From Acidisarcina polymorpha (lineage in GTDB: Bacteria; Acidobacteriota; Terriglobia; Terriglobales; Acidobacteriaceae): 64,000 nt of DNA. The notes beneath the pieces were generated by a model. That model was not told where the DNA came from. It ran no database searches and saw nothing but the letters and a program-made list of their open reading frames with translations. The first letter of the stretch is position 1. Each line of letters opens with the position of its first letter. The stretch spans positions 2,852,001 to 2,916,000 of the forward strand of contig NZ_CP030840.1 in NCBI RefSeq assembly GCF_003330725.1, given 5' to 3'. Position numbers and translations under genes: made by a program. This document shows, one piece after another, positions 1 through 64,000 of the stretch.

Positions 1-1980
1 CGGAACCGTTGGGCGCGTTCGACGTGCAGGTATTATTGTTGCCCGAGGCGGCCGTGGCGGGATAGCAGTTCTTGTTCTGTGGATTGTATTGCGTGAATCC
101 TGAACCGAAGCCGAAGGTGCCATTCGCATGTCCGACGTTGCCTGGATTGCCGTACTGAAATTCGTCGATCTCGCCCCCGAATTCGAGGGTGTGCGCTCCC
201 GCTGTCTTGGTGAGATCCGCATCGAGCGTGAAGTTGTTGGTGATATCCAGGTTGGATACGTTTCCGAAGACGGTCCGATCGCCGACGAGGCCGGTACCCC
301 AATTGTCGCCGACGTTGAATTCAGGCAGGAATCTCGATGTTGTCGTGGGGGGAAGCGGCAACGACAGCCCAAGGGTGCTCGGGTCGCTTTGCTGGGATAG
401 ATCGCCATCCGGCGAAGCCTCCAGGAAGCGGTCGAACGATATTTTGAAGTCGCCCAGGAGGCTCGGCGAGAAGACATGGGTGACATCCTGCGATGCGACC
501 CAGTTCTGATGGATCCAATTGATGTTCCCGTTGGCCGCGACTCCGCTCAGACCGTTGTTGCTGCGGAATTCCGTTCCATGCCAGTACAGGAAGTAGCTGT
601 AGAGCTTGGTCTTCTCGGTCAAGTTATAGTCGACCCGAATCTGCGGCTGGTTGTAGTCGTAGAGATCGGGGTTGTGCCCGAGATAATTGTTGCCCTTCAC
701 CAGATTCTGCGTCCCAGGAATATTAGGCAGCGGAATAAACTTCAGGACGGCGGCAGCCGTGGGGTTGATCTGGGCGCCGGGAATCGCATTGTTCGCGAAG
801 GGCAGCTGCGCCACATGATTGCTGTTGCACGCGGTGACTGGCCCGCCATCCAGACAATAGGCTGTTCCAGGCTGATAGATGGGAAGTCCGGTCGGAAACT
901 CGGCGGGGTCCATCGTTTGGACGAGGCTGAAATCGACCCCAGGATTCCCGTTGTACCCAGGACGCAGGAAGGCTGGAGGTACGTTGGTCAGAAGCGTACT
1001 CCCGATAGATTGCCGGTAGCCTTCGAAGCCGAAGAAGAAGAAGAGCTTGTTCTTAATGATCGGGCCGCCGGCGGTGATCCAGAATTGGTTCTGAACCTCT
1101 CCCTGGCGCGGCGTGCCGCTAAGGTTGTTTTGGAAGTTGTTCGCGTTCATGAAACCACCTTCGTAGGCGTACCTCGCGGTGCCATGATATTGGTCGCCGC
1201 CGGCCTTGCTGACGATGTTGACTGTGCCGCCGCTCGTCCTTCCAAAACGGGCGTCGTATGTCGAAGTCATCACGTTCACTTCCTCGATGCTGTCGATGTT
1301 GGGAGAGACCGTCCATTCTCCTGGGCTGTGGTTGCCATAGCCGGTCTGGCTGGTGATGTTGACTCCGTTCAGGGTGAACTGGTTGTTTCCGACGATGCCT
1401 CCGCCGATCGTGTAGGAATTCGTGACATCCCACCCGCGAGTGCCTGAATTTCCAGCCGGTCCAAACCCGGTGGTGGTGAACTGGCTCCCCGGAGTGGTGC
1501 CAATCAGCATGTAGGACTGGCCGCCGTTCAGTGGCACGCCTTCCAGTTCGCGCTGATCGAGCACGGTGCTGCCTGACGCGGTGGAAGTCTCCAACTCCGC
1601 CGGCGCGGTTGTCACCTCGACCCGCTGGCTGAGAGAACCGACCTCCAGCTTGAAGTTCTGTGTGAACGTCTGGGCGGCCAACAGGAGGACCTTGTCCTGG
1701 ACGGTGGTCTTGAAGCCGGCGGCGGTCGCGGTCACGGTGTAAGTGCCGGGAAGCACGTACGGGATGTAGTAGTCGCCTTTGCTGCTCGATTTGGCGGTGT
1801 AGGAGGTCCCCGATTCACGTTGACGGCGGCGATGGTGGCGTTCTGAATGAGCGCCCCGGAGGGGTCGGAGACTTGCCCGGTGAGGACCGCGCGGAACTCC
1901 TGCGCGTGGATCTGGAAAACAGCGAACATGAGCGCGAGCAGCAACGCCCCTTTCATTCCCGAGCTGATATGACGGTGCAT
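1..1980 (-). pseudogene. TonB-dependent receptor, Oar-like, 5' part, frameshifted
   Basis: Outer-membrane receptor for TonB-energised uptake, probably of a glycan-derived ligand given the LacI gene next door. The start is ATG at 1980 with GGAGG just upstream. A signal peptide (ALLLALMFAVFQIHAQ) is followed by a carboxypeptidase-regulatory fold (GQVSDPSGALIQNATIAAVNV). The frame breaks near 1808-1814, where a missing base turns NTGTSYTAKSSSKG into out-of-frame residues. Downstream the frame stays open to base 1 and reads as a plug and barrel: PLNGGQSYMLIG, then TLNGVNITSQTGYGNHS, then NIVSKAGGDQYHG and LFFFFGFEGYR. The C-terminal barrel lies outside the window. The good conservation after the break suggests a sequencing error or very recent damage. 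Confidence 0.85.
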
Positions 1981-2058
1981 TTGGACCTCCAAAATTGTTT
2001 GTTGGCGGGCAGTTGTTGTCTTTGCTCCGGAGCATCTCTCCCCCGGGATTTCTATCCA

Positions 2059-2094
2059 TGGAATCCATTCCATGACCGCATGGTAAGGATTCCA
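2059..2094. promoter_or_regulatory. Tandem LacI-type operators upstream of the TonB receptor
   Basis: Two 14-bp sites, TGGAATCCATTCCA (2059-2072) and TGGTAAGGATTCCA (2081-2094), lie 22 bp centre to centre, two helical turns. The second differs by one base from the reverse complement of the site TGGAATCGTTACCA at 3438. They sit about 80-120 bp upstream of the receptor start, where a repressor site would act. The outer halves also form a 9-bp inverted repeat (ATGGAATCC / GGATTCCAT) with a nested CCATG-ACCG-CATGG. No other gene lies in 1981-2281. Confidence 0.6.
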
Positions 2095-2281
2095 TTGCAG
2101 AAACGGATTCTCCTCCGGACATTTATTCCGTGTCAAGAACTTTTCGGGGAGTCGTCTTTTTTGGGACCTCTTGCCGAGGCGCGAACCTTCCGCCCGGATC
2201 TTCGATCTCCGGAAGAATGGCCGACATTACTTTCGCTACGAGCGCGCGGGTGCTCGTAGAACTTCATTTGCCTGAGGGAAC

Positions 2282-3328
2282 TCAGCCCATCGATGACGAA
2301 CAGCCGCACGAGCGGCGCCGGATCAGACAGGTTTTCAGCTGGACCTGATGCGGAGAGGGAGGCGAGACATCTTGGTCCGAGCCGTGAGGACGGAGCAGTC
2401 GCTCAAATAGGAGCTCGGCAGCGACCCGCCCGAACTCCTTGATGGGTTGCTGGACGACCGTAATGGAAGGACGCACGGTGCCCGCCAAAGAGAAATCGTC
2501 ATAGCCCAGGAGAGCCACCTGGTCCGGGACCAGGATGTTGAGTTCCTGCAGCGCCTCGAATGTATGGATGGTGGCGCTGTTCTTGAGCGTAAAGATCGCG
2601 TCGGGCGGCTCGGGCGCTGCCATGAGGCGCTTGACGGCGCGGTGCGCGGACGGATAGTCGAGGGTCGAGGTGTCGAGCATACAGTCGAGGCCGGAGGATC
2701 GCATTGCATTCCGGTAGCCGCGGATCCGCTCGTGAATGGTGTAGAGGCTTGCCTCCCCGGTCAGGCAAACGATGCGTTTGTAGCCATGTTGGATGAGGTG
2801 TTCGGTGGCGTGCCGCGCCCCGGCGAAATTATCCGCCACCACTGATGGAATTGTTGAGTCGGCGATCGGACGATCCATGGCGACGATGGGCATAGAGAGG
2901 CTCTGGAGGAGATCGCGCAAGGTCTTGCTCTTCGAGTCCGCAGGCGCAATGATGAACCCGTCCGCGCGGCGGCGCGTGAGCACATTCACACCCTCCAACT
3001 CGGCTTGGGGATCGTTCTGCGTTGTGATTACGATCAGCAGGGAATCATTGGCGCGTGCGATCGCCTGAGCCGCCTCCGCGCAGCTGGAAAAAAACGGATC
3101 GGCGATGCTGGGGACCACAAAACCGATGGTCCGGGTCCGCGCTCCCTTTAAGACCCGAGCCGCTTCGTTCGGATGGTAGCCCAGGTTTGCGATGACGCGG
3201 CGAACCCGCGCCAACGTCTTCGGATCCACTCGCTCGCCTCCGTTGATGACTCGGGAGACAGTGGTTGTTCCGACACCGGCCTTCTTTGCCACTTCGCTAA
3301 GCGTAGGATGCTTGCTTTTCTTTGTCAT
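2282..3328 (-). CDS. LacI/GalR family transcriptional regulator
   Basis: Sugar-responsive DNA-binding repressor. ATG at 3328 begins MTKKSKHPTLSEVAKKAG, the normal LacI N-terminus. A longer reading to 3403 adds 25 residues with no family likeness. The helix-turn-helix (LSEVAKKAGVGTTTVSRVI) and hinge (NEAARVLKGARTRTIGFVVP) are followed by a periplasmic-binding-protein-like sensor with DGFIIAP and VALLGYDDFSLAG. About 348 residues, usual for the family. It lies between the TonB receptor and the divergent GxGYxYP gene, and near-identical LacI-type operators occur in both outer promoters, so it probably controls both. Effector unknown, likely a sugar released from a glycan. Confidence 0.93.
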   Translation of the reverse strand: MTKKSKHPTLSEVAKKAGVGTTTVSRVINGGERVDPKTLARVRRVIANLGYHPNEAARVLKGARTRTIGFVVPSIADPFFSSCAEAAQAIARANDSLLIVITTQNDPQAELEGVNVLTRRRADGFIIAPADSKSKTLRDLLQSLSMPIVAMDRPIADSTIPSVVADNFAGARHATEHLIQHGYKRIVCLTGEASLYTIHERIRGYRNAMRSSGLDCMLDTSTLDYPSAHRAVKRLMAAPEPPDAIFTLKNSATIHTFEALQELNILVPDQVALLGYDDFSLAGTVRPSITVVQQPIKEFGRVAAELLFERLLRPHGSDQDVSPPSPHQVQLKTCLIRRRSCGCSSSMG

Positions 3329-3432
3329 TTTGAAGTCGGGGCAGGATCGAGACCATCTTACTCGATGGCGCCCGATCAAGAGTGGCAGACCCGGGCTTGA
3401 CAAGAGAACGGACGAGCGGATAGTTTTTGGGC

Positions 3433-3456
3433 GCGAGTGGAATCGTTACCATTCGC
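3433..3456. promoter_or_regulatory. LacI-type operator between lacI-like gene and GxGYxYP gene
   Basis: A 24-bp imperfect palindrome whose core TGGAATCGTTACCA (3438-3451) fits the LacI/GalR pattern TGNAANCGNTNNCA with a central CG. Flanking GCGA (3433) and TCGC (to 3456) extend the symmetry. It lies in the divergent gap between the regulator (start 3328) and the GxGYxYP gene (start 3536), so one site could control both. Near copies occur at 2059 and 2081. Confidence 0.65.
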
Positions 3457-3535
3457 GTCCGCGAACCGCTTCGCGGACTTCCGCTTCTCGGCCCAGGGCG
3501 GCAGAGAAAAACGCTTCCTATCGCAGAGGAATTCT

Positions 3536-5551
3536 ATGTCTATCTCCCGCAGGACCTTCCTGACACTGAGCGGCGCCGCCACTGGAGCAAGCGCGTTGCG
3601 GGTTCCGGCTTTAGCGCAACCCGACGATTACACTTCGGATCACGGCCTCTATTGGCCGCCGAATCAGGCGCTGCCGATTTTTCCGGAGGCTGTTCACTTG
3701 GATGCCGCCGATCTAACCGCGCTCGACGGCGACCAGCAAGGGTTGCTGGTTTCTCTCCAAGGGATTGTTAACCGCCGTCGGCCCCGACTGTATTTTTACT
3801 GGGGCACGGATCCCACCAACCTCGAGTGGCTCAAAACTATCCGCGTAAGCTCGACGATCTCCAAGGATCCATGGTCGCTGTTCGAAAGGTATCGCGACGA
3901 AGTGAAAGGCGCGATCGTCTTTGACCCAAACGTTCCAGACACCATCAACCTGGCGACGACATTGGCCGGTATGTGCAGGGCGGTGATCGCAACCGCGGAG
4001 CTTGCGGCCGCCCACAACCTGCCGGTAATTGAGGACCTCCGCAGCCGCTTCGCGGACAAATTTGCCGTATACAACTACGCGCTGAGCGAGGTGTGGCCAA
4101 AGTGACCAGACGGATGGCCACGGCGATTAGCCCGTCGACTACTCAGCAGGTGGCTAACCTACCATGGACCACTCTGCTCGAAGTTACAGCCCCGGTTACC
4201 GACGCGTCGAACAAAACCACGTATACCGTGGACCTCTCTCCGTTCCTTAGCGGCGGTCCTTCCGTCTATGTGAGATACCAGGATGCTTACTCGAATACGG
4301 GCTGGGGGCCTTCGGTCTCGCAGGTGACGGTGACAGCGGATGGAAATGCGATCGCGTCCTTCCAGCCAGGCACCCCGGCGGAGACCTTTCCTCTTTGACG
4401 CGGACGGTTCGCAGCTAGCATCCGGATGGCGCTTCGCGGATGGCACAAACTATTTTATTTACAAGTTCACGCCGCCCGCCGGTACCAAGCAACTCACGCT
4501 TTCGACCCTCATGTGGAACCAGTATCTCCTGACCGCGACCAACACCGCCCCAAGCTACCAAGTGGTGAATCCACTCTTTCGCGATTACATTGTGGCGAAC
4601 TCGGCGCCGGTGTTCTGGCTCGATCCCAATGTAACCGAGGAAGCGGCCCTGTTCGCGAAGATCCTAAACATATTCGATCCAGACACTGCTTACCTTGGTT
4701 GGTTCCCGAACGGCGACGAGATGCCCGGCGTCACACTATGTGCGCAGAATTCCGCCTACGTTGTGGCGGCCGACGTTTTTTACAACGCCACAGCTTTTAG
4801 CGGCGTGCGGGCCCCGATCCGCCGCACCCAGCCTCCGGCGATCGTTCCGCAGCTCCAGAGCAAGATTTATCTCGCCCTTATCATGGTGGAAGGCGATAAC
4901 ATCCAATACGACCAGCATCGCATGCGGCAGATGTGGGACGATCCCACCCGCGGTCAGGTGCCGCTTGGCTGGAGCATCAGCGTGCTGCTGCGGGACATCG
5001 CGCCGTCGATGCTTTCCTATTATCAGGAGACGCAGACGCCAAACGATCTTCTGGTAGCGGGGCCGTCGGGGGCCGGGTACACCTATCCTGCCATGTGGCC
5101 TAACTCGACTCTGCCCGGATACATGAAACGCACCGGCGAATACATGCGACGCGCCGGCATGCGGACCTTGTTTGCCTATAACCGAGATAACAGCACCGAT
5201 CTCGCTCTAACAACTGGCCTGGTGGATCTCTATAAGTCGAATATTCCAGGGCTGGAGGGAATCGTGTATAACTACGAGACTTCAAGCCAGGTAAGCCTGA
5301 TCGACGATCTGCCGGTGGCGACACTGCTGGGCGTTAACGATACATCGAGTGGAGTTCCGGCGCTGACGGCGATTGCGGAGAATTGGAGCGGAACAGCGCC
5401 TCTCTTCGTGGCCGCGGGACTCGAATCGTGGAACATGATGCCAGCGGATGCGCAAACGCTGGTCAATTCACTCGGACCGCAGTTTGAAGTCGTGCGATTG
5501 GATGTGTTCTTTCGACTGACGAGAGCCGCCCTCTCTAAATCGCAACACTGA
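3536..5551 (+). pseudogene. Tat-exported GxGYxYP-family putative glycoside hydrolase, two frameshifts
   Basis: Secreted carbohydrate-active protein of the GxGYxYP family, named for the motif seen here as GPSGAGYTYP (about 5060-5090). ATG at 3536 follows AGAGGA and starts a Tat signal (SISRRTFLTLSGAATG...ALA). The frame is lost at about 4100 (WPK then stop; VTRRMATAISP continues in the next frame) and restored at about 4390 (ETFLFDADGSQ). The first is a missing base in an AAGG run and the second an extra T in a TTT run, so the net frame is unchanged. Between ATAISPSTTQQ and PLFRDYIVANSAPVFWLDP sits about 110 residues of beta-rich sequence that looks like an inserted carbohydrate-binding-type domain. 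The compensating indels point to read errors more than decay. Confidence 0.8.
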
Positions 5552-5554
5552 GAT

Positions 5555-5584
5555 GCCGCCGCTCAAGCTGTCAAGAGCGGCGGC
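5555..5584 (+). terminator. Terminator-like hairpin after the GxGYxYP gene
   Basis: GCCGCCGCTC and GAGCGGCGGC form a perfect 10-bp stem around a 10-nt loop, three bases after the stop codon at 5551. No T-tract follows, so it is either a weak or Rho-assisted terminator or an mRNA-stabilising 3' structure. Confidence 0.6.
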
Positions 5585-5946
5585 GGCCTCAGAGTATCCG
5601 AGATATCACACCGAAAGTTGAGGAGGCGAGGAAGGGTCTCCATGTCGGCGTCAGCGCTCTCGACCAAAAGGAAGTCCGGCGACTGGACGCTCGACAGCAG
5701 CCAGGGCCAGGCGTCCTCGGAAATAGCGATCGTCATTCTTGTTTCAGATGGGGGCATCGATTGAACGGATCATCCACAACCGACGTCGATTCCGACAAGG
5801 TCCGGCGGATGGATCATCATCTCCACCTTTTGGAGGACGCGTCCTGGTTGATAGGGAGTTAATATTCTCTCGCGGACTCGCGGCGTTGTTAAATATCGCT
5901 GGTTGAAATGCTTTGCCGAGTTCGCGAATTCCTGGAGGCACTCCCC
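5585..5946. other. Intergenic, no convincing gene
   Basis: A 57-codon minus-strand frame starting near 5739 (MTIAISEDAWPWLLSS) has coding-like composition but runs into the 5555-5584 hairpin and matches no family I know. Nothing else is supported here apart from the ribosome-binding site of the next gene (GGAGG at 5934-5938). Confidence 0.4.
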
Positions 5947-6531
5947 GTGGCTTACATCACTTTGCCAATTGCCGAGCAGTTGGGCCGGGAATTTCCTGGT
6001 ATCGTCGGGCCGATGACCTTTCGTCCGGAAACCGCTGCTCCTATCAATGACCTGGTTAATATCCTGCTGCGAGGGGAAAGTACCCTCACTCCGGGGGAAC
6101 GCGAGCTCATCGCCACTCATGTTTCCTGGCGCAACGATTGCTTCTTCTGCCAGACCATTCACGGCGCAGTCGCCGCAGCGCAACTCGGCCATGATGAACA
6201 ATTGGTGCAGACGGTCAAAACAGACTGGATCAACGCCGACATCAGCCCCAAGATGAAAGCTCTCCTAAACATCGCCGGGAAAGTCCAGATCGGCGGTAAA
6301 CAGGTGATAGAAGACGATGTCGCAGCCGCGCGAGCTGAGGGCGCCACCGATCTCGAGATTCACGATACCGTCCTGATTGCGGCTGTCTTTTGCATGTGCA
6401 ACCGCTATGTCGACGGTCTCAACACCTGGGCGCCGACCGAGATGAATATTTACCGCGCCAATGCGGCGCAGATCGTGGCACGGGGATACTCCGCTGTGAC
6501 TGAAACCGCTATAGCAAAGGCGTCTCGCTGA
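5947..6531 (+). CDS. Carboxymuconolactone decarboxylase / AhpD-like peroxidase-related protein
   Basis: AhpD-fold protein, family role being disposal of peroxides through a CxxC centre. GTG at 5947 is chosen because GGAGG lies 8 bases upstream. A longer reading from 5908 has no such site. The motif CFFCQTIHG places cysteines at about residues 65 and 68 and the histidine at 72, the arrangement used by AhpD-like enzymes, and a helical bundle follows (EGATDLEIHDTVLIAAVFCMCNRYVDGL). About 194 residues. The next gene (DinB-like) is 54 bp downstream with a hairpin between, so co-transcription is possible but not assured. Confidence 0.85.
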   Translation: MAYITLPIAEQLGREFPGIVGPMTFRPETAAPINDLVNILLRGESTLTPGERELIATHVSWRNDCFFCQTIHGAVAAAQLGHDEQLVQTVKTDWINADISPKMKALLNIAGKVQIGGKQVIEDDVAAARAEGATDLEIHDTVLIAAVFCMCNRYVDGLNTWAPTEMNIYRANAAQIVARGYSAVTETAIAKASR

Positions 6532-6546
6532 AACAGGCTGAGAGTC

Positions 6547-6567
6547 GAACTTGCAACTCGCAAGTTC
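6547..6567. promoter_or_regulatory. 8-bp inverted repeat between AhpD-like and DinB-like genes
   Basis: GAACTTGC and GCAAGTTC are perfect inverted arms around AACTC. The repeat lies 15 bp after one stop codon and 18 bp before the next ATG. It lacks a T-tract and G/C-rich arms, so an operator or mRNA processing hairpin is as likely as a terminator. Confidence 0.4.
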
Positions 6568-6584
6568 AGTGTTGGGAGAGCAAG

Positions 6585-7196
6585 ATGCTCGGTGCGACCG
6601 GCAGGTATCTCGACTTCACAGACCGCGTTCCGCTGGCAAAGACAGCTGAGCTGTCAGAAGCGTCGTTAGCGGTGGATCTCGAGGCAAAGCAGCTTTGCAC
6701 TGGGCTGACTGAAGAAGAACTCACTTGGAGACCTCGGCCGGGAAAATGGTCCGTCGTCGAAAATCTCTCGCATCTCCGTGCAACTACCGAGGTCTTTTTA
6801 CCCGTCGTAGATTGTGCCCTGGAGGCAAGCAGGACTATGGGGCTGCGTAGTGAGGGACCATTCGCACTGAGCCCCTTAGGTCGCCTCATCGTCTGGCGAA
6901 TGGATGCGCGGCCCGTGATCAAAATGCGAGCTCCAAAGCCACTACAGCCACGATTGCTAAGTTCCGCTGGATCAGAGTTGGACCACTTTCTGAGCTCGCA
7001 GGCCGCCCTTAGAGAGCGCATCGAGGAAGCGAACGGCTTAGACCTGACCGCTTGGCGATTCACCTCTCCGGTCGCGAGCTACTTTCGCGTGAACCTGCTG
7101 GAGTTCTTCTCTGCATTCAATGCACACTCTCGGCGGCATATCTGCCAGGCTAGCAACGTCCGAAGGGCCCTGCTTACAGATGCGCGGCGTCCCTAG
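6585..7196 (+). CDS. DinB-like four-helix-bundle protein
   Basis: DinB/YfiT-like protein. Members are four-helix bundles that bind a divalent metal through three histidines; many act in thiol transfer or detoxification, but the substrate here is unknown. Supporting sequence is LTEEELTWRPRPGKWSVVENLSHLRAT near the N-terminus (typical WSxxEhLxHL of the superfamily) and FNAHSRRHICQASNVRR near the C-terminus, giving candidate ligands in SHL and HSRRH. GGGAGAGCAAG precedes the ATG at 6585. Length (203 residues) is normal. Follows the AhpD-like gene in the same direction. Confidence 0.8.
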   Translation: MLGATGRYLDFTDRVPLAKTAELSEASLAVDLEAKQLCTGLTEEELTWRPRPGKWSVVENLSHLRATTEVFLPVVDCALEASRTMGLRSEGPFALSPLGRLIVWRMDARPVIKMRAPKPLQPRLLSSAGSELDHFLSSQAALRERIEEANGLDLTAWRFTSPVASYFRVNLLEFFSAFNAHSRRHICQASNVRRALLTDARRP

Positions 7197-7292
7197 GCCT
7201 AACGCCTCTTAATTAGATATCGGGTGTACTTTACAGCGTATTACCATGCGTAATGAGGGTTAACTCAACCTTAGAAATTGATAAGAACGCTT

Positions 7293-8606
7293 GTGCAAGA
7301 CAAGAAGGATAATTTCGACGTAACTGTTATCGGTGGCGGCCTCGCTGGCATGTCGGCTTCGATCCATTTAGCGAATGCCGGCTTGAGGGTTCTCTGCATC
7401 GAGGCCGATCCCCTCGACAAGGACCCTGTCGGCGAGTCGTTGGATTGGTCAGCCCCCGATCTGCTGAAAGCTCTCGGACTGCCAACGGAGTATTTGCTCG
7501 ATCAAGGCATCGCCACTTATAAGCGGCACGTCATTTTGAAACTCAGGAACGGTTTGGAGCGGCACTATGTTCCTGGCGAGTGGTTAGGAAAACCACCCTA
7601 TAACGTGAATCTGCGCACCTTGCATGTTGATCGCAGCGAGCTGAACCAGGCTCTTCGTGAGATCTTCATCGGCAAGGGCATTACTCTGATCAACGACAGG
7701 GTGGCGCATGTGGAGACCACCGGCAGAGTAATTAAAGCAGTGGTCACCGCTCAAGGTGAGCGCATCACCTCGAAGTGGTTTATCGACGCATCGGGCTCCA
7801 GCGCTGGTTTATTCCCCCGAACATTTAACTTGCCCGTGTATGAGTACGGCCCGCATAAGGTGGCAATGTGGGATTACTTCACAGTCCCAGAGTCTATTGA
7901 AGGAACCACACTTCACGCCGATGGTGCTGGGCCCCCATATATGGAATGGGTCTGGCAGATACCAATTCACCCAACTATCATCAGTGTCGGCTACGTCACT
8001 ACAGGGGAGGCGGTGAAAGAGAAACGGCAACAGGGACTGAGCGTAGGAGAGATCTTTGCGGCGCAACTGCAACGATTCCCCGACCTGCAGGGTTTCCTGC
8101 ACGAAACGGGCAAAGATCAGCCTCGAACAACATCCTTTCGCTGCCGTGTCTTCGCCAAGGTTGCTGGCCCCAACTGGCTGGTTGCGGGCGAGGCTGCGGC
8201 CATGGTCGATCCGATGACCTCTAATGGAGTGACGGCTGCTTTGAGGCACGGAGCTGAGGCATCAAGCCTGATCATCCAGAATCGAAACAGGGAGAGACTT
8301 CCGCGTCTGGCTGCGGCAATGTACAGCCAGCGGGTCTTGAGCCTTGCAAGATTCTTCAATAGCGGCATTGAGAATGTGCTCTACGATTGGCCGATCAGGA
8401 ACCGCATCGGCGCCTTCAACGCCGGGGACCTCTACACTATTCCTGCCTGGAGCATGAACGTTGTCTACTCTCGATTGCGGCCGCAGGGATTGATAAAGAC
8501 GACCCTGCTTCGCCTGTTGCTGGCAACGCTAAGGTATTCCCTCGACGCCTTTCACTGGTTTTGCAAACGGACTCAGTCACCTCCGGCGGCGGCGACCGCG
8601 CCATAG
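7293..8606 (+). CDS. FAD-dependent halogenase-like oxidoreductase
   Basis: Flavoprotein of the tryptophan-halogenase branch of the group that also holds geranylgeranyl reductases. GGGLAGMSAS near residue 15 is the FAD dinucleotide-binding loop. WVWQIP at about residue 218 fits WxWxIP, the motif that separates flavin halogenases from monooxygenases. ATYKRH puts a lysine at about residue 77, where the catalytic Lys79 of PrnA lies. GEAAAMVDPMTSNGV is the second FAD motif. GTG at 7293 is used as start; a TTG at 7278 is also open and neither has a good ribosome-binding site. Halogenase activity is inferred from motifs; an unrelated FAD oxygenase cannot be excluded. A reductive-dehalogenase-like gene lies 3.4 kb downstream. 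Confidence 0.72.
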   Translation: MQDKKDNFDVTVIGGGLAGMSASIHLANAGLRVLCIEADPLDKDPVGESLDWSAPDLLKALGLPTEYLLDQGIATYKRHVILKLRNGLERHYVPGEWLGKPPYNVNLRTLHVDRSELNQALREIFIGKGITLINDRVAHVETTGRVIKAVVTAQGERITSKWFIDASGSSAGLFPRTFNLPVYEYGPHKVAMWDYFTVPESIEGTTLHADGAGPPYMEWVWQIPIHPTIISVGYVTTGEAVKEKRQQGLSVGEIFAAQLQRFPDLQGFLHETGKDQPRTTSFRCRVFAKVAGPNWLVAGEAAAMVDPMTSNGVTAALRHGAEASSLIIQNRNRERLPRLAAAMYSQRVLSLARFFNSGIENVLYDWPIRNRIGAFNAGDLYTIPAWSMNVVYSRLRPQGLIKTTLLRLLLATLRYSLDAFHWFCKRTQSPPAAATAP

Positions 8607-8870
8607 AGCGCCTTTCACGGCAATCACTTGATCGTTTTCTGTTCTGCTCTTACTTTTAGGCGACTGGCGTCCGCTTTAGAGAAATACAAGCCGTCTCCCC
8701 CGAACAGCCACCATAACCCCATAGGCTCTCTCCATCTTAGGTATTACTCAGACATCCTTCCCAGGGATGTGGTGGCTTCCGTTCGCATCCCTCATAATGC
8801 CGTGTGACAGCTACAAACCTGCACATTCTTCCAACTTGCACTTCTCAATGAATTACTTCGAGGCCATCCA

Positions 8871-11800
8871 GTGACTAGCGTGTACCATTCCTTCACTCAG
8901 AATTCCGTGCGGAATAATCTTCGCGGCGCCCTTTCCCTCGCCTACTCTCTTACGCGTCGGAGTCTTCCATTACTCCTGTTCGCGACAGTAGCTATCTCTT
9001 CATCGCTCGGCCAACAGTTCGCAACGCTCAAGGTCAATGTCGTCGATCCATCAGGTAGCTTCGTCGCGCAGGCGAAGGTCGCGGCTGTCAAAACTGATAC
9101 TGGAGTTGTTCGCGACGGAGTTTCCGACAAAGCGGGCAACGTTGTCATTCCGGGCCTTTCAGCCGGACAGTACACGTTGACCGTGAATGCTCCTTCTTTT
9201 GCTCCTTTCGAAGTGCCGTTGGTGTTGACATTGGGGCAGATCGCTGATGTGCGGGTGCCTTTGCGCATTGTTGGAGCGACCGAGCAGGTGGAGGTCACGG
9301 AATCGACCCAAGGAATCGATCGGGAGCGGACTGTGGGAAGCCAGGTCATCAATCCGAGGCAGATATCGAATCTTCCAATTTCCGACCGCGATTTTGTAGA
9401 CTTTGTATTACTCACGCCTACCGCTACCGTCGGACGCAACACGAGCACGGGAGCCCAATCGGCATTTCAAGAATCGGTGCTCCAAGTTAGCTTCGGAGGA
9501 TTGCGAGAGACCCACAGCGTCCTTTATGGATTAGATGGGGTCGATTACACAACCACCGTCTCCGGAGTCCAGCGGGTAAGCCCGTCGCTCGATTGGGTGC
9601 AGGAGTTCCGAGTGGTCAATGGCCCGGATGCCGCAAGCGGCACACTCAATCTGGGTGCAGTGGTAAACACGATTACCAAATCAGGCACCAACGATTTGCA
9701 TGGTTCGCTCTACGACTACGCTCGCAACAGCGCGATGGATGCCAACAATTTGCTTTCCGCGCCGGGCTTCAACACGCTGCGCTTCAACCAGTTTGGAGCG
9801 ACTCTCGGCGGTCCTTTGCGCAGGGACAAAGCGTTCTTCTTTCTCGGCTATGAAGGACAGCGCCGCGCGGAATCGCCCATCTACTCTCATTTCATTTTGA
9901 AGTGCATTGACACTCAAGGCTGCCTGGGGCCCGGCACACCCAGCATCAATCAGATCAAACAGGACCTGGGCCTGTCGCCTGAGAACCTCGGCTCCCTTTT
10001 GCTGATCAACGACTATGACAAGACCTTCGGGAAGCTCACCGATGTGATCAATGAACGGAGCACTCTGTCGGTCGGCTACCTCTACACGAACCTGAGAAAC
10101 GACGGCACGCCCGCGGCCTCTCCAGGGCAGGGGTTGCCTTCGAGTTACCGCCGAAATCCGATTCAGGATCAGACGGCTTATGGAAATTTATTCCATCTCT
10201 TCAGCCCTGCATTTACTTCGGAAAGTTCTGTCGCCTTCGGGCGGCGGGTGTTCTTTATGAACCCGGTCGGCGCCGGCTACGAGCCTGCCATCGATGTCGC
10301 TGACACGCTCTACAGTGGTGGATTTCTCGGCGGCGTCGATTACTATCGCGAGATTTATTTCCCCGTTACGCAGGCCATGACTTACACACGCGGTGCTCAC
10401 ACCATCAAGTTCGGGGGTGGCTTTGAGCCTATATGGTTCGCGGCACAGACGCCATACTTTACTCCGGGCGTGGGGATCTTTAGTCCACAGAGCTTCTTTG
10501 GCGCGGGGCAATTTGCGGGGTTTGGTCCAGGAACGGCGGTGGAGTTCCTCTTCCAGCAGACCCGGGCGGATTTTGGCACTCAAGTTCCGCAACGCAATCT
10601 GCCCTTTGAAGGTGGCTTTTACGACGGACCGAATGGACCGGCCCATCAGGCGGCTGACCAGGTAGCGTTTTGGCACAAGCTGGCCGGTTTTTATATTCAA
10701 GATCAGTGGAAGGCGCTCCCGACTCTGACGCTCTCTTATGGGCTGCGTTACGACATCGATTTCCTTCCGTCGGCAAACGATCTCCGCATCATCGGCAAGA
10801 TGAACCCAACCAGCTTCGGAAATGTCCAACCACGTGTGGGACTGGCCTACTCGTTTCGTGAGGGAAAAGGGGTAGTACGCTCAAGCTTCGGTTTGTATAA
10901 CGGTTCGCTCGAATACAGCAGCCTGGTCAATGGATGGCATGGCGCAGCGCCGTTCACGACTATGAACCAACCGCTGATTCCGCAATTCGCCGATCCAGCG
11001 AACGATCTCGTTGGCTTTGGACCAGCAGGCATGGTTGGGACCGCCGGCCCGGTACTTGCGGGCGCGGCTTTTTCCAACTTCACCCATACCGGCACGTATC
11101 CAGTTCCTTCGATTTTGAAACAGTTTCCCCTCGGATTTACGCAGCGCAAGTTCCCCTTCAGTTTGTCAGAGCTTGGGACGTTGGAGATCGAAAATCAGCT
11201 GGGCGGCGGCTGGATTCTGACGCTGGGATACCGATACGTACATGCTTCACGGCTGTTGAGCTCCAACACAATAAATGGCGTTCCTGATGGTTTCCTCCCA
11301 GATGGCGTACAGAAGTTCCTGCCTGCCGATTCCAACTTTGGATTTGTTTTGTATGCAACTCCCTCTGGATGGTCGATCTATAACGCTGGCATTGTCAGCC
11401 TGCGCAAGGATTTTGCTAAAAACTATAGCGTGATGGCCAACTACGTATATGGCAAGTCCGTCGATGTGGCTACGGAAAACCAGCTGCAGGACGAACCGCA
11501 GGACTACCTCAACCCTGCGCTCGATCGGGCTGTGAGTGACAACGACGTCCGTCACCGGCTGGCATTGACGATTATGGCGCAATCACCAAACAACTGGGCT
11601 GCACCGTTTCGAAATTTCCAATTTTCGATACTCAATACCCTGCAAAGTCCTCAGTACTACAGCATCCTCGCAGGCTCCGACATCAATGGCGATGGTTTCC
11701 CGTTTAACGATCGCGTAGGGGGCATAGGTCGTAACAGCTATCGTGGGGACGCATACTACGATACCGATATCCGCCTGCAAAAGCTGTTGAGCGTAGGCGA

Positions 11801-12017
11801 ACGAGTCAAAGTGAATCTCAGCGCTGAGGTACTCAATCTGGTGAATCGCGTGAATGTGACGGATGTAGACCAGGTCTATGGCTCCGGAACGTTCCTCGGT
11901 CCGGTCCCGAAAGTCTATGGTGATGGCATCGGCAGCCCGGCCAATCCGACGTTCGGCAGTCCAACCTATGCGGCAGCAGCGCGACAGATTCAACTATCTC
12001 TAAAGTTCCAGTTCTAA
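8871..12017 (+). CDS. TonB-dependent receptor, Oar-like
   Basis: Complete outer-membrane receptor of 1048 residues. GTG start at 8871, signal sequence (LPLLLFATVAISSSLGQQ), then a carboxypeptidase-regulatory domain (NVVDPSGSFVAQAKVAAVKT), plug with DFVDFVLLTPTATVGR and GLRETHSVLYGLDGVDY, then a long barrel ending in an aromatic residue (RQIQLSLKFQF). It ends 14 bp before the reductive-dehalogenase-like gene, with AAGGAGA in the gap, so the two are almost certainly co-transcribed and the ligand may be a corrinoid or a halogenated compound. I looked in the 264-bp leader (8607-8870) for a cobalamin riboswitch and saw none. Confidence 0.93.
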   Translation: MTSVYHSFTQNSVRNNLRGALSLAYSLTRRSLPLLLFATVAISSSLGQQFATLKVNVVDPSGSFVAQAKVAAVKTDTGVVRDGVSDKAGNVVIPGLSAGQYTLTVNAPSFAPFEVPLVLTLGQIADVRVPLRIVGATEQVEVTESTQGIDRERTVGSQVINPRQISNLPISDRDFVDFVLLTPTATVGRNTSTGAQSAFQESVLQVSFGGLRETHSVLYGLDGVDYTTTVSGVQRVSPSLDWVQEFRVVNGPDAASGTLNLGAVVNTITKSGTNDLHGSLYDYARNSAMDANNLLSAPGFNTLRFNQFGATLGGPLRRDKAFFFLGYEGQRRAESPIYSHFILKCIDTQGCLGPGTPSINQIKQDLGLSPENLGSLLLINDYDKTFGKLTDVINERSTLSVGYLYTNLRNDGTPAASPGQGLPSSYRRNPIQDQTAYGNLFHLFSPAFTSESSVAFGRRVFFMNPVGAGYEPAIDVADTLYSGGFLGGVDYYREIYFPVTQAMTYTRGAHTIKFGGGFEPIWFAAQTPYFTPGVGIFSPQSFFGAGQFAGFGPGTAVEFLFQQTRADFGTQVPQRNLPFEGGFYDGPNGPAHQAADQVAFWHKLAGFYIQDQWKALPTLTLSYGLRYDIDFLPSANDLRIIGKMNPTSFGNVQPRVGLAYSFREGKGVVRSSFGLYNGSLEYSSLVNGWHGAAPFTTMNQPLIPQFADPANDLVGFGPAGMVGTAGPVLAGAAFSNFTHTGTYPVPSILKQFPLGFTQRKFPFSLSELGTLEIENQLGGGWILTLGYRYVHASRLLSSNTINGVPDGFLPDGVQKFLPADSNFGFVLYATPSGWSIYNAGIVSLRKDFAKNYSVMANYVYGKSVDVATENQLQDEPQDYLNPALDRAVSDNDVRHRLALTIMAQSPNNWAAPFRNFQFSILNTLQSPQYYSILAGSDINGDGFPFNDRVGGIGRNSYRGDAYYDTDIRLQKLLSVGERVKVNLSAEVLNLVNRVNVTDVDQVYGSGTFLGPVPKVYGDGIGSPANPTFGSPTYAAAARQIQLSLKFQF

Positions 12018-12031
12018 GGAGAGACATCGAC

Positions 12032-13153
12032 ATGCCGAACGCCCAAGCAAGCGAGCAGTCCATGCCCGAACAACAGGTCTCTGCGCGTGCCCGGCCGAAT
12101 CCACGACGCCCGAAACGAGGCACGTATAGACCTCAGCAGGAAACGCTCTCCCTGTTGAAAGTTTCGGGCAATTCCATCAACGGCCTTGGGGAAACAGCCG
12201 AGCGCCAGGCATCGCCCTTTTTCTGGCATCCTCCAACCCAGCATCCGTACGAGGAGTTGCAGAATCTGGCTCGTCGCAACTCGCGCAAGTGTCCGGGCTC
12301 AGCCGAGATCTTCATGGCGGCTTACACTCATCCGGAACTGATCTCCGTTGGTAAAACGCGAAGCGTGGCTACAGCCTCGGAGTTCACTGCCGATGCGACT
12401 GCTTTCGCGCTCATGCATGAGGCCGACGCGGTTGGGATCGCTCCGATGAATTCGCGATATGTCTTCGAGGGATACACAATCGAGGAACCCTGGGTGATTA
12501 TCCTCGCGCTCGGTCCCGACTATGAAAAGTTAAAGGAGGTTCCCTCGGACGAAACTAATGGGATCGGCGTCTGTGCGATCGGTGAGCAGTATGCCCGCGG
12601 CACCAGGTCGTCCTACGCCCTTGCGAATTGGATCCGATCTCAGGGATACACCGCAAATGCCTATCCAGGGCCGTCAGCGAGCGCCCTGCTGCTCATTCCG
12701 CCTGCCATTGATTCAGGCCTCGGAGAGCTCGGCAAACATGGATCGCTGATCAGCCGGCAGTTCGGAGCCGGTCTGCGCCTGGCCGGCGTCACCACCGAGA
12801 TGCCACTGATTCCAACCGCACCCGATCGGTTCGGGGCGGATGAGTTTTGCACCACCTGTCAGCTTTGCACTCGAGCATGCCCTCCGGGAGCGATTGCTGA
12901 ACAAAAGCAAATGGTGCGCGGCGTAGAACGATGGTATGTGGATTTCGACAAATGCATCCCGTACTTCGCCGAAGCCGCCTCCTGCGGCATCTGCATCGCC
13001 GAATGCCCCTGGACGAGGCCCGATGCACGACCGAAGCTGCTTGCGACGATGGCACAACGCATGGACTGGGCGCCCCAAATTCCGACGCCCGAGCCGAAGA
13101 AGGCCGACGTTCCTTCATCTCCACACCCAGAGGTCCAATCAGGCCGCCGGTAA
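12032..13153 (+). CDS. Reductive-dehalogenase-like cobalamin/4Fe-4S protein, cytosolic
   Basis: Catalytic-type subunit of the reductive dehalogenase family, which uses cobalamin and two 4Fe-4S clusters to remove halogen from organohalides. AAGGAGA precedes the ATG. The RDase core is visible: ADAVGIAPMNSRYVF, then SGLGELGKHGSLISRQFGAG, then cluster 1 CTTCQLCTRACPPGAI (Cys 273, 276, 279, 283) and cluster 2 with Cys 308, 318, 321, 325 (SCGICIAECPW). No Tat signal and no rdhB anchor gene are present, so it is not a standard respiratory enzyme. Epoxyqueuosine reductase (QueG) is related, but the GLGELGxHGSLIS block favours the RDase side. Follows the TonB receptor by 14 bp. Confidence 0.85.
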   Translation: MPNAQASEQSMPEQQVSARARPNPRRPKRGTYRPQQETLSLLKVSGNSINGLGETAERQASPFFWHPPTQHPYEELQNLARRNSRKCPGSAEIFMAAYTHPELISVGKTRSVATASEFTADATAFALMHEADAVGIAPMNSRYVFEGYTIEEPWVIILALGPDYEKLKEVPSDETNGIGVCAIGEQYARGTRSSYALANWIRSQGYTANAYPGPSASALLLIPPAIDSGLGELGKHGSLISRQFGAGLRLAGVTTEMPLIPTAPDRFGADEFCTTCQLCTRACPPGAIAEQKQMVRGVERWYVDFDKCIPYFAEAASCGICIAECPWTRPDARPKLLATMAQRMDWAPQIPTPEPKKADVPSSPHPEVQSGRR

Positions 13154-13559
13154 AGGCAGTCAGGCCCCGCATACTCGGATGGATACGTCTGGCAACTAAC
13201 CTTGCGTTCATCCGCACATTTAGTGATACTTCCCGCCGAGCGCTGAAAGACGTAAGAGCGGTAGGGAAGCTCTGGCGGTCTCTGAAGCGTGCCTATGGGG
13301 AAGAGGGTTCTATTGCCCGATGCGGGGAGTAGTCCTGGGATCGCTGAGGGACCTGGATGTTGATTCGCTTGCGCGGTGCTGCAATCCTCTGGGATGAGAG
13401 CGGTCTGCCCAAAATGCCGGAGTGGATCTCGCCATGCCGATAGTCTGGATCTGCCCAGGCTGGCCGATCTTTCCAACGCACGATGATGCAGCATGCCAAT
13501 GCGGTATATTTGATATCTTACGGATTGAAGTTAAAGAAGGAAAACAGGAGAAGTACCTC
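13154..13559. other. Intergenic, nothing recognised
   Basis: 406 bp with only short, family-less frames. It contains the leader of the YciE/F-like gene, with AGGAG before ATG 13560. No hairpin with a T-tract was seen after the stop at 13153. Confidence 0.5.
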
Positions 13560-14153
13560 ATGGCACTGAAGTCCGTTTTGATTGATGAGCTGCGGGATAT
13601 GTATAGTGCTGAGAATCAGTTGGTGAAGGCCTTGCCTAAACTTGCGAAGGGCTCCAAAAACCCTAAGCTAAAGTCAATATTTACGGCCCATCTTGCCGAG
13701 ACCAAGGGACAGATCGAGCGCTTGAAAAGGGTTTTTACGGAGCTAGGCGAGAAGCCAACGGGCCAGCACTGCAACGGTATGGAGGGGGTAATTGAAGAGG
13801 GCAAGGAAGCTCTGGAAAAGGACGAAGAGGGATCCTCCTTCGAGGCCGGCCTGATCGGCGCTGCCCTACGCACGGAACACTACGAAATAGCCGGCTATGA
13901 AGCCTGTATTTCTATGGCAACAGCATTGGCACTCCCTAAGATCGTAAAGCTTCTTAATTCCAACCTCAAGGAAGAGCTCGCGGCGGCGAAAAAGATCACC
14001 GCAGCTGGCGTCCCGATCCTGAAACTAAGTGCGAAGGAGCCAGAGGCGCCCAAGACACCGAAGACAGGCAAAGAGAAGTATTCAGCCAAAAAGAGTGAAG
14101 AGGACGAGGCGAAGGCGGCTCCCGAACTTAGCCCTTCCACTGCGACGAGTTAG
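13560..14153 (+). CDS. YciE/YciF ferroxidase-like protein (DUF892)
   Basis: Ferritin-like four-helix protein of the DUF892 (YciE/YciF) family, stress-induced in enterobacteria. ATG 13560 gives MALKSVLIDELRDMYSAENQ, the normal family start, after AGGAG. An upstream GTG/ATG extension of 46 residues is not family-like. ELRDMYSAENQL, HLAETKGQIERL, EHYEIAGYEA and LNSNLKEELAAAKK carry the Glu/His ligands of a di-iron site. The last 45 residues are a Lys/Glu/Pro-rich tail (KEPEAPKTPKTGKEKY), longer than in YciF, probably disordered. Function beyond stress or iron handling is not shown. Confidence 0.9.
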   Translation: MALKSVLIDELRDMYSAENQLVKALPKLAKGSKNPKLKSIFTAHLAETKGQIERLKRVFTELGEKPTGQHCNGMEGVIEEGKEALEKDEEGSSFEAGLIGAALRTEHYEIAGYEACISMATALALPKIVKLLNSNLKEELAAAKKITAAGVPILKLSAKEPEAPKTPKTGKEKYSAKKSEEDEAKAAPELSPSTATS

Positions 14154-14186
14154 TCTAAAGGCGAGATCGTAGGTATCTTCAGACGC

Positions 14187-14383
14187 AGCAAAGTCCGCAG
14201 TCATTTCACTTCGGCATGGGACAGGTCACCGATCTGAAGCTCTGCCACGAACTAGGGATACGCGCTGTGTGGATCGACAGAGTGCGAGAAGCCCTCAATC
14301 CTGAGTGGACACGCACCGGTTTTGCCGGACCTCCTGGCCGACTGTCCGACCTCTTCCGCACCGACATCTTCTTGGCACGCTGA
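14187..14383 (+). pseudogene. C-terminal remnant of a HAD-superfamily hydrolase
   Basis: The frame reads FHFGMGQVTDLKLCHELGI then RAVWIDRVREALNPEW and ends at TGA 14381-14383. This resembles the C-terminal third of haloacid-dehalogenase-type HAD proteins (HVGxGxxxDLxxxxxLGI...WIDR). The N-terminal nucleophile domain is missing and there is no start signal, so it is a gene remnant. The rest of 14154-14495 holds nothing I can identify. Confidence 0.55.
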
Positions 14384-14495
14384 CTCAAAAACCAGACCAT
14401 TCTGGCCAACCAAGGAAGCATGTGACAAGCGGACAAGGTAACCGGCGATACTGCCCGTCGGACGCTATGAGCATGTTGAGAAGTCGGCAGACTGT

Positions 14496-15134
14496 TTAAT
14501 CTCGACGTGGTGAGCGAAGTCGCAGGCAAACCAGTTCAACCGCCAATCGCGCGGTGGAGAGCAGCGTCTCGCGATCCGCACCGCGGTTCGCGGATGCAGA
14601 CAATCCTTGCCATACGCATTGAATCAATTTGGTCAGAGCGGGAGCGCTCGCTCCAGATCTGATTTGTCCTTCCCGGTGCGCTTTCCGGAAGCGGGCAAGA
14701 AGCATCTGCTCATCTAAGTCTTGCAGCTCTTTGATGTAGACCTGGGTGTCGAGAGTTTCCGCGCTGTTCGTCATCACGGCACTCGAAATAATGCAGCCGG
14801 GGTGGTTTTCGCTTGGCTGGGTAAATTCGTGGACGGAGCGGATGAGAAGCGATTCAACGACGTCCCGGATGTCCTTTTGCGCTACGGACTCCTGGTAGAT
14901 CGAGTGGTAACGCTCGGCATAGGTGCGCACCGCCAACTCAAAGAGTCCAGCCTTGCTTCCAAAAGCCGCGTACAAACTCGATGTCGATAATCCAAGTGCG
15001 GCAGTGAGAGCACGCGTCGACGTTCCGGAATACCCATGACGCCAGAAGAGACGTGCTGCGTTGAGGATCGCTGTTTCGCGGGTAAATGTTCGCGGCCGTC
15101 CACGGGGCTGTGCCTCGACGTTTGTTTTTTGCAT
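14496..15134 (-). CDS. TetR family transcriptional regulator
   Basis: Repressor with the TetR HTH: RETAILNAARLFWRHGYSGT then TRALTAALGLSTSSLYAAFG. ATG 15134 is preferred because GGAG lies 6 bases upstream; the ATG at 15146 in the same frame has no such site. About 212 residues. The ligand-binding half contains HPGCIISSAVMT, a block common in regulators of this subgroup. It is divergent from an alpha/beta hydrolase gene, and a 23-bp imperfect palindrome overlaps its start region, which predicts autorepression and control of the hydrolase. Confidence 0.92.
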   Translation of the reverse strand: MQKTNVEAQPRGRPRTFTRETAILNAARLFWRHGYSGTSTRALTAALGLSTSSLYAAFGSKAGLFELAVRTYAERYHSIYQESVAQKDIRDVVESLLIRSVHEFTQPSENHPGCIISSAVMTNSAETLDTQVYIKELQDLDEQMLLARFRKAHREGQIRSGASAPALTKLIQCVWQGLSASANRGADRETLLSTARLAVELVCLRLRSPRRD

Positions 15135-15139
15135 CAATT

Positions 15140-15162
15140 GCTCCATAATAGCTTTATAGAGC
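15140..15162. promoter_or_regulatory. Probable TetR operator in divergent promoter
   Basis: Imperfect palindrome with matched outer GCTC/GAGC and inner ATAA/TTAT arms, each pair separated by one unmatched base, around a 5-bp centre. It sits between the TetR start (15134) and the hydrolase start (15199) and covers the TetR ribosome-binding site. Confidence 0.5.
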
Positions 15163-15198
15163 AAACGCTCCTTAATGCGTAAGCACCTGAGGGAGAGG

Positions 15199-16014
15199 AT
15201 GAAGCAATTTGTACAGAAACGTTTGGAGGTAAGCGGGGAGAGCTGGATCACAGTCGACGTTTACGGAGATGCAAACTCCCCCGGTCTCATCATCGTCCCG
15301 GGTTCACTGAGCGATGCGCATGAATGGCGCAATGTAGCAAGCGCTATCGCGGCATGGCCGTCCGTAGTTGTGGTGAATCGGCGGGGACGTTCTCCCTCGG
15401 GCCCGCAGACAGACACGTATTCGTTGGAGACTGAAGTCGAGGATCTAAAAGTTGTTCTTGATAATTTCAGAGGAACAACTGCATTCTTCGGGTGGAGCTA
15501 CGGAGGTCTGATCGTGCTGTTAGCCGCCAATGAGCTTTCTATGCGGCAGGTTATCGCATATGAACCCGTGATGAAACCATTCGGCGAACTCGCGTTGCCT
15601 GCGCTAGAGACTGCGGCTGCAACGGCAAATTGGAGTCGTAGCGTTGAGATAGCGCTTCGGCAGGTCGCCTGTGTTTCGGCCGAGGACGTTGATTACCTAC
15701 GCTCCGATCCGCAAATATGGAACCAATTGTGCCGGCTGAGTACGCCGAGCTATGCTGAACTCTCAGCGATAAATACTGGGCCGCAACCTGACGAGTTTGC
15801 TCGATTGGCAGATCGCGTGGATCTGATCATCGGGCAAAACAATCGCGACAAATCACCCTATGGAGCTGCGTTCGAGAATGTTCGAGCCAAGCTTAAAAAA
15901 TCTGCAGTCTACGAGATGGAAGGCCAAGGCCACCTGGCTCATATCCAAGCTCCGGGAGACCTTGGTGTTCTGATCAACACTCTAGCTGGAGACACTAGTT
16001 CTCAGAAGTCTTAG
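15199..16014 (+). CDS. Alpha/beta hydrolase
   Basis: Small alpha/beta-hydrolase. GWSYGG is the nucleophile elbow (serine in the middle), GSLSDAHEW follows the oxyanion strand, and EGQGHLAHIQAP supplies the C-terminal histidine. ATG 15199 follows GGGAGAGG; ATG 15175 is also open but lacks a site. About 271 residues. Substrate unknown. Divergent from the TetR gene with a shared operator, so probably induced by the TetR ligand. Confidence 0.87.
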   Translation: MKQFVQKRLEVSGESWITVDVYGDANSPGLIIVPGSLSDAHEWRNVASAIAAWPSVVVVNRRGRSPSGPQTDTYSLETEVEDLKVVLDNFRGTTAFFGWSYGGLIVLLAANELSMRQVIAYEPVMKPFGELALPALETAAATANWSRSVEIALRQVACVSAEDVDYLRSDPQIWNQLCRLSTPSYAELSAINTGPQPDEFARLADRVDLIIGQNNRDKSPYGAAFENVRAKLKKSAVYEMEGQGHLAHIQAPGDLGVLINTLAGDTSSQKS

Positions 16015-16119
16015 GGCAAATCGGTATCGCACTGGCATGGCGGCACGCACGTACGGAGGGACGGTTTGCTGGCGCCAAAGCTTGCCTTCTGCGCGAACGG
16101 TGGGTCAAGTGTTTCGTTC

Positions 16120-17055
16120 CTATTCACGTGGATTCGTGAATAGACCTTTAACGTCAGCGCCACGTAGCCGTGGATCGCGAGGAGTGCCGATGTACTCTCC
16201 CAGGAAGTCGAGTAAAACCTGAAGCTTTGGAATAAGGCGTGATTGACCTGAGAAAAGCGCACAGAGTGTGACCGGTTCAAGACTCCAGCGCGGCAGCACG
16301 GGGATGAGATTGTTGCCTGTCTCTGGCCACCTGCCCATGTAGAGCGGCAACAGTGCGATGCCGTGATGCCTCAATGTGAGATCCAGCAGCACTGTTGGAT
16401 CATTCAGAATAACCGGAGATTGTATGTTTGGAGTCACCGTCGTGTCGCCGCGACTTAGCTGCCATGGTCCAGAACCGATGCATGTATGTGCCGTCAACTC
16501 CTCAGGTCGAGAGGGCATCCCAAACGTCTCGATGTACCGAGCGCTCGCGAAAAGCCCGCGTCTCGTGCTGGGATAGTTCCGCATGCGCCGTATGGAATCT
16601 CGCGGTGCCCTTACTTTGAAAACCACATCAATTTCTTCCCGGAATTCCTGATCGGCCGAGGGAGTGTATGACTCAATTTGCAATCGCAAATGCGGGTACC
16701 GTTCTTGCAACTCCGTGAGTAAGGGCGCGAAGATCAGATGAGTCATCGTAACAGGGCATGCAACTTTAATCAGTCCGCTCGGACGCTCTCGCTGAATTGC
16801 AAGCATCTCGCCGCCTTCATCGAGGGTACGGAGCGCTCGCCTGCAGACCTGCAGATATTCCTTGCCGGAATCTGTCAGAGCATGGCCTCTCGAACTTCGC
16901 CGTACCAGCAAGGCGCCAAGATCCTTCTCCAGTCGCGTAACAGATCGGCTGACCGTTGAAGTCGGCAGCTTCAATTTCCCGGCTGCGGAGCTCAGGGTGC
17001 TTTCCTGACCCACCACCGTGAAGATACGGATGTCGTTGAGGTCAACTGGGTCCAT
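16120..17055 (-). CDS. LysR family transcriptional regulator
   Basis: LysR-type regulator, 311 residues, ATG 17055 after AAAGG. The N-terminal winged HTH reads DLNDIRIFTVVGQESTLSSA then PTSTVSRSVTRLEKDLGALL. The sensor domain follows (RPSGLIKVACPVTMTH; HGIALLPLYMG). It is divergent from an NmrA-type gene that heads a four- to five-gene operon and probably controls it. The LysR at 62229-63164 is a clear paralogue, sharing FTVV, LPTSTxxR and FASxxYxxxxGxPxRPxEL. Confidence 0.93.
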   Translation of the reverse strand: MDPVDLNDIRIFTVVGQESTLSSAAGKLKLPTSTVSRSVTRLEKDLGALLVRRSSRGHALTDSGKEYLQVCRRALRTLDEGGEMLAIQRERPSGLIKVACPVTMTHLIFAPLLTELQERYPHLRLQIESYTPSADQEFREEIDVVFKVRAPRDSIRRMRNYPSTRRGLFASARYIETFGMPSRPEELTAHTCIGSGPWQLSRGDTTVTPNIQSPVILNDPTVLLDLTLRHHGIALLPLYMGRWPETGNNLIPVLPRWSLEPVTLCALFSGQSRLIPKLQVLLDFLGEYIGTPRDPRLRGADVKGLFTNPRE

Positions 17056-17123
17056 CCTTTGATTTTACGACGCACCGTTTGACTTGTTACGTCCCGTGCC
17101 TACGACACTCGTTGTTCACCATT

Positions 17124-17139
17124 TTTGCATATGCGCAAA
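17124..17139. promoter_or_regulatory. Candidate LysR-box between LysR and NmrA-type genes
   Basis: TTTGC-N6-GCAAA, a T-N11-A-type interrupted palindrome that also contains GCATATGC. It lies 69 bp upstream of the LysR start and 124 bp upstream of the NmrA-type start, where LysR regulators bind. Supported only by symmetry and position. Confidence 0.35.
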
Positions 17140-17262
17140 TCCGTTTTGCGAAGGGGTGTGGTTGCAGACTCTCTCCAGCAAGCATCTTTAACGAGGTGGC
17201 GGATTCGGCACGACCGTCGAAGGTCGCAAACCATTAATAAAACAAACGGACGGAGGCTTGGT

Positions 17263-18123
17263 GTGAAGATTCTAGTGACAGGTGGAACCGGAAATGTAGG
17301 CGGCAAGGTCGTATCGGAGTTAGTGAAGCGGGGTGCCGATGTCCGCGTGCTCGCTCGCAAGCAGCCGGAGGAGAACGCGGAGACCGGCGTGGAGATTGTC
17401 ACAGGTGACATGCTGGATCCAGTGTCTGTAGAGCAGGCACTGCGCGGCGTCGATAAACTTTTTCTGCTGAATGCGGTTGTTGCGGATGAACTGACGCAGG
17501 CGCTCATCGCGTACGGCATCGCCAAGCGTCTTGGATTGAAGCATGTGACCTACCTTTCTGTCTTCAAAGTCGATCAGTTCCGCGACGTACCGCACTTCGC
17601 ATCCAAGCTCGCGGTTGAAGGCGCTTTGCGTGAGTTCGGGGTACCATTCACCATCCTGCGTCCCGGGTACTACATACAGAACGATTTGGGGCTGAAGGAC
17701 GCCCTGACGAAAGCGGGAGTCTATCCCATGCCTCTGGGCACGGCTGGGATCGCAGCGGCGGATATGAGAGATATAGCGGAAGCGGCGGCAATTTCATTGA
17801 CGGAAGACGGCCATGAAGGGCAGACCTACGATATCGTGTCGCCCACACTGATCAGCGGTCCTGGGAACGCAGCTTTATGGAGCGACCTGCTCGGCAAAGA
17901 GATCAAGTACGCGGGACACGATTTCGATCAGTGGGAGCAGGGCATGCGCGCACGGATGCCCGGTTGGAGCGCCTACGATCTCCGCATGATGCTCCAGGGA
18001 TATTTCGAACGCGGCTTCGCCTCGACCGAAACGGAAGTTGCGCGTCTCACAAGACTACTTGGACATAAGCCGCGCAGCTACGAGGAGTTTGCGACCGAAA
18101 CGGCTGAGTTGTGGAAACTTTGA
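17263..18123 (+). CDS. NmrA-like NAD(P)-binding protein (atypical SDR)
   Basis: Rossmann-fold protein of the NmrA/QOR2 group. GTG 17263 follows GGAGG by 6 bases and gives VKILVTGGTGNVGGKVV, where the nucleotide loop is TGGTGNVGG. Then VRVLARK, GDMLDP and FTILRPGYYIQN are typical of quinone-oxidoreductase/NmrA proteins. 286 residues. First gene of a likely operon: esterase 50 bp downstream, then SDR, then a second NmrA-type gene. Probable role is NAD(P)H-linked reduction or redox sensing; substrate unknown. Confidence 0.9.
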   Translation: MKILVTGGTGNVGGKVVSELVKRGADVRVLARKQPEENAETGVEIVTGDMLDPVSVEQALRGVDKLFLLNAVVADELTQALIAYGIAKRLGLKHVTYLSVFKVDQFRDVPHFASKLAVEGALREFGVPFTILRPGYYIQNDLGLKDALTKAGVYPMPLGTAGIAAADMRDIAEAAAISLTEDGHEGQTYDIVSPTLISGPGNAALWSDLLGKEIKYAGHDFDQWEQGMRARMPGWSAYDLRMMLQGYFERGFASTETEVARLTRLLGHKPRSYEEFATETAELWKL

Positions 18124-18173
18124 CTTCGGGACTGCAGAGGGCCATGGAGAGTCAAACTGATTTGGAGTGAAGG

Positions 18174-19157
18174 ATGACGACTTACCACAAGGAACACCTT
18201 CTCGACCGTGCCGCAATGGTTCTGTTGCGCACGACATTGGCAGTTCAGCCAAAGTTGGAATTCGTTCCAGAAGCTCGTCCCGACTTTGATGGCTTAATGG
18301 AGAAAACACCCGTGGCGGAGGGCGTGACGTATGAAGCAGCCGAAATCGGTGGGGTAGCGGGATGGTGGTGTAAGCCGCAAGACTCATTACCCGGATCAGT
18401 GATTGTTTACTTCCACGGAGGCGCTTATGTCCTTGGATCTGCGACGGCGTATCGCAATTTTGTCGGGCAGATGGCGGCTAGCGCGGGAGTGGCAACCTTC
18501 ATAGTTGACTACCGTCTCGCTCCTGAACACCTGTTTCCTGCTGCCGTGGACGACGCCAAGGCCGTCTATCTTGGCCTGGCAGCCTCGGGATTTTCTCGGC
18601 TGGTGATCGCGGGAGATTCCGGCGGGGGCGGTCTGGCTCTTGCGCTGCTTCTGCTCACGACAGCGGCCGTCCAGACAGATAACTTGCCAAAGCCATTGGC
18701 TGCGGTGGTAATCTCGCCGTGGACCGACCTTGCGCTCACAGGTGACAGCCTGGCAGCCCGCGCAGGAGCAGACCCTTTGCTTACGCGTGAAGCGCTTGAT
18801 GGAGCTGCGCAGCTCTACGTGGGTGATCGGGATCGCCGCGATCCGAAAGCGTCTCCGCTGTACGGGAATATGAGCGGTCTACCGCCCGTCCTGTTCCACG
18901 TTGGTGAAGACGAAATCCTGCTGGACGATTCCCGACGGTTCGCGAGCCGGATTGAGGCCGTCGGAGGAGTCGCCGAACTGCACATTTGGGAAGGGATGAC
19001 GCACGTCTTTGCTTCCAACATTGCGCTTCAGAGCTCCAAAGTTGCCCTGGACAATATCGGCGAATTTCTGCGAAGAACTTTCAATAACGCCTATGCCCAT
19101 CGCCCTGAGCATCATCATCCGACCGAGGGTGCGAGTGATTCTTTGGGTGAGGCGTAG
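18174..19157 (+). CDS. Alpha/beta hydrolase of the hormone-sensitive lipase family
   Basis: Esterase/lipase family IV. FHGGAYVLGS is the HGG oxyanion motif, GDSGGGGLAL the nucleophile elbow, GEDEILLDD the aspartate and EGMTHVF the histidine, so the triad is complete. ATG 18174 follows AGTGAAGG. 327 residues. The C-terminal tail is histidine-rich (HRPEHHHP). Same operon as the NmrA-type gene; the SDR starts 2 bp after its stop. Confidence 0.92.
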   Translation: MTTYHKEHLLDRAAMVLLRTTLAVQPKLEFVPEARPDFDGLMEKTPVAEGVTYEAAEIGGVAGWWCKPQDSLPGSVIVYFHGGAYVLGSATAYRNFVGQMAASAGVATFIVDYRLAPEHLFPAAVDDAKAVYLGLAASGFSRLVIAGDSGGGGLALALLLLTTAAVQTDNLPKPLAAVVISPWTDLALTGDSLAARAGADPLLTREALDGAAQLYVGDRDRRDPKASPLYGNMSGLPPVLFHVGEDEILLDDSRRFASRIEAVGGVAELHIWEGMTHVFASNIALQSSKVALDNIGEFLRRTFNNAYAHRPEHHHPTEGASDSLGEA

Positions 19158-19159
19158 CG

Positions 19160-19898
19160 ATGAAAGACGGAAGAGTTGTCGTAGTCACGGGTGCGGGCGG
19201 AGGCATCGGCCGCAAGATCGTGGATCGCTTTCTTGCAAACGGGGATCGAGTGATATGTCTTGACCGCGCGAGGTCCTCGTTGGAAGAATTGTCCGCGAGC
19301 CGCAATGCTGGACATCTGCTTTCGACCTCTTGCGTGATTTAACCGACGGGTCTGCTGTCGCCGCCTTCGCGAAGCACATCAGCGAAACGTACGGTGATGT
19401 TGACGTGCTTGTGAACTGCGCGGGGTTCTACCCCGTTGTGCTTTCGAGCAGATGACGCAGGAGCGGTGGTTGGAGGTGATCGGGATCAACCTGACGGGCA
19501 CATTCCGAGTGACGCACACTTTACTACCGCTGATGAAGCGCCGGGGCTGGGGACGGATTGTGGATATAGGGTCGGCTTCGGTGGCCGAAGGGGTCGTCGG
19601 ACAAACGCACTACGTTTCGGCAAAAGTTGGGATTGTAGGGTTCACGCGCTCCCTGGCAATGGAAGTAGGGGGCTACGGGATCACCGTCAACATTGTCGCT
19701 CCCGGCCTGACGTTGACCGAGCCCGTACTCAAGAACATGCCGGAGAAGTTGATCAAAGCGCAAGACGAACTACGCGCAATCAAGAGGGATGAACAGCCCC
19801 AGGATCTAGCTGGCACCGTGTTTCTCTTGTGTTCGCCGGATGCAGATTTCGTTTCCGGTCAGATGCTCGTCGTCGATGGCGGAAAGATTAAGCACTAA
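19160..19898 (+). pseudogene. Short-chain dehydrogenase/reductase, two frameshifts
   Basis: Classical SDR broken by two single-base deletions. Frame one has VVVTGAGGGIGRKIVDRFLA (TGxxxGIG cofactor loop). At about 19310-19320 the reading moves to the next frame (FDLLRDLTDGSAV, VDVLVNCAGFYP), and at about 19447 it moves again (FEQMTQERWLEVIGINLTGT, then IGSAS, YVSAK as catalytic Tyr-x3-Lys, and a C-terminal FVSGQMLVVDGG). All family motifs survive, so error or very recent damage is likely. Start ATG is 2 bp after the esterase stop. Confidence 0.82.
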
Positions 19899-19927
19899 CT
19901 GTATTACGAATTTGGAGGAAATGAACA

Positions 19928-20773
19928 ATGCAAACCAACAAGACACTCAGAGTACTCGCGGTCGCAGCGGCAGGTCCGTCTGCAAGCCTCGTGATTCCAG
20001 AGTTGCTCAAGCGAAATGTTTCCGTGCGCGCCTTCGTCCACAAACCGGAGGATGAACCTACCGTGCAAAAGCTCGGCCTCACCGACATCGTAGTGGGTGA
20101 GCTCTCCGACGCTCCGGCGGTCGCCAAAGCATTGGAAGGCATCGACGCCGTCTTCTACATCGCACCGGCTGCTCTTGAGAATGAGGCTGAAGTCGGCAAG
20201 CAATTTGTCGCGGCGGCGAAGCAGGCTGGCGTGCGCCGCGTCGTCTTTTCGTCCGTGATTCACCCAGTCCTTAGCGAACTCGTGAACCACGCCGACAAGG
20301 CACCTGTGGAAGAAGCGTTGCTCGATTCCGGGATGGAGTATGTCTTCCTGCATCCCGCGATGTTCTTCCAGAACATCGGTCCTGCGTGGGCAAAGGTGAA
20401 GGAAACTGGCGTGTACGGCGAACCATGGTCCACTGAGACCCGGTTTTCCCGTGTCGACTACCGCGATGTTGCCGAAGTTGCGGCGATCGCGTTGACCGAA
20501 GAGCGGCTGCTGCATGGCACATTCGAGCTCTGCGCTGAAGACAACCTGAATCGGCATGATCTCGCTGCCTTGATGAGCCAGGTTGTTGGCAAGCAGATAA
20601 AGCCGATCAAGGTCGAGATTCCTGCGCAGGCCAACATGCCTCCGAAGCTCACGCGCATGTTCGCCTGGTACGACAAGCATGCTCTACTCGGCAACAGCAC
20701 AACACTTCGAGCGATCCTTGGGCGCGAACCGCGGACGCTGCGAGCATTTTTCGAGGAACTCAACAGCAATTAG
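19928..20773 (+). CDS. NmrA-like NAD(P)-binding protein
   Basis: Second NmrA-family protein in the operon, 281 residues. LAVAAAGPSASLVIPELLKR replaces the usual GATGxxG loop, so nucleotide binding may be weak. VRAFVHKPED, VFYIAP, RVVFSSVIHP and YVFLHPAMFFQN are NmrA/HSCARG-type blocks. ATG 19928 follows GGAGGAA. Starts 29 bp after the SDR. The degenerate loop suggests a redox sensor rather than a reductase, but this is inference. Confidence 0.87.
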   Translation: MQTNKTLRVLAVAAAGPSASLVIPELLKRNVSVRAFVHKPEDEPTVQKLGLTDIVVGELSDAPAVAKALEGIDAVFYIAPAALENEAEVGKQFVAAAKQAGVRRVVFSSVIHPVLSELVNHADKAPVEEALLDSGMEYVFLHPAMFFQNIGPAWAKVKETGVYGEPWSTETRFSRVDYRDVAEVAAIALTEERLLHGTFELCAEDNLNRHDLAALMSQVVGKQIKPIKVEIPAQANMPPKLTRMFAWYDKHALLGNSTTLRAILGREPRTLRAFFEELNSN

Positions 20774-20782
20774 GAGACCGGA

Positions 20783-21070
20783 ATGGCACAAACGGCCACG
20801 CCTGACATAGCAACGTTCCTCAGTGAAACTGGAATCGTTAATGGTGTTCGCCTCCACTATTGGCTTGGCGGCAATCCTCATAGCAGGCCCGTGATGCTGT
20901 GGGATGGATTTCTTAGCACCGGATGAAGCTCAGACGAACCACCCGGGATCTATGGCTACGACGCGAGTTCACTTGCGGAAGAATTCCGAGCCATGGTCAA
21001 GCAGATCGGATTCGGAGATAGGCAGAAGCTGGTTGCGCATGTACTCGTCCCACGTAAATATAACCTTCTG
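20783..21070 (+). pseudogene. Decayed epoxide-hydrolase-type alpha/beta hydrolase
   Basis: ATG 20783 follows AGGAGA and gives 46 codons ending VNGVRLHYWLGGNPHSRPV and MLWDGFLSTG, then TGA at 20921. The same family continues about 20 bp later in another frame (YGYDASSLAEEFRAMVKQIG then FGDRQKL). The stretch that should carry the oxyanion loop and DMRGYGxSD block is missing, and no nucleophile elbow follows. Last gene of the NmrA operon. Confidence 0.6.
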
Positions 21071-21909
21071 GCGCTCGAGAATCACAACTTCCCACTGGTC
21101 CTGCGGAGGAGCGCTGCCCCCTGTCTTGCGGGCATGGCCGCCCACAATCGAGGTCCTCGTGTACTTCCAGCCCTATACAAGGACTCCGAGCTTACGTTGG
21201 GTTCTTGAGCATCCCGAAGATCCGCGGGTATATCGGCTCAATCCATGTTACCTTGCGATGGCCGGACTCGGGTGACAGCGCGGGAAGGATCAGTTTCTCG
21301 CCGCGTCTGATTTACAAGCACTTAAGGATGGGCTGAATCCCCGGCTGTACCCTCACATACTCGCTGGAGCCCCCACAAAAGTCCCCACAGTTTTCAGGCT
21401 GCCAGGTTCGGAGCCCACGACGGAGTTGGTGGCAATCCTTGATGATTGAAGAAAGCGTGAACGCGCATGTTTTACATAAGCAAGAAGCAAAGCAGTATTG
21501 TCATACCGACATCGGCCGACCGGTCCTCTTCGCTGACGCTGACCGAACGATCTCGATCAAATCTACAACTTTCGTGGTAAAGACAGTTTTGCGGTTGTCG
21601 AATATAAGTGTGGTCAGGCGCTAGCCCTTATACCTCGCAGGGAACACCAATTGTAGTACGCTAAGTTGCTCTTGAGGTTCATCAGATCATCGGCAGCGTG
21701 ACGGATCTCGCTGCCAGGTCTCACGCGATCACTGCACCAACGATTCACCTCACTCCGCTCCTCAACACGGTCGGCATAGTTTGGTCGTTGGGATAGGGCC
21801 ATGAAAATGACCTGCCAATCCTCCCCACCCTTAACCCTAACCCACACGAAAGCAACCAGCAGCCGTTTCCGAAAGATGACGGCACTCCCTCATCCCAAGA
21901 GGAGCAACC
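21071..21909. other. Intergenic, remnants only
   Basis: About 840 bp with no recognisable gene. Short frames near 21439-21624 have no family likeness. The last about 100 bp are the leader of the SBBP gene and are repeated, with changes, at about 25300-25380. Confidence 0.5.
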
Positions 21910-24900
21910 ATGAAGAGCTTTCTGCCCGTCGCACTTTCCTTATTGGCCATGAGCCCAATGGTCGTCAATGCACAGGAACTTAACTCCTCGGTCGCAGCCG
22001 CGAACCAGAACCTCGCGCCCTCGAAGCTTGTCTCTCCAATGAAAGTCGCCTCGCCTGCAATCGCAGCTGCTTACGGCAAGCTGCCCCTGAGCTTTGAAGC
22101 CAACCAGGGCCAGAGCGATCCGCAGGTGAAGTTCCTGTCCCGCGGACAAGGCTATTCACTTTTCCTGACCGACAACGCGGCGGTGCTGGCGCTAAGCAAG
22201 GACCTAACTTCGCAGCCGAAGACCGCTGTGATCGCCGGCAAGGCTGCGCTTCGAAAACCCGCCATGGTCAAGACGGATGTCGTCCGCATGGAGCTTGCTG
22301 GCGCGGCGCGCGGCATGCAGGTGAGCGGGGGCGACCCTCTGCCCGGCAAAGCCAACTACTTCCTCGGTAAAGACTCGTCGAAGTGGCACACCGATGTACC
22401 GACTTATACCAAGGTCAAGTACAGCAATGTCTATCCCGGAATTGACCTGGTCTATTACGGTAACCAACGGCAGTTAGAGTATGACTTCATCGTCGCGCCC
22501 CATGCCGACCCGAAGCGGGCGCGGCTGCACTTCGCCGGAGCCAGCAAGCTCAAGCTCAACAGCGGCGGCGACCTGGAGATCATCGCTAAGGACGGCGAGA
22601 TCGCCTTCCACAAGCCGGTCGTTTACCAGATTAGGGATGGGCAGCACCAGCAAATTGAAGGCAGCTTCCAGCTGCTCGCGGACAATATTGTGGGATTCCG
22701 CTTAGGTGACTATGACCGCAGCCGCGAGTTAGTAGTCGATCCGGTATTGGCCTATTCGACTTATCTCGGTGGAACTGGCAATCCCTTTATGTCATATGAT
22801 TCCGTCGCGGGCATAGGCTTGGACGCGGCTGGCAATGTGTACATAGCAGGTTATACAGTCTCCACTGACTTCCCGGCGGCCAACGGCCCTGCTCCTAACC
22901 CGGGCCATTACTCAACGAGTCCTCGTGGCTATGTGACTGAGTTCGACCCGACACTCTCCACATTGGTCTACTCCACTTACTTTGGTAGCGACCAGACCCA
23001 CCCAGGTGGAGGACAAACACTCCCAGCGGCGCTCTTCGTGGACGGCAGCGGCGCCGTCTATCTTACCGGCGAGACCTATAGCTCCCACTTTCCTGTCACG
23101 CGAGGACCTTTCGGGGTTATCGAGACTTCGGAAAATGCGTTTGTCAGCAAGCTCGCGGCGGGCGGGTCCACGCTGGTGTATTCCTTCCTTATCGCAAGCT
23201 CTATTCCAGGTGGAGGGGCTATTACGGTGGACCGCCACGGTAGCGCGTATATAACCGGGATCTACGGCGGCCCGTTCTCGACGGCCGGCCCCTACCCGAC
23301 GACCCCCGGTGCTTATCTGACGTCAATTCCAGCCGCAGATAATAACGTAGGCTATGCCTTTGTCACCAAGATAAATCCGGAGGGAACGGGCTTCGACTAC
23401 TCGACTTATCTTGGAGGACCGCAGAAGTCTCAGATGACCTATGCTGGGTCGACCGCTGGGCTTGCCATCGCCGTCAACGATGCCGGTGAAGCCTACGTGG
23501 CCGGGAGAACGAGTTTCGTGAGTTTCCCGACCACTCCGGGCGCTTTCCAGTCCGTCAATAAAAATATTCTGACTTCCGATGGTTCAAATGGGTTTATTAC
23601 CAAGCTGAACGCCGCCGGCAGCGGGCTCATCTATTCCACTTACCTGGGAGGAACCTCCTCCGGGAGCGGATTCTTAGAGCCCGGCGACGAAATCACCACC
23701 ATCGCGCTAGACCACGAGGGCAACGCTTATGTCGCCGGTCAAGCGACCTCGCATGATTTTCCAGTGACACCTGGTGCACTTCAGACGGTCAACACGTCAC
23801 AAGAGCTCTACACCGGCTTCATCAGCAAGATGAATCCAACCGGGACTGCTCTGGTTTACTCCACCTATTTAGGAGGAACTGCCACCCAACTCACTGGCAT
23901 GGTCACAGGCACGACCATTGCTGCCCTAGCCATCGACGACTCGAAACATGTATTCGTGACCGGAGCAACCGGGTCCACGAACTTCCCCGTGACCCCGGGT
24001 GCCTTTCAGACGACGACCAACGTGCTGCCGGGCTCTTATCAAGCGACTAACGCCTTCCTCTCCGAACTGAGTGAAACCGGGTCGTCCCTGCTTTACTCTA
24101 CTTATCTCGGCGGCCACCCTCCCCCACAGGACTACCCGGCGGGTGATGCTGCGACCGGCATCGCCCTCGACGGTAGCGGACATGCTTTTATCGTGGGCCT
24201 GGCATCTTCCGTGGACTTCCCCGTCACCTCGAAGGCGTATCAGCAAGAGAATAATGCCGGAAAAACTCTTCACTATGCCGGCCAGATCAACGATTTTGTA
24301 ACCAGGTTCGATCTCGGGCGCCTTCCGTCTGCGTCTGCGACTGATACCCTGCTCTCGGCTGACAACGCCCTTCAACTCGAAGGCCTGCCGATAACCTTCA
24401 CTGCCCGAGTTGTTGCTCCTGACGGGTACAGTATTCCGGCCGGAACGGTAGATTTCATGGTCGATGGGAAGACCGTGAAGAGCGTTCCGCTAGGACTTGG
24501 CGGCTACGCGGTTTACTATGCAACTGGGCTGAGCGTAGCCAGGCACAGCGTCGTTGCAAGCTATCAGGGAAGTGGGGTCAATGATCCGTCGGACAGCGGT
24601 GTCACCACAGTGAGTGTCTCTGGAGTTGTAGCGACGCCCACGTTCCCTCAGCCTGGTGGCACCTACAACCTCCCGGTGAAAGTAGTCTTAGAAACCGCCT
24701 CACCTGGGGCGATCATCCACTTCACGACCAATGGGGCGCTCCCAACAGCAAGCTCGGCAACGTACAGTGGGCCAATCATTGTGTCGACCACATCGACCGT
24801 TAAGGCAATGGCCGTGATGAGCGGTAAAACAATGAGCGCAGTGGCCACCGCGACCTATAGCATCGTGCCGTCCGCCGTCCCCACCACAACCGAAATCACT

Positions 24901-25161
24901 TCCGAGTTCAACCCATCCGCGTTGAACGAGTCGGCGGAGTTTCAAGCCTCCGTGACCGCATCCTCCGGGGCGACCCCGACTGGTACGGTGGTCTTCAAGA
25001 ATGGCAATCAATTGCTGGGGACTGCCCCGCTGGTCAAGGGGGTGGCTAAATTCACCATCTCCAATCTGACCTTATACGGCCACGCCATCGCGGCGCTCTA
25101 TACCGGTAGCGCCACCAATGTCGAAAGCGGAGCAAGCCTCACCCAGGTAGTTGTTCCGTGA
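21910..25161 (+). CDS. Secreted SBBP-repeat protein with chitobiase-C-like and Ig-like domains
   Basis: Large secreted protein, 1083 residues. ATG 21910 follows AGAGGAG; signal peptide ends near VNAQE. Residues about 55-270 form the N-terminal domain usual before SBBP propellers (YGKLPLSFEANQGQSDPQV; YSNVYPGIDLVYYG). Then come at least seven SBBP beta-propeller repeats marked by YSTYLGG and by AYVAGxTxSxxFPxTPGAF. After about residue 810 come an Ig-like domain, a chitobiase-C-like module (ATPTFPQPGGTY...TNGALPTASSATYSGP) and a last Ig-like domain (PTGTVVFKNGNQLLG). Common in Acidobacteriota; role unknown, probably extracellular binding. A truncated copy of its 5' end lies just downstream. Confidence 0.9.
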   Translation: MKSFLPVALSLLAMSPMVVNAQELNSSVAAANQNLAPSKLVSPMKVASPAIAAAYGKLPLSFEANQGQSDPQVKFLSRGQGYSLFLTDNAAVLALSKDLTSQPKTAVIAGKAALRKPAMVKTDVVRMELAGAARGMQVSGGDPLPGKANYFLGKDSSKWHTDVPTYTKVKYSNVYPGIDLVYYGNQRQLEYDFIVAPHADPKRARLHFAGASKLKLNSGGDLEIIAKDGEIAFHKPVVYQIRDGQHQQIEGSFQLLADNIVGFRLGDYDRSRELVVDPVLAYSTYLGGTGNPFMSYDSVAGIGLDAAGNVYIAGYTVSTDFPAANGPAPNPGHYSTSPRGYVTEFDPTLSTLVYSTYFGSDQTHPGGGQTLPAALFVDGSGAVYLTGETYSSHFPVTRGPFGVIETSENAFVSKLAAGGSTLVYSFLIASSIPGGGAITVDRHGSAYITGIYGGPFSTAGPYPTTPGAYLTSIPAADNNVGYAFVTKINPEGTGFDYSTYLGGPQKSQMTYAGSTAGLAIAVNDAGEAYVAGRTSFVSFPTTPGAFQSVNKNILTSDGSNGFITKLNAAGSGLIYSTYLGGTSSGSGFLEPGDEITTIALDHEGNAYVAGQATSHDFPVTPGALQTVNTSQELYTGFISKMNPTGTALVYSTYLGGTATQLTGMVTGTTIAALAIDDSKHVFVTGATGSTNFPVTPGAFQTTTNVLPGSYQATNAFLSELSETGSSLLYSTYLGGHPPPQDYPAGDAATGIALDGSGHAFIVGLASSVDFPVTSKAYQQENNAGKTLHYAGQINDFVTRFDLGRLPSASATDTLLSADNALQLEGLPITFTARVVAPDGYSIPAGTVDFMVDGKTVKSVPLGLGGYAVYYATGLSVARHSVVASYQGSGVNDPSDSGVTTVSVSGVVATPTFPQPGGTYNLPVKVVLETASPGAIIHFTTNGALPTASSATYSGPIIVSTTSTVKAMAVMSGKTMSAVATATYSIVPSAVPTTTEITSEFNPSALNESAEFQASVTASSGATPTGTVVFKNGNQLLGTAPLVKGVAKFTISNLTLYGHAIAALYTGSATNVESGASLTQVVVP

Positions 25162-25179
25162 CCCGCTTCCTTCCACGAG

Positions 25180-25209
25180 ATCCGGCAACCTGCCGAGCGG
25201 TTGCCGGAT
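25180..25209 (+). terminator. Hairpin terminator of the SBBP gene
   Basis: ATCCGGCAACC and GGTTGCCGGAT form a perfect 11-bp stem around TGCCGAGC, 18 bp after the stop codon at 25161, followed by TTGCTTGGCTT. The strong stem and position support an intrinsic terminator despite a T-poor tail. Confidence 0.75.
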
Positions 25210-25299
25210 TTGCTTGGCTTCCGCGAGTGATCCAACCAAGATGGTGGCGTCTGTTGAAGCATAGCTATAAGGTCTCCTGCCCATTCTTCCGACCCCCCA

Positions 25300-25490
25300 A
25301 CCTTCACTGACACAACCAGGAGCCGTTTCCGAGAGTAGTTACGGCACTGCCCCATCCCCGAGCTGCCCGTCGCATTTTCCTTGTTGGCCATGAGTCCAAT
25401 GGTCGTCAATGCCCAGGAACTTAACCCCATCGTCGCAGCCTCAAACCTTGCGTCCTCAAGGCTTGTCTCTCCAACGAAAGCTGCGGCGCC
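25300..25490 (+). pseudogene. Start-less duplicate of the SBBP gene 5' end
   Basis: Reads LPVAFSLLAMSPMVVNAQEL then NPIVAASNLASSRLVSPTKA, matching residues 4-45 of the 21910 gene almost base for base, and upstream bases also match (AGCCGTTTCCGA). About 21 bp carrying the ribosome-binding site, ATG and first codons are missing, so it cannot be expressed as a signal-peptide protein. After about 25490 the similarity stops. No other gene in 25210-25806 is supported. Confidence 0.7.
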
Positions 25491-25806
25491 GTCCGGCAGC
25501 GCGACGATTTCACTGTCGGCCTTCTCAGTCTTCAGGATCATCGTGTGGAATGCATTTCCGAAAACGAGTCGCGGTGCTTCATCGGTGGGTGTTCAAGAAA
25601 CCATTTGAACTGGGCGGCACTTTTGCAAGTAGCGCTGGGTCTCGCCTTAGACCACTCGCAAGTAAGGTCGACGGTCGAGACGACCGATCTTCTAAAAGGC
25701 CTGGAGGATTGAACTGGATGGAAAGGGTGTAGCGGGGGAGCGTGGCATGAGGCATTCCTCTTTGGGCGAAGACCTCGTTCCAGCCGCAGCCCCCCGCTGG
25801 GCCTTG

Positions 25807-28800
25807 TCATTCCGACTTTGCTCCGACTGTAGAGTCTCGGTCCGAGACAACGATGGTGATGGGCTTAGTCGTTTCTGGGTTGAAGTCTGAATTGCCCGAA
25901 AGCGTCCTGTAACAACATTCCTTCCCGCCGGCAGCCTCACGCGTACACTCGCGCCCGCGTTGATCTCGGGCTGCAAGGGCAACATGTTAATCGCGGGAGT
26001 GATCGCTTGTGGCGGCCCACCATCGACGGCGGTGAAAAACTGCACCGTACCGGTCGGGTTGTTGTACCCGAACTGGCCGTAGCTATAGCCCTCAACCACC
26101 ATGTTCAGGCTCGTTTGTTGCCCAGTCACTACATGAGAAGCAGTGCTCGTGAGACTCACCGGGGTAGTCAGTCGGGCAACCGTCGTCGTGACGACAGGGC
26201 TTGTCGACGCGGCGTAGTGAGTGTCCCCCTGGTATTGCGCATAGACTTTAGCAGTGCCGGCGTTTGGCTGCTCCATGATCACATTGCCTATTCCGTTGAT
26301 TAGCGTGGCGCTGCCGTCAAAATTGCCGTTGCCGGTAATCGTGACTTGCCCGGTCGGGACGGGGCCGCCCTTCTTAACCGGAGTTACCGTGACGATGTAA
26401 CTAAAGGACTGACCGTAGGTCACCGAGGTCGGTGTCTGCACGATTGAAGTGACCGTAGCCGCTCCAGTTACTGGCACAATCACGAAGCTCGATGCATTCG
26501 CCACCGCTGGATTGGTCCCGGAGACGGCCGCAAAGTTAACGTCGCCGCTGTAGCCGACGGTAATGGAGTGTGTGCCCTGGGTAGTTAGCCGGGCGGTATA
26601 GGTTACGGTTGCATAGCCAAGACCGTTGTTGGGTATCGCGATGGGAGCGCCCAACGGCTTGTCGTTATCGTAGAACTGAAAGGTTCCGGTCGGAATCGCG
26701 CTGCCGTAACCCGGAGGAATATCCGCGATCAGGAAGACCGGCTGTCCAGCGGGAACGTCATAGGCGCTAATGCCCACGTAAGTGGAGATCTGTTGTTTTT
26801 GGAAGGTCACCTGCTGCGATGCCGACGTGCCTGAATCAAAGCTATCGTCCCCGAGATACTGCACCGATACCGAGCTGGCGCCGGCCGGGAAGGTGTATGC
26901 CGTTCCGCTCCCGGTTGCAATGTAGGCGGTGCCGCTGGAATTCAATGGCGCGCTTAAAACCACCTTGTTCCCATTGAGAATGTTGACCCTGCCGGTAGCG
27001 AGTCCATGTCCGGATTTTCCTTCGACTTTAACGCTCACATAGAACGGAAATGCGTACTGCGCCGTTCCTGTATAGGGTACGATCTGGTTCGTGCGCGGAT
27101 CCAATACGTCGAAATGAACAGCTATTGTGCTCTTCTCCGGAGCGATGGTCAGCCTGACCGGCTTCGAAACACTGCTGGCATAACTTCCATCACCGCCGTA
27201 TCGCGCGGCAAGCGTATAGGTTCCTCCCGGCAAGCTGGTCACAGCTCCGGAATAGCTACCCGAAGCGTCTAGCGCGAAATGGCCGGCATCGCCGAACTTA
27301 TCTGTGATGAGCGCCACATCGCCGATTGGTGTCGGACCACTTTTGCTCTTCGAGGTGACACTGACCTTGATGGGCAGCGGTTGACCGTGGACCAGTTCGC
27401 TAACACTCGTGGCGAGGGTCGTGGCTGACGCGCTGAAAGAGAGCTTGTCCCAGTTGGCCACCAGGTTCGCCGCGTTGACCGTTCCCAGTCCGGTCGCCAT
27501 GTCGTAACCCTTGCCGGCGCTCCATTCCGCCGTCGAGGTCCCATATCCAGGCAGTCCCGGAACACTATTGTTCCCCATGGTGATGTCGTTGAAGATGCAT
27601 GCAGTCGACGTGGTTGGATTGGTCAACGTCGAAGAGTCGCAAGACGATAGCTTATCCTCCGCGGCCAACTTATAAAAGACATAGTCAGCCTGCCCCTGGA
27701 AGGCTCCGTTCTTTTGCTCCACCAGCGCCATGATTCCCGCCATCGAGGGCGCCGATGCGGAGGTGCCACCGACGCTTGCCCACTGTGCGAGCACCGTCTG
27801 GCCGTTGAGCGATTCGGTTGCGCAACTGGCGGCGACGCAGAGCAGATATCCGTCGTCGTAGGGAGACGCATTCAAGGTAAGGTCAGGAGTGTCGCGAACT
27901 CCGTCGCGGGGAACCCCAATCGCCGTTTGCCACTTAGGTTTGTGGTATCCACCTAGGCAGGTCTCGTTGCCTTGACTATCGATTGAGGCGTGGCTACAGT
28001 TACTCGGCCCTCCGCCGCCGCCTTCGAGGTTGTAGCTGGTCTGACCATTGGCGCAGTTGGTTCCGGTAGCGGGCAGGTTCGGATCGCAGCTGCCATCCCA
28101 GGCTTGTTCGGGAATGTAACCCAGTGCCGACTTGGACAGGGCGCTATTGTTCAGCGACCAGTATGCTGCATAGTTGCCTGCCTCGTTGAATTGGGTGCCT
28201 CCAACCGCGACATTGAATGGAGTTGACGACAGACCATTGATCGATGGCCCCAGGAGCGCCGGCCCTTGCGGTTCCATGTTCGCCGCCTGCAGGTCGCCAT
28301 CGCATTGGGCTGCGCCAAAATCCCCGGTCGATACAAAGACGGTGATGCCTTCGGCCGCGGCCTGCTGCCAAAGTTCGTAGTAGAACGCGTTCCCCGCAGG
28401 CCCTATATTTGCCTCGCACTCCCCATAGCTCACGCTCACGATCGGCGCCAGGGCATGATCGACAATGTAGGCGTTCGAAAGATCGATGCCATCGGTCGTG
28501 TCGGTGCTCGCGCTCTCGACTAGATTAATTGTGGCTCTCGGTGCTGCGGCGCCCGCCCACTCTATGTCCAGGGAAGACTCGACCTGGTCTCTTCCATTAT
28601 TCGGGAATCCCGGATCAGTGCCGTTCACAATGATGTTAGGGTCGTTTTGAGGCAAGCCAAAGATCTGCCGGAATGCCTGCACATCCGCCAGAGAGATATC
28701 GCTGCGTCCCGCGATCGCGATCGAAACTCCCTTGCCGTCAATGCCGCTTTTCAGCAGCGGCAGTTCGTTGTAAATGGTATGGAAGTCGGCCGGAGCCAAG

Positions 28801-29420
28801 TCATAAAACCAGTCGCCGTTGCCGTTCGTGCTGGTGAAATTGCCACCCACAGGAACCGGACTGCCTTCCGCGTTCCGCTTCACCAAAACCGGCTTCGTAT
28901 TAGCCGGTTGTTTCCGGAAATCGTTCAATGAAAGCACTCCGGCTACAACTGGACTAAGCGCCTCGGGGATCGAAACGTCGGTTGAGTTCGAAATATGCGT
29001 TTCTCCATTCAACGCGAAGCGGTGGATCGATGTCGCGAATGCGCCGTTTATCTGCTGAACGGTCCCGGAGAACTCTATCCACTGCCGCCCTCTGCTCACC
29101 CCGGTCGGATTCAATCCCTGCGATTGCAACCACCCTTGCACCTTGGCGATGTCCTCGTCGGAGGGCCCGAATTGCGCCGCGAATTGCTCCGGTGTCAGCC
29201 ATTGGTGGTAAGCGGGGGAGTTCCGCGCGTGCAGGCTTTCGACCAGGTTGTTCATCGACGTTTGTTGGTCCGGACTTGGCGTCAATACGAGGATCATGCG
29301 ATTGAGAGAACGACCGCCTTCGACCGCGCCTAAGTCACGGGCGGACTTGACCGCTGCCGGCGTGGTTCCCGCCAAAGGCATACGCACAGCGGCGTTAATC
29401 TCATGAGTAATCCGAGACAA
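25807..29420 (-). pseudogene. Sedolisin (S53) protease with Ig-like repeats, 5' truncated and 3' frameshifted
   Basis: Acid serine-carboxyl peptidase. A pro-kumamolisin activation domain (NSPAYHQWLTPEQFAAQFGP) precedes the catalytic domain. Visible active-site residues are Glu about 281 and Asp about 285 (ESSLDIEW), Asp about 366 (STGDFGA) and Ser about 554 (GGTSASAPSMAG). Four or more Ig-like repeats follow. The only start available is TTG 29420 (LSRITHEINAAVRMPLAG). Family members carry a signal peptide before this point, and here the upstream frame hits a stop without one. Near 25905 a one-base change shifts the last Ig strand (TLSGNSDFNPETTKPITIVV continues in the next frame to a stop at 25807); the uncorrected frame runs to 25692. 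Export looks lost. Confidence 0.82.
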
Positions 29421-29424
29421 AGGA

Positions 29425-29943
29425 ATGAATGAACTCGAACTGCGGCGGATTGCCCAGACAGATCACCTCACCGGCGCAGTAACGCGGCGGGGCTTTACGC
29501 TCGAAATGGAAAGAATCCTATCGAGATACAGGCGATGGAGACGTCCGGCTGCCCTGCTCTTGTTAGACATCGATGAATTCAAGCGGGTGAATGACACTTA
29601 TGGCCATCCGACAGGCGATCTTGTCCTCCAAACCGTCTCTCGAGAGCTCGTGAGCCAACTAAGACACGGTGACATCTTGGGCCGACTAGGAGGCGAAGAG
29701 TTCGGGATCCTGCTGCAGAAAACAAGCGTCATACAGTCAGTTGAAACCGCGGAGCGTCTCCGCTTGCACCTCCAGTCAGTTCCGGTTCAACACGATCCGT
29801 CCATCCGGATCACCGCGAGCTTTGGGATCGCGCCTCTTGATTCTCAAACGGCGTCCGTACAACATTGGCTGGCAGCGGCTGACCAAGCGATGTATGACGC
29901 CAAACAAGCAGGACGGAATCGCAGTCATTGTGCCGGAGTGTAG
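29425..29943 (+). CDS. GGDEF-domain diguanylate cyclase, probably 5' truncated
   Basis: Makes cyclic di-GMP. 172 residues, almost only a GGDEF domain: RRIAQTDHLTGAVTRRGF, LLLDIDEFKRVNDTYGHPTG, then RLGGEEFGILL as the active site, with RHGD five residues before it as the inhibitory I-site. ADQAMYDAKQAGRN closes the domain. The frame is open back to a TGA at 29404 and reads VIRDKG before the ATG, like the end of a sensor domain. A sensor such as PAS was probably lost at the junction with the sedolisin gene, whose 5' end is 4 bp away. Confidence 0.85.
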   Translation: MNELELRRIAQTDHLTGAVTRRGFTLEMERILSRYRRWRRPAALLLLDIDEFKRVNDTYGHPTGDLVLQTVSRELVSQLRHGDILGRLGGEEFGILLQKTSVIQSVETAERLRLHLQSVPVQHDPSIRITASFGIAPLDSQTASVQHWLAAADQAMYDAKQAGRNRSHCAGV

Positions 29944-30127
29944 CTGCGGTGTAAATTCCATTACTGCATGAGTATCTCAACCTTCTTGAAACCACAGTGA
30001 GGCATGAACTGGAGACCAGGACGGCTGTACCTTCCTTACTTTCAGATGCAGTAAGAAACTTTGTTTCCTGCCCGACATAATCTAAGCTTGCGGGGTACAC
30101 CGGGAGAGAGGGTGTGGAAGGGGATTC

Positions 30128-30901
30128 ATGAAGAATCTGGGACAAACTGCATTTGACCCTGAAACCTACCTTGCCACTGCCGGACTCGGCCGCAAGATTG
30201 TGCGCTTGATGGAAGGCCAAGTCTTTTTTTCGCAGGGAAGTCGCTGCGATTCGATCTTTTACCTTCAGATGGGCCGCGCCAAGCTCACGGTTGTTTCATC
30301 AGCCGGAAAAGAAGCCACGATCACCGTTTTTACGGGTGGCGACTTCATCGGTGACGCGTGCATTGCGGCGGTTGCCGGGCCGCATCTGGCGACAGCGACA
30401 GCTGTCACCGCGTGTATCGCACTCGAGGTGGAAAGAGAGGAAATGATCCGCGTTCTGCATGAGCAAAGTGCCTTTTCGGATTTGTTCATCGCCGCTCTGC
30501 TGATCCGCAGTATGCGAACCCAAGCCGACCTTATTGACCAACTTTTTAATTCCAGTGAAAAGCGTCTGGCAAGAGTTCTGTTGTTAATGGCCGAGTTCGG
30601 GAAGCCGGGAGAAGTCGTCGACGAGAAAACACTCATTCCGCCGATTACGCAGCAAGCTCTGGCCGAAATGGTCGGGACGACCCGGTCGCGTGTCAGTCTT
30701 TTCATGAATCGCTTCCGCAAACTGGGGTATATCGAATACAAGGAGCGCATTTACGTCCACAAGGCTTTGCTCAACGTGATTTTGCACGACCAGATATCGG
30801 GAGCAAACTTTCAGAACGCCTCTTTGCTGGACAAAGGCCGGGATGAATCCGAGGCGGCAAGACACCGGGCAAAGTCCCTTCGCGCCATTCAGCATCCATA
30901 G
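30128..30901 (+). CDS. Crp/Fnr family transcriptional regulator
   Basis: One-component regulator, 257 residues. The cyclic-nucleotide-binding fold spans about residues 25-120 (GQVFFSQGSRCDSIFYLQMG; TITVFTGGDFIGDACIAA). The winged HTH is at about 175-225 (PITQQALAEMVGTTRSRVSL then FMNRFRKLGYIEYKERIYVH). No FNR-type cysteine cluster is present, so the signal is not oxygen through Fe-S. The C-terminal 30 residues are a charged tail. Isolated by intergenic DNA on both sides; its targets are not evident. Confidence 0.92.
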   Translation: MKNLGQTAFDPETYLATAGLGRKIVRLMEGQVFFSQGSRCDSIFYLQMGRAKLTVVSSAGKEATITVFTGGDFIGDACIAAVAGPHLATATAVTACIALEVEREEMIRVLHEQSAFSDLFIAALLIRSMRTQADLIDQLFNSSEKRLARVLLLMAEFGKPGEVVDEKTLIPPITQQALAEMVGTTRSRVSLFMNRFRKLGYIEYKERIYVHKALLNVILHDQISGANFQNASLLDKGRDESEAARHRAKSLRAIQHP

Positions 30902-33062
30902 AGGGTGTTTGAAACGTGTTTTGTCAGGAGGAGCCGCCGGTTGAGCATACGGCGAATAGCAGCGATATCGATGAGCGTCTCTCCGACGTTGCACCCTTCG
31001 CGGTTCTTAGAGGAGCTTAGTCGGGTATTGTTATCGCTGAGCGGAATTACTTATCTGTTGGAAAGGCTCGCACACCAGATAGGGTGAGCGTACAGCCGCG
31101 GGCGTGATCCAGCTACCTCGGGAAGTCTTAGACTGTGCTGTGAGGATTTTCTGCCCATGATCCACATGGCCAATTACTATTGGTACTTCGTCGGCGCGGA
31201 AACACAGAACTGTCTGTGTTGAGTGAAATGAGATCCCGTCCTTTAAGCGCTGTCTTCCGTACATTGTGGGGGTTTGGTTTGTGTGAAAAACCAGCTTACT
31301 TATCATGTACACCTTACATATTGGGTTCCCATACTCGCCTTCATTCTTTAATAGGAGATCTCCGACCTTCAAGCGAAATTCAGCAGACTGTGCGGCGTGG
31401 AGCTCCTCCATCTTTAATTTGAGCTGCGCCTTTATGAGCCCTACTTCCTGTCTCATGTCGTCAATTTTGCACACGGCGGACTCCTTAATCTGAGAGTAGG
31501 CAGGCCGGCGCGGCGAGGCGTACGAGATATCTCGCACATCAGAGTGGCCGACTCCGACATCGTCAAGCGTCGCCCACCTACCTACCCGGCGAAGGTATCA
31601 TGTGGCTTATGGCGCTTGTATGTTCAATACTGAACATGACGTCCGATTCTTTCCGGCCTTCTCAAGAACCGCAAGCAATCTCCAGCTGCTCATGAACAGC
31701 AAACCATTAGGGAATGGCACGATGTAAAGATGCATGTCTGGCGACAGGAGAAGGGTTTGGTCTGCTCTAGGTTTGCATAGCCTGCCAGTAGAGGTGATCG
31801 TTTTCTTTCGCTTCAAGTTCTTGCTCAGTCGGCATAGAGGCAACTGTCGAAAAGCAGAAGAGGCAGATCGAATCGGCCATTCCGTTTTCGTTCAAGCTGG
31901 GGGCAAAACTCTTATGGCGTTCGAGCAGGACCGGGCATGGTTCCCTCCGTTCTTCACCCATACATTTTCTCGGACGAGGATGTGCTTGAAGAGTAGATCT
32001 GGGATTGTCCGCGCCGTCTGGGCATTTCTGACCACGACCCTTCGTCCGTGGCTCCTTGCCCTGCGTCCTGCGGTCCGCCGCCCAATCCCGTCCTTTCCGG
32101 GTCCGTGACAATCTTGCGAACCGACACACTTGGTGCCGCTGATGTTTCAACAATCGACAATCAGGGCATCTTGAACAGCATTAGCTCGAATCGTGCGTTA
32201 TATTAAGTGACGATCGAAAGCCAACTTGTGCGCTTTGTCGTATGTAGGAGTGTTTGAATTGCACAATCATTGCATAGAACTACAAGTTTCCATCGCCAAG
32301 GGGGGTGCCTATGCGAGCTTCAAAGATATCGGCGTCAGGGATCAGTAGTGAGGTGGTACCTCACTTGGACAAATTAATTGACATTTATGGTCGAATGCTT
32401 CATTTCATTGCCGCACCTAACCGACTGTTACCATTGATCGAGGAGGCGGATGCCACCGTAAGAGCTACGCTGAGTTTGTTGGTGTACAGAATCAGGCCAA
32501 AGCATGGCTATCTTCTGAAGTATCAACGATCATTCGCACACCTACCCGTGGTCGGCCCGCAGAGCAGGGCTAACGAAGATCTACCTTGCACCTCCAGACA
32601 TGCGGATTTAAGAGCCCCGGCAATCACACGGCCTTCATCCTGTTCTGAGGTTGTCTCTCTTGCCCACCCATCTGCAATGAGTGAGCTAACAAAATAACTG
32701 AGGGCTAGTGACGAACGAAGTTCATGAGATCTGCTTCGGTTGGAAGAAGGGACCTATGGAGCCGGACCATCTTAGATCCGACTGTCGCTTTCAGAATTCT
32801 CATCTCTTACTTCGGGTCGTCGATTCCTGTGTTTCTCGGTTGCACGTTAAGTGCAGCAAATTCCTCCGCGACACTGCCACTCGTACCAAAGCTTGGTATG
32901 TTGCCGAAACTGTTCCATTCAACAGCGTTTCGCGGCGCTCCATCGCTTCTTCCGTTGCCTGAAGATGCGGGAACCTTACGTTCACTCAGATCTTCCAACT
33001 GCTGCACCCAATATAGATCAATCTCTTCAAGAAATGCATTCCCTGAGTGGCCTCTTGGCTAT
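30902..33062. other. 2.2-kb gene-poor stretch
   Basis: No gene of a known family. A minus-strand frame ending at 31767 contains MADSICLFCFSTVASMPTEQ (start about 31880, 37 codons), which resembles a small CxxC protein common in Acidobacteriota but lacks the expected C-terminal cysteine. A plus-strand frame 32311-32697 has AAGGGGGG before its ATG but family-less sequence. The 31031-31537 frame is listed separately. No tRNA-like fold was found. Confidence 0.4.
31031..31537 (-). CDS. Hypothetical protein with N-terminal coiled coil
   Basis: Not recognised. The frame reads ...DDMRQEVGLIKAQLKLKMEE then LHAAQSAEFRLKVGDLLLKN, a heptad-like helix, followed by EYGNPICKVYMISKLVFHT and a polar C-terminus. 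The composition is more protein-like than other frames here. The start is uncertain: GTG 31537 or ATG 31456, neither with a clear ribosome-binding site. It could be a real small gene or a chance frame. Confidence 0.3.
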   Translation of the reverse strand: MRDISYASPRRPAYSQIKESAVCKIDDMRQEVGLIKAQLKLKMEELHAAQSAEFRLKVGDLLLKNEGEYGNPICKVYMISKLVFHTNQTPTMYGRQRLKDGISFHSTQTVLCFRADEVPIVIGHVDHGQKILTAQSKTSRGSWITPAAVRSPYLVCEPFQQISNSAQR

Positions 33063-34700
33063 TCACTTGGCGATCGCTATAGCAGCGAGGAAGAAGGATG
33101 TATCACCCGGAGGCACTGGCGGTTTGAATTGGCATAAGTACACTCCTTGGCCGGTGAATATATCCACCTTACCGTTGATCGCGTCAGTCACGTAAATATT
33201 GTCCCGGTCGTCCAGCGTAAACCCAAAAGAACTTCTTAGCAATTGACCATTGATCACGCCGAATTTAATTTGCCTTTGATAATTGCCATCGGCATCCAAT
33301 ACCTGGATCCGGTTGCCATCGTAATCGAGGATATAAAGATCGCCACCTGAATCGACGGCAAATCCCCTTGGAATGTCGTTAAACTCCCCATTTCCGGAGC
33401 CTGCACGGAGAAAGAAACCCGAAAGATACTTCCCTGTGTTGTCGTACTTGGTAACTGAGGACTCTCCCAAAAGATAGACATTATCGTTCGAGTCTATGGT
33501 GATGTATTCTGGGACATTCTCAATGCCAACCACCGGGCAATTGGATATTTCCTCCGACGCGTTAAACGTCGTGCAGATAACATTTAAAAAGGTTCCTGAG
33601 GCGTTGAACTCCTGTACGCCTAGGACCGGATTCGTGGCCCACACATTTCCGCGACTATCCGTTGAGACCGCGCCACTCAACAAATAGAGATATCCGTACC
33701 CAAGTTGACCAAAATCAGCAGCAGGGCACAGGCCGATCTGCCCAATGTAATTACCCTTGCCGTCAAACCTATCTATCTGACATGCGGGTCCATTGGCTTT
33801 TGTGTATACTCCGGTCGCATCGACAGCTATATTTCCTAACCGGTGGTCGGTAAAGTCGTCATGAGTGAACTGACCCTTGTAGACACCGTACTCGTCGAAT
33901 ATTTCCACCAGCTCGTTCCCGTCGAAAACATATATGTCGCCCTTGACAGGATTGGAATAAGTGACGGCAGGCCCTGCGGCGCCATGGAGGCTTATCGTCG
34001 ATCGTGGTCCTTTGTCCGGAATCAGGGTCAGAATGTCGTCATGTTCGCCAACCGCAGCCGGATCAAACTCAATCTGCAGAATGCAGCTATAGGGTGCCGA
34101 TACGCCTGAGAAGCAGGTACTCTCCGGGTCGCTCACCACCTTATAACTCGGCCCGTTGATGCTTGTTTTGAGGACGGTGTATGAATGCCCTACGTTAGTG
34201 ATCGTCACCGGGAGGATGGTTTTCGTGCCATAAGGAATAGTCCCAAATTGCAGCGGAACGTTCTCCTCGTCGCCGACCCCGGTCGCTATGCCCCTGAGCT
34301 TGACGGTTGAGGGTGCCGCGCCATGGCTTGGCGTAAGTGTCAGAATGTCGTCGTGTATCCCCAGGGTCGCAGGAGTGAATTCCACGGGAAGAACGCAACT
34401 CTGACCGGCGGTGATGCCTGCCAAGCAGGTATTCGCGTTCGTCTTGAGCACTTTGTAGCTGGGACCGTTCACTGAAGTGCCGATCGTGACATTACCCGTA
34501 ACGCCCACATTGGTGATCGTCAGCGGAAGCACCGCTGTCTGGCCAAACGCAATCGACCCGAACTGAAGTGCAGTCTGCGCCCCGGCGCTGACGGTGCCGG
34601 CAAACCCTTGTAGGCTGGCAGACAAAGTCAACCCGCCTAACAATGCTGGACGCAACTTGCGAAAAACGGAGACCGCCAAAAACCACAAAGATTGTTTCAT
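33063..34700 (-). CDS. Secreted NHL-repeat protein with two choice-of-anchor (ASH-like) domains
   Basis: Exported beta-propeller protein. ATG 34700 gives MKQSLWFLAVSVFRKLRPAL then a signal-type hydrophobic stretch; a longer frame to 34805 adds nothing family-like. Two ASH/choice-of-anchor-D Ig-like domains follow (LQFGSIAFGQTAVLPLTITN and LQFGTIPYGTKTILPVTITN), each with a CxxG...CxLxxxF pattern. The C-terminal half is an NHL propeller (EIFDEYGVYKGQF; YITIDSNDNVYLLG; GFAVDSGGDLYILDYDGNR). 545 residues. Likely a cell-surface or secreted binding protein; ligand unknown. Confidence 0.87.
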   Translation of the reverse strand: MKQSLWFLAVSVFRKLRPALLGGLTLSASLQGFAGTVSAGAQTALQFGSIAFGQTAVLPLTITNVGVTGNVTIGTSVNGPSYKVLKTNANTCLAGITAGQSCVLPVEFTPATLGIHDDILTLTPSHGAAPSTVKLRGIATGVGDEENVPLQFGTIPYGTKTILPVTITNVGHSYTVLKTSINGPSYKVVSDPESTCFSGVSAPYSCILQIEFDPAAVGEHDDILTLIPDKGPRSTISLHGAAGPAVTYSNPVKGDIYVFDGNELVEIFDEYGVYKGQFTHDDFTDHRLGNIAVDATGVYTKANGPACQIDRFDGKGNYIGQIGLCPAADFGQLGYGYLYLLSGAVSTDSRGNVWATNPVLGVQEFNASGTFLNVICTTFNASEEISNCPVVGIENVPEYITIDSNDNVYLLGESSVTKYDNTGKYLSGFFLRAGSGNGEFNDIPRGFAVDSGGDLYILDYDGNRIQVLDADGNYQRQIKFGVINGQLLRSSFGFTLDDRDNIYVTDAINGKVDIFTGQGVYLCQFKPPVPPGDTSFFLAAIAIAK

Positions 34701-34759
34701 GTCGAGAATCTTTCTATCCGCGAGTAGGTAGCATGATGGCACAGTTAGCCGCAAATATG

Positions 34760-35010
34760 TCAAAATCGTTGAGCAATTCTTTGACGTTGGGAGAGCCGGT
34801 GACATTCGTGGCTACGTTCACTGCGGCTCCGGTCCAACTTCGACGGGGGTCGGTGACCTTCAAGAATGGGGCTGCCTCGGTAGGAACCGCTCCGCTGGTG
34901 AAGAGAGTGGCGACCTTCTCGCTGAGCGGGCTTAGCCTTTACGGACATAGCATCACCGCCTAACGAATACTGCAAGCGCGGTGGGATTCACTCAGGAGGT
35001 GACGGAGTAG
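34760..35010 (+). pseudogene. Orphan C-terminal Ig-like repeat remnant
   Basis: Reads LSNSLTLGEPVTFVATFTAA then GSVTFKNGAASVGTAPLVKR and LYGHSITA, closely like the last domain of the 21910 SBBP protein. A small deletion breaks the frame at 34963, after which NTASAVGFTQEVTE and a TAG at 35008 give the usual C-terminus. No start or upstream domains remain. Confidence 0.65.
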
Positions 35011-35147
35011 CGCTTACGTCCTCTTGGGATTTTCGTTCTCGATTGCAAAAGCTGACGATGGTGCGAGCGCATGAGACTACGACAACTAGCTCTGCAACAC
35101 GACGCCACATATCTCTAAGTGACAGGCCATGTACATTAAGGGTGGTT

Positions 35148-35171
35148 GGGGCAGTGTTCGAGCACCGCCCC
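35148..35171 (-). terminator. Hairpin terminator downstream of ssb
   Basis: On the minus strand GGGGCGGTG pairs with CACTGCCCC (one G-U pair) around CTCGAA, 18 bp after the ssb stop codon. No long T-tract follows. Confidence 0.6.
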
Positions 35172-35188
35172 ATTTGGCCAATTGCTGA

Positions 35189-35575
35189 CTACGCGTAGGT
35201 TGGCGTGACCTCCTGTGATGTCGCGTCGTCTTCCGGGTCTTCGGCCTTGGCTACGCGGTCAATCTGCGAAGCATAGACCTCGTACCGAATGAGCCTGAGG
35301 GTTTCGCCGCCAATGGTTTTCTCCCATTTGCTGGTTCGCAGCTCGCCTTCGAGATACACGCGATCGCCCTTCTTGAGCTTGGCCGCAAACCTTGAGAGTT
35401 TGTTGAAGACGACGATGTTGTGCCACTCCGTGCGGCTTTGGCGTTGGCCCGCCTTGTCGATCCAGCGGGCAGTGGTGGCAATACTGAAGGTGATGGGAGC
35501 GTCGGGGTTCTTGTCTTTGGCGGCATCAGCGCCGAGATAACCCATCAGAACTACACGGTTAAGATCGCTAATCAT
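35189..35575 (-). CDS. ssb: Single-stranded DNA-binding protein
   Basis: OB-fold ssDNA-binding protein, 128 residues. DLNRVVLMGYLGADA, ITFSIATTARWIDK, TEWHNIVVFNKLSRFA and LKKGDRVYLEGELRTSKWEK are the standard SSB strands. The tail lacks the usual acidic DDDIPF-like end (it ends SQEVTPTYA), so recruitment of partner proteins may be reduced. ATG 35575 has GGAG upstream on its strand. It stands alone, not beside rpsF/rpsR, so it is probably an accessory or mobile-element SSB rather than the housekeeping copy. Confidence 0.93.
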   Translation of the reverse strand: MISDLNRVVLMGYLGADAAKDKNPDAPITFSIATTARWIDKAGQRQSRTEWHNIVVFNKLSRFAAKLKKGDRVYLEGELRTSKWEKTIGGETLRLIRYEVYASQIDRVAKAEDPEDDATSQEVTPTYA

Positions 35576-36255
35576 GGTTGTTCATTCTCCTGACTTGGTG
35601 TGGCTTACATTTTGTTGGCAGTCGAGACTGCGGTTTACTTGGCGCGTTGAGCACTGAGGTTGTGATCCTCAGCGAGGATCATTCCCGGAACCCGTGTTGC
35701 ATGGCCCACGGATTTGAGTCCGGTCGGTTGCTGTTGCTTTTTGCGTGTCGTGGAACACGGCATGTGCAGACATGCCGAACGCCACCTGGCGAAGGCGGGG
35801 GTAGCAAACGGAAAGGTCTTCGAGCGCAGCTTTTTGGGGGGACCGCGCCTGCGCACGTTGCAGGCGTGGGGGAGCCAAAACCCGTAGGGCGAATTGGCCT
35901 TGAAGAGCGCGAGGGGCTGGCCCATTAGGGGCTTGTCTACCGAATACGGCGCGGGTCACGCGCCATGATTAAATGTTCTTTACCTCTTGGAACTACAAGT
36001 GAGGGTTTGGCAACGACTTTGAAGCAAATGCGAAGTCAGGAGGTCTCGCGGCGCCGTTAGCAAGATTGATTGAGCTAGGCTTCGCAGAAGCCGTTGGCAA
36101 TGGCGTGGTGAGAGGGAGTCAGATGCTCTTTCTGAAACGGCCAGCGGGAGCACGAAGATGACACAATTACAAACGACCCAGATCGTCTCGCATCCGAAGC
36201 TCTCATCATGGCTTTGAGTTCTGCCCGCGCCCAAAGGCACCCATGCAGGGCCTTT
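35576..36255. other. GC-rich intergenic region upstream of ssb
   Basis: About 680 bp without a supported gene. A minus-strand frame (TRAVFGRQAPNGPAPRAL...) of 96 codons spans most of it, but it runs through the 35922-35967 repeat and is arginine/proline-rich with no domain, so it is treated as part of a repeat element. 35970-36255 shows nothing apart from the 3' flank of the permease gene. Confidence 0.45.
35922..35967. repeat. Dispersed 44-46-bp repeat with hairpin, copy 1
   Basis: Begins CCATTAGGGGCTTGTCTACC and ends in a hairpin GGCGCG-GGTCA-CGCGCC. A near-identical copy lies at 45034-45077. Only the loop and one base of the linker differ, which suggests that the stem is under selection. 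Confidence 0.75.
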
Positions 36256-38937
36256 CTATTCCGTCCGCAACGCCTGCATGGGATCGATAGAAGCCGCGCG
36301 CCGTGCAGGCACAAACGCCGCTATAAGTCCGCACACTACCAGCAACACTGAAACCGTCACGACAGTGAATGGATCGTGCTGGCCCACGCCAAACAGAAAT
36401 GACTTGAGCAGCCGCGTTGCTATCCATGTGCACGCAAGTCCAAGGCCCACTCCCAAAACGACCATCACCGAAGCGTTTCTCAGGATGAGCAGCATCACAT
36501 CGCGCCGCGCCGCTCCCAGTGCCATGCGTATACCCACCTCGCGCGTGCGCCGATTCACTGAGAACCTCATTAACCCCGACAATCCCACCAGCGCCATGAT
36601 CAACGCAATCCCTGCAAACACCGTCAGCAGCGAGGTCTGAAAACGCCGCCGGGCGGTGGCGATCGACACCATATCTCCCATCGTGAGAACATTTGTCGCC
36701 GCAATCTTCGGGTCGATCGATCTTAGCGTCACCCGGATCTCATTCGCGACGGTCGCGGGCGGAAGAGTCGATCGCACGGCCACGCTCGCATCCCCCGCAT
36801 CGTAGCTCGCGTGGTACATCTGCCGCTGTGGCTCCTCTTCAAGGCTGGTGTGGCGCACATCGGTGACAACTCCCACGACGGTCCACCAGCGCGCCCGCTT
36901 CGGATCGCCGGTGATGCGGCCTCCAATCGGGTTACGGTTCGGGAAAAACGTCTCCGCAAATTTCTGATTGATGATCACTGGCCGATTGGCCGTGGCGGAG
37001 GCGTCAGCATCCGTAAAGTATCGCCCGGCAACCAGAGGAATGTTCATCGCCGCAAAGTAATGCGGCGTAACATCGCGGCCTTCCGTCTGCTGATGATCCT
37101 TGTTGTCGAACCCGTCTACGTAGATGAAATCAAGGCTCTCCGAATTGGTCAGCGGCAGGTAATTCACTGATCCCGCCGCCTGCACACCAGGCAATGCCTC
37201 AAGCTTCGCCATCAGGTCCTTGTAAAACGCGACATGCTGCTCGGGCTTGCTGTAACGCTGGTCCAGACTCACATGGAACGTCACCGCAGACCGAGTAAAC
37301 CCTGTGTCCACTGACTCCACATTGATATAGCTGCGGATCAGCAGCCCTGCTCCCGCCAGCAGCACCACAACCATTGCCGTCTGCGCAACAATCAACGCGC
37401 TCTGCAACCGGCTGTGCCCGGCGGAGCTTGCGCGTACGGCGTGCGATTTCAGAAACTCCGTCAATTCCATCCGCGAAGTGCCGATCGCAGGCATCAGTCC
37501 CGCCACCAAGCTCGTCAAAAGCGACCCACCGATGGCAACCAGAAATACCCGTGTATCGAGAGACGCTTCATTCAGCCGAGGAATATTTCCGGGATCGAGC
37601 TTCGGCAGCAACCGAAGAAAGAGCACCGCCAGCACAATGCCCACTGCACATCCGCCAACACCAACCAGCATCGATTCGGTCAACAACTGCCGGACCATGC
37701 GGCCGCGCCCGGCGCCCAGGGCGGCGCGTACACCCAGTTCGCGGCCTCTTTCGGCGGCGCGCGCCAGCAGGAGGTTGGCCACATTGCCACAGGCAATCAG
37801 CAACACCAGGCCAACTGCAGCCAGCAGCAATCGCATCAGCGGACGCACGGGCCCAATGGAGATCCCAGTGAAACTCTCGACCAGCGCACCCCATTCGCGT
37901 GTGAGACCAGCGTCAGCATCTCTGGGATCAGCCTCGTATTCTTTATCAAGCCGGGCCATAATGCCGGCCATCTCCGCCTGCGCCTGATGAATGGACACAC
38001 CGGAACGGAGCCGCGCAAACGAAACATTGTTCCCAATGCCTCGGGAAGTTCTGGCTTGTGCATTAAGAGCAAGAGGCACCCAGATTTGCGTTGACTTGAT
38101 ATCAGAATCTCCATACGGAAGATCCGACTTAAACGGATACTCAAACTCCGGCGGCATCACTCCAACGATCTGATAATTCGCTCCGTCAAGCTGAATGGAG
38201 CGGTTTAGCGCATCTGGTCTTGCTCCGAACATTGAGACCCAAAGCGAATGGCTGATTACGGCAACCTTGGTATTTGCCTGCAGATTGTCTTCTCCGGCAA
38301 AGGTGCGGCCAAGTTCGGGCATCGATTGCAGGGTCGAGAAAAAGTCCGCATCCACCCGTGCGCCACCGATACGCTGCGTTGTGCCCTGCTGCGCCACGCT
38401 GAATTGAGCTTGTTCGAAGTTGCTCATATCCACGTACGACTTGGCTTCGCGCTTAAGATCGTAGAAGTCACCGTAGCTGGGGCAAATGACCTCCGCAGGA
38501 ATCTTGAGGCTCGGATTCGGCGAAAACAGATAAACCAGGTGCTCAGGGTCTCCGTACGGTAGCGATCGAATCAGCACCGCGTTCACCAAACTGAAGATGG
38601 CCGTGCACGCGCCGACGCCGAGGGCAAGCGTAAGGACCGCGGGTATGGTGAAGCCGGGACTCTTCCTCAAGGTGCGCAGGCCATAGCGCAGGTCCTGCAT
38701 CGTCTGTTCGATCCATAACAGAGAGCGCTCGTCGCGATGTGCCTGTTTTGCCTGCTCCACGCCGCCGTAAGCACGTCGCGAGGCCAGCCGTGCTTCTTCT
38801 GGCGACATGCCACGACGTTCGAAGTCGTCGGTGAGGAGGGTGAGGTGCGATGCGACTTCACGCGCAAGGTCCTCTTCGGCGCTCTTGTTGTCGAGGAGAC
38901 TACGGAGCCGCGCGATGACTCTTCTCCATCCCGCCAT
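36256..38937 (-). CDS. ADOP-type ABC transporter permease (MacB/FtsX-like)
   Basis: Acidobacterial duplicated orphan permease, 893 residues, with no ATPase gene beside it. N-terminal about 90 residues are the soluble ADOP domain ([40 protein letters not shown]). Two MacB-periplasmic plus FtsX units follow, each with an extracellular domain and the FtsX membrane segment ([20 protein letters not shown] and [20 protein letters not shown]). Ends with the permease signature [17 protein letters not shown]. The start is 2 bp after the PadR stop, so the two are translationally linked. ADOPs are thought to act in export or resistance; substrate unknown. Confidence 0.95.
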
Positions 38938-38939
38938 AG

Positions 38940-39269
38940 TTACTGTTCCTCCGCGAGCAGCTTTTCAACCACGCCGGCCATCTGGCGCCAGCGTTCGGTT
39001 TCCTCATCGAGCGCCTTTAACCCCGCCTTGGTGAGGGTGTAATACTTCGCTTCGCGGCCGTTTTCCGTCCTGCCCCAGGAACCCTGGGTCCAGCCGTGTT
39101 GCTCAATCCGGATGAGAGCCGGATAGATGGTGCCCTGGTTCAGATTTAGGGCGTCGTCCGAGACCTGCTGGAGCCTGCTGGCGATGCCATAGGCATGCTG
39201 TGGACCCATTGTGGCAAGAGTGCGGAGGATCATGAGGTCGAGAGTGCCTTGCAAGATCTGGATGGGCAT
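38940..39269 (-). CDS. PadR family transcriptional regulator
   Basis: PadR winged-HTH repressor, 109 residues. ATG 39269 gives [20 protein letters not shown], the usual PadR start; a frame to 39317 crosses the operator and is rejected. [35 protein letters not shown] and [20 protein letters not shown] are diagnostic. It precedes the ADOP permease by 2 bp, the standard acidobacterial pairing, and probably represses both genes through the palindromes at 39276-39320. Confidence 0.94.
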
Positions 39270-39275
39270 TTTCTT

Positions 39276-39320
39276 CACTTGGCATTCAAGTGAACATGTT
39301 AGGCACTTGGATGTCAAGTG
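39276..39320. promoter_or_regulatory. Double PadR operator
   Basis: Two copies of CACTTG-N5-CAAGTG (39276-39292 and 39304-39320), 28 bp centre to centre, with a perfect palindrome AACATGTT (39293-39300) between them. This lies 7-51 bp upstream of the PadR ATG. The symmetry and place fit autoregulation of the PadR-permease pair. Confidence 0.65.
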
Positions 39321-39377
39321 GAAACCGCTGGACTAGTCCGTGCCAGCACCTTCAGCATCCTGCTAATATGTTTGACC

Positions 39378-39671
39378 ATGGCGACCGTCACCCAGTTTTG
39401 GGAGCCCCACAACGACTCGGATGGACTTTATCAGGCAGACTCAACAGCCGAATGGACATGGCAGCTTGGAGACAACCAATACTTCTGGAGCTACGCCATC
39501 AGGCCGTACCAAGCTGACATGAAGGTTGAGATCACTCGTCAGTGGACAACTTCAGATAACAATCTGACCCAAGTTCAGCATTTCCTTGTGACCGTCTCCG
39601 GCTTCGCCAGATCTGAGGACGATAACGGCGGCTTGCTGCAGTTCACCGCCATAAAGGTTCAAGAGCCATGA
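39378..39671 (+). CDS. Small hypothetical protein, first of a coupled pair
   Basis: Not a family I can name. ATG 39378 gives MATVTQFWEPHNDSDGLYQA, then AEWTWQLGDNQYFWSYAIRP, QADMKVEITRQWTTSDNNLT and HFLVTVSGFARSEDDNGGLL. 97 residues, alternating beta-type pattern, rich in Trp, no signal peptide. Its TGA overlaps the ATG of the next gene (ATGA), so the two are translationally coupled. The gene points away from PadR and begins 58 bp beyond the PadR operator. Confidence 0.6.
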   Translation: MATVTQFWEPHNDSDGLYQADSTAEWTWQLGDNQYFWSYAIRPYQADMKVEITRQWTTSDNNLTQVQHFLVTVSGFARSEDDNGGLLQFTAIKVQEP

Positions 39672-39892
39672 AGCTTATCGCATTGCACGACAGAAACGGG
39701 AAGATTTTTGCGGCAGCGAAGTATTCCGCCGCTAATGCCGGTCCCATACCCATTGCTGGAGAAGGAACAGAAGTTACGGAGATTAACCTCAAGCCCGAAC
39801 ACGCCCAGCTAAAGCTCTATCATCTATGCCAGCGATTCCGCGTACATGCTGAGAGTCATCAGCTGGTTGAGCACGGCACTGGCCAGACCTAA
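39668..39892 (+). CDS. Small hypothetical protein, second of a coupled pair
   Basis: 74 residues: MKLIALHDRNGKIFAAAKYS, then AGPIPIAGEGTEVTEINLKP and LYHLCQRFRVHAESHQLVEH. Looks like a small beta-sandwich; similar short genes occur in Acidobacteriota as far as I recall, with no known function. Starts inside the stop codon of the gene before it. Confidence 0.6.
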   Translation: MKLIALHDRNGKIFAAAKYSAANAGPIPIAGEGTEVTEINLKPEHAQLKLYHLCQRFRVHAESHQLVEHGTGQT

Positions 39893-39932
39893 TTTATTCC
39901 CGCTTGGAACTCGACCCGGCCTCATTCTCTCG

Positions 39933-40094
39933 TTAGGGTTCTGTCGCAATCGAACGGTTTGCTATTCTTTGCACTGACGTGAGGCGTTGGCGAACGACGA
40001 GAAAGCCCTCTTTCGGGATTGGGAGATGGTGAAGCAGCCGATCGTTCTCCGCCTGCAACCTGTCAATTTTCGCTTGCAAGTCTGTTTCTGACAT
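39933..40094 (-). CDS. Small coiled-coil protein, 53 residues
   Basis: ATG 40094 with AGGAG 7 bases upstream. MSETDLQAKIDRLQAENDRL is a clean leucine-zipper-like helix, then HHLPIPKEGFLVVRQRLTSV and a TAA at 39933. The strong ribosome-binding site and heptads support a real gene although it is short. The N-terminus resembles small coiled-coil proteins of unknown role. The rest of 39893-40453 shows nothing else. Confidence 0.45.
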   Translation of the reverse strand: MSETDLQAKIDRLQAENDRLLHHLPIPKEGFLVVRQRLTSVQRIANRSIATEP

Positions 40095-40453
40095 TCTGTT
40101 CTCCTATCTGACAACTTTGAAGTGTGCGGCGAAGGGGATCATCCGAAACATGCTGATTCCCGAAATTCTCCACAGCTCATTTGCGAGCCTTCGGAAACAG
40201 AACTTTGGATAGTCGATCGCGCCCGGTGTGCGGAGCCGTCCTAGATTGTTGGCGAATGATTCCGCTATCCGGCGAAACATCAATTCGTTCCGCCAGCGCG
40301 GCCTTTGAAAGTGGGGCAGGATAAGCGTACAAATACTTACACTGAAGTCATTAAGTGCGGATGGACGCGGTTACACGAATCCTGAAGTCTTTTGGAATCA
40401 ACGAAGTTCTTCCACTAACGTACGATTTTCTGCATTTGGTGTGGTGAGCCCCT

Positions 40454-41787
40454 TTAGAGCGTGGGTATATAGCTGATCAATTCGAGTCGCATCGGACCTT
40501 CGAGAGCGGCAATCTCTGTGAGATTTTGTCCTGCGATGCCCTGGAGATCACCGTACATCCCGGATGTGGTTTCAAGCACCGCCAGAAGTTCAGTATCCCG
40601 CTTAGCCCATTGCTTGTTCATCCACTTACGTTCCCTGTCGAGATCGCCGCGCATCTCCGTAAACTTTTCGGCGATGCACTCGATCCGGTGCTTGAACCGT
40701 GGGCCGGTTAGATAGGCATAAATCAATTGCGCTTTTGTTTGCTGGCCTTCGCTCGAGCGGCGGACACCAGCGAGTTCAATGACGCTCACGCGAAGAGCAT
40801 TGGCGACCGGGAGGATGCAGCCCAGGCTCGACACCCAAATGCCCTCCATATGGTCGAAATGGGTAACATCCTTCGGCATCGTTTGAGACACAATGACGGC
40901 CAGATCGGCATGAGCCGCCCGTTGGTCTCCTTTGAGCTTGAAGAGCCAGGAGTCCGACCAGGCTTTGGTCCGCTTCGATTCCCACAGAATCTTTCCGCAA
41001 AGCTGGCCGGATTGATCGCGGACGTGCTGCAGTACGTCTCCACCGAACTCACCCTTGGCGACCGGTTCAATGAGGTCGAAAGGGAATTGAGCGCGCAGCT
41101 GATGTTCGAGAGCAAGCTCCAAAGATTCCCCCTGGGCCTGCTGGGAACTCTGTTCTGCCTTTCGCTTGAGACTTTCGATTTGAGTGACAAGTTCTGCGAT
41201 TTTATTGTCGCGGTCCTGCACCCTCAGGCCGAGATCGGATTGTGCTTCGGCCAGCGCTTTCGTCCGTTCTTCCGACCGCGCCGCCGCAATCCCTTTCTGC
41301 AAATTCAGTTCAAGTTCACGCTCTTTGTCCTCGAGCTGCTGCTGCTTTTTCAGTAGCTCCGTTTCCGCTGCCTGGGCCCGCGCCAGTCTGCTGTACAGAT
41401 CGTGGATTCGTTCTCTCTGGAGAGCGGCAGTTTGCCGCTCCGTACGGAGCTCGTCCTGGACCTGTTGCCGGGCACGGGCGAGCTGCTGTTCCGCGATCTT
41501 TTCTCGCGCGCCGGCGAGCTCTTTGGCGATTCCATCCTGCACCGCTGTAACGACTACTTGTTCCTGTTTTCTGGCTGCCTCCTCCAACTCCGCAGCCCTC
41601 CGTTCGTTGGCTTCTTGCTGTGCGGCCAAGGACCGTTTCTCCGCCTGAAACGCTTCTCCTGATCGGCGAGCTGCTGTTCATATTGCGCGCGCGTTGCTGC
41701 GACCAGGGGAGCGGCCAGCGACTCAGTGAGCGGAATCGACTCACCGCATTTGGGACATGTCAGTGCCGAATCAGTGTTCATTTGCAT
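40454..41787 (-). pseudogene. DUF2130 domain protein with zinc ribbon, one frameshift
   Basis: ATG 41787 gives a zinc-ribbon-like start (TCPKCGESIPLTESLAAPLV), then a long coiled coil (about residues 40-210; ELEEAARKQEQVV, QLARARQQVQDELRTERQTA) and the C-terminal DUF2130 domain (GEFGGDVLQHVRD; GKILWESKRTKAWSDSWLFK). The frame slips at about 41650: DQEKRFRRRNG continues as QAEKRSLAAQQEANERR one base over. DUF2130 proteins have a restriction-endonuclease-like fold in their C-terminal part (WESKRTKxW holds E-x-K), so a nuclease role is possible but unproven. About 444 residues if repaired. Confidence 0.8.
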
Positions 41788-41992
41788 CTCAGGGGAGCCC
41801 TCTAAGCTAGTTTAGCTTCGCTTTCTCTTCTCCCTGCTCTCGAATGCGAAAGGAGGTACCTTGGAAGCAAAGGCAAGGGCCGCTACGCGTCGGTAGAAAG
41901 AAGAGCTGACACGCCACCCTCTTCAGAAAAATCCCAGATCAAGGATGGCTAAGGTGCTAATTGTCTCTGACGGAGCTCCATTTGCGTATTAT

Positions 41993-42029
41993 TGCATTCT
42001 TTATTCTTGATTCACGAATAAAGAATGCA
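41993..42029. promoter_or_regulatory. 14-bp perfect inverted repeat, probable AbiEi-type operator
   Basis: TGCATTCTTTATTC (41993-42006) and GAATAAAGAATGCA (42016-42029) are perfect inverted arms around TTGATTCAC. The repeat ends 18 bp before the ATG at 42048. TTGATT and CATAAT inside it could be a -35/-10 pair with short spacing, so binding would block transcription. The region is far more AT-rich than its surroundings. Confidence 0.7.
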
Positions 42030-42047
42030 TAATAATAATATAAGTTC

Positions 42048-42563
42048 ATGCTCCACTCATTCGACATTGCATTGTTGCTGAAACTGACGCTTACAGGAGC
42101 TGCAGAGTCGTCATTCCAGAAACTTGCTTCGGACCTTCACGTCGCCAGTTCCGAGGTGCACGGGGCGGTTAAGAGAGCCCGGCTGTCTGGGCTGATGCAA
42201 CACGATGGGCCCAAAAAGGTAAACCGCTCAGCGCTCCTGGAGCTTTTGAGCCATGGTATGAGGTACGTGTATCCGGCGGTACGGGGAGAGCTGACGAGGG
42301 GGGTGGCAACTTCTTTCGCAGCCGAGCCATTGCGAAGTGTCATTCGCGATAGCGGAGCTGAATTGCCTGTGTGGCCTTATGTGCTGGGGAAGGTGCGCGG
42401 CTATTCCTTTGAGCCACTGTATAAACACGCTGCCCAAGCGGCTCTAGCCGACCCTGCGTTTTACGAGCTCCTTAGCCTTGTCGACGCTTTGCGGGATGGA
42501 CGAGTTCGCGAGCGAAAGATTGCCCTGGACATGATGAGCGAGAGGTTACTGGAAAATGGCTAG
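42048..42563 (+). CDS. Winged-HTH protein, probable antitoxin of an AbiE-like pair
   Basis: 171 residues. The N-terminal half is an HTH-like bundle (FDIALLLKLTLTG; SFQKLASDLHVASSEVHGAV then KRARLSGLM). The C-terminal half (LPVWPYVLGKVRGYSFEPLY) is unknown to me. Its stop overlaps the next start by 8 bp (42556-42563), as in toxin-antitoxin operons. A 14-bp inverted repeat sits in its promoter, like the AbiEi-bound repeats of known AbiE loci. Antitoxin role is inferred from context. Confidence 0.65.
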   Translation: MLHSFDIALLLKLTLTGAAESSFQKLASDLHVASSEVHGAVKRARLSGLMQHDGPKKVNRSALLELLSHGMRYVYPAVRGELTRGVATSFAAEPLRSVIRDSGAELPVWPYVLGKVRGYSFEPLYKHAAQAALADPAFYELLSLVDALRDGRVRERKIALDMMSERLLENG

Positions 42564-43242
42564 CAATCTGCTCCTGCTAGAGGAAGCCGCTGCAAAGTTG
42601 AAACATTTGCTGCCTGAGGTCGTCTTCGTGGGAGGATCGACGCTCGATCTCATCGTGACCGATCAGGGCTCCGCTCCGATTCGATCCACATACGATGTCG
42701 ACGTGATCGTTGCGGCCGACTACGCCGATTACTCGGCCTTCTGTGATCGATTGCGAGACATTGGCTTTGATAACGACACACGTCCAGGGGCTCCCCTTTG
42801 TCGTTTTCTCAACGGCGACCTGATGCTCGATGTCATGTCGACAGAAGAAGGCGCGCTCGGCTTTTCGAACCGTTGGTATGGAGGGGCGATCCAGACTGCG
42901 ATGCCGGCGTCTCTGCCCAGCGGTAAAGTGATCCGGTTGATTACGGCCCCCTTCTTTCTGGGAACCAAGATGGAGGCGTTCTACGATCGTGGCGAGAACG
43001 ACTTCTACATGAGCCACGACCTGGAAGACTTCATTGCTGTTGTCGAGGGGAGAGAGCAGTTGCTTGAAGAGCTTGCCGGAGCCCCGGCCGATCTCCGCGA
43101 ATATTTGGGGGAAGCAATCGGCAAACTTTTAAGGAACGAGCGGTTTCTAGAGGCGCTGCCGGGATATGTTCCGGGTGATTCGATCAGTCAACGCAGAATC
43201 CCGATCATCATTGAGCGCTTACGAAAGATGAGCGAATCCTGA
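42556..43242 (+). CDS. Nucleotidyltransferase, AbiEii/AbiGii toxin-like
   Basis: 228 residues. VFVGGSTLDLIVTD then STYDVDVIVA gives the GGS...DxD pattern of the DNA polymerase-beta-type nucleotidyltransferase fold. LMLDVMSTEEGALGF holds the third carboxylate region, and FFLGTKMEAFYDRG and DLEDFIAVVEGREQ match AbiEii-type proteins. Such toxins modify tRNA or other targets with nucleotides and act in abortive infection or plasmid maintenance. Overlaps the HTH gene by 8 bp. Confidence 0.8.
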   Translation: MASNLLLLEEAAAKLKHLLPEVVFVGGSTLDLIVTDQGSAPIRSTYDVDVIVAADYADYSAFCDRLRDIGFDNDTRPGAPLCRFLNGDLMLDVMSTEEGALGFSNRWYGGAIQTAMPASLPSGKVIRLITAPFFLGTKMEAFYDRGENDFYMSHDLEDFIAVVEGREQLLEELAGAPADLREYLGEAIGKLLRNERFLEALPGYVPGDSISQRRIPIIIERLRKMSES

Positions 43243-43374
43243 CGGAGCCCACTTACGGGCACTCAGGTGCGCATAGTTGCCATACCCCGAATCGACAATA
43301 ATTGATTAAGCTACGCCCTGTTTAGTAGGTATTCGGTGATAATTGCAGCTTCATGGTGTTTTCTCAGGGGAGTC

Positions 43375-44466
43375 ATGCCCGATCTTGTCAAAGTGTTCCT
43401 GCTTCCCACTATAGAGTGCCGATCTCTAGATCTACTCGTCAAAAAGCTAAACCAAGCCCAGTCCGTATTCCTTTTCCTTCAAATCAAACCTCCTGGCGAT
43501 CGACGGTTTCATCCAAAAGCCGTTCATAGATTGAGCGTCACAGAGCACACGCCGAATGGTCATGGAGAACAAGAGATTCTCAACTCCTACATCGGACACC
43601 GTGACTGGGCTCAGCAGATGGAGAGCTATCTCTTGGAGAATGGAAAGGTATGTACAGGTCAGGAATTCAATCGCACAAAGGATTTAGCCATTGCAGTTGG
43701 AGCTGGCGTGTATGTGTGGGATGATCCGGAAATGGTATATACATACTCTCGGGAGGACGACGGCTATACCTGTCTTTCCGATATTCATTTAAAAATCAAT
43801 TCAGTGACAGCACCTCGAGAAGCCGATCCGCCAGATCACACCTTCTCTGCTTACGGAATTATCTCGTTTGTGCCATATGAGTGCCTCTTTCAGCACCCCT
43901 TTTATGAGGAGAGCGACATCAACAGAGCCAGCATAGGCCGATACTTGGTCACCAACATTGCCCACTTCTTAGCGGCACGAGCGTTCTGGTCCACTCTTGC
44001 GAGAGATCACTCAGTGAATAACTGTCTTATGGAGACAAACTGGGGAGGCGGAGACTATATCGGCCCGTACCTGACGGCTGGACTTTGCAGCGAGTGCATC
44101 GAGATCGTTGAGAGTAGACCTCTTGAGGAACGTTTGTCATATCGCTTAAAGGCACGAGCACCGAACGACATATACATCGCACTCAGACAGATTTGCGCCG
44201 TGCCAGCTCAGTGGGACATCTCTTTACGAATTGTAAATATTCTTGGCTCTAAAGTGATTCCATTCCTTTTCATAGGGATTGGCGTGGGTCTTTTTACTAA
44301 CCTTTTAGCAGGTTACGGACGGTCGGACTTCAGGACCTCTCTGGGACACGATCTAGGCCAATATGCGTGGCAACACATGCTTGCTGTTACAACCGCGCTT
44401 GCAGCTATAGCGGCGATCCCGGTATGCCGCCTTGCGTTGAGTCTAATGAGGCGTACTTTGCCGTAA
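43375..44466 (+). CDS. Hypothetical protein with C-terminal membrane segments
   Basis: Not recognised. ATG 43375 follows AGGGGAG; a frame to 43336 has no site. 363 residues. The first about 290 are soluble (DLVKVFLLPTIECRSLDLLV; YVWDDPEMVYTYSREDDGYT; FEQ-like patterns absent; NNCLMETNWGGGDYIGPYLT). Two hydrophobic segments follow (VIPFLFIGIGVGLFTNLLAG and LAVTTALAAIAAIPVCRLAL). Lower GC than neighbours. It stands right after the AbiE-like pair in the same direction, so an association with defence is possible, but nothing in the sequence proves it. Confidence 0.6.
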   Translation: MPDLVKVFLLPTIECRSLDLLVKKLNQAQSVFLFLQIKPPGDRRFHPKAVHRLSVTEHTPNGHGEQEILNSYIGHRDWAQQMESYLLENGKVCTGQEFNRTKDLAIAVGAGVYVWDDPEMVYTYSREDDGYTCLSDIHLKINSVTAPREADPPDHTFSAYGIISFVPYECLFQHPFYEESDINRASIGRYLVTNIAHFLAARAFWSTLARDHSVNNCLMETNWGGGDYIGPYLTAGLCSECIEIVESRPLEERLSYRLKARAPNDIYIALRQICAVPAQWDISLRIVNILGSKVIPFLFIGIGVGLFTNLLAGYGRSDFRTSLGHDLGQYAWQHMLAVTTALAAIAAIPVCRLALSLMRRTLP

Positions 44467-44612
44467 ATTGGTCTTTCTAGCTGAATTCGATCCATGCGAC
44501 ATGGGCGAGATCCGCGTCTTTTACGAAGGGCGGCCCGGTTCCCTGCCCCGGCGAACAGCGTCGGTACCAGAACCCCGCCCTGTATTCCCGAGCTGGAGGA
44601 TGCCGCCCATGG

Positions 44613-44891
44613 TCACCAGTCCCGATGCATTTCGAACGTTCCGTCGTTATTGATCTGTCGGAACTTGTAACGTCTTCCGCTGAAATAGACGGCAATGATA
44701 TTTCGAAATTTGAGCTGATCCAAAATGACGGCCGGTGTGCCGACCAGCTTTCCCGCCAGGACCTCTGGAAAGTCAACCTGCGGCGAGGGTCCAACGTCCA
44801 TCTCTGCCGTGAGTTTGTGAGGCACACTAGGCAGCTCTTCGCCGTCCTCGTTGGGGTCGTCCAGCCAGATCACTGTAAAAGGATGTTCCAT
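44613..44891 (-). CDS. Small hypothetical protein
   Basis: ATG 44891 gives MEHPFTVIWLDDPNEDGEEL then KLTAEMDVGPSPQVDFPEVL, GTPAVILDQLKFRNIIAVYF and NNDGTFEMHRDW. 92 residues, no known family. A longer frame to 45203 runs through the dispersed repeat and is not preferred. A 12-bp inverted repeat lies 38-67 bp upstream of the start. Confidence 0.45.
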   Translation of the reverse strand: MEHPFTVIWLDDPNEDGEELPSVPHKLTAEMDVGPSPQVDFPEVLAGKLVGTPAVILDQLKFRNIIAVYFSGRRYKFRQINNDGTFEMHRDW

Positions 44892-44928
44892 GTGGGCCAA
44901 CCTAATCCAGCCTAACAATAAATAAGCT

Positions 44929-44958
44929 ACTACAACATAACGTCCTTTATGTTGTAGT
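44929..44958. promoter_or_regulatory. 12-bp perfect inverted repeat upstream of 44891 gene
   Basis: ACTACAACATAA (44929-44940) and TTATGTTGTAGT (44947-44958) around CGTCCT. AT-rich and placed in the promoter region of the minus-strand gene that starts at 44891, so an operator is likely. Confidence 0.5.
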
Positions 44959-45033
44959 GGCTGTGATCGGAAGACAGTAGCTTCCCGACCCTCCATTTCA
45001 CCCCTTTCGCGGGTAGCTCTCCCGGTGCTCTCA

Positions 45034-45077
45034 CCATTAGGGGCTTGTCTACCAAATACGGCGCGGCCACGCGCCAT
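45034..45077. repeat. Dispersed 44-46-bp repeat with hairpin, copy 2
   Basis: Second copy of the repeat at 35922: CCATTAGGGGCTTGTCTACC, then a hairpin GGCGCG-GCCA-CGCGCC. The stem matches copy 1; the loop is one base shorter. Confidence 0.75.
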
Positions 45078-45559
45078 ATTGGATAACAGATACCAATATC
45101 CAGCAGGAGTTGTAGTGTTGAACGCGTATTTCATGAAAGGTTTAGCGATTCGACAATGAGGGCAGCGGAGTAAATCGAGTTGAAGAGCACTTTGCGTAAC
45201 CATGCTGTCTGTTGACCGCTCCCCGTTTAACTAAAGTGCAAGAATACCGCCTCATCGCTTTTTGACAGGCGCGTCGTTCGGGTGAACCCAGCACACGCCA
45301 GCCCGGGCGCCATTGCCCGGGAGCGGAACCGGCTCAACATCAAAACCAGCCGTTTGGGAACTTCCCTCTTCAAATTCTGATGACCCTGCTTGTTCTTGCA
45401 GCGATCACATCTCTCTCCTTGGGGAACTACGCCGCCGAGAACGGTCAAGCCTAGTGGAAGGGTCCTGGAGGCGGTGGTTCTTCCTTCTCGAGGCCCGTGC
45501 TTGTGTTGACCGTCGCATAACTTTTCGGCAGTGTAGCTGAGATAGAGCTCTAAGCGACA

Positions 45560-45995
45560 GATGGAGGCTTAAAACGTATGGCAAATATCACCTCAAGCTA
45601 CAACTGCAAGGGCCTAGAAGACAGGCACTACATTATCGGGCGCTCCCCTCACGGCGGCGATATATTCCGAAACGCGGTCGGGCTGGAGATCTCCCGGTTC
45701 CCGAGCAAAGAGCGTCTCTGCATGCCAGGGTCTAAGACCACGCAGGGCCGTCCAGACACTCGCAAGAACGCGCCCGTCCGTATTGCCTTCCACCACGCTA
45801 ACGGCGTCGGCACCCTCAACTAATTTAAAGCTTTCGCGGCTCAATGGCTGGCCTACAGATTCCCCTGTCAACGCTTCGCCCTGCACCTCGCGATGCACAA
45901 CGCATGACTCGGGGCCAGTGTGGTTTGCTATTCCTTCACTGCACAGGACTCTCACCTGCTACTCCTTGCCGATCTCCCGGCGCACTAGCGTACGT
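45560..45995 (-). mobile_element. Group II intron 5' remnant without reverse transcriptase
   Basis: On the minus strand the sequence has GGTGAGAGTCCTGTGC, GCAAACCACACTGG, CGAGTCATGCG, GCGAAGCGTTGACAGGGG and GGCCAGCCATTGAGCCGCGA, which I recognise as the domain I region upstream of the ORF in many bacterial group II introns. The frame across it reads HREVQGEALTGESVGQPLSR and GLRPWHAETLFAREPGDL, the usual spurious translation of this part. No reverse transcriptase and no domain V hairpin are visible in 45204-45560, so it is a truncated relic. It begins about 35 bp after the stop of the histidine kinase gene. The rest of 45204-45560 has no supported gene. Confidence 0.6.
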
Positions 45996-46031
45996 AAATT
46001 TCCCTTTCTTGAGCTGTCCCCTAACTACGGG

Positions 46032-46760
46032 CTAAACCGGAATGGAGATCTTGAAGATGGAGCCGCTTCGACCAGGGCGAGCGCTGCTCCGCATTCTAAT
46101 CGTTCCGCGATGGCGCTCAACAATCCTCCTCGAGATAGCCAAGCCGAGGCCTGTGCCTCGATCCTCCTTGGTTGTGAAGAAAGGCTGGAAGACACTATCC
46201 ACGTGCTCATCCGGAATGCCGTGCCCGTTGTCAGCGACAATAAGGTGCACCTCGCCCCGCCGCTTCCTGAAACGGAGACACAGGGTGCCAGCTGGCGGGA
46301 GAGCATCGAGAGCATTGTGGATCAGATTGGAGAGAACCTGAAGCATCTCACCCGTATAAACAGGGGCGACGACCTCGTTGGGAAGGTCTTTCACCAGCCG
46401 CACTTGTTTAGCCTCGATCGTTTGCTGATGTATCCGCAATGCGGCCTCGGCCAACTTAATCAGGTTCACCGATCGGGGGCTAATGGAGGCCCTTGCAAAG
46501 CCAAGGGTACTATCAGCAATGTCGAGTGCGATGGCCATCTGCTCATCTGCCAGGGCGGAGTATTTGCGGACTTTGTCAGGATTGTCTGCTTCTATCGATG
46601 TCAGGTAGGTGAGGTTCCTCAGAGATTCGAGAGGGTTTCTAATGTCGTGCATCACTTCGAGTGCGAGTTGTCCGGCCGTTGCCCGTTCTTCGGACTTCCG
46701 CAAAGCTTCGGTGGCTATTGCCAGTTTGTGCTGCAGGTCGAGAATGATGGGGTCATGCAT
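46032..46760 (-). CDS. Soluble histidine kinase without sensor domain
   Basis: 242 residues. [19 protein letters not shown] holds the phospho-accepting His in the H-box. [15 protein letters not shown] is the N-box, [20 protein letters not shown] the G1/F region, and [18 protein letters not shown] the G2 box. The N-terminus ([20 protein letters not shown]) is a short helix, so it must receive its signal from a partner. 182 bp of intergenic DNA separate it from the degenerate receiver gene (46943-47332) on the same strand. Confidence 0.92.
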
Positions 46761-46942
46761 AGTCGATCTCCAGTGGGATGCGCTGGAGAGAACGCCGTAT
46801 GGAAGGCGCTACGACCGGAGGAAGAATCCTCCGCAGACCAGTGTTGCCTTCTGCCTCGGTGCAAGCATACGCCACAATGCTGCATCCCTGACAGAAGAAG
46901 GGATTTTAAGACTTCATGGGATCGGGACGCGGCCAACAAACA

Positions 46943-47332
46943 TTAGTAAAGGGTACTAGTAGCGTTTGAAGTATTTCCATCGCCACCCATGAGCCGATTC
47001 ACGGCCGCAACCAACGCCCCCGGACCGGCGGAAGTATGAAAAATCTCTTCAGGGTTTCCCTCTACCGGTGGGAAAGACCACGCAGCTAAAAGAAGCTTCT
47101 TCATATGTGGTCGTAATTCTTCGGCTTTAGCGATGGCCTTTGCACGCTGCTCTGGGGAAAGCGTGTGACACAGAATGGAAAGACCCACCTTTTCAGAGCA
47201 GAGGATTCGCGCAGCCTCCGCAAGTTCCATTGCAGTCGACACTTTATATCCGGCACTTTGCAGCATTAAGCTGCGGGTTTCCAGTAAAGTAGCATCACGT
47301 CCATAAATCAGGACGTTTCCGAAGATGGACAT
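46943..47332 (-). CDS. Degenerate response-regulator receiver protein
   Basis: ATG 47332 gives MSIFGNVLIYGRDATLLETR then LMLQSAGYKVSTAMELAEAA, the beta1-alpha1-beta2 start of a receiver domain. The acidic pair at the end of beta1 is replaced (IYGRD), and the phospho-acceptor Asp position reads SILCHTLSP, with His instead. So it cannot be phosphorylated in the usual way and may act as a scaffold or decoy. 129 residues, no output domain. Confidence 0.7.
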   Translation of the reverse strand: MSIFGNVLIYGRDATLLETRSLMLQSAGYKVSTAMELAEAARILCSEKVGLSILCHTLSPEQRAKAIAKAEELRPHMKKLLLAAWSFPPVEGNPEEIFHTSAGPGALVAAVNRLMGGDGNTSNATSTLY

Positions 47333-47477
47333 CTGGGGGCTCTCGATTTGAAACTGCTTCGGAATATTAAACCTAATGAAATCAATGTCGTATGTCAGAC
47401 ATTGGAGTATTATCAAACTGGGCAGTTACCAATCTGCCAATTCCAATCAGGCGTGACCTGCTACCGTTGATCCGGAC

Positions 47478-47512
47478 GGCGGTCCTTTGCGATCTGAAGC
47501 AAAGGGACCGCC
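47478..47512 (+). promoter_or_regulatory. Hairpin enclosing the ribosome-binding site of the Crp/Fnr gene
   Basis: GGCGGTCCTTTGC (47478-47490) pairs with GCAAAGGGACCGCC (47499-47512), one bulged G, loop GATCTGAA. The 3' arm contains AAAGGGA, the ribosome-binding site, and ends exactly at the ATG at 47513. In the mRNA the site would be buried, so translation should depend on opening the stem. Confidence 0.55.
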
Positions 47513-48244
47513 ATGTTTGTTCAGTCTTCCAATCTTCTTCTTTCTTCGCTCTCGGCCGAATGTAGGGACGCGCTGTTAGCGAACTGCACCGCTGTACCGT
47601 TGCCCATCAAGACTCCTCTTTACGACGCGAACAGAACCCCGGTCTATGCCTACTTCATGACTTCAGGAATAGCTTCCGTAGTCGCTTCGACGCAGAGTGG
47701 TGCCACTGTCGAAGTGGGCGTGATCGGGCACGAAGGCATAGTGGGAAGCTTTCATATCCTCGGACCGGCACCTGTCTCGACAGTATCCTTCATTCAACTG
47801 GAAGGCACCGGCCTCAAAATTCCCTTGATTGAATTGCGAAAAGCATTTCGTTCCTCTGAAGAGATTCGGGATCGTATCCTCGAATTTATTCAGGAGCAGG
47901 CACTGACGGTAAGCCAGATTGCGGGCTGCAACCGCTTTCACGAATTCGACCAGCGACTGGCTCGTTGGCTACTGATGGCCCAGGATCGTACCAAATCGAG
48001 CGTTCTCAACTTCACGCAAGAGTTTCTGGCCATGATGTTGGGCGCCCAGCGGACAACGGTCACATCGGTAGCAGGCGGCTTGCAGGAACGCGGGCTGATC
48101 GAATATCGCCGCGGCCACGTCCGAATTCTCGACCGGGAAAGGCTTGAGGCGGCCGCGTGCGACTGCTACCAGATCACCAAACAGCTGCACGCCAATCTAT
48201 ACAAGAGAGCAGTGCCTGATTGCGCGATCAGCTTACACGCCTGA
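47513..48244 (+). CDS. Crp/Fnr family transcriptional regulator
   Basis: 243 residues. The cNMP-binding fold covers about residues 20-110 (TPVYAYFMTSGIASVVAS; VGVIGHEGIVGSFHILG). The winged HTH is at about 165-215 (FTQEFLAMMLGAQRTTVTSV then AGGLQERGLIEYRRGHVRIL). No Fe-S cysteine set of FNR. Members of this subgroup are frequent in Acidobacteriota. A hairpin masks the ribosome-binding site. The LOV-GGDEF gene lies 254 bp downstream. Confidence 0.92.
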   Translation: MFVQSSNLLLSSLSAECRDALLANCTAVPLPIKTPLYDANRTPVYAYFMTSGIASVVASTQSGATVEVGVIGHEGIVGSFHILGPAPVSTVSFIQLEGTGLKIPLIELRKAFRSSEEIRDRILEFIQEQALTVSQIAGCNRFHEFDQRLARWLLMAQDRTKSSVLNFTQEFLAMMLGAQRTTVTSVAGGLQERGLIEYRRGHVRILDRERLEAAACDCYQITKQLHANLYKRAVPDCAISLHA

Positions 48245-48497
48245 CGCACGCCCGTCACTGACAACCAATAAAAGTGCCCGAGAAAACGCCGGAGCTGGCA
48301 ATTGTGCGCCAAATAGCGGTTGAGCCCCGAGTGTGGAGGCAGGTCCACCCGTGACGGCCACTCTGCGAGCTATGGTTATGGAAAGAGCCACCATTTTCCT
48401 GTGGTGTGCTGTCGTTCGAAGGATAATACTCGGGAGTGCGGACATGGACGATGTTAACGCCGATTTGTGACCTATGCCCACACGCCAGTGAACACAG

Positions 48498-49444
48498 GTG
48501 AAGCAGGTGAGCGAAAGTTTTAAAATGCGACATCGCGCACTCCTGGAAGAACTTCGTCTTTCCCGGAGAATCTTCGATTCGGTTTCGAACGGGATTACGA
48601 TCTCCGATGCGACCAAAGCAGATCTTCCGCTGACCTACGTCAATCCAGCCTTTGAGCGGATGACGGGTTATCTCGCACAGGAGGTGTCTGGGCGCAATTG
48701 CAGATTCCTTCAGGGCAACGACCATGAGCAGGAGGGGTTGACAAAGATTAGGCAAGCCATCCGCGAGGAGAGGAGGAGCGGGTCCTGCTGAAAAACTACC
48801 GCAAAGATGGCACTCCGTTCTGGAATGAGTTGTATATGTCGCCGATCCGAGACGCCGACGGCTGTCTAATTCACTTCGTCGGAATTCAAAACGATGTGAC
48901 GACTCAGGTCGAGTCTGCTTTAAAACTCAACCATCTAGCCCACCATGATGCTCTAACCGGGTTGGCAAACCGGGGACTTCTGGTCGAACAACTGCAGCAA
49001 TCGCTGTTGAGAGCCCGACGTAGCGGAGGCGCCATCGCTGTCCTTTTCTTCGATCTCGATAATTTCAAGCATGTGAATGATGTGTTAGGCCATGACACAG
49101 GTGACCAACTACTCCAGATCGTGGCGGAACGTCTGAAGTCGGAGACACGGGCCGGAGAGACAGTAGCGCGGCTAGGGGGAGACGAATTCGTTGTCGTCTT
49201 GGAAAACTTTTCCGATCAACGACAGCCGCCCGAGGTGATGGATCGGCTGGCCCGCAGAGTAAGTGAACCGGTCGACCTGCTCGGTCAAACATTTCGCCCG
49301 TCGGCGAGCGTAGGCATGGCGCTCTTTCCTCAAGACGGAGACACCCCGGAAATCCTGCTAAAAGTCGCGGACTTCAAGATGTACATCGCTAAGCACAATA
49401 CTCGGAAGGTTCAACCGACGAAGAGATCGCGAGCCAAGCGTTAA
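48498..49444 (+). pseudogene. LOV-GGDEF blue-light-type diguanylate cyclase, one frameshift
   Basis: N-terminal LOV domain: [17 protein letters not shown] then GRNCRFLQG with the flavin-adduct Cys at about residue 68, and NYRKDGTPFWNELYMSPIRD. C-terminal GGDEF: HDALTGLANRG, FFDLDNFKHVNDVLGHDTGD, ARLGGDEFVVVLENF. The inhibitory site before GGDEF reads RAGE, not RxxD. The frame breaks at about 48775 (EERRSGSC stop; RVLLKNYR continues one base over). The closing helix is degenerate (ADFKMYIAKHNTRK). If repaired, it would couple blue light to cyclic di-GMP synthesis. Start GTG 48498 is tentative. Confidence 0.8.
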
Positions 49445-49858
49445 AGACCTTATATGTGCCAGAGATTAATATGTGCCAGAGATTAGGAATTGCTCTCGGC
49501 ATTGTCCGCCTATGATCGAAGGGCCACCGCAGTCCAACAAATTCAGCGACGTCCCCATTAAACTCCTCTACATCGAAGTCTCTTCTGCGACGATTGCGTT
49601 TACTAAGCTCCTGCTCAAAATTCCCCATTTTCTTCGAGCGCCTACAGATACCCGACGGCCCTGGACTATTGTCAGGGATCGCGTTGAACGCGAACTGCCG
49701 GCTTCGACTTCTCTCAAAACATCGGGCTAGACGTCATGTTTGCTGGTAGCCTTCATAGGTAGACAATTTGTATGCGCATGAGTGGCCAGCCCTATTCCCC
49801 GCGGAGAAGAATGTACCTGATCGCTCAGTTGCTACATAGGTTCCGCGTCTGGATGGAG
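49445..49858. other. Intergenic with a 17-bp tandem repeat
   Basis: ATGTGCCAGAGATTA is present twice in tandem (units 49454-49470 and 49471-49487) just after the LOV-GGDEF stop. Otherwise no gene is seen up to the IS6 left end. Confidence 0.5.
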
Positions 49859-50748
49859 GGCTCTGTTGCAAGATTAAAGTCAAGACGCAGAGCGTTCGAG
49901 GCGTTTCCCCGCCGTGGGTCAAGCAGTCTGAAGTGTGGGTTTTTCATCGATGAGCGCGACGGCCTCCGCGAGAGCACAAGCGCCAATGCCGAAAGCGCGT
50001 TCGACGATGCGCACCTCGCCGCAGATGTCACGCGTGAGATTGAAGACTGCCGCCTGGCCCTTCCGTAAGGCACGCATTACCTCAAACCCTCTGATCGTCG
50101 CATAAGCAGTCTTCAGTGTCTTAAAACCTCGTACTGGACGGATGAGTTGCTTCAGCTTGCCATGATCGGCCTCGATGACGTTGTTCAAGTACTTGACCTG
50201 TCGATGCATCGTTGTCTGAGGACATTTGCCTTCGGCCTTCAGTTCTGAGATCGCAACACCATAGGCCGTCGCTTTGTCCGTGTTGATCACCGTTGGCTTC
50301 TCCCAGTCCTTCAAACCGTTCAGGGCCTTGCCGAGGAAGCGTTTAGCCGCTTTGGCGTTCCGTGTTGGCGAAAGATAGAAATCGATCGTTTCCCCCTGCT
50401 TGTCCAACGCCCGGTAGAGATAGGTCCACTGGCCGCGAACTTTCACGTACGTCTCATCGACTCGCCAGCTCGTGGATTGTGGGCGCCGCCACTGCCAGCG
50501 CAGCCGTTTCTCTATCTCAGGCGCATACCTTTGAACCCAGCGGTAGATGGTGGAATGATCGACGCTCACGCCACGTTCGCCCATCATCTGCTCGATGTCC
50601 CGATAGCTGATGCCATACCGACAGTACCAACGCACCGCCCAAAGGATGACCGCTCCTTCAAATTGACGCCATTTAAAATCTGACATGTCTAAGCTCCGCT
50701 CGCGTTCAGCTCATTCTCACGACACATCCGACACTTTGCAACAGAGCC
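49859..50748 (-). mobile_element. IS6-family insertion sequence, copy 1
   Basis: About 890 bp with terminal repeats GGCTCTGTTGCAA (49859-49871) and TTGCAACAGAGCC (50736-50748), perfect inverted. Flanking 8-mers GGATGGAG and GCAGCAAC do not match, so there is no target duplication. The second copy is at 57785-58675 in the same orientation. Confidence 0.88.
49919..50686 (-). CDS. IS6-family transposase, copy 1
   Basis: DDE transposase, 255 residues. N-terminal HTH (YGISYRDIEQMMGERGVSVD then HSTIYRWVQRYAP). Catalytic residues lie in WRVDETYVKVRG, VINTDKATAYG and NNVIEADHGKLKQ, the IS6 pattern. Intact and probably active. About 25 residue differences from copy 2 by eye (roughly 90 percent identity), so the copies are not from a very recent duplication. 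Confidence 0.93.
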   Translation of the reverse strand: MSDFKWRQFEGAVILWAVRWYCRYGISYRDIEQMMGERGVSVDHSTIYRWVQRYAPEIEKRLRWQWRRPQSTSWRVDETYVKVRGQWTYLYRALDKQGETIDFYLSPTRNAKAAKRFLGKALNGLKDWEKPTVINTDKATAYGVAISELKAEGKCPQTTMHRQVKYLNNVIEADHGKLKQLIRPVRGFKTLKTAYATIRGFEVMRALRKGQAAVFNLTRDICGEVRIVERAFGIGACALAEAVALIDEKPTLQTA

Positions 50749-51547
50749 GCAGCAACCCAGCGGCCCTTGGAACCACCGTAAAGTTCACCGCCACGGCGAC
50801 TCTTGTGTATGGTGGAACCCCAGTCGGCGATGTCAGCTTCAGCGTCGACGGGCCTGTCGTGGCCCATATACCGGTCGATGCCTCCGGGCAAGCCGTCTTC
50901 TCGACGAGCACACTGTCTGCCGGGCAACATACGATTACTGCGCGCTTCCCCGAAGATACCGACAGTTACTCGAGCAGTAGCGCTACTTTAGTTGAGACCA
51001 TCACCGGAGGGCAGGTAGCCACACCAATCTTCCCCAGACTCGGAGGAACCTATCATCCCGGAGACAAGTTCGCTATCGAGGATCCAACGCCGGGCGCGAC
51101 TATCTACTACACAGTCGACGGAACGATGCCAACCCAGCCTCTACGCGGTACACCAGCCCGATCCTCATTTCCACCACTACGACGATTAAAGCGATCGCCA
51201 TTCTGAGCGGGGACACCAACAGCGCGGTGGCCACGGCGACTTACACAATCGTGCCTGCCGCAGTCACAACCACAACCTCGCTGACTTCCTCCACGAATCC
51301 CTCAACCCTGGGCGACGCGGTGATGTTCACAGCGACCGTAACCGCAACTTCCGGGCCGACTCCCACGGGGTCGGTCACCTTCAAGAACGGCAGTGTGGTG
51401 CTTGGAACCGTCCCGCTAACCGGCGGTGTGGAGTCGATCAGGACCTCCAACCTTACTGTTGGCGGCAATACAATCGCCGCCATCTACACCGGCAACGCGA
51501 CCGACGCGGCCAGTGCGGCCACCATCACTCAGGAGGTTGCTCAATAA
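50749..51547 (+). pseudogene. 3' fragment of an Ig-repeat / chitobiase-C-like protein gene
   Basis: Starts directly at the IS6 end with SNPAALGTTVKFTATAT, an Ig-like repeat cut in its first strand. Then come QVATPIFPRLGGTYHPGDKF (chitobiase-C-like) and, after a frameshift near 51140, TRYTSPILISTTTTIKAIAI and a last Ig-like repeat ending ASAATITQEVAQ, stop at 51547. Same domain order as the end of the 21910 protein. The 5' part is not on the other side of the IS, so the IS mediated a deletion or rearrangement. Confidence 0.7.
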
Positions 51548-52080
51548 CCGCGTTTCACAACAACGACGAATGACTACGGCCAGAGCAGATAGAACGATCT
51601 CTGGCCATAGTTGTCACTTTCAGAATTATTTGGCGTAATATCTCGGCGCTATTTGATTTGGCGTGCTCGACGCAGCCATCGAAGCAAGCCCCACCCAGAT
51701 CAATAAGCGTAGGAGCCCACGATGCTTGCATAATCAACTGCTTACGGCAGTCAGAGCTATTCGCCATCATGCGGATCGTGGCCGTTCCGGCGCATCACCT
51801 CTTTGTAAACTCCCCGATGCGCCAAATAGCTCCGAAAAACAGCGCCATTTATCGATCAAAGCTACAGTCCGTACCTCACCAACCTAAGTCTTATGCCAAG
51901 CCAAAATAAACGAGTCGGCAATCGAGGCCATTCCAATCCAGATAAGGGGGCCGCCAAGGGACATTCTTGCCACTGGAACGGCGACGCAAGAGTGACTGGA
52001 GAAATACTGACAAAGAGTCACCCCCGCGATTAACTGCGTCAACTGGAACCAAGTTGGCGATGGCGACCTGAGAACACAAC
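51548..52080. other. Intergenic, nothing recognised
   Basis: About 530 bp between an Ig-repeat fragment and an RHS fragment. Only short family-less frames are present, probably debris of rearrangement. Confidence 0.45.
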
Positions 52081-52086
52081 ATTGAA

Positions 52087-52848
52087 AGCCGTACTTACGA
52101 CGCGGCCGGTAACATGATCAAAGACGGGTATCATAGCTACACTTACGACGCGGAGGGCAACATTTTGACGGTCGATGGCGGCTCAACCGCGTCCTACACC
52201 TACGACGCACTGAACCGAAGGGTGAGCGTGGCGACGCCAGCTGGAACCAGTGAATATTCCTACGACTATGCGGGAAGGCGCATCTCCACCTGGAATGCAG
52301 CCACGAACAATGGCACCGATGGCCGCATGTATTGGGACGGGCAGCAGATCGCCTTTCGTTCCTCCGACGACGCTACCTACTTTGAGAACCAGGATTATAT
52401 CGGCACCGAGCGCATCCGGACTGACCATAACGGCACGACTTCTGCAACCTACAAGTCTCTGCCCTGGGGTGATGGCTACGTAGCCAGTATCCTCAATACC
52501 GAGGCCGATGTAGACAACTTTCACTTCGCCGACATGGAGCAGGACAGCAACGACGCCGGCGCACCTATGTCCGAACACGCTCAGTTCCGTAACTACTCCT
52601 TCTACCAGGGACGCTGGCTCTCGCCTGATCCTTACGACGGCTCCTACGACTTCACCAACCCGCAGAGCCTGAATCGCTATGCCTATGTCTTGAACAATCC
52701 CCTGAGCCTCATCGACCCCAGCGGATTGGATGACTGTACATGGGACGATAGTACGAACACTTTAACTGGCGTTCAAGAGCCATGGCAGTGTCAAGAATAC
52801 GGAAACTGTCCAGGCTATGGTAACGGAAACGGCTACACTGGCAACTGA
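52087..52848 (+). pseudogene. RHS-repeat protein fragment, truncated at both ends
   Basis: YD/RHS repeats SYTYDAEGNILTVDGGSTAS, SYTYDALNRRVSVATPAG and EYSYDYAGRRISTW are followed by the RHS core end (FYQGRWLSPDPYDGSYDFTN; SLNRYAYVLNNPLSLIDPSG). The 5' part is absent: the frame opens after a stop just before SRTYDAAGNMIKDG. The stop TGA at 52846-52848 is the first three bases of the IS3 element, so the variable C-terminal tip, often a toxin, was cut off by the insertion. Confidence 0.8.
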
Positions 52849-52973
52849 CCTTGCCCTCAGAATGCGTATCCCATAGCGGTTAGGAAATTCGTAGTCGTCG
52901 AGGCTGTGGGAAAGTTGGAAAGCGTTCTTTGCTTTCCTGCTTTTCCATAGCCTGTTTTCTTTCGCCCTACCGG

Positions 52974-53868
52974 TCAGGCTGCGAAGGCTTGCGGGTTGTC
53001 TTGCCATCGTTGTTCCAACTGCATCGGACTGATGTAGTTCAGCGTCGAGTGCAGTCGTGTCCGGTTATACCAGAGCATCCAATCGAGAGTTTCGTCCTTG
53101 GCCTGCCGGATGGTTTCGAAGCACATCCCATGGAGCCGCTCGACCTTGAGCGAACCGAACAGCGTCTCCGAACAGGCGTTGTCCCAGCAGTTGCCCTTGC
53201 GGCTCATCGAAGGCGTGATGCCGTACTCGTTGAGTACCTGGCTGAACTCGTGGCCGGCATACTGGCTGCCGCGATCACTGTGAAAGATCAGCCCCGCGTC
53301 CTTGCCCGGCGAGCGTTGGAACCACGCCATCTCCAGCGCGTCGACGACGATCTCGCTTCTCATGTCGCCGCGCATGGACCAGCCCACAATCCGGCGGCTG
53401 AACAGGTCTATCACGACAGCCAGATACAGCCATCCTTCGTTGGTTGGAATATAGGTCACATCACCCGCCCATGCCCGGTTCGGCATGTGCGCGGTGAAGT
53501 TGCGATCGAGCAGGTTGGGAGCTACCGGCAAGCCATGCCGGCTGTTGGTGGTGATGCGAAAACGCCGTTTGCCACGGGCGCGAGTGCCATGTTGCTGCAT
53601 CAGTCGCTGCACCCGCAACTTGCCCACGCGAACACCCTGACGGAGTAACTGTCGCCACACGCGCGGCCATCCATAAGCTCCCCGGTTGGCCGCAAATACG
53701 GCGCGGATATGCACCAGCAGCGCCGCATCGCTCAGATGGCGGCGCTGGGCTATCTGCTTGCGCCCGCTTCTCATGCTGGTGGTAACCGGACACGCTCACC
53801 TGGAGCACGCGGCACTGCACTGAGATCGGCCAGACAAGCCGGTGGTGTTGAATAAAGGCGTACCTCAC
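52974..53868 (-). pseudogene. IS3-family transposase OrfB, frameshifted
   Basis: GTG 53868 overlaps the OrfA stop (GTGA). N-terminus YAFIQHHRLVWPISVQCRVL then QVSVSGYHQHEKR; a one-base shift at about 53775 moves to QIAQRRHLSDAALLVHIRAV and on to the rve integrase core: WAGDVTYIPTNEGWLYL (D), IFHSDRGSQYAG (D), DNACSETLFGSLKVE (E). All DDE residues are present in the second frame. As written, the transposase is split and probably inactive unless the frameshift is a read error. Confidence 0.85.
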
Positions 53869-54161
53869 TTCTGCCCCCTGGCAAAGTACGCCGTCGCTTT
53901 TCCCAGGATGTCGCGCTCCATCGTTACCCGCGCCAACTCGGCCCGCAAACGGCTGATCTCCATCTGCTCGGCCGACACCTGCGCCTTGCCTGGCGCCCCC
54001 TGCAGACTGCCGGCACGATGCGCCTTCAGCCAGTTGCTCAGAGTCTGCTCCACCAAGCCCAACGTCCGCGCTACCGACGCCGGACTCTGGCCCGACTCAA
54101 CCAGTCGGATCGCTTCCTGCTTGAACTCAAGCGTGTACCGCCCGCGCTTCGACTTCGTCAT
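53865..54161 (-). CDS. IS3-family transposase OrfA
   Basis: 98 residues: YTLEFKQEAIRLVESGQSPA then SVARTLGLVEQTLSNWLKAH, the HTH of IS3 OrfA, and a leucine-zipper segment ISRLRAELARVTMERDILGK. Ends in a GTGA overlap with OrfB. Confidence 0.92.
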   Translation of the reverse strand: MTKSKRGRYTLEFKQEAIRLVESGQSPASVARTLGLVEQTLSNWLKAHRAGSLQGAPGKAQVSAEQMEISRLRAELARVTMERDILGKATAYFARGQK

Positions 54162-54324
54162 CTTCGCTTCCCCTTCGCATTACATCAGGTCGCCAAGGGA
54201 TACGTTTTGCGGGGGCAAGGTCAGACCTCCTGTAGTCGGAAGTCCATTTACGGCGGTGCCATGCCTGCAGATCCACAGTGCCCCATTGCCTCTAAGTCTT
54301 CGGTCTGCGAAACTCGACAGGTCT

Positions 54325-57300
54325 ATGAAGAATGTGTCGGGCCGGGTCCTCTTATCGGCCAGTGATCTCAGCAATCATCTAGCGTGTACCCATGCGACAC
54401 GGATGGATCTAAAAGTCGCCTCGGGGGTTTGTGAACCTCCGAAATGGCAGTCGCCCGATCTGTGGGTACTACAAGAAAGGGGAAGGCTGCACGAAGAAAC
54501 ATACATACGACATCTGAAAGATCAAGGCCTCTCCGTACACGACCTAAGAGTGACCGTAGCTGACGCAGTTGCTGCTGAGGCGACTCGCATTTCGATGGAA
54601 TCCGGAGCTGAGGTCATTGTGCAGCCCACCTTTGTTTCAGATCTTTGGTACGGACGCGCTGACATCCTCCGGCGCGTGGGCACCTCTAGCACCTTAGGAC
54701 CGTGGTCATACGAGGTTTATGACTGCAAGCTGAGTACGGAGACAAAACCTGGAACCATCCTTCAACTTTCGATGTATTCAGAAATGGTTGGTGCGATTCA
54801 GGGGATCGTCCCTGAATCGATGTACGTGGTTCCGCCTAACGACGACTTTAAGGCAGAAAAGTACCGAACACTTGACTTCGCGGCTTACTATCGATCGATC
54901 AAGGCGAGCCTCGAAAAAGCTGTCGATAGAAGCAAAGCGAAGGCAGCAACTTATCCCGAGCCCGTTGAGCACTGTGAAATATGTGCCTGGTTTTCGGTCT
55001 GTGACACGCATCGCAGGGCTGATGACCATCTCTCATTGGTCGCTGGGCTGAGCAAGCTGCACCGAAAGCAGTTGAGATTATGGGACATTCAGGCAGTGGC
55101 TGAGCTCGCCGTGATGCCCCTTCCGCTGAGAGAGAGGCCTAAGTACAGCTCAAAGGAGTCAGTCATTCGGGTGAGGGAACAAGCCCGCATTCAGTTGGAA
55201 GGCCGAGATCAAAAGAAGCCAGTTCATGAGCTGCTTCCCCTATGTGAAGATCATGGTTTTTGTGGCCTGCCCGAGCCATCGCGAGGAGACATGTTCTTTG
55301 ATTTAGAGAGCGACCCTTACGTTGGAAAGTCTGGCAGGGAATACCTATTCGGATTTACCCGCAACGGTGAGGACGGCCAACCTGTATATGAGGTCAGATG
55401 GGGCCTAACGGCGGATGAGGAGAAGAGCGCCTTCGAATGGTTTGTGGATAGCGTTGTGGAGCAGCGCAAGTCCTACCCAGATTTGCATGTCTACCACTTC
55501 ACCGCTTACGAACCGTCTGCCTTGAAGAGATTGATGGGCAAGTATGCGACACGGGAAGACCAAATAGATCAGCTGTTGCGAGCGCGTATTTTCGTCGACC
55601 TTCATACGATCGTGAAACGCTCTATGCGTGCTAGCGTTGAGGGCTACTCCTTGAAGGCTTTAGAGGCTTTTCATGGGTACAAACGTGTCGTGCCGTTGGA
55701 GAATGCCCGTGTAGCAATGCGCGCATTGCAGCATGGGCTAGAGCTTGGTGCAATCGATCTAGTAAACATAGCCGAGCGAGAGGTGGTTATGGGCTACAAC
55801 ACCGATGATTGCCTTTCAACACAATCCTTGCGTGATTGGCTGGAACGCGAGCGACAGCGACTTTTGATCGCGGGAGCTGTCATTCCTCGTCCAAAGAGAC
55901 AGGAATCAATCGCTCCGGATGCACTTAAGGAGAACCAGCTTCGCGTCAATCGGCTCATCCAGGAGCTCACACGCGGAATACCTACAGACCCGACACTGCA
56001 TACGGCTGAGCAAGCCGGTCTCCGGCTTTTAGCGGACCTGCTTGATTGGCATCGGCGCGAGAGCAAAGTCGCCTGGTGGGAATTCTTCCGGCTTCAGGAG
56101 CTGACGGAAGAGGAGCTATTGGATGAGAAGGGGGCTATATCGGGCCTCGAGTTTGTGACGCGCCTCGCCGAATCCCGCGGTGTTCCAACGGATCGATACA
56201 AATTTGACCGTCAAGAAACTGAGATCCGTGCCGGCGATAAGCTGCTTCAGAAAGACGAGAAGATTGGTGAAGTCGTGGCGATCAACCTTGCCACTCGCAC
56301 ATTAGACATCAAGAAGACTCGAAAAACTGCCGATGTTCACCCGGGCTCAGTTTTTGCTGACTGTACCCCTATAAATACGAAGACACTCGCGGATTCACTG
56401 ATCCGATTGGCGGAATGCGTAACTTTCGATGGAATTGATGCGCCCGGCCCTCTTAGGGCGGCCCGAGATCTACTCTTACGTCATTCGCCTCGAATAAGCG
56501 GTCCCAGCGGCCCACTCCGCTTGCAAGGAGAGCCTGCACTTGACGCAGGGAAGCGACTTGTCGGATTACTGCAGCATTCCGTTCTGCCGATACAGGGTCC
56601 TCCTGGTGCTGGAAAGACCTTCACTGGGGCAAGCATGATCATCGATCTCGTTAGGCAAGGTAAGCGGGTTGGAGTCACAGCTACAAGCCACGCGGTCATT
56701 ACGACCTTGCTCAGCGAGGTTGTGAGGGCAGCCGCGAAGGAGAACGTACAGGACCTTGTATGCCTTCAGAAATTCACAGATGCCCCCGATGTTCTGACAC
56801 CGGGAATCGATGTGACGACGGACAATGCAGAAGCCCGTTTGGCGATACGTGAAGGCTGCCATGTATTAGGCGGAACAGCCTGGTTGTGGTCATCTACGGA
56901 ATTTACGGCAGCCGTCGACGTGTTGTTTGTCGATGAAGCTGGTCAGATGGCTTTAGCTAACGTTCTCGCTGCAGCGCAAGCAGCTAAGAGCCTGGTTCTT
57001 CTCGGAGATCCCCAACAGCTTGAGCAGCCTCTCAAGGGAACTCACCCGGAAGGAGCAGAGAAATCGGCTCTTGAACATTTACTCGGGGGAGAGAAGACCA
57101 TCGCCTTAGGCAAAGGCCTTTTCCTTGAAGAGACCTGGCGCTTGCATCCGACGCTCTGTGCATTTACGTCCGAGGTCTTCTACGAAGGCCGACTTCGATC
57201 GCGGGACGGTCTTGAGAAGCAACGCCTGCTTGGTCACCCTTGGTTGGGGGAATCGGGTTTATGGTTCGTCCCCGTGGAGCATGAGGGCAACCGAAATAGC

Positions 57301-57738
57301 TCGGTGGAAGAGTTGGAGAAGACTGCGGAGATAGTTGAAGGGCTGTTAGCACCTGAAGTCGGCTGGAACGATGGAAAATCGAACACGCGGCAATTACGAA
57401 TAGACGATATTTTGATCGTTGCTCCATACAATGCACAAGTGGCCGACCTTGCTGAGCGGCTTCCTGAAGGCAGCAGAATCGGTACCGTAGATAAATTTCA
57501 GGGACAACAAGCACCCATCGTCATCTATTCACTGGCAACGTCTTCTCAAGAGGATGCTCCACGGGGGATGGAATTTCTTTATAGCCTCAACCGGCTTAAT
57601 GTCGCCACCTCACGCGCGCAGGCGGTAGTGATTGTGTTGGGAAATCCGCGCCTACTCCAGCCAGACTGTCGCGCTCCCAGGCAGATGCAACTTGCCAATG
57701 CTCTGTGTAGATATGTAGAGCTGGCCACTCATGCATGA
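54325..57738 (+). CDS. RecB-like nuclease / RNase H-like / SF1 helicase fusion (TM0106 type)
   Basis: 1137 residues from ATG 54325 (MKNVSGRVLLSASDLSNHLA). An open frame extends upstream to 53842, but this runs through the IS3 and is not used. Residues about 15-240: RecB/Cas4-like nuclease with YEVYDCKLSTETKPGTILQL (D-x-K plus Q) and Cys ligands (CTHATRMDL; CEICAWFSVC) for an Fe-S cluster. About 320-500: RNase H/DEDD-type exonuclease (FFDLESDP; YNTDDCLSTQSL). About 730-1130: SF1 helicase with GPPGAGKT (about 757), DVLFVDEAGQM (about 869), LLGDPQQL, VDKFQGQQ and NVATSRAQ. Likely acts on DNA ends. Sits alone between IS3 and IS6. Confidence 0.9.
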   Translation: MKNVSGRVLLSASDLSNHLACTHATRMDLKVASGVCEPPKWQSPDLWVLQERGRLHEETYIRHLKDQGLSVHDLRVTVADAVAAEATRISMESGAEVIVQPTFVSDLWYGRADILRRVGTSSTLGPWSYEVYDCKLSTETKPGTILQLSMYSEMVGAIQGIVPESMYVVPPNDDFKAEKYRTLDFAAYYRSIKASLEKAVDRSKAKAATYPEPVEHCEICAWFSVCDTHRRADDHLSLVAGLSKLHRKQLRLWDIQAVAELAVMPLPLRERPKYSSKESVIRVREQARIQLEGRDQKKPVHELLPLCEDHGFCGLPEPSRGDMFFDLESDPYVGKSGREYLFGFTRNGEDGQPVYEVRWGLTADEEKSAFEWFVDSVVEQRKSYPDLHVYHFTAYEPSALKRLMGKYATREDQIDQLLRARIFVDLHTIVKRSMRASVEGYSLKALEAFHGYKRVVPLENARVAMRALQHGLELGAIDLVNIAEREVVMGYNTDDCLSTQSLRDWLERERQRLLIAGAVIPRPKRQESIAPDALKENQLRVNRLIQELTRGIPTDPTLHTAEQAGLRLLADLLDWHRRESKVAWWEFFRLQELTEEELLDEKGAISGLEFVTRLAESRGVPTDRYKFDRQETEIRAGDKLLQKDEKIGEVVAINLATRTLDIKKTRKTADVHPGSVFADCTPINTKTLADSLIRLAECVTFDGIDAPGPLRAARDLLLRHSPRISGPSGPLRLQGEPALDAGKRLVGLLQHSVLPIQGPPGAGKTFTGASMIIDLVRQGKRVGVTATSHAVITTLLSEVVRAAAKENVQDLVCLQKFTDAPDVLTPGIDVTTDNAEARLAIREGCHVLGGTAWLWSSTEFTAAVDVLFVDEAGQMALANVLAAAQAAKSLVLLGDPQQLEQPLKGTHPEGAEKSALEHLLGGEKTIALGKGLFLEETWRLHPTLCAFTSEVFYEGRLRSRDGLEKQRLLGHPWLGESGLWFVPVEHEGNRNSSVEELEKTAEIVEGLLAPEVGWNDGKSNTRQLRIDDILIVAPYNAQVADLAERLPEGSRIGTVDKFQGQQAPIVIYSLATSSQEDAPRGMEFLYSLNRLNVATSRAQAVVIVLGNPRLLQPDCRAPRQMQLANALCRYVELATHA

Positions 57739-57784
57739 AGCGGCATCGACCATTTCAGCCTTAAGAGCGTCGGCCATGTATTGG

Positions 57785-58675
57785 GGCTCTGTTGCAAGAT
57801 TGAAGTTATGGGCGGAAAGAGTCTGAGACGTTTTCACATTCGTAGGTCAAGCAGTTTGAAGTAGAAGTCTTTCATCGATGAGCCCTACCGCCTCTGCAAG
57901 AGCACAAGGGCCAATGCCGAAAGCGCGTTCGACGATGCGCGCCTCACCCAAGATGTCACGCGTGAGATTGAAGACTGCCGCCTGACCCTTCCGTAAAGCA
58001 CGCATCACCTCAAAACCTTTGATCGTCGCATAGGCAGTCTTCAGCGTCTTGAAGCCCCGCACTGGACGAATGAGTTGTTTCAGCTTGCCATGATCGGCCT
58101 CGATGACGTTGTTCAAATACTTGACCTGCCGATGCGTCGTTGTCTGGGGACATTTGCCTTCTGCCTTCAGTTCTGCAATCGCAATACCATAGGCCGGCGC
58201 TTTATCCGTGTTGATGACCTCCGGCTTCTCCAAGCCCTTCAAGCTGCGTAATGCCTTGCCAAGGAAGCGTTTTGCCGCTTGGGCGTTTCGTGTTGGGGAG
58301 AGATAGAAGTCGATCGTCTCCCCATGCTTGCCGAGCGCCCGGTATAGGTAGGTCCATCGACCGCGAACTTTTACGTACGTTTCGTCGACTCGCCAGCTCG
58401 TCGATTGCGGGCGCCGCCACTGCCAGCGCAGCCGCTTCTCCATCTCAGGCGCATATCTTTGAACCCAGCGGTAGATCGTGGAATGATCAACGCTCACGCC
58501 GCGTTCGCCCATCATCTGCTTGGTATCCCGATAACTGATGCCATAGCGACAGTACCAACGCACCGCCCAAAGGATGACCGCTCCTTCAAATTGACGCCAT
58601 CTGAAATCTGACATGTCTCGCTCCGCTCGCCTTCAGCTCATTCTCACGACACATCCCCAACTTTGCAATAGAGCC
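57785..58675 (-). mobile_element. IS6-family insertion sequence, copy 2
   Basis: 891 bp, ends GGCTCTGTTGCAA (57785-57797) and TTGCAATAGAGCC (58663-58675; one mismatch). Flanks TGTATTGG and CTTCCACT are unlike each other and unlike those of copy 1, so there is no target duplication and no simple reciprocal exchange. Same orientation as copy 1. Confidence 0.88.
57847..58614 (-). CDS. IS6-family transposase, copy 2
   Basis: 255 residues, DDE residues in WRVDETYVKVRG, VINTDKAPAYG and NNVIEADHGKLKQ. Intact. HTH YGISYRDTKQMMGERGVSVD. Starts with ATG 58614. Confidence 0.93.
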   Translation of the reverse strand: MSDFRWRQFEGAVILWAVRWYCRYGISYRDTKQMMGERGVSVDHSTIYRWVQRYAPEMEKRLRWQWRRPQSTSWRVDETYVKVRGRWTYLYRALGKHGETIDFYLSPTRNAQAAKRFLGKALRSLKGLEKPEVINTDKAPAYGIAIAELKAEGKCPQTTTHRQVKYLNNVIEADHGKLKQLIRPVRGFKTLKTAYATIKGFEVMRALRKGQAAVFNLTRDILGEARIVERAFGIGPCALAEAVGLIDERLLLQTA

Positions 58676-58805
58676 CTTCCACTGACAGGGGGATACATGC
58701 GCCGAAGCGAGCCTAAGCAAGCAGGTCTACCTGCTGTCAACCCGCGCCAGCACTAGAGCAACTCCATCCGGAGAGGACCTCACATATTGAAGACTTCGAA
58801 ACGTC

Positions 58806-59788
58806 TCATAACTCGACACGTAGAAGCTTAGCTGGTCGCACGATCCCATCAGGCGGGGGCGACGCAGTACCGCCATCGGAGAGGAAGAAGGCGACCTTCC
58901 CATACTCTCCTGGGGCTCGACTCCATGCGCCACTCGAAGGTCCAATGAGTTCTTCGTCAAAAGGATCCCCTGCTACGCTCTGTGTGAATCCGCTGTTCTC
59001 GGCAGGATCCATCGAGACTCGGTCAATTGTGTTTTGGCGGTGGGTTGCAAGGTATATGACGCCAGCATCCTCGTCAATACAGAAGTCATCTCCCATCCTA
59101 CCGGCGACAACCAGTTCGGGCTCTCCTGCAGGATCGTGCGTGCTTGGATCAACCGGTATACGCATGAAGAGCTTTTTGGCAGTCGCAGTGTAGTAAAGAT
59201 GATTCGTCTTCGCCGCGAAACGTACACCATTGACACCCGGCTGTTCGGGTTTGAGTTGGCCGGGATAGTAATCGATGCTTTCGTGCTTCATCCAAACACG
59301 GCCGTCGGGGCCCCTCCACCTGGTGGCAGATCAATGCGCCAGATCAGGCTCGCGAAGGAATCTGCTATCAGCAACACCCCAGGCGCGATTAGGCAGCTGC
59401 CATTCAAACCCCGGGCCAAAGCGGGGAGCTGCAGCACCATCTCCGGTTGGACCGACGCCCCTACACGCCAGTTGCGCAGATCCAGTCGGTGGAGATATGC
59501 CTCGTGCGTGGTGTAGAAGTTCCCGGTAGCGATGTAGAAAATGTCCGGCTCAACTTCTGTAATGCCGCATACCACTTCAGCAAAAGTGAACAACAATACC
59601 GGCGTGACTGTTTGCTCTCCAGTCACCGATGGAACAAACCACAATTCATGATGGTTCGCGACCGTGACTAGGATCGAGTTGTCTTGGCGGACAGCAAGAT
59701 TCTCCAGAAAGTATTTGTGCGGGAAATATGCGACTGTCGAGAGTTTAGCTCCATTTATCTTTCCTGGTGGCATTGTAAGAATCTCCAT
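58806..59788 (-). pseudogene. SMP-30/gluconolactonase-like beta-propeller protein, frameshifted
   Basis: ATG near 59788 (MEILTMPPGKINGAKLSTVA) then FLENLAVRQDNSILVTVANH, VVCGITEVEPDIFYIATGNF and SFASLIWRIDLPPGGGAPTA. At about 59288 the frame stops (AVFG) and continues one base over as WMKHESIDYYPGQLKPEQPG, GVNGVRFAAKTNHLYYTATA and DDFCIDEDAGVIYLATHRQN to a stop at 58806. Propeller proteins of this group are lactonase-like; the active site is not certain. Conservation on both sides suggests a read error. Confidence 0.72.
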
Positions 59789-60017
59789 GGAGCGAAGGCG
59801 ACTACTAAATCTTACGATGCGATGCGCAGTGAGCACGCTTCCCCAGTCGCTATAGCATAAGCGCAATCTCGTTTTGCTCTGCGAGAACGCGCAACAGGAC
59901 CTGCCTGAGCATCTATGCTTTGGAACTCGCCTACACAGAAGCGCGGCTTGAGCTCCAGTCGCCGTTAGGTAGAGGCTGTTCCGCATCGACGCTCTGGCGT
60001 TGACCACAGGAGGATGT

Positions 60018-60587
60018 ATGGCAGAAACACCTGATTTTGGGACCTTCGGCCGTTTTCAGGAAACGCCAATCGGCGAAATGTCGCCGGACATGAAAGATGC
60101 CTATGATTTCACGATGAAGCTCCGCGGGGTTGTACCCGGCCCTCATAAAATTTGGCTAGCAAACCCGAAGTTATCCAAGACAATCGTTCCGACCGGATAC
60201 TACTACCAACAGGAGTCTACGCTCACCAAGGCTGAGATCGAAATCGTAACAAACATCATCAATGGGCAGTGGCGGGCGGCATACGGCAACTATGAACATG
60301 AACAAATCGGTGAGAAGCAAGGCCACCTCGAACCCAAGAGCGTAGAGGCCCTCATTGCCGGCTTGCCAACAACTTTTGCGGACTCGCGAGAGCAGTCCGT
60401 TTATGAGCTCGCTCTAGCGCTTGCCAGTCATCGCGTCGTTCCAACTGGGCTGTATAAGCGATGCAAGGATCTCCTGGGCGACGCCGGCATTGTTGACGTC
60501 ACGGTGCTCATGGGTTGGTTCACGATGGTTTCTCTAACTCTGATGGCCTTCGACGTACCTTCGAATGCTGTCGGTCTCGATCAGTAA
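60018..60587 (+). CDS. Carboxymuconolactone decarboxylase-like protein
   Basis: AhpD-fold protein of the CMD group. ATG 60018 follows AGGAGGATGT; a GTG/TTG extension to 60000 is not needed. KLRGVVPGPHKIWLANPKLS then YYYQQESTLTKAEIEIVTNI and RAAYGNYEHEQIGEKQGHLE, the last being the E-x-x-H part of CMD proteins. No CxxC is present, so it is not a peroxidase of the AhpD type. 189 residues. Followed after 9 bp by a second CMD-like gene. Confidence 0.82.
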   Translation: MAETPDFGTFGRFQETPIGEMSPDMKDAYDFTMKLRGVVPGPHKIWLANPKLSKTIVPTGYYYQQESTLTKAEIEIVTNIINGQWRAAYGNYEHEQIGEKQGHLEPKSVEALIAGLPTTFADSREQSVYELALALASHRVVPTGLYKRCKDLLGDAGIVDVTVLMGWFTMVSLTLMAFDVPSNAVGLDQ

Positions 60588-60596
60588 GGAGAGCGT

Positions 60597-61229
60597 GTGT
60601 CTAAGACTAATGATGGTCTTGGGGGCCGGATTGCGTTGTCAGAACCGACTGGGCTGACGGCTAGCCAGCAGAGCCTCTACAAGGAAATCAGCGAAACTGC
60701 TGTTCCTTGGGCCGACGCCTCCGGTTTTGTAGCGAAGATGGAGGACGGCCGTCTTATCGGGCCCTTCAATATTGTTTTAGAAAGTCCAGAACTCGGAGGT
60801 GCTTTTCTAAAGTTCCAGAATGCAGAACAGAGCATGACAAGCTTGCCGGAGCGAGTGCGTCAAATTGTGATCCTCACCGTTGGATCTGTCTGGAAGGCGC
60901 CATACGAGTTGTATGCTCATGCTGCTGTCGCGCGAACCGCGGGGCTCCAGGAGAATACCATTAAGGAGCTTGCAAAGGGTGAGGTTGCAACCGGTCTGCC
61001 GAAAGAAGAACAGTTGGCCCAGCAGTTTACAAAGCAACTCGCGCTGGAGCGAACCGTCTCACAGGAAGTATTCGATCGAGCCAAGGATGCGTTCGGAGTC
61101 CGAGGTCTCGTCGATATGGTTTTTCTTGCAGGGTGTTACGAAACCGTATGCTCGCTGTTAAACACGTTTGCTGTTCCCGTGCCCGGCAGCGAGCCTGGCA
61201 AGCAAATCGGGAAACAGGTGAGCGGATGA
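60597..61229 (+). CDS. Carboxymuconolactone decarboxylase-like protein
   Basis: GTG 60597 after AAGGAGA, 9 bp after the previous stop, so one operon. RLIGPFNIVLESPELGGAFL, ERVRQIVILTVGSVWKAPYE and LYAHAAVARTAGL are the CMD core, again without CxxC. 210 residues. The two CMD-like proteins are distant paralogues and may work as a pair, for example as a hetero-oligomer; the reaction is unknown. Confidence 0.85.
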   Translation: MSKTNDGLGGRIALSEPTGLTASQQSLYKEISETAVPWADASGFVAKMEDGRLIGPFNIVLESPELGGAFLKFQNAEQSMTSLPERVRQIVILTVGSVWKAPYELYAHAAVARTAGLQENTIKELAKGEVATGLPKEEQLAQQFTKQLALERTVSQEVFDRAKDAFGVRGLVDMVFLAGCYETVCSLLNTFAVPVPGSEPGKQIGKQVSG

Positions 61230-61250
61230 GCACGGGGGACTTCGACTTGA

Positions 61251-62087
61251 TTAGTCGCGCCTACGCCCACAGAGACTATCGATATTCCTAAATACGTCCT
61301 CGGTTGCTTTGTCATCAGGTGAGACAAAAGCCAGCGTGCTTTCCGGCAGCGCCGGGTAGAGTGCGCGGATTGAGCGCAGTCGAAGAGTCCCGAACCTGGG
61401 GTGTGCAATGTCAAACGACAACGGGTCAAGCGATGCTGTCTGTTGCTCATTCCAGAAACGTCGAAATGTAGTACTGCTTTCGAGCAAAGTGGCGATCAGC
61501 AACTCGAATCCCGGCTCACCGATATGTTTGGCATAGCGCACCCTTAGCAAACCTACACCGCTGCGCAGGACACGTTCGTCATAGAAGCCGATTCTCGCGG
61601 GGTCCATAAAGTTCCTCCAAGCGAGATTGCGGCCGAAAGGTGATGGCGACTCAGACCAGTCGTAGATCACGTCGGCCAATTGATTGAAGGCGAGACAGTC
61701 AAAGCGTTCGTTCCAGAGCATCGCTGGTCCTGAAGTGAAGCCATCGAGCAAACGCTGTACGTCTCGGAGTTCCTCGCCCCTACCTTGTTCAGTCTTCGCG
61801 ATCTCTTTACCGGCTAAGGACCGAAAATAAGCAGTATCCGAGTGCGAAAGACGCAAGGCCTGCGCTATGCGCTCTATGACCTCCTTGGAGACTTGGGTAT
61901 CCCGGCTTTGTTCAAGCCACGTATACCAAGCCAACCCAACTTGAGCCAAGGAGGCAACTTCCTCTCGCCGCAGTCCAGGGGTCCTCCGCCGCAGTCCCCC
62001 TGCCAAGCCTACTGTTTCCGGCTGGATCATCGACCGTCGTGTACGAAGGAATCTCGCCAACTCGACCTTCCGGGCGTTGTCGTCCAC
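61251..62087 (-). CDS. XRE-type HTH regulator with MmyB-like ligand-binding domain
   Basis: 278 residues. HTH near the N-terminus (RRRTPGLRREEVASLAQVGL then AWYTWLEQSRDTQVSKEVIE), then an MmyB-like PAS-type domain (MLWNERFDCLAFNQLADVIY; NLAWRNFMDP; FRRFWNEQQTASLDPLSFDI). ATG 62087. It is divergent from a LysR gene. A perfect 14-bp palindrome lies 11-24 bp upstream of its start, which fits autorepression. Convergent with the CMD operon. Confidence 0.92.
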   Translation of the reverse strand: MDDNARKVELARFLRTRRSMIQPETVGLAGGLRRRTPGLRREEVASLAQVGLAWYTWLEQSRDTQVSKEVIERIAQALRLSHSDTAYFRSLAGKEIAKTEQGRGEELRDVQRLLDGFTSGPAMLWNERFDCLAFNQLADVIYDWSESPSPFGRNLAWRNFMDPARIGFYDERVLRSGVGLLRVRYAKHIGEPGFELLIATLLESSTTFRRFWNEQQTASLDPLSFDIAHPRFGTLRLRSIRALYPALPESTLAFVSPDDKATEDVFRNIDSLCGRRRD

Positions 62088-62097
62088 TGCCAGATAC

Positions 62098-62111
62098 TCC
62101 TAGTACTAGGA
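62098..62111. promoter_or_regulatory. Perfect palindrome, probable XRE operator
   Basis: TCCTAGTACTAGGA, 14 bp, fully symmetric, in the gap between the XRE start (62087) and the LysR start (62229). It would overlap the XRE promoter or ribosome-binding region. Confidence 0.55.
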
Positions 62112-62228
62112 TACGCCATACTCTTGTCGTGGGATGAAGTTCTGCAATACGGTAGTAGAGGTCCTTGGGTGAGGGAATTTGCCTCACCGAACAACGGATC
62201 AAGCCGAAACCCACCAGTGAAGGTCTTA

Positions 62229-63164
62229 ATGCTAGACCTTAATGATGTGCGGGTGTTCACGGTCGTAGCGCGCAAGGGAACGTTTAGCGCCGCGGGCAGA
62301 GAGCTACGCCTTCCGACATCGACCATCGCACGTGCGACAACCAGATTGGAAAAGCATTTGGAGGTGCTTCTCCTGAGGAGAAGTCCAAAGGGGGTTTCGC
62401 TCACGGATGCAGGCACAGAGTTTCTTGTCAGCTGTAATCAAGCCCTTCGGACGATCAGGATTGGAAGCGAAACGTTACAGGAACGGCGCGTCAATCCCCG
62501 CGGTCTCATCAGGGTATGTAGTCCCATCGTTTTAGCTAATGGTCTGCTAGTCCAGATACTCCCTGACTTCTTGCACAAGTTCCCAGAAATCCGTATTGCG
62601 ATCGAGACGTACACAGATGACTTCGAGCGAGAGCCAAGGGATGACGTGGACGTATTCTTCAAGATCGTGCCGCCGAGAGACTCAGTGAGGCGTATGCGGA
62701 AGTTTCCCAGTACCCTGCGAGGTTTGTTCGCGAGTAGGGAGTATGTTCAGCGTGTTGGGAAGCCGGATCGCCCCGGCGAACTGCTCGCACATGCTTGCAT
62801 TGGCGCAGAGACGTGGCAATTGACGAACGGCTCGTCTCAAGTTACCGAAGTAGCCCCGACATTCCGGGTCACTACTTGCGATCCAGTCGTCATGTGCGAT
62901 CTGGTGTTACGGGGTCTGGGCATTGCGATCCTACCGCTCTATATGGCTAGACAACCAGCAATTTTTCGGCGGCTCGTTCCGCTATTGCCTCAGTGGCATC
63001 CGAGACCTGCCATAATCTCGGCCCTATACTTCGGTCCAGCTGCGTTGGCGCCTAAGATCAAAGTCTTCTTGGACTTCGTGGGAGAGATCCTTGGTACAGA
63101 CCGGGATCCACGTGTCAGAGATGCGCCCTTTGAGGGATTGTTCGGAAAACCCGACGAAGCGTAG
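62229..63164 (+). CDS. LysR family transcriptional regulator
   Basis: ATG 62229 with AAGG 6-9 bases upstream gives MLDLNDVRVFTVVARKGTFS then LPTSTIARATTRLEKHLEVL, the LysR HTH. A far longer frame to 61842 crosses the XRE gene and is rejected. The sensor domain has PRGLIRVCSPIVLANGLLVQ and LGIAILPLYMARQP. 311 residues, paralogue of the LysR at 16120-17055. The target is not next to it in the usual divergent place, since the XRE gene is there. Confidence 0.92.
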   Translation: MLDLNDVRVFTVVARKGTFSAAGRELRLPTSTIARATTRLEKHLEVLLLRRSPKGVSLTDAGTEFLVSCNQALRTIRIGSETLQERRVNPRGLIRVCSPIVLANGLLVQILPDFLHKFPEIRIAIETYTDDFEREPRDDVDVFFKIVPPRDSVRRMRKFPSTLRGLFASREYVQRVGKPDRPGELLAHACIGAETWQLTNGSSQVTEVAPTFRVTTCDPVVMCDLVLRGLGIAILPLYMARQPAIFRRLVPLLPQWHPRPAIISALYFGPAALAPKIKVFLDFVGEILGTDRDPRVRDAPFEGLFGKPDEA

Positions 63165-63174
63165 CCCTGTGCCA

Positions 63175-64000
63175 TCAGCTGGCCACAGTATACGTTTCAT
63201 GCGTTGCTGTAGGGGAGTAAACGCCGGGCATGCCGTCCGATTGGAACCTCCCTCCGACCACGTGCAATGTCTCGCCAATAAATCCGGCAGCGAATCCATG
63301 ACGGGTGATCTGTACGTGTGGGAGAGTCGCCCACGTTTGTGCAGAGGGGTCGTATAACTCAAATGCCCAGAATGACTCCTTAATCTTTGCTGTCTCGTAC
63401 TCACCACCCGTGACATAGATGCGCCCGTTATAGGCAGCTCCATTTACGTCCCCACGGTTAGTGGGCGCGCGGCCCACGAGACTCCAGATGTCTTGTTCGG
63501 GATCGTACATCTCGATCAGATCAGTGATGGAAGCCATATTCACGAAGACTAAACCGATTCTGCCGTTGAGAGCATAAATTTTTCCTCCGACAGCAGCCGC
63601 CAAGTAGTGATTTCGAGGCGTCGGCATAGATTCCCTTTGTCTCCATGTGTCGGTTCTAGGATTGTATTCGTCGACGAATCCCGTAACGGTCTGGCCGCCG
63701 GGAGTCGCGAGGGGGATCGGCTTTGCAGTGCTGCCATCCACACTTGAACTGACTCCACCAACAACGTAGATTTTGTCCCCTACTGTCACCGCATAGCCGG
63801 CGCCATGTGGACGTGGTAGGGGGAGCAAGACGCTTGTATGTGTTGGCGCCGGGAGTGTACTCCCATGAACCATCCGTTGGTTGCCACGACATCTTTGGTT
63901 GGCCGCCGAGAGTAAATCCTCCGAAGATGTAAATCTTCCCGTCGTGCGCGGATGCCATGAGGTGATGTGCAGGCATGGGCATGTCACGCAGCGTTGACCA
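63175..64000 (-). pseudogene. Kelch-repeat protein, frameshifted, 5' end outside window
   Basis: Kelch beta-propeller. From the window end: PMPAHHLMASAHDGKIYIFG then GFTLGGQPKMSWQPTDGSWE and NTYKRLAP, with a break at about 63815 in a run of five C, then LPRPHGAGYAVTVGDKIYVV, HYLAAAVGGKIYALNG, NGAAYNGRIYVTGGEYETAK and HGFAAGFIGETLHVVGGRFQ. Repeats have the kelch pattern (GGKIYxxGG; YDPxxDxW). One extra C is enough to explain the break. Stop near 63177. Function not known. Confidence 0.75.

Follow-up and report, generated by a model that had tools for sequence, protein, structure and literature searches.

The window, a stretch of 64,000 nucleotides of the Acidisarcina polymorpha genome, encodes a compact reductive-dehalogenase-like protein (RDH) immediately after an Oar/TonB-dependent receptor. 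Predicted fold, phylogeny, active-site residues, a separate queG gene and gene linkage support the view that RDH is a reductive dehalogenase (RDase)-type protein, seemingly cytosolic, distinct from QueG and linked to the receptor, in agreement with the preliminary description of this locus. The RDH lineage does not match any of the four RdhA subfamilies of the published scheme. As for its role, the locus could be a cassette for the uptake and catabolism of an aromatic acid or phenol, probably a halogenated one, a reading to which we give about an even chance.

Organization of the locus

The features discussed here, all on the forward strand, are the following:

5908–6531, +: CMDa, AhpD/carboxymuconolactone-decarboxylase-like, with a CxxCxxxH motif (TIGR01926, 91.2 bits, cut-off 81.8)
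6585–7196, +: DinB-superfamily protein (PF12867, 49.9 bits)
7278–8606, +: HAL, FAD-dependent halogenase-like monooxygenase (TTG start; Pfam Trp_halogenase match)
7947–7964, +: WxWxIP motif of HAL, W224–P229
8871–12017, +: outer-membrane receptor of the Oar/TonB-dependent type (CarboxypepD_reg plus beta-barrel)
12016–12021, +: AAGGAG, likely RDH ribosome-binding site, overlapping the receptor stop codon (sequence)
12032–13153, +: RDH, compact reductive-dehalogenase-like protein of 373 aa, apparently cytosolic (TIGR02486, model, tree)
12590–12592, +: Tyr187 codon of RDH (alignment with solved dehalogenases)
12776–12778, +: Arg249 codon of RDH (alignment with NpRdhA)
12848–12880, +: first 4Fe-4S motif of RDH, C273-x2-C276-x2-C279-x3-C283-P
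12953–13006, +: second 4Fe-4S motif of RDH, C308-x9-C318-x2-C321-x3-C325-P

The halogenase-like, receptor and RDase-like genes lie side by side as first described, and the gaps of 264 bp between HAL and the receptor and 14 bp between the receptor and RDH were confirmed from the sequence. The HAL open reading frame itself also stands, while position 7293, given earlier as its beginning, is an in-frame GTG that could serve as an alternative to the TTG start at 7278. RDH starts with ATG, preceded by the AAGGAG. The receptor matches OMP_b-brl_4 (PF25183, 285.6 bits) and CarboxypepD_reg (PF13620, 54.2 bits). The DinB-superfamily gene is a doubtful member of the cassette; it occupies the same place in Acidobacterium sp. 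S8. No corrinoid riboswitch or other RNA element was detected by Rfam at gathering scores in window positions 1–30000. The genome contains corrinoid-related genes, namely CobQ, scoring 511 bits against a cut-off of 309.9, and MetH, scoring 1208 bits against one of 1010.85.

Fold, phylogeny and active site of RDH

The predicted RDH model (pLDDT 91.2), whose confident part stops at about residue 345, matched 17 RDase rows with Z 26.7–28.3 over 267–294 aa, including 8q4h (28.3, 287 aa), NpRdhA (28.0) and PceA (27.6), while the best QueG match reached only Z 15.6 over 195 aa. The alignment included the window RDH together with 50 of 73 other listed RDH genes, after exclusion of truncated, oddly started and near-duplicate genes. 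The reference rows comprised 21 acidobacterial RDases (30 loci, 24 ORFs extracted; 20 of the 21 above the curated cut-off), seven QueG proteins (10 loci, nine extracted) and five of nine plasmid matches. In the tree the 51 RDH rows grouped together with SH-aLRT 99 and fell with the RDases, not with QueG; the latter formed a separate clade (SH-aLRT 100), and a long branch of 1.5 changes per column parts the RDH clade from the RDases. Its members are compact proteins of about 330 aa that lack a Tat signal, an rdhB partner, a duplicated cobalamin domain and a fused reductase.

RDH has both 4Fe-4S motifs, as initially noted. Seven of the eight cysteines, among them all four of the second motif, are kept in 51/51 family members, and C279 in 50/51, with Ser in the remaining one. 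Tyr187 aligns with PceA Tyr246 and NpRdhA Tyr426, and Arg249 with NpRdhA Lys488, both positions being counted by hand on the alignment; we take these counterparts to be the active-site tyrosine and its basic partner in the solved dehalogenases. A K488Q variant is named in a PDB title. The tyrosine is found in 51/51 RDH proteins, 20/21 acidobacterial RDases and 5/5 plasmid RDases, and Arg249 in 51/51, with R or K in 20/21 and 5/5 of the RDases; the sole acidobacterial exception for both residues is one protein below the curated cut-off (L190).

The possibility that RDH is a QueG-type tRNA epoxyqueuosine reductase or its paralogue, which the preliminary description had named as the finding that would count against it, arises from the shared B12 superfamily, the two 4Fe-4S motifs common to both and the weak matches of all 51 members to the QueG model TIGR00276 (44.2 bits for the window protein, cut-off 200). 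We consider it hardly credible, as it is contradicted by the far lower structural match, the separate QueG clade, the phenylalanine found at the Arg249 position in 7/7 QueG proteins, and a true queG elsewhere in the same genome (G000:C1:361819-362886, 307.7 bits). The catalytic aspartate of QueG is given as Asp134 in the title of PDB entry 5t8y; the QueG rows of our alignment do not line up with RDH in that region.

Position of RDH among the RdhA proteins

RDH scores 102.5 bits against TIGR02486, below the cut-off of 160.35, and PF13486 did not match it at E 0.01; the RDH lineage was therefore filed as a sister lineage outside the curated subfamily. A genome-level search with PF13486 gave no match in any control genome either and so carries no weight. 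The absence of a Tat signal and of an rdhB partner, proposed from the start, agrees with our scans: no Tat pattern occurs in the first 60 residues of the 51 family sequences, none of them has a hydrophobic N-terminus (best KD19 0.77), and no rdhB-like small membrane ORF was found at 12901–13700 among segments of at least 45 codons (maximum KD19 ≤1.35). N-terminal transmembrane helices, which mark the transmembrane RdhA subfamily, are also absent from RDH (maximum KD19 1.09 over the whole protein and 0.33 in the first 70 residues). Profile searches found no C-terminal phthalate-dioxygenase-reductase-like domain, which characterises the self-sufficient catabolic RdhAs, and the cobalamin domain is not duplicated, with a single core aligned to NpRdhA 280–592 (4ras_C).

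The scheme outlined in PMC10463259 recognises one respiratory, one transmembrane and two catabolic RdhA subfamilies, the last two told apart by the presence or absence of a reductase domain, and mentions a vestigial duplicated cobalamin domain as a feature of the catabolic ones. RDH resembles the respiratory RDases (PceA; 4uqu, 8q4h) in predicted fold (Z 27–28, about 280 aa), the tyrosine, the arginine and both 4Fe-4S motifs, but differs from them in having no Tat signal and no rdhB seen, in its identity of only 21–26%, and in a catabolic instead of a respiratory neighbourhood. With BhbA of Comamonas sp. 7D-2, NpRdhA and JtRdhA, which represent the catabolic RdhAs, it shares an apparently cytosolic location, a link to aromatic degradation genes and, in Arg249, a basic residue at the position of NpRdhA Lys488, yet it lacks the vestigial second cobalamin domain and the reductase domain, forms a separate clade, and is 373 aa long compared to 1069–1072 aa in four BhbA-type plasmid proteins. 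In a full-text literature search the compact lineage was not named in the matches, and it may be described in some other paper.

RDH could also be an RDase-fold corrinoid enzyme that removes a hydroxyl, methoxyl or epoxide from aromatic acids, an alternative which we regard as unlikely, though it has to be considered seriously. The long branch from the RDases, the family-specific N-terminal motif SPFFWHPP, and proteobacterial neighbours suggestive of ordinary aromatic catabolism are in its favour, while the conservation of the dehalogenase Tyr and Arg/Lys in 51/51 members speaks against it. To our knowledge, the reaction of QueG is also the only other well-described one in the superfamily besides dehalogenation.

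Distribution and linkage across genomes

With only two peptide patterns, 379 RDH relatives were found in GTDB representative genomes. According to record titles, the best 79 of these loci belong to Acidobacteriota, Alpha-, Beta- and Gammaproteobacteria and one Chloroflexota bin; Edaphobacter lichenicola and two lichen bins are among them. Several RDH genes are disrupted or incomplete, and the distribution of the cassette is best read as patchy. The nine plasmid matches (33–41% identity over 26–53% of the query) represent other RDase-type proteins and so give no support for spread by plasmids. In the count of RDH genomes, exclusion of one with 34% identity (G068) reduced 24 to 23, and a piece of 37 residues on G133:C75 was left out of the gene count.

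As the 7.6-Mb genome of A. polymorpha holds 155 first-look Oar-type receptor candidates, such a receptor beside any gene means little, and it is linkage at the level of orthologues that counts. Close receptor orthologues (≥69%) occur in eight genomes of the 150-genome sample, all eight of which carry RDH. In the same sample, RDH is found at a distance of 10 kb or less from 7/8 of these orthologues, 15/30 MFS transporter genes and 6/19 HAL genes, with fewer than 0.1 expected for each, a comparison in which shared ancestry is uncorrected. The receptor–RDH association is more than chance, since the orthologues recur together in other genomes.

The order of the three genes has a narrower range. 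HAL, receptor and RDH are directly adjacent only in A. polymorpha and Acidobacterium sp. S8, both among the 25 examined loci and among the best 79, so an order unique to this genome, which the preliminary description had named as a refuting finding, is contradicted, but only narrowly; as a general feature the order is ruled out. At L047/L092 (one genome) and L105, HAL, a receptor of another type and RDH follow one another on one strand with genes between them. A second RDH in the A. polymorpha genome adjoins GcpE, and no HAL, CMD, MFS or receptor gene was recognised near it in 18 kb. This second copy, the narrow range of the adjacent order and the abundance of receptors would fit three genes with unrelated roles that became neighbours by chance. 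Such a coincidence seems quite improbable to us, given that receptor, MFS and HAL are linked to RDH at the level of orthologues, and given the 14-bp gap and the recurrence of the receptor–RDH–transporter arrangement with different receptor and transporter families: in Sphingomonas (L121, L123) and a Niveispirillum bin (L120), RDH has a TonB receptor on one side and an MhpT-like 3-hydroxyphenylpropionate transporter on the other. Other proteobacterial RDH loci have HpaB-like and 3-hydroxybenzoate-6-monooxygenase-like genes nearby.

The MFS carrier, present at 17/25 examined loci, is absent from the window locus, and its nearest homologue lies elsewhere in the genome, outside the RDH locus. CMDa occurs at 12/25 examined loci, with CxxCxxxH in 15/15 CMDa genes, and also at loci devoid of RDH. 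Fifteen MFS genes have no RDH within 10 kb, and six of their loci were examined, chosen for an MFS gene far from any RDH; the CMD/MFS module was found without RDH in these six, and RDH is therefore optional in it.

The halogenase-like protein

HAL matches Pfam Trp_halogenase with 62.2 bits (cut-off 21). The best structural matches of its model (pLDDT 68.7) are flavin halogenases, Bmp2 with Z 32.9, FasV with 32.5 and Mpy16 with 31.9, but hydroxylases and other flavoproteins, used as a control, also reach Z 28–31. WxWxxP (W224, W226, P229) is kept in 19/19 HAL sequences and I228 in 18, giving WxWxIP in 18/19. FxxPxxSxG is a motif of flavin-dependent halogenases and is present in the four solved ones aligned with HAL. 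It is broken in HAL: at the Phe position ten of the 19 sequences have M, seven have Q and two have L, and at the Ser position 11 have S, seven have G and one has A. K82 is present in 19/19, yet in three MAFFT modes it is the invariant His84 that falls in the column of the lysine of the four solved halogenases. The C-terminal helix is only mildly hydrophobic (KD19 1.01). HAL is thus similar to flavin-dependent halogenases (Bmp2, Mpy16, PltA, FasV, CmlS) in the FAD fold and WxWxIP, and differs from them in the motif not kept, the insecure catalytic lysine and its catabolic-looking neighbours. It was not accepted as a proven halogenase and, because of the unmatched FxxPxxSxG, not filed as one.

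In 12/19 HAL loci HAL adjoins ABH, an Asp-nucleophile-type alpha/beta hydrolase not found in the window. This concerns 9/13 loci without RDH and 3/6 with RDH in the stretch, and at two of the 12 an aromatic-acid-symporter-like gene is also present. The ABH proteins carry the elbow VGHD[AG]G and HG[MI]PT in 12/12, and one member scored 65.7 bits against the haloalkane dehalogenase model PRK03592 (cut-off 241). A dehalogenase role for ABH was not adopted, as it is without the Asn/Trp that presumably bind halide in haloalkane dehalogenases. Such neighbours fit HAL as a catabolic monooxygenase at least as well as a halogenase.

The preliminary description had also suggested that halogen-adding and halogen-removing chemistry meet at this locus, possibly in a halogenated-metabolite cycle or a scavenging system. 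In such a cycle HAL would halogenate a metabolite, which would then be recovered by the receptor and dehalogenated by RDH. The halogenase-type structural matches, the universal WxWxxP and the co-localization of HAL and RDH above chance are in accordance with this idea, but given the motif, lysine and hydrolase evidence the halogen-adding part is not supported. HAL is found without RDH in 7/17 HAL genomes, 13/19 HAL genes have no RDH within 10 kb, and none of the 10 scanned window neighbours looks biosynthetic. We therefore regard such a cycle as improbable.

Proposed function and significance

In the uptake and catabolism reading, the outer-membrane receptor would import a scarce aromatic acid or phenol, which at most related loci could cross the inner membrane by a monocarboxylate-type or aromatic-acid MFS carrier. 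In the cytoplasm, RDH would use a corrinoid and two 4Fe-4S clusters for the reductive removal of a substituent, most probably a halogen. Tyr187 is the putative proton donor in this reaction, and Arg249 would line the pocket. As RDH has no fused reductase, and neither a reductase nor another electron donor gene was recognised beside it, a general ferredoxin or flavodoxin might supply the electrons. HAL, as an FAD enzyme of the halogenase fold, would most probably oxygenate a related substrate, and the AhpD-like proteins may act downstream or have a protective role.

The BhbA cluster reportedly requires a TonB-type transporter. The annotated stretch of pBHB, the gene table of which is incomplete, lists porins and no TonB-type receptor. 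According to PMC10463259, the characterised catabolic RdhAs all act on ortho-halophenols. This, the RDase fold, residues and clade of RDH, its linkage to receptor, MFS and HAL, the proteobacterial neighbourhoods and the CobQ and MetH genes favour the cassette reading. A halogenated substrate is not implied by any of our computed results, which counts against it, as do the sub-threshold TIGR02486 score with no PF13486 match, the optional place of RDH in the CMD/MFS module, the lack of a recognised electron donor gene and of an MFS gene at the window locus, the surroundings of the second RDH, and the disrupted or incomplete copies.

More tentatively, the compact clade could be a separate corrinoid reductase class, with its own reductive group-removal reaction, which need not concern a halogen, on receptor-imported aromatic acids in soil and marine-type bacteria. 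If so, it would represent a third physiological branch of the superfamily beside the dehalogenases and QueG. The lineage is not rare, with its 379 relatives, small and seemingly cytosolic, and many of its soil and marine-type hosts are aerobes. With its single domain and 330 residues, such an enzyme would moreover be simpler to study than RDases that are membrane-associated or 1070 residues long. Should RDH dehalogenate, it would offer abundant soil and marine-type bacteria a testable route for the removal of natural organohalogens; otherwise it would carry out a new B12 reaction.

Organization of the locus

The preliminary description had placed a halogenase-like gene (HAL), a TonB-type receptor gene and a cytosolic reductive-dehalogenase-like gene (RDH) side by side in the window (G000:C1:2852001-2916000, within the 7.6-Mb acidobacterial genome G000), and the open reading frames bear this out:

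5908-6531, + strand: AhpD/carboxymuconolactone-decarboxylase-like gene (CMDa)
6585-7196, + strand: DinB protein
7278-8606, + strand: HAL
8871-12017, + strand: Oar-type receptor
12032-13153, + strand: RDH
5′ of the + strand set: GxGYxYP hydrolase (two frames) and LacI regulator
3′ of RDH: DUF892, TetR, hydrolase, LysR and NmrA genes

Only 14 bp, containing AAGGAG, separate the receptor stop from the RDH start. There is no sign that the flanking genes on either side belong to the cassette. The putative GxGYxYP glycoside hydrolase gene (3437-5551) looks frameshifted, since its N-terminal domains (3437-4105) and its third and C-terminal domains (4340-5551) lie in different frames.

RDH on the dehalogenase side

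Among class III B12 enzymes, RDH stands on the dehalogenase side. The solved proteins closest to it by sequence are reductive dehalogenases (RDases), namely 8q4h (E 5.5e-26), PceA (6.4e-24) and NpRdhA (1.5e-21), while QueG matched at E 1.2e-4 in the same comparison. The AlphaFold model, built on an alignment of 51 sequences (mean pLDDT 91.2, pTM 0.85), was matched by VIA-align to RDases with Z 28.3 over 287 aa (8q4h), 28.0 over 284 (4ras) and 27.5 over 280 (4uqu), and to the best QueG with Z 15.6 over 195 aa.

At the residue level, 51 compact proteins were aligned with 21 acidobacterial RDase rows, 5 plasmid RDases and 7 QueG proteins, the QueG rows being unaligned to RDH in the stretch of the QueG Asp. 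The Tyr187 column holds Tyr in 51/51 compact proteins, 20/21 acidobacterial and 5/5 plasmid RDases. The Arg249 column holds Arg in all 51 compact proteins, Arg or Lys in 20/21 acidobacterial and 5/5 plasmid RDases, and Phe in all seven QueG proteins. The sole exception in both columns is L190, an acidobacterial row scoring below the RDase cut-off. Counted manually on pairwise alignments, Tyr187 corresponds to residue 246 of PceA and 426 of NpRdhA, and Arg249 to residue 488 of NpRdhA, positions with catalytic roles. The initial RDase-like call was right. A QueG-type reductase, the alternative considered with it, is as good as excluded by the RDase-level Z scores, by the Phe of QueG at Arg249 and by a separate queG in the same genome (307.7 bits, cut-off 200).

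A compact lineage and its spread

Judged by sequence, the compact proteins form a lineage of their own. In a quick IQ-TREE analysis of 84 rows, all 51 fall into one clade (SH-aLRT 99), with QueG (100) and four BhbA-type proteins (99) in separate clades. With QueG as root, the compact clade and 26 other RDases are sister groups, although the node uniting those 26 reaches 89 only and long branches meet in this tree, those of QueG and the compact clade among them. TIGR02486 matches 51/51 compact proteins, and the QueG model matches the same 51 more weakly. Neither a Tat pattern nor a hydrophobic N-terminal stretch was found in the 51 sequences. The RdhA subfamilies set out in PMC10463259 (section 2) are respiratory, transmembrane and two catabolic ones; the catabolic proteins are described there as carrying a vestigial duplicated domain, whereas profile searches, the predicted model and structure comparison revealed neither a second cobalamin domain nor a reductase domain in the window RDH.

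Scanning GTDB representatives with two peptide patterns returned 379 relatives. Among the best 79 are Acidobacteriota-titled records (67-84% identity), betaproteobacterial records and one Odyssella bin (63-69%), Sphingomonas, Novosphingobium and Niveispirillum (54-57%), and further proteobacterial records with one Chloroflexota bin (44-52%). Of 297 Acidobacteriota genomes, 28 encode classical RDases above the curated cut-off, none of these genomes belonging to the window's family, so compact RDH constitutes a second, different set. Two genomes outside that family, G187 and G376, have seven classical RDase matches each (E 1e-12 or better, some below cut-off). One proteobacterial locus holds two RDH paralogues a few kb apart (L139 and L127); the second L139 copy sits on a long branch, with 37% identity to the window RDH.

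Neighbourhood linkage

RDH was present in 24 of the 150 genomes of the order sample (23 once one 34% match is dropped), and 25 loci, the window and 24 others, were compared over up to about 10 kb on either side. A monocarboxylate-type transporter (MFS) occurs at 17 of the 25, CMDa at 12, a second CMD at 10, the window's receptor type at 8 (including one remnant, L057) and HAL at 6; further loci carry other receptor types. Close receptor orthologues (at least 69%) are found in 8/150 genomes, all eight with RDH (hypergeometric 9e-8, common descent ignored), and seven of them lie within 10 kb of it. So do 15 of 30 MFS genes (expected 0.09) and 6 of 19 HAL genes (expected 0.06), figures that are descriptive, as they vary with the chosen E-value limits, ignore common descent and treat four genome-wide searches as covering the same 150 genomes. 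The directly adjacent order HAL, receptor, RDH is not unique to this genome, being shared with Acidobacterium sp. S8 (G073), but among the loci compared it is confined to these two; a looser one-strand order, with intervening genes and another receptor type, occurs at L047/L092 and L105.

Other observations speak against a tight unit. MFS and CMD occur without RDH at all six further loci inspected (L202-L207). Since these were picked for MFS lying far from RDH, they establish that RDH is optional but carry no information on how frequent its absence is. Two of them also have a recognised receptor and a second CMD, and one lies in the window's own genome, near 2.21 Mb. CMDa-type genes are present in 50/150 genomes, more than twice the RDH count. 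The second RDH of the same genome (L036, G000:C1:5788542-5789537, 73% identity) is an open frame adjoining GcpE, and none of the cassette partners (receptor, CMD, MFS, HAL) was recognised in the 18 kb compared. Broken or partial copies were found in G018, G030, G088 and G073 (its second copy). Such scattered occurrence, with some copies in decay, suggests a niche trait that has been acquired and lost.

The halogenase-like gene

The 19 sequences of the HAL family, which share 36-89% identity with the HAL of the window, keep the WxWxIP and ATxKRH motifs. With a middling model (pLDDT 68.7), the top structural matches were Bmp2, FasV, Mpy16 and CndH (Z 31.7-32.9), closely followed by a dehydrogenase-labelled flavoprotein (31.1) and the monooxygenase PqsL (30.1). 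At the Phe position of FxxPxxSxG the 19 sequences have Met (10), Gln (7) or Leu (2), and in three alignment modes His84 sits in the lysine column common to four solved halogenases. The proposed halogenated-metabolite cycle finds no support, and by its sequence HAL may be either a halogenase or a hydroxylase.

Its steadiest partner is an alpha/beta hydrolase (12/19 loci, including L046, L047 and L058), haloalkane-dehalogenase-like, with the Asp elbow VGHD[AG]G in 12/12 and without the Asn/Trp pair that binds halide in haloalkane dehalogenases. An aromatic-acid/H+ symporter-like MFS stands at 3/19 (128.6 bits against a cut-off of 418.55, one member scanned). At three of the 19 (L060, L068 and L069, the genome's second HAL locus and two relatives), selA, selB and a selD-like AIRS gene lie a few kb away; a tie to selenocysteine genes, or a common insertion site, is possible.

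Substrate and cofactor

At three proteobacterial loci (L120, L121 and L123) RDH stands between a TonB receptor (TonB-siderophor, 162.9 bits, cut-off 223.5), which comes first, and an MhpT-like aromatic-acid transporter (353.9 bits, cut-off 410), one cluster member being scanned for each of these two. Neighbours at other proteobacterial loci include HpaB-like and 3-hydroxybenzoate-6-monooxygenase-like flavoproteins, an LLM monooxygenase and a GMC oxidoreductase, of which only the class is safe, because the scanned members score below equivalog cut-offs. A receptor, an organic-acid carrier and an RDase-like enzyme recur together in two phyla with differing receptor and carrier families. This recurrence is the best hint of a common role, in which an aromatic acid or phenol would be taken up and reductively processed. 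The leaving group would be a halogen, as we infer from the retained active site and from the substrates on which every characterised catabolic RdhA acts (PMC10463259, section 2). MetH and CobQ score above cut-off, so the organism uses corrinoids and probably makes them; no riboswitch reached the Rfam threshold in window positions 1-30000. What makes the locus interesting is a compact RDase-like lineage, so far uncharacterised and of predicted function, that has a receptor and a transporter as partners.
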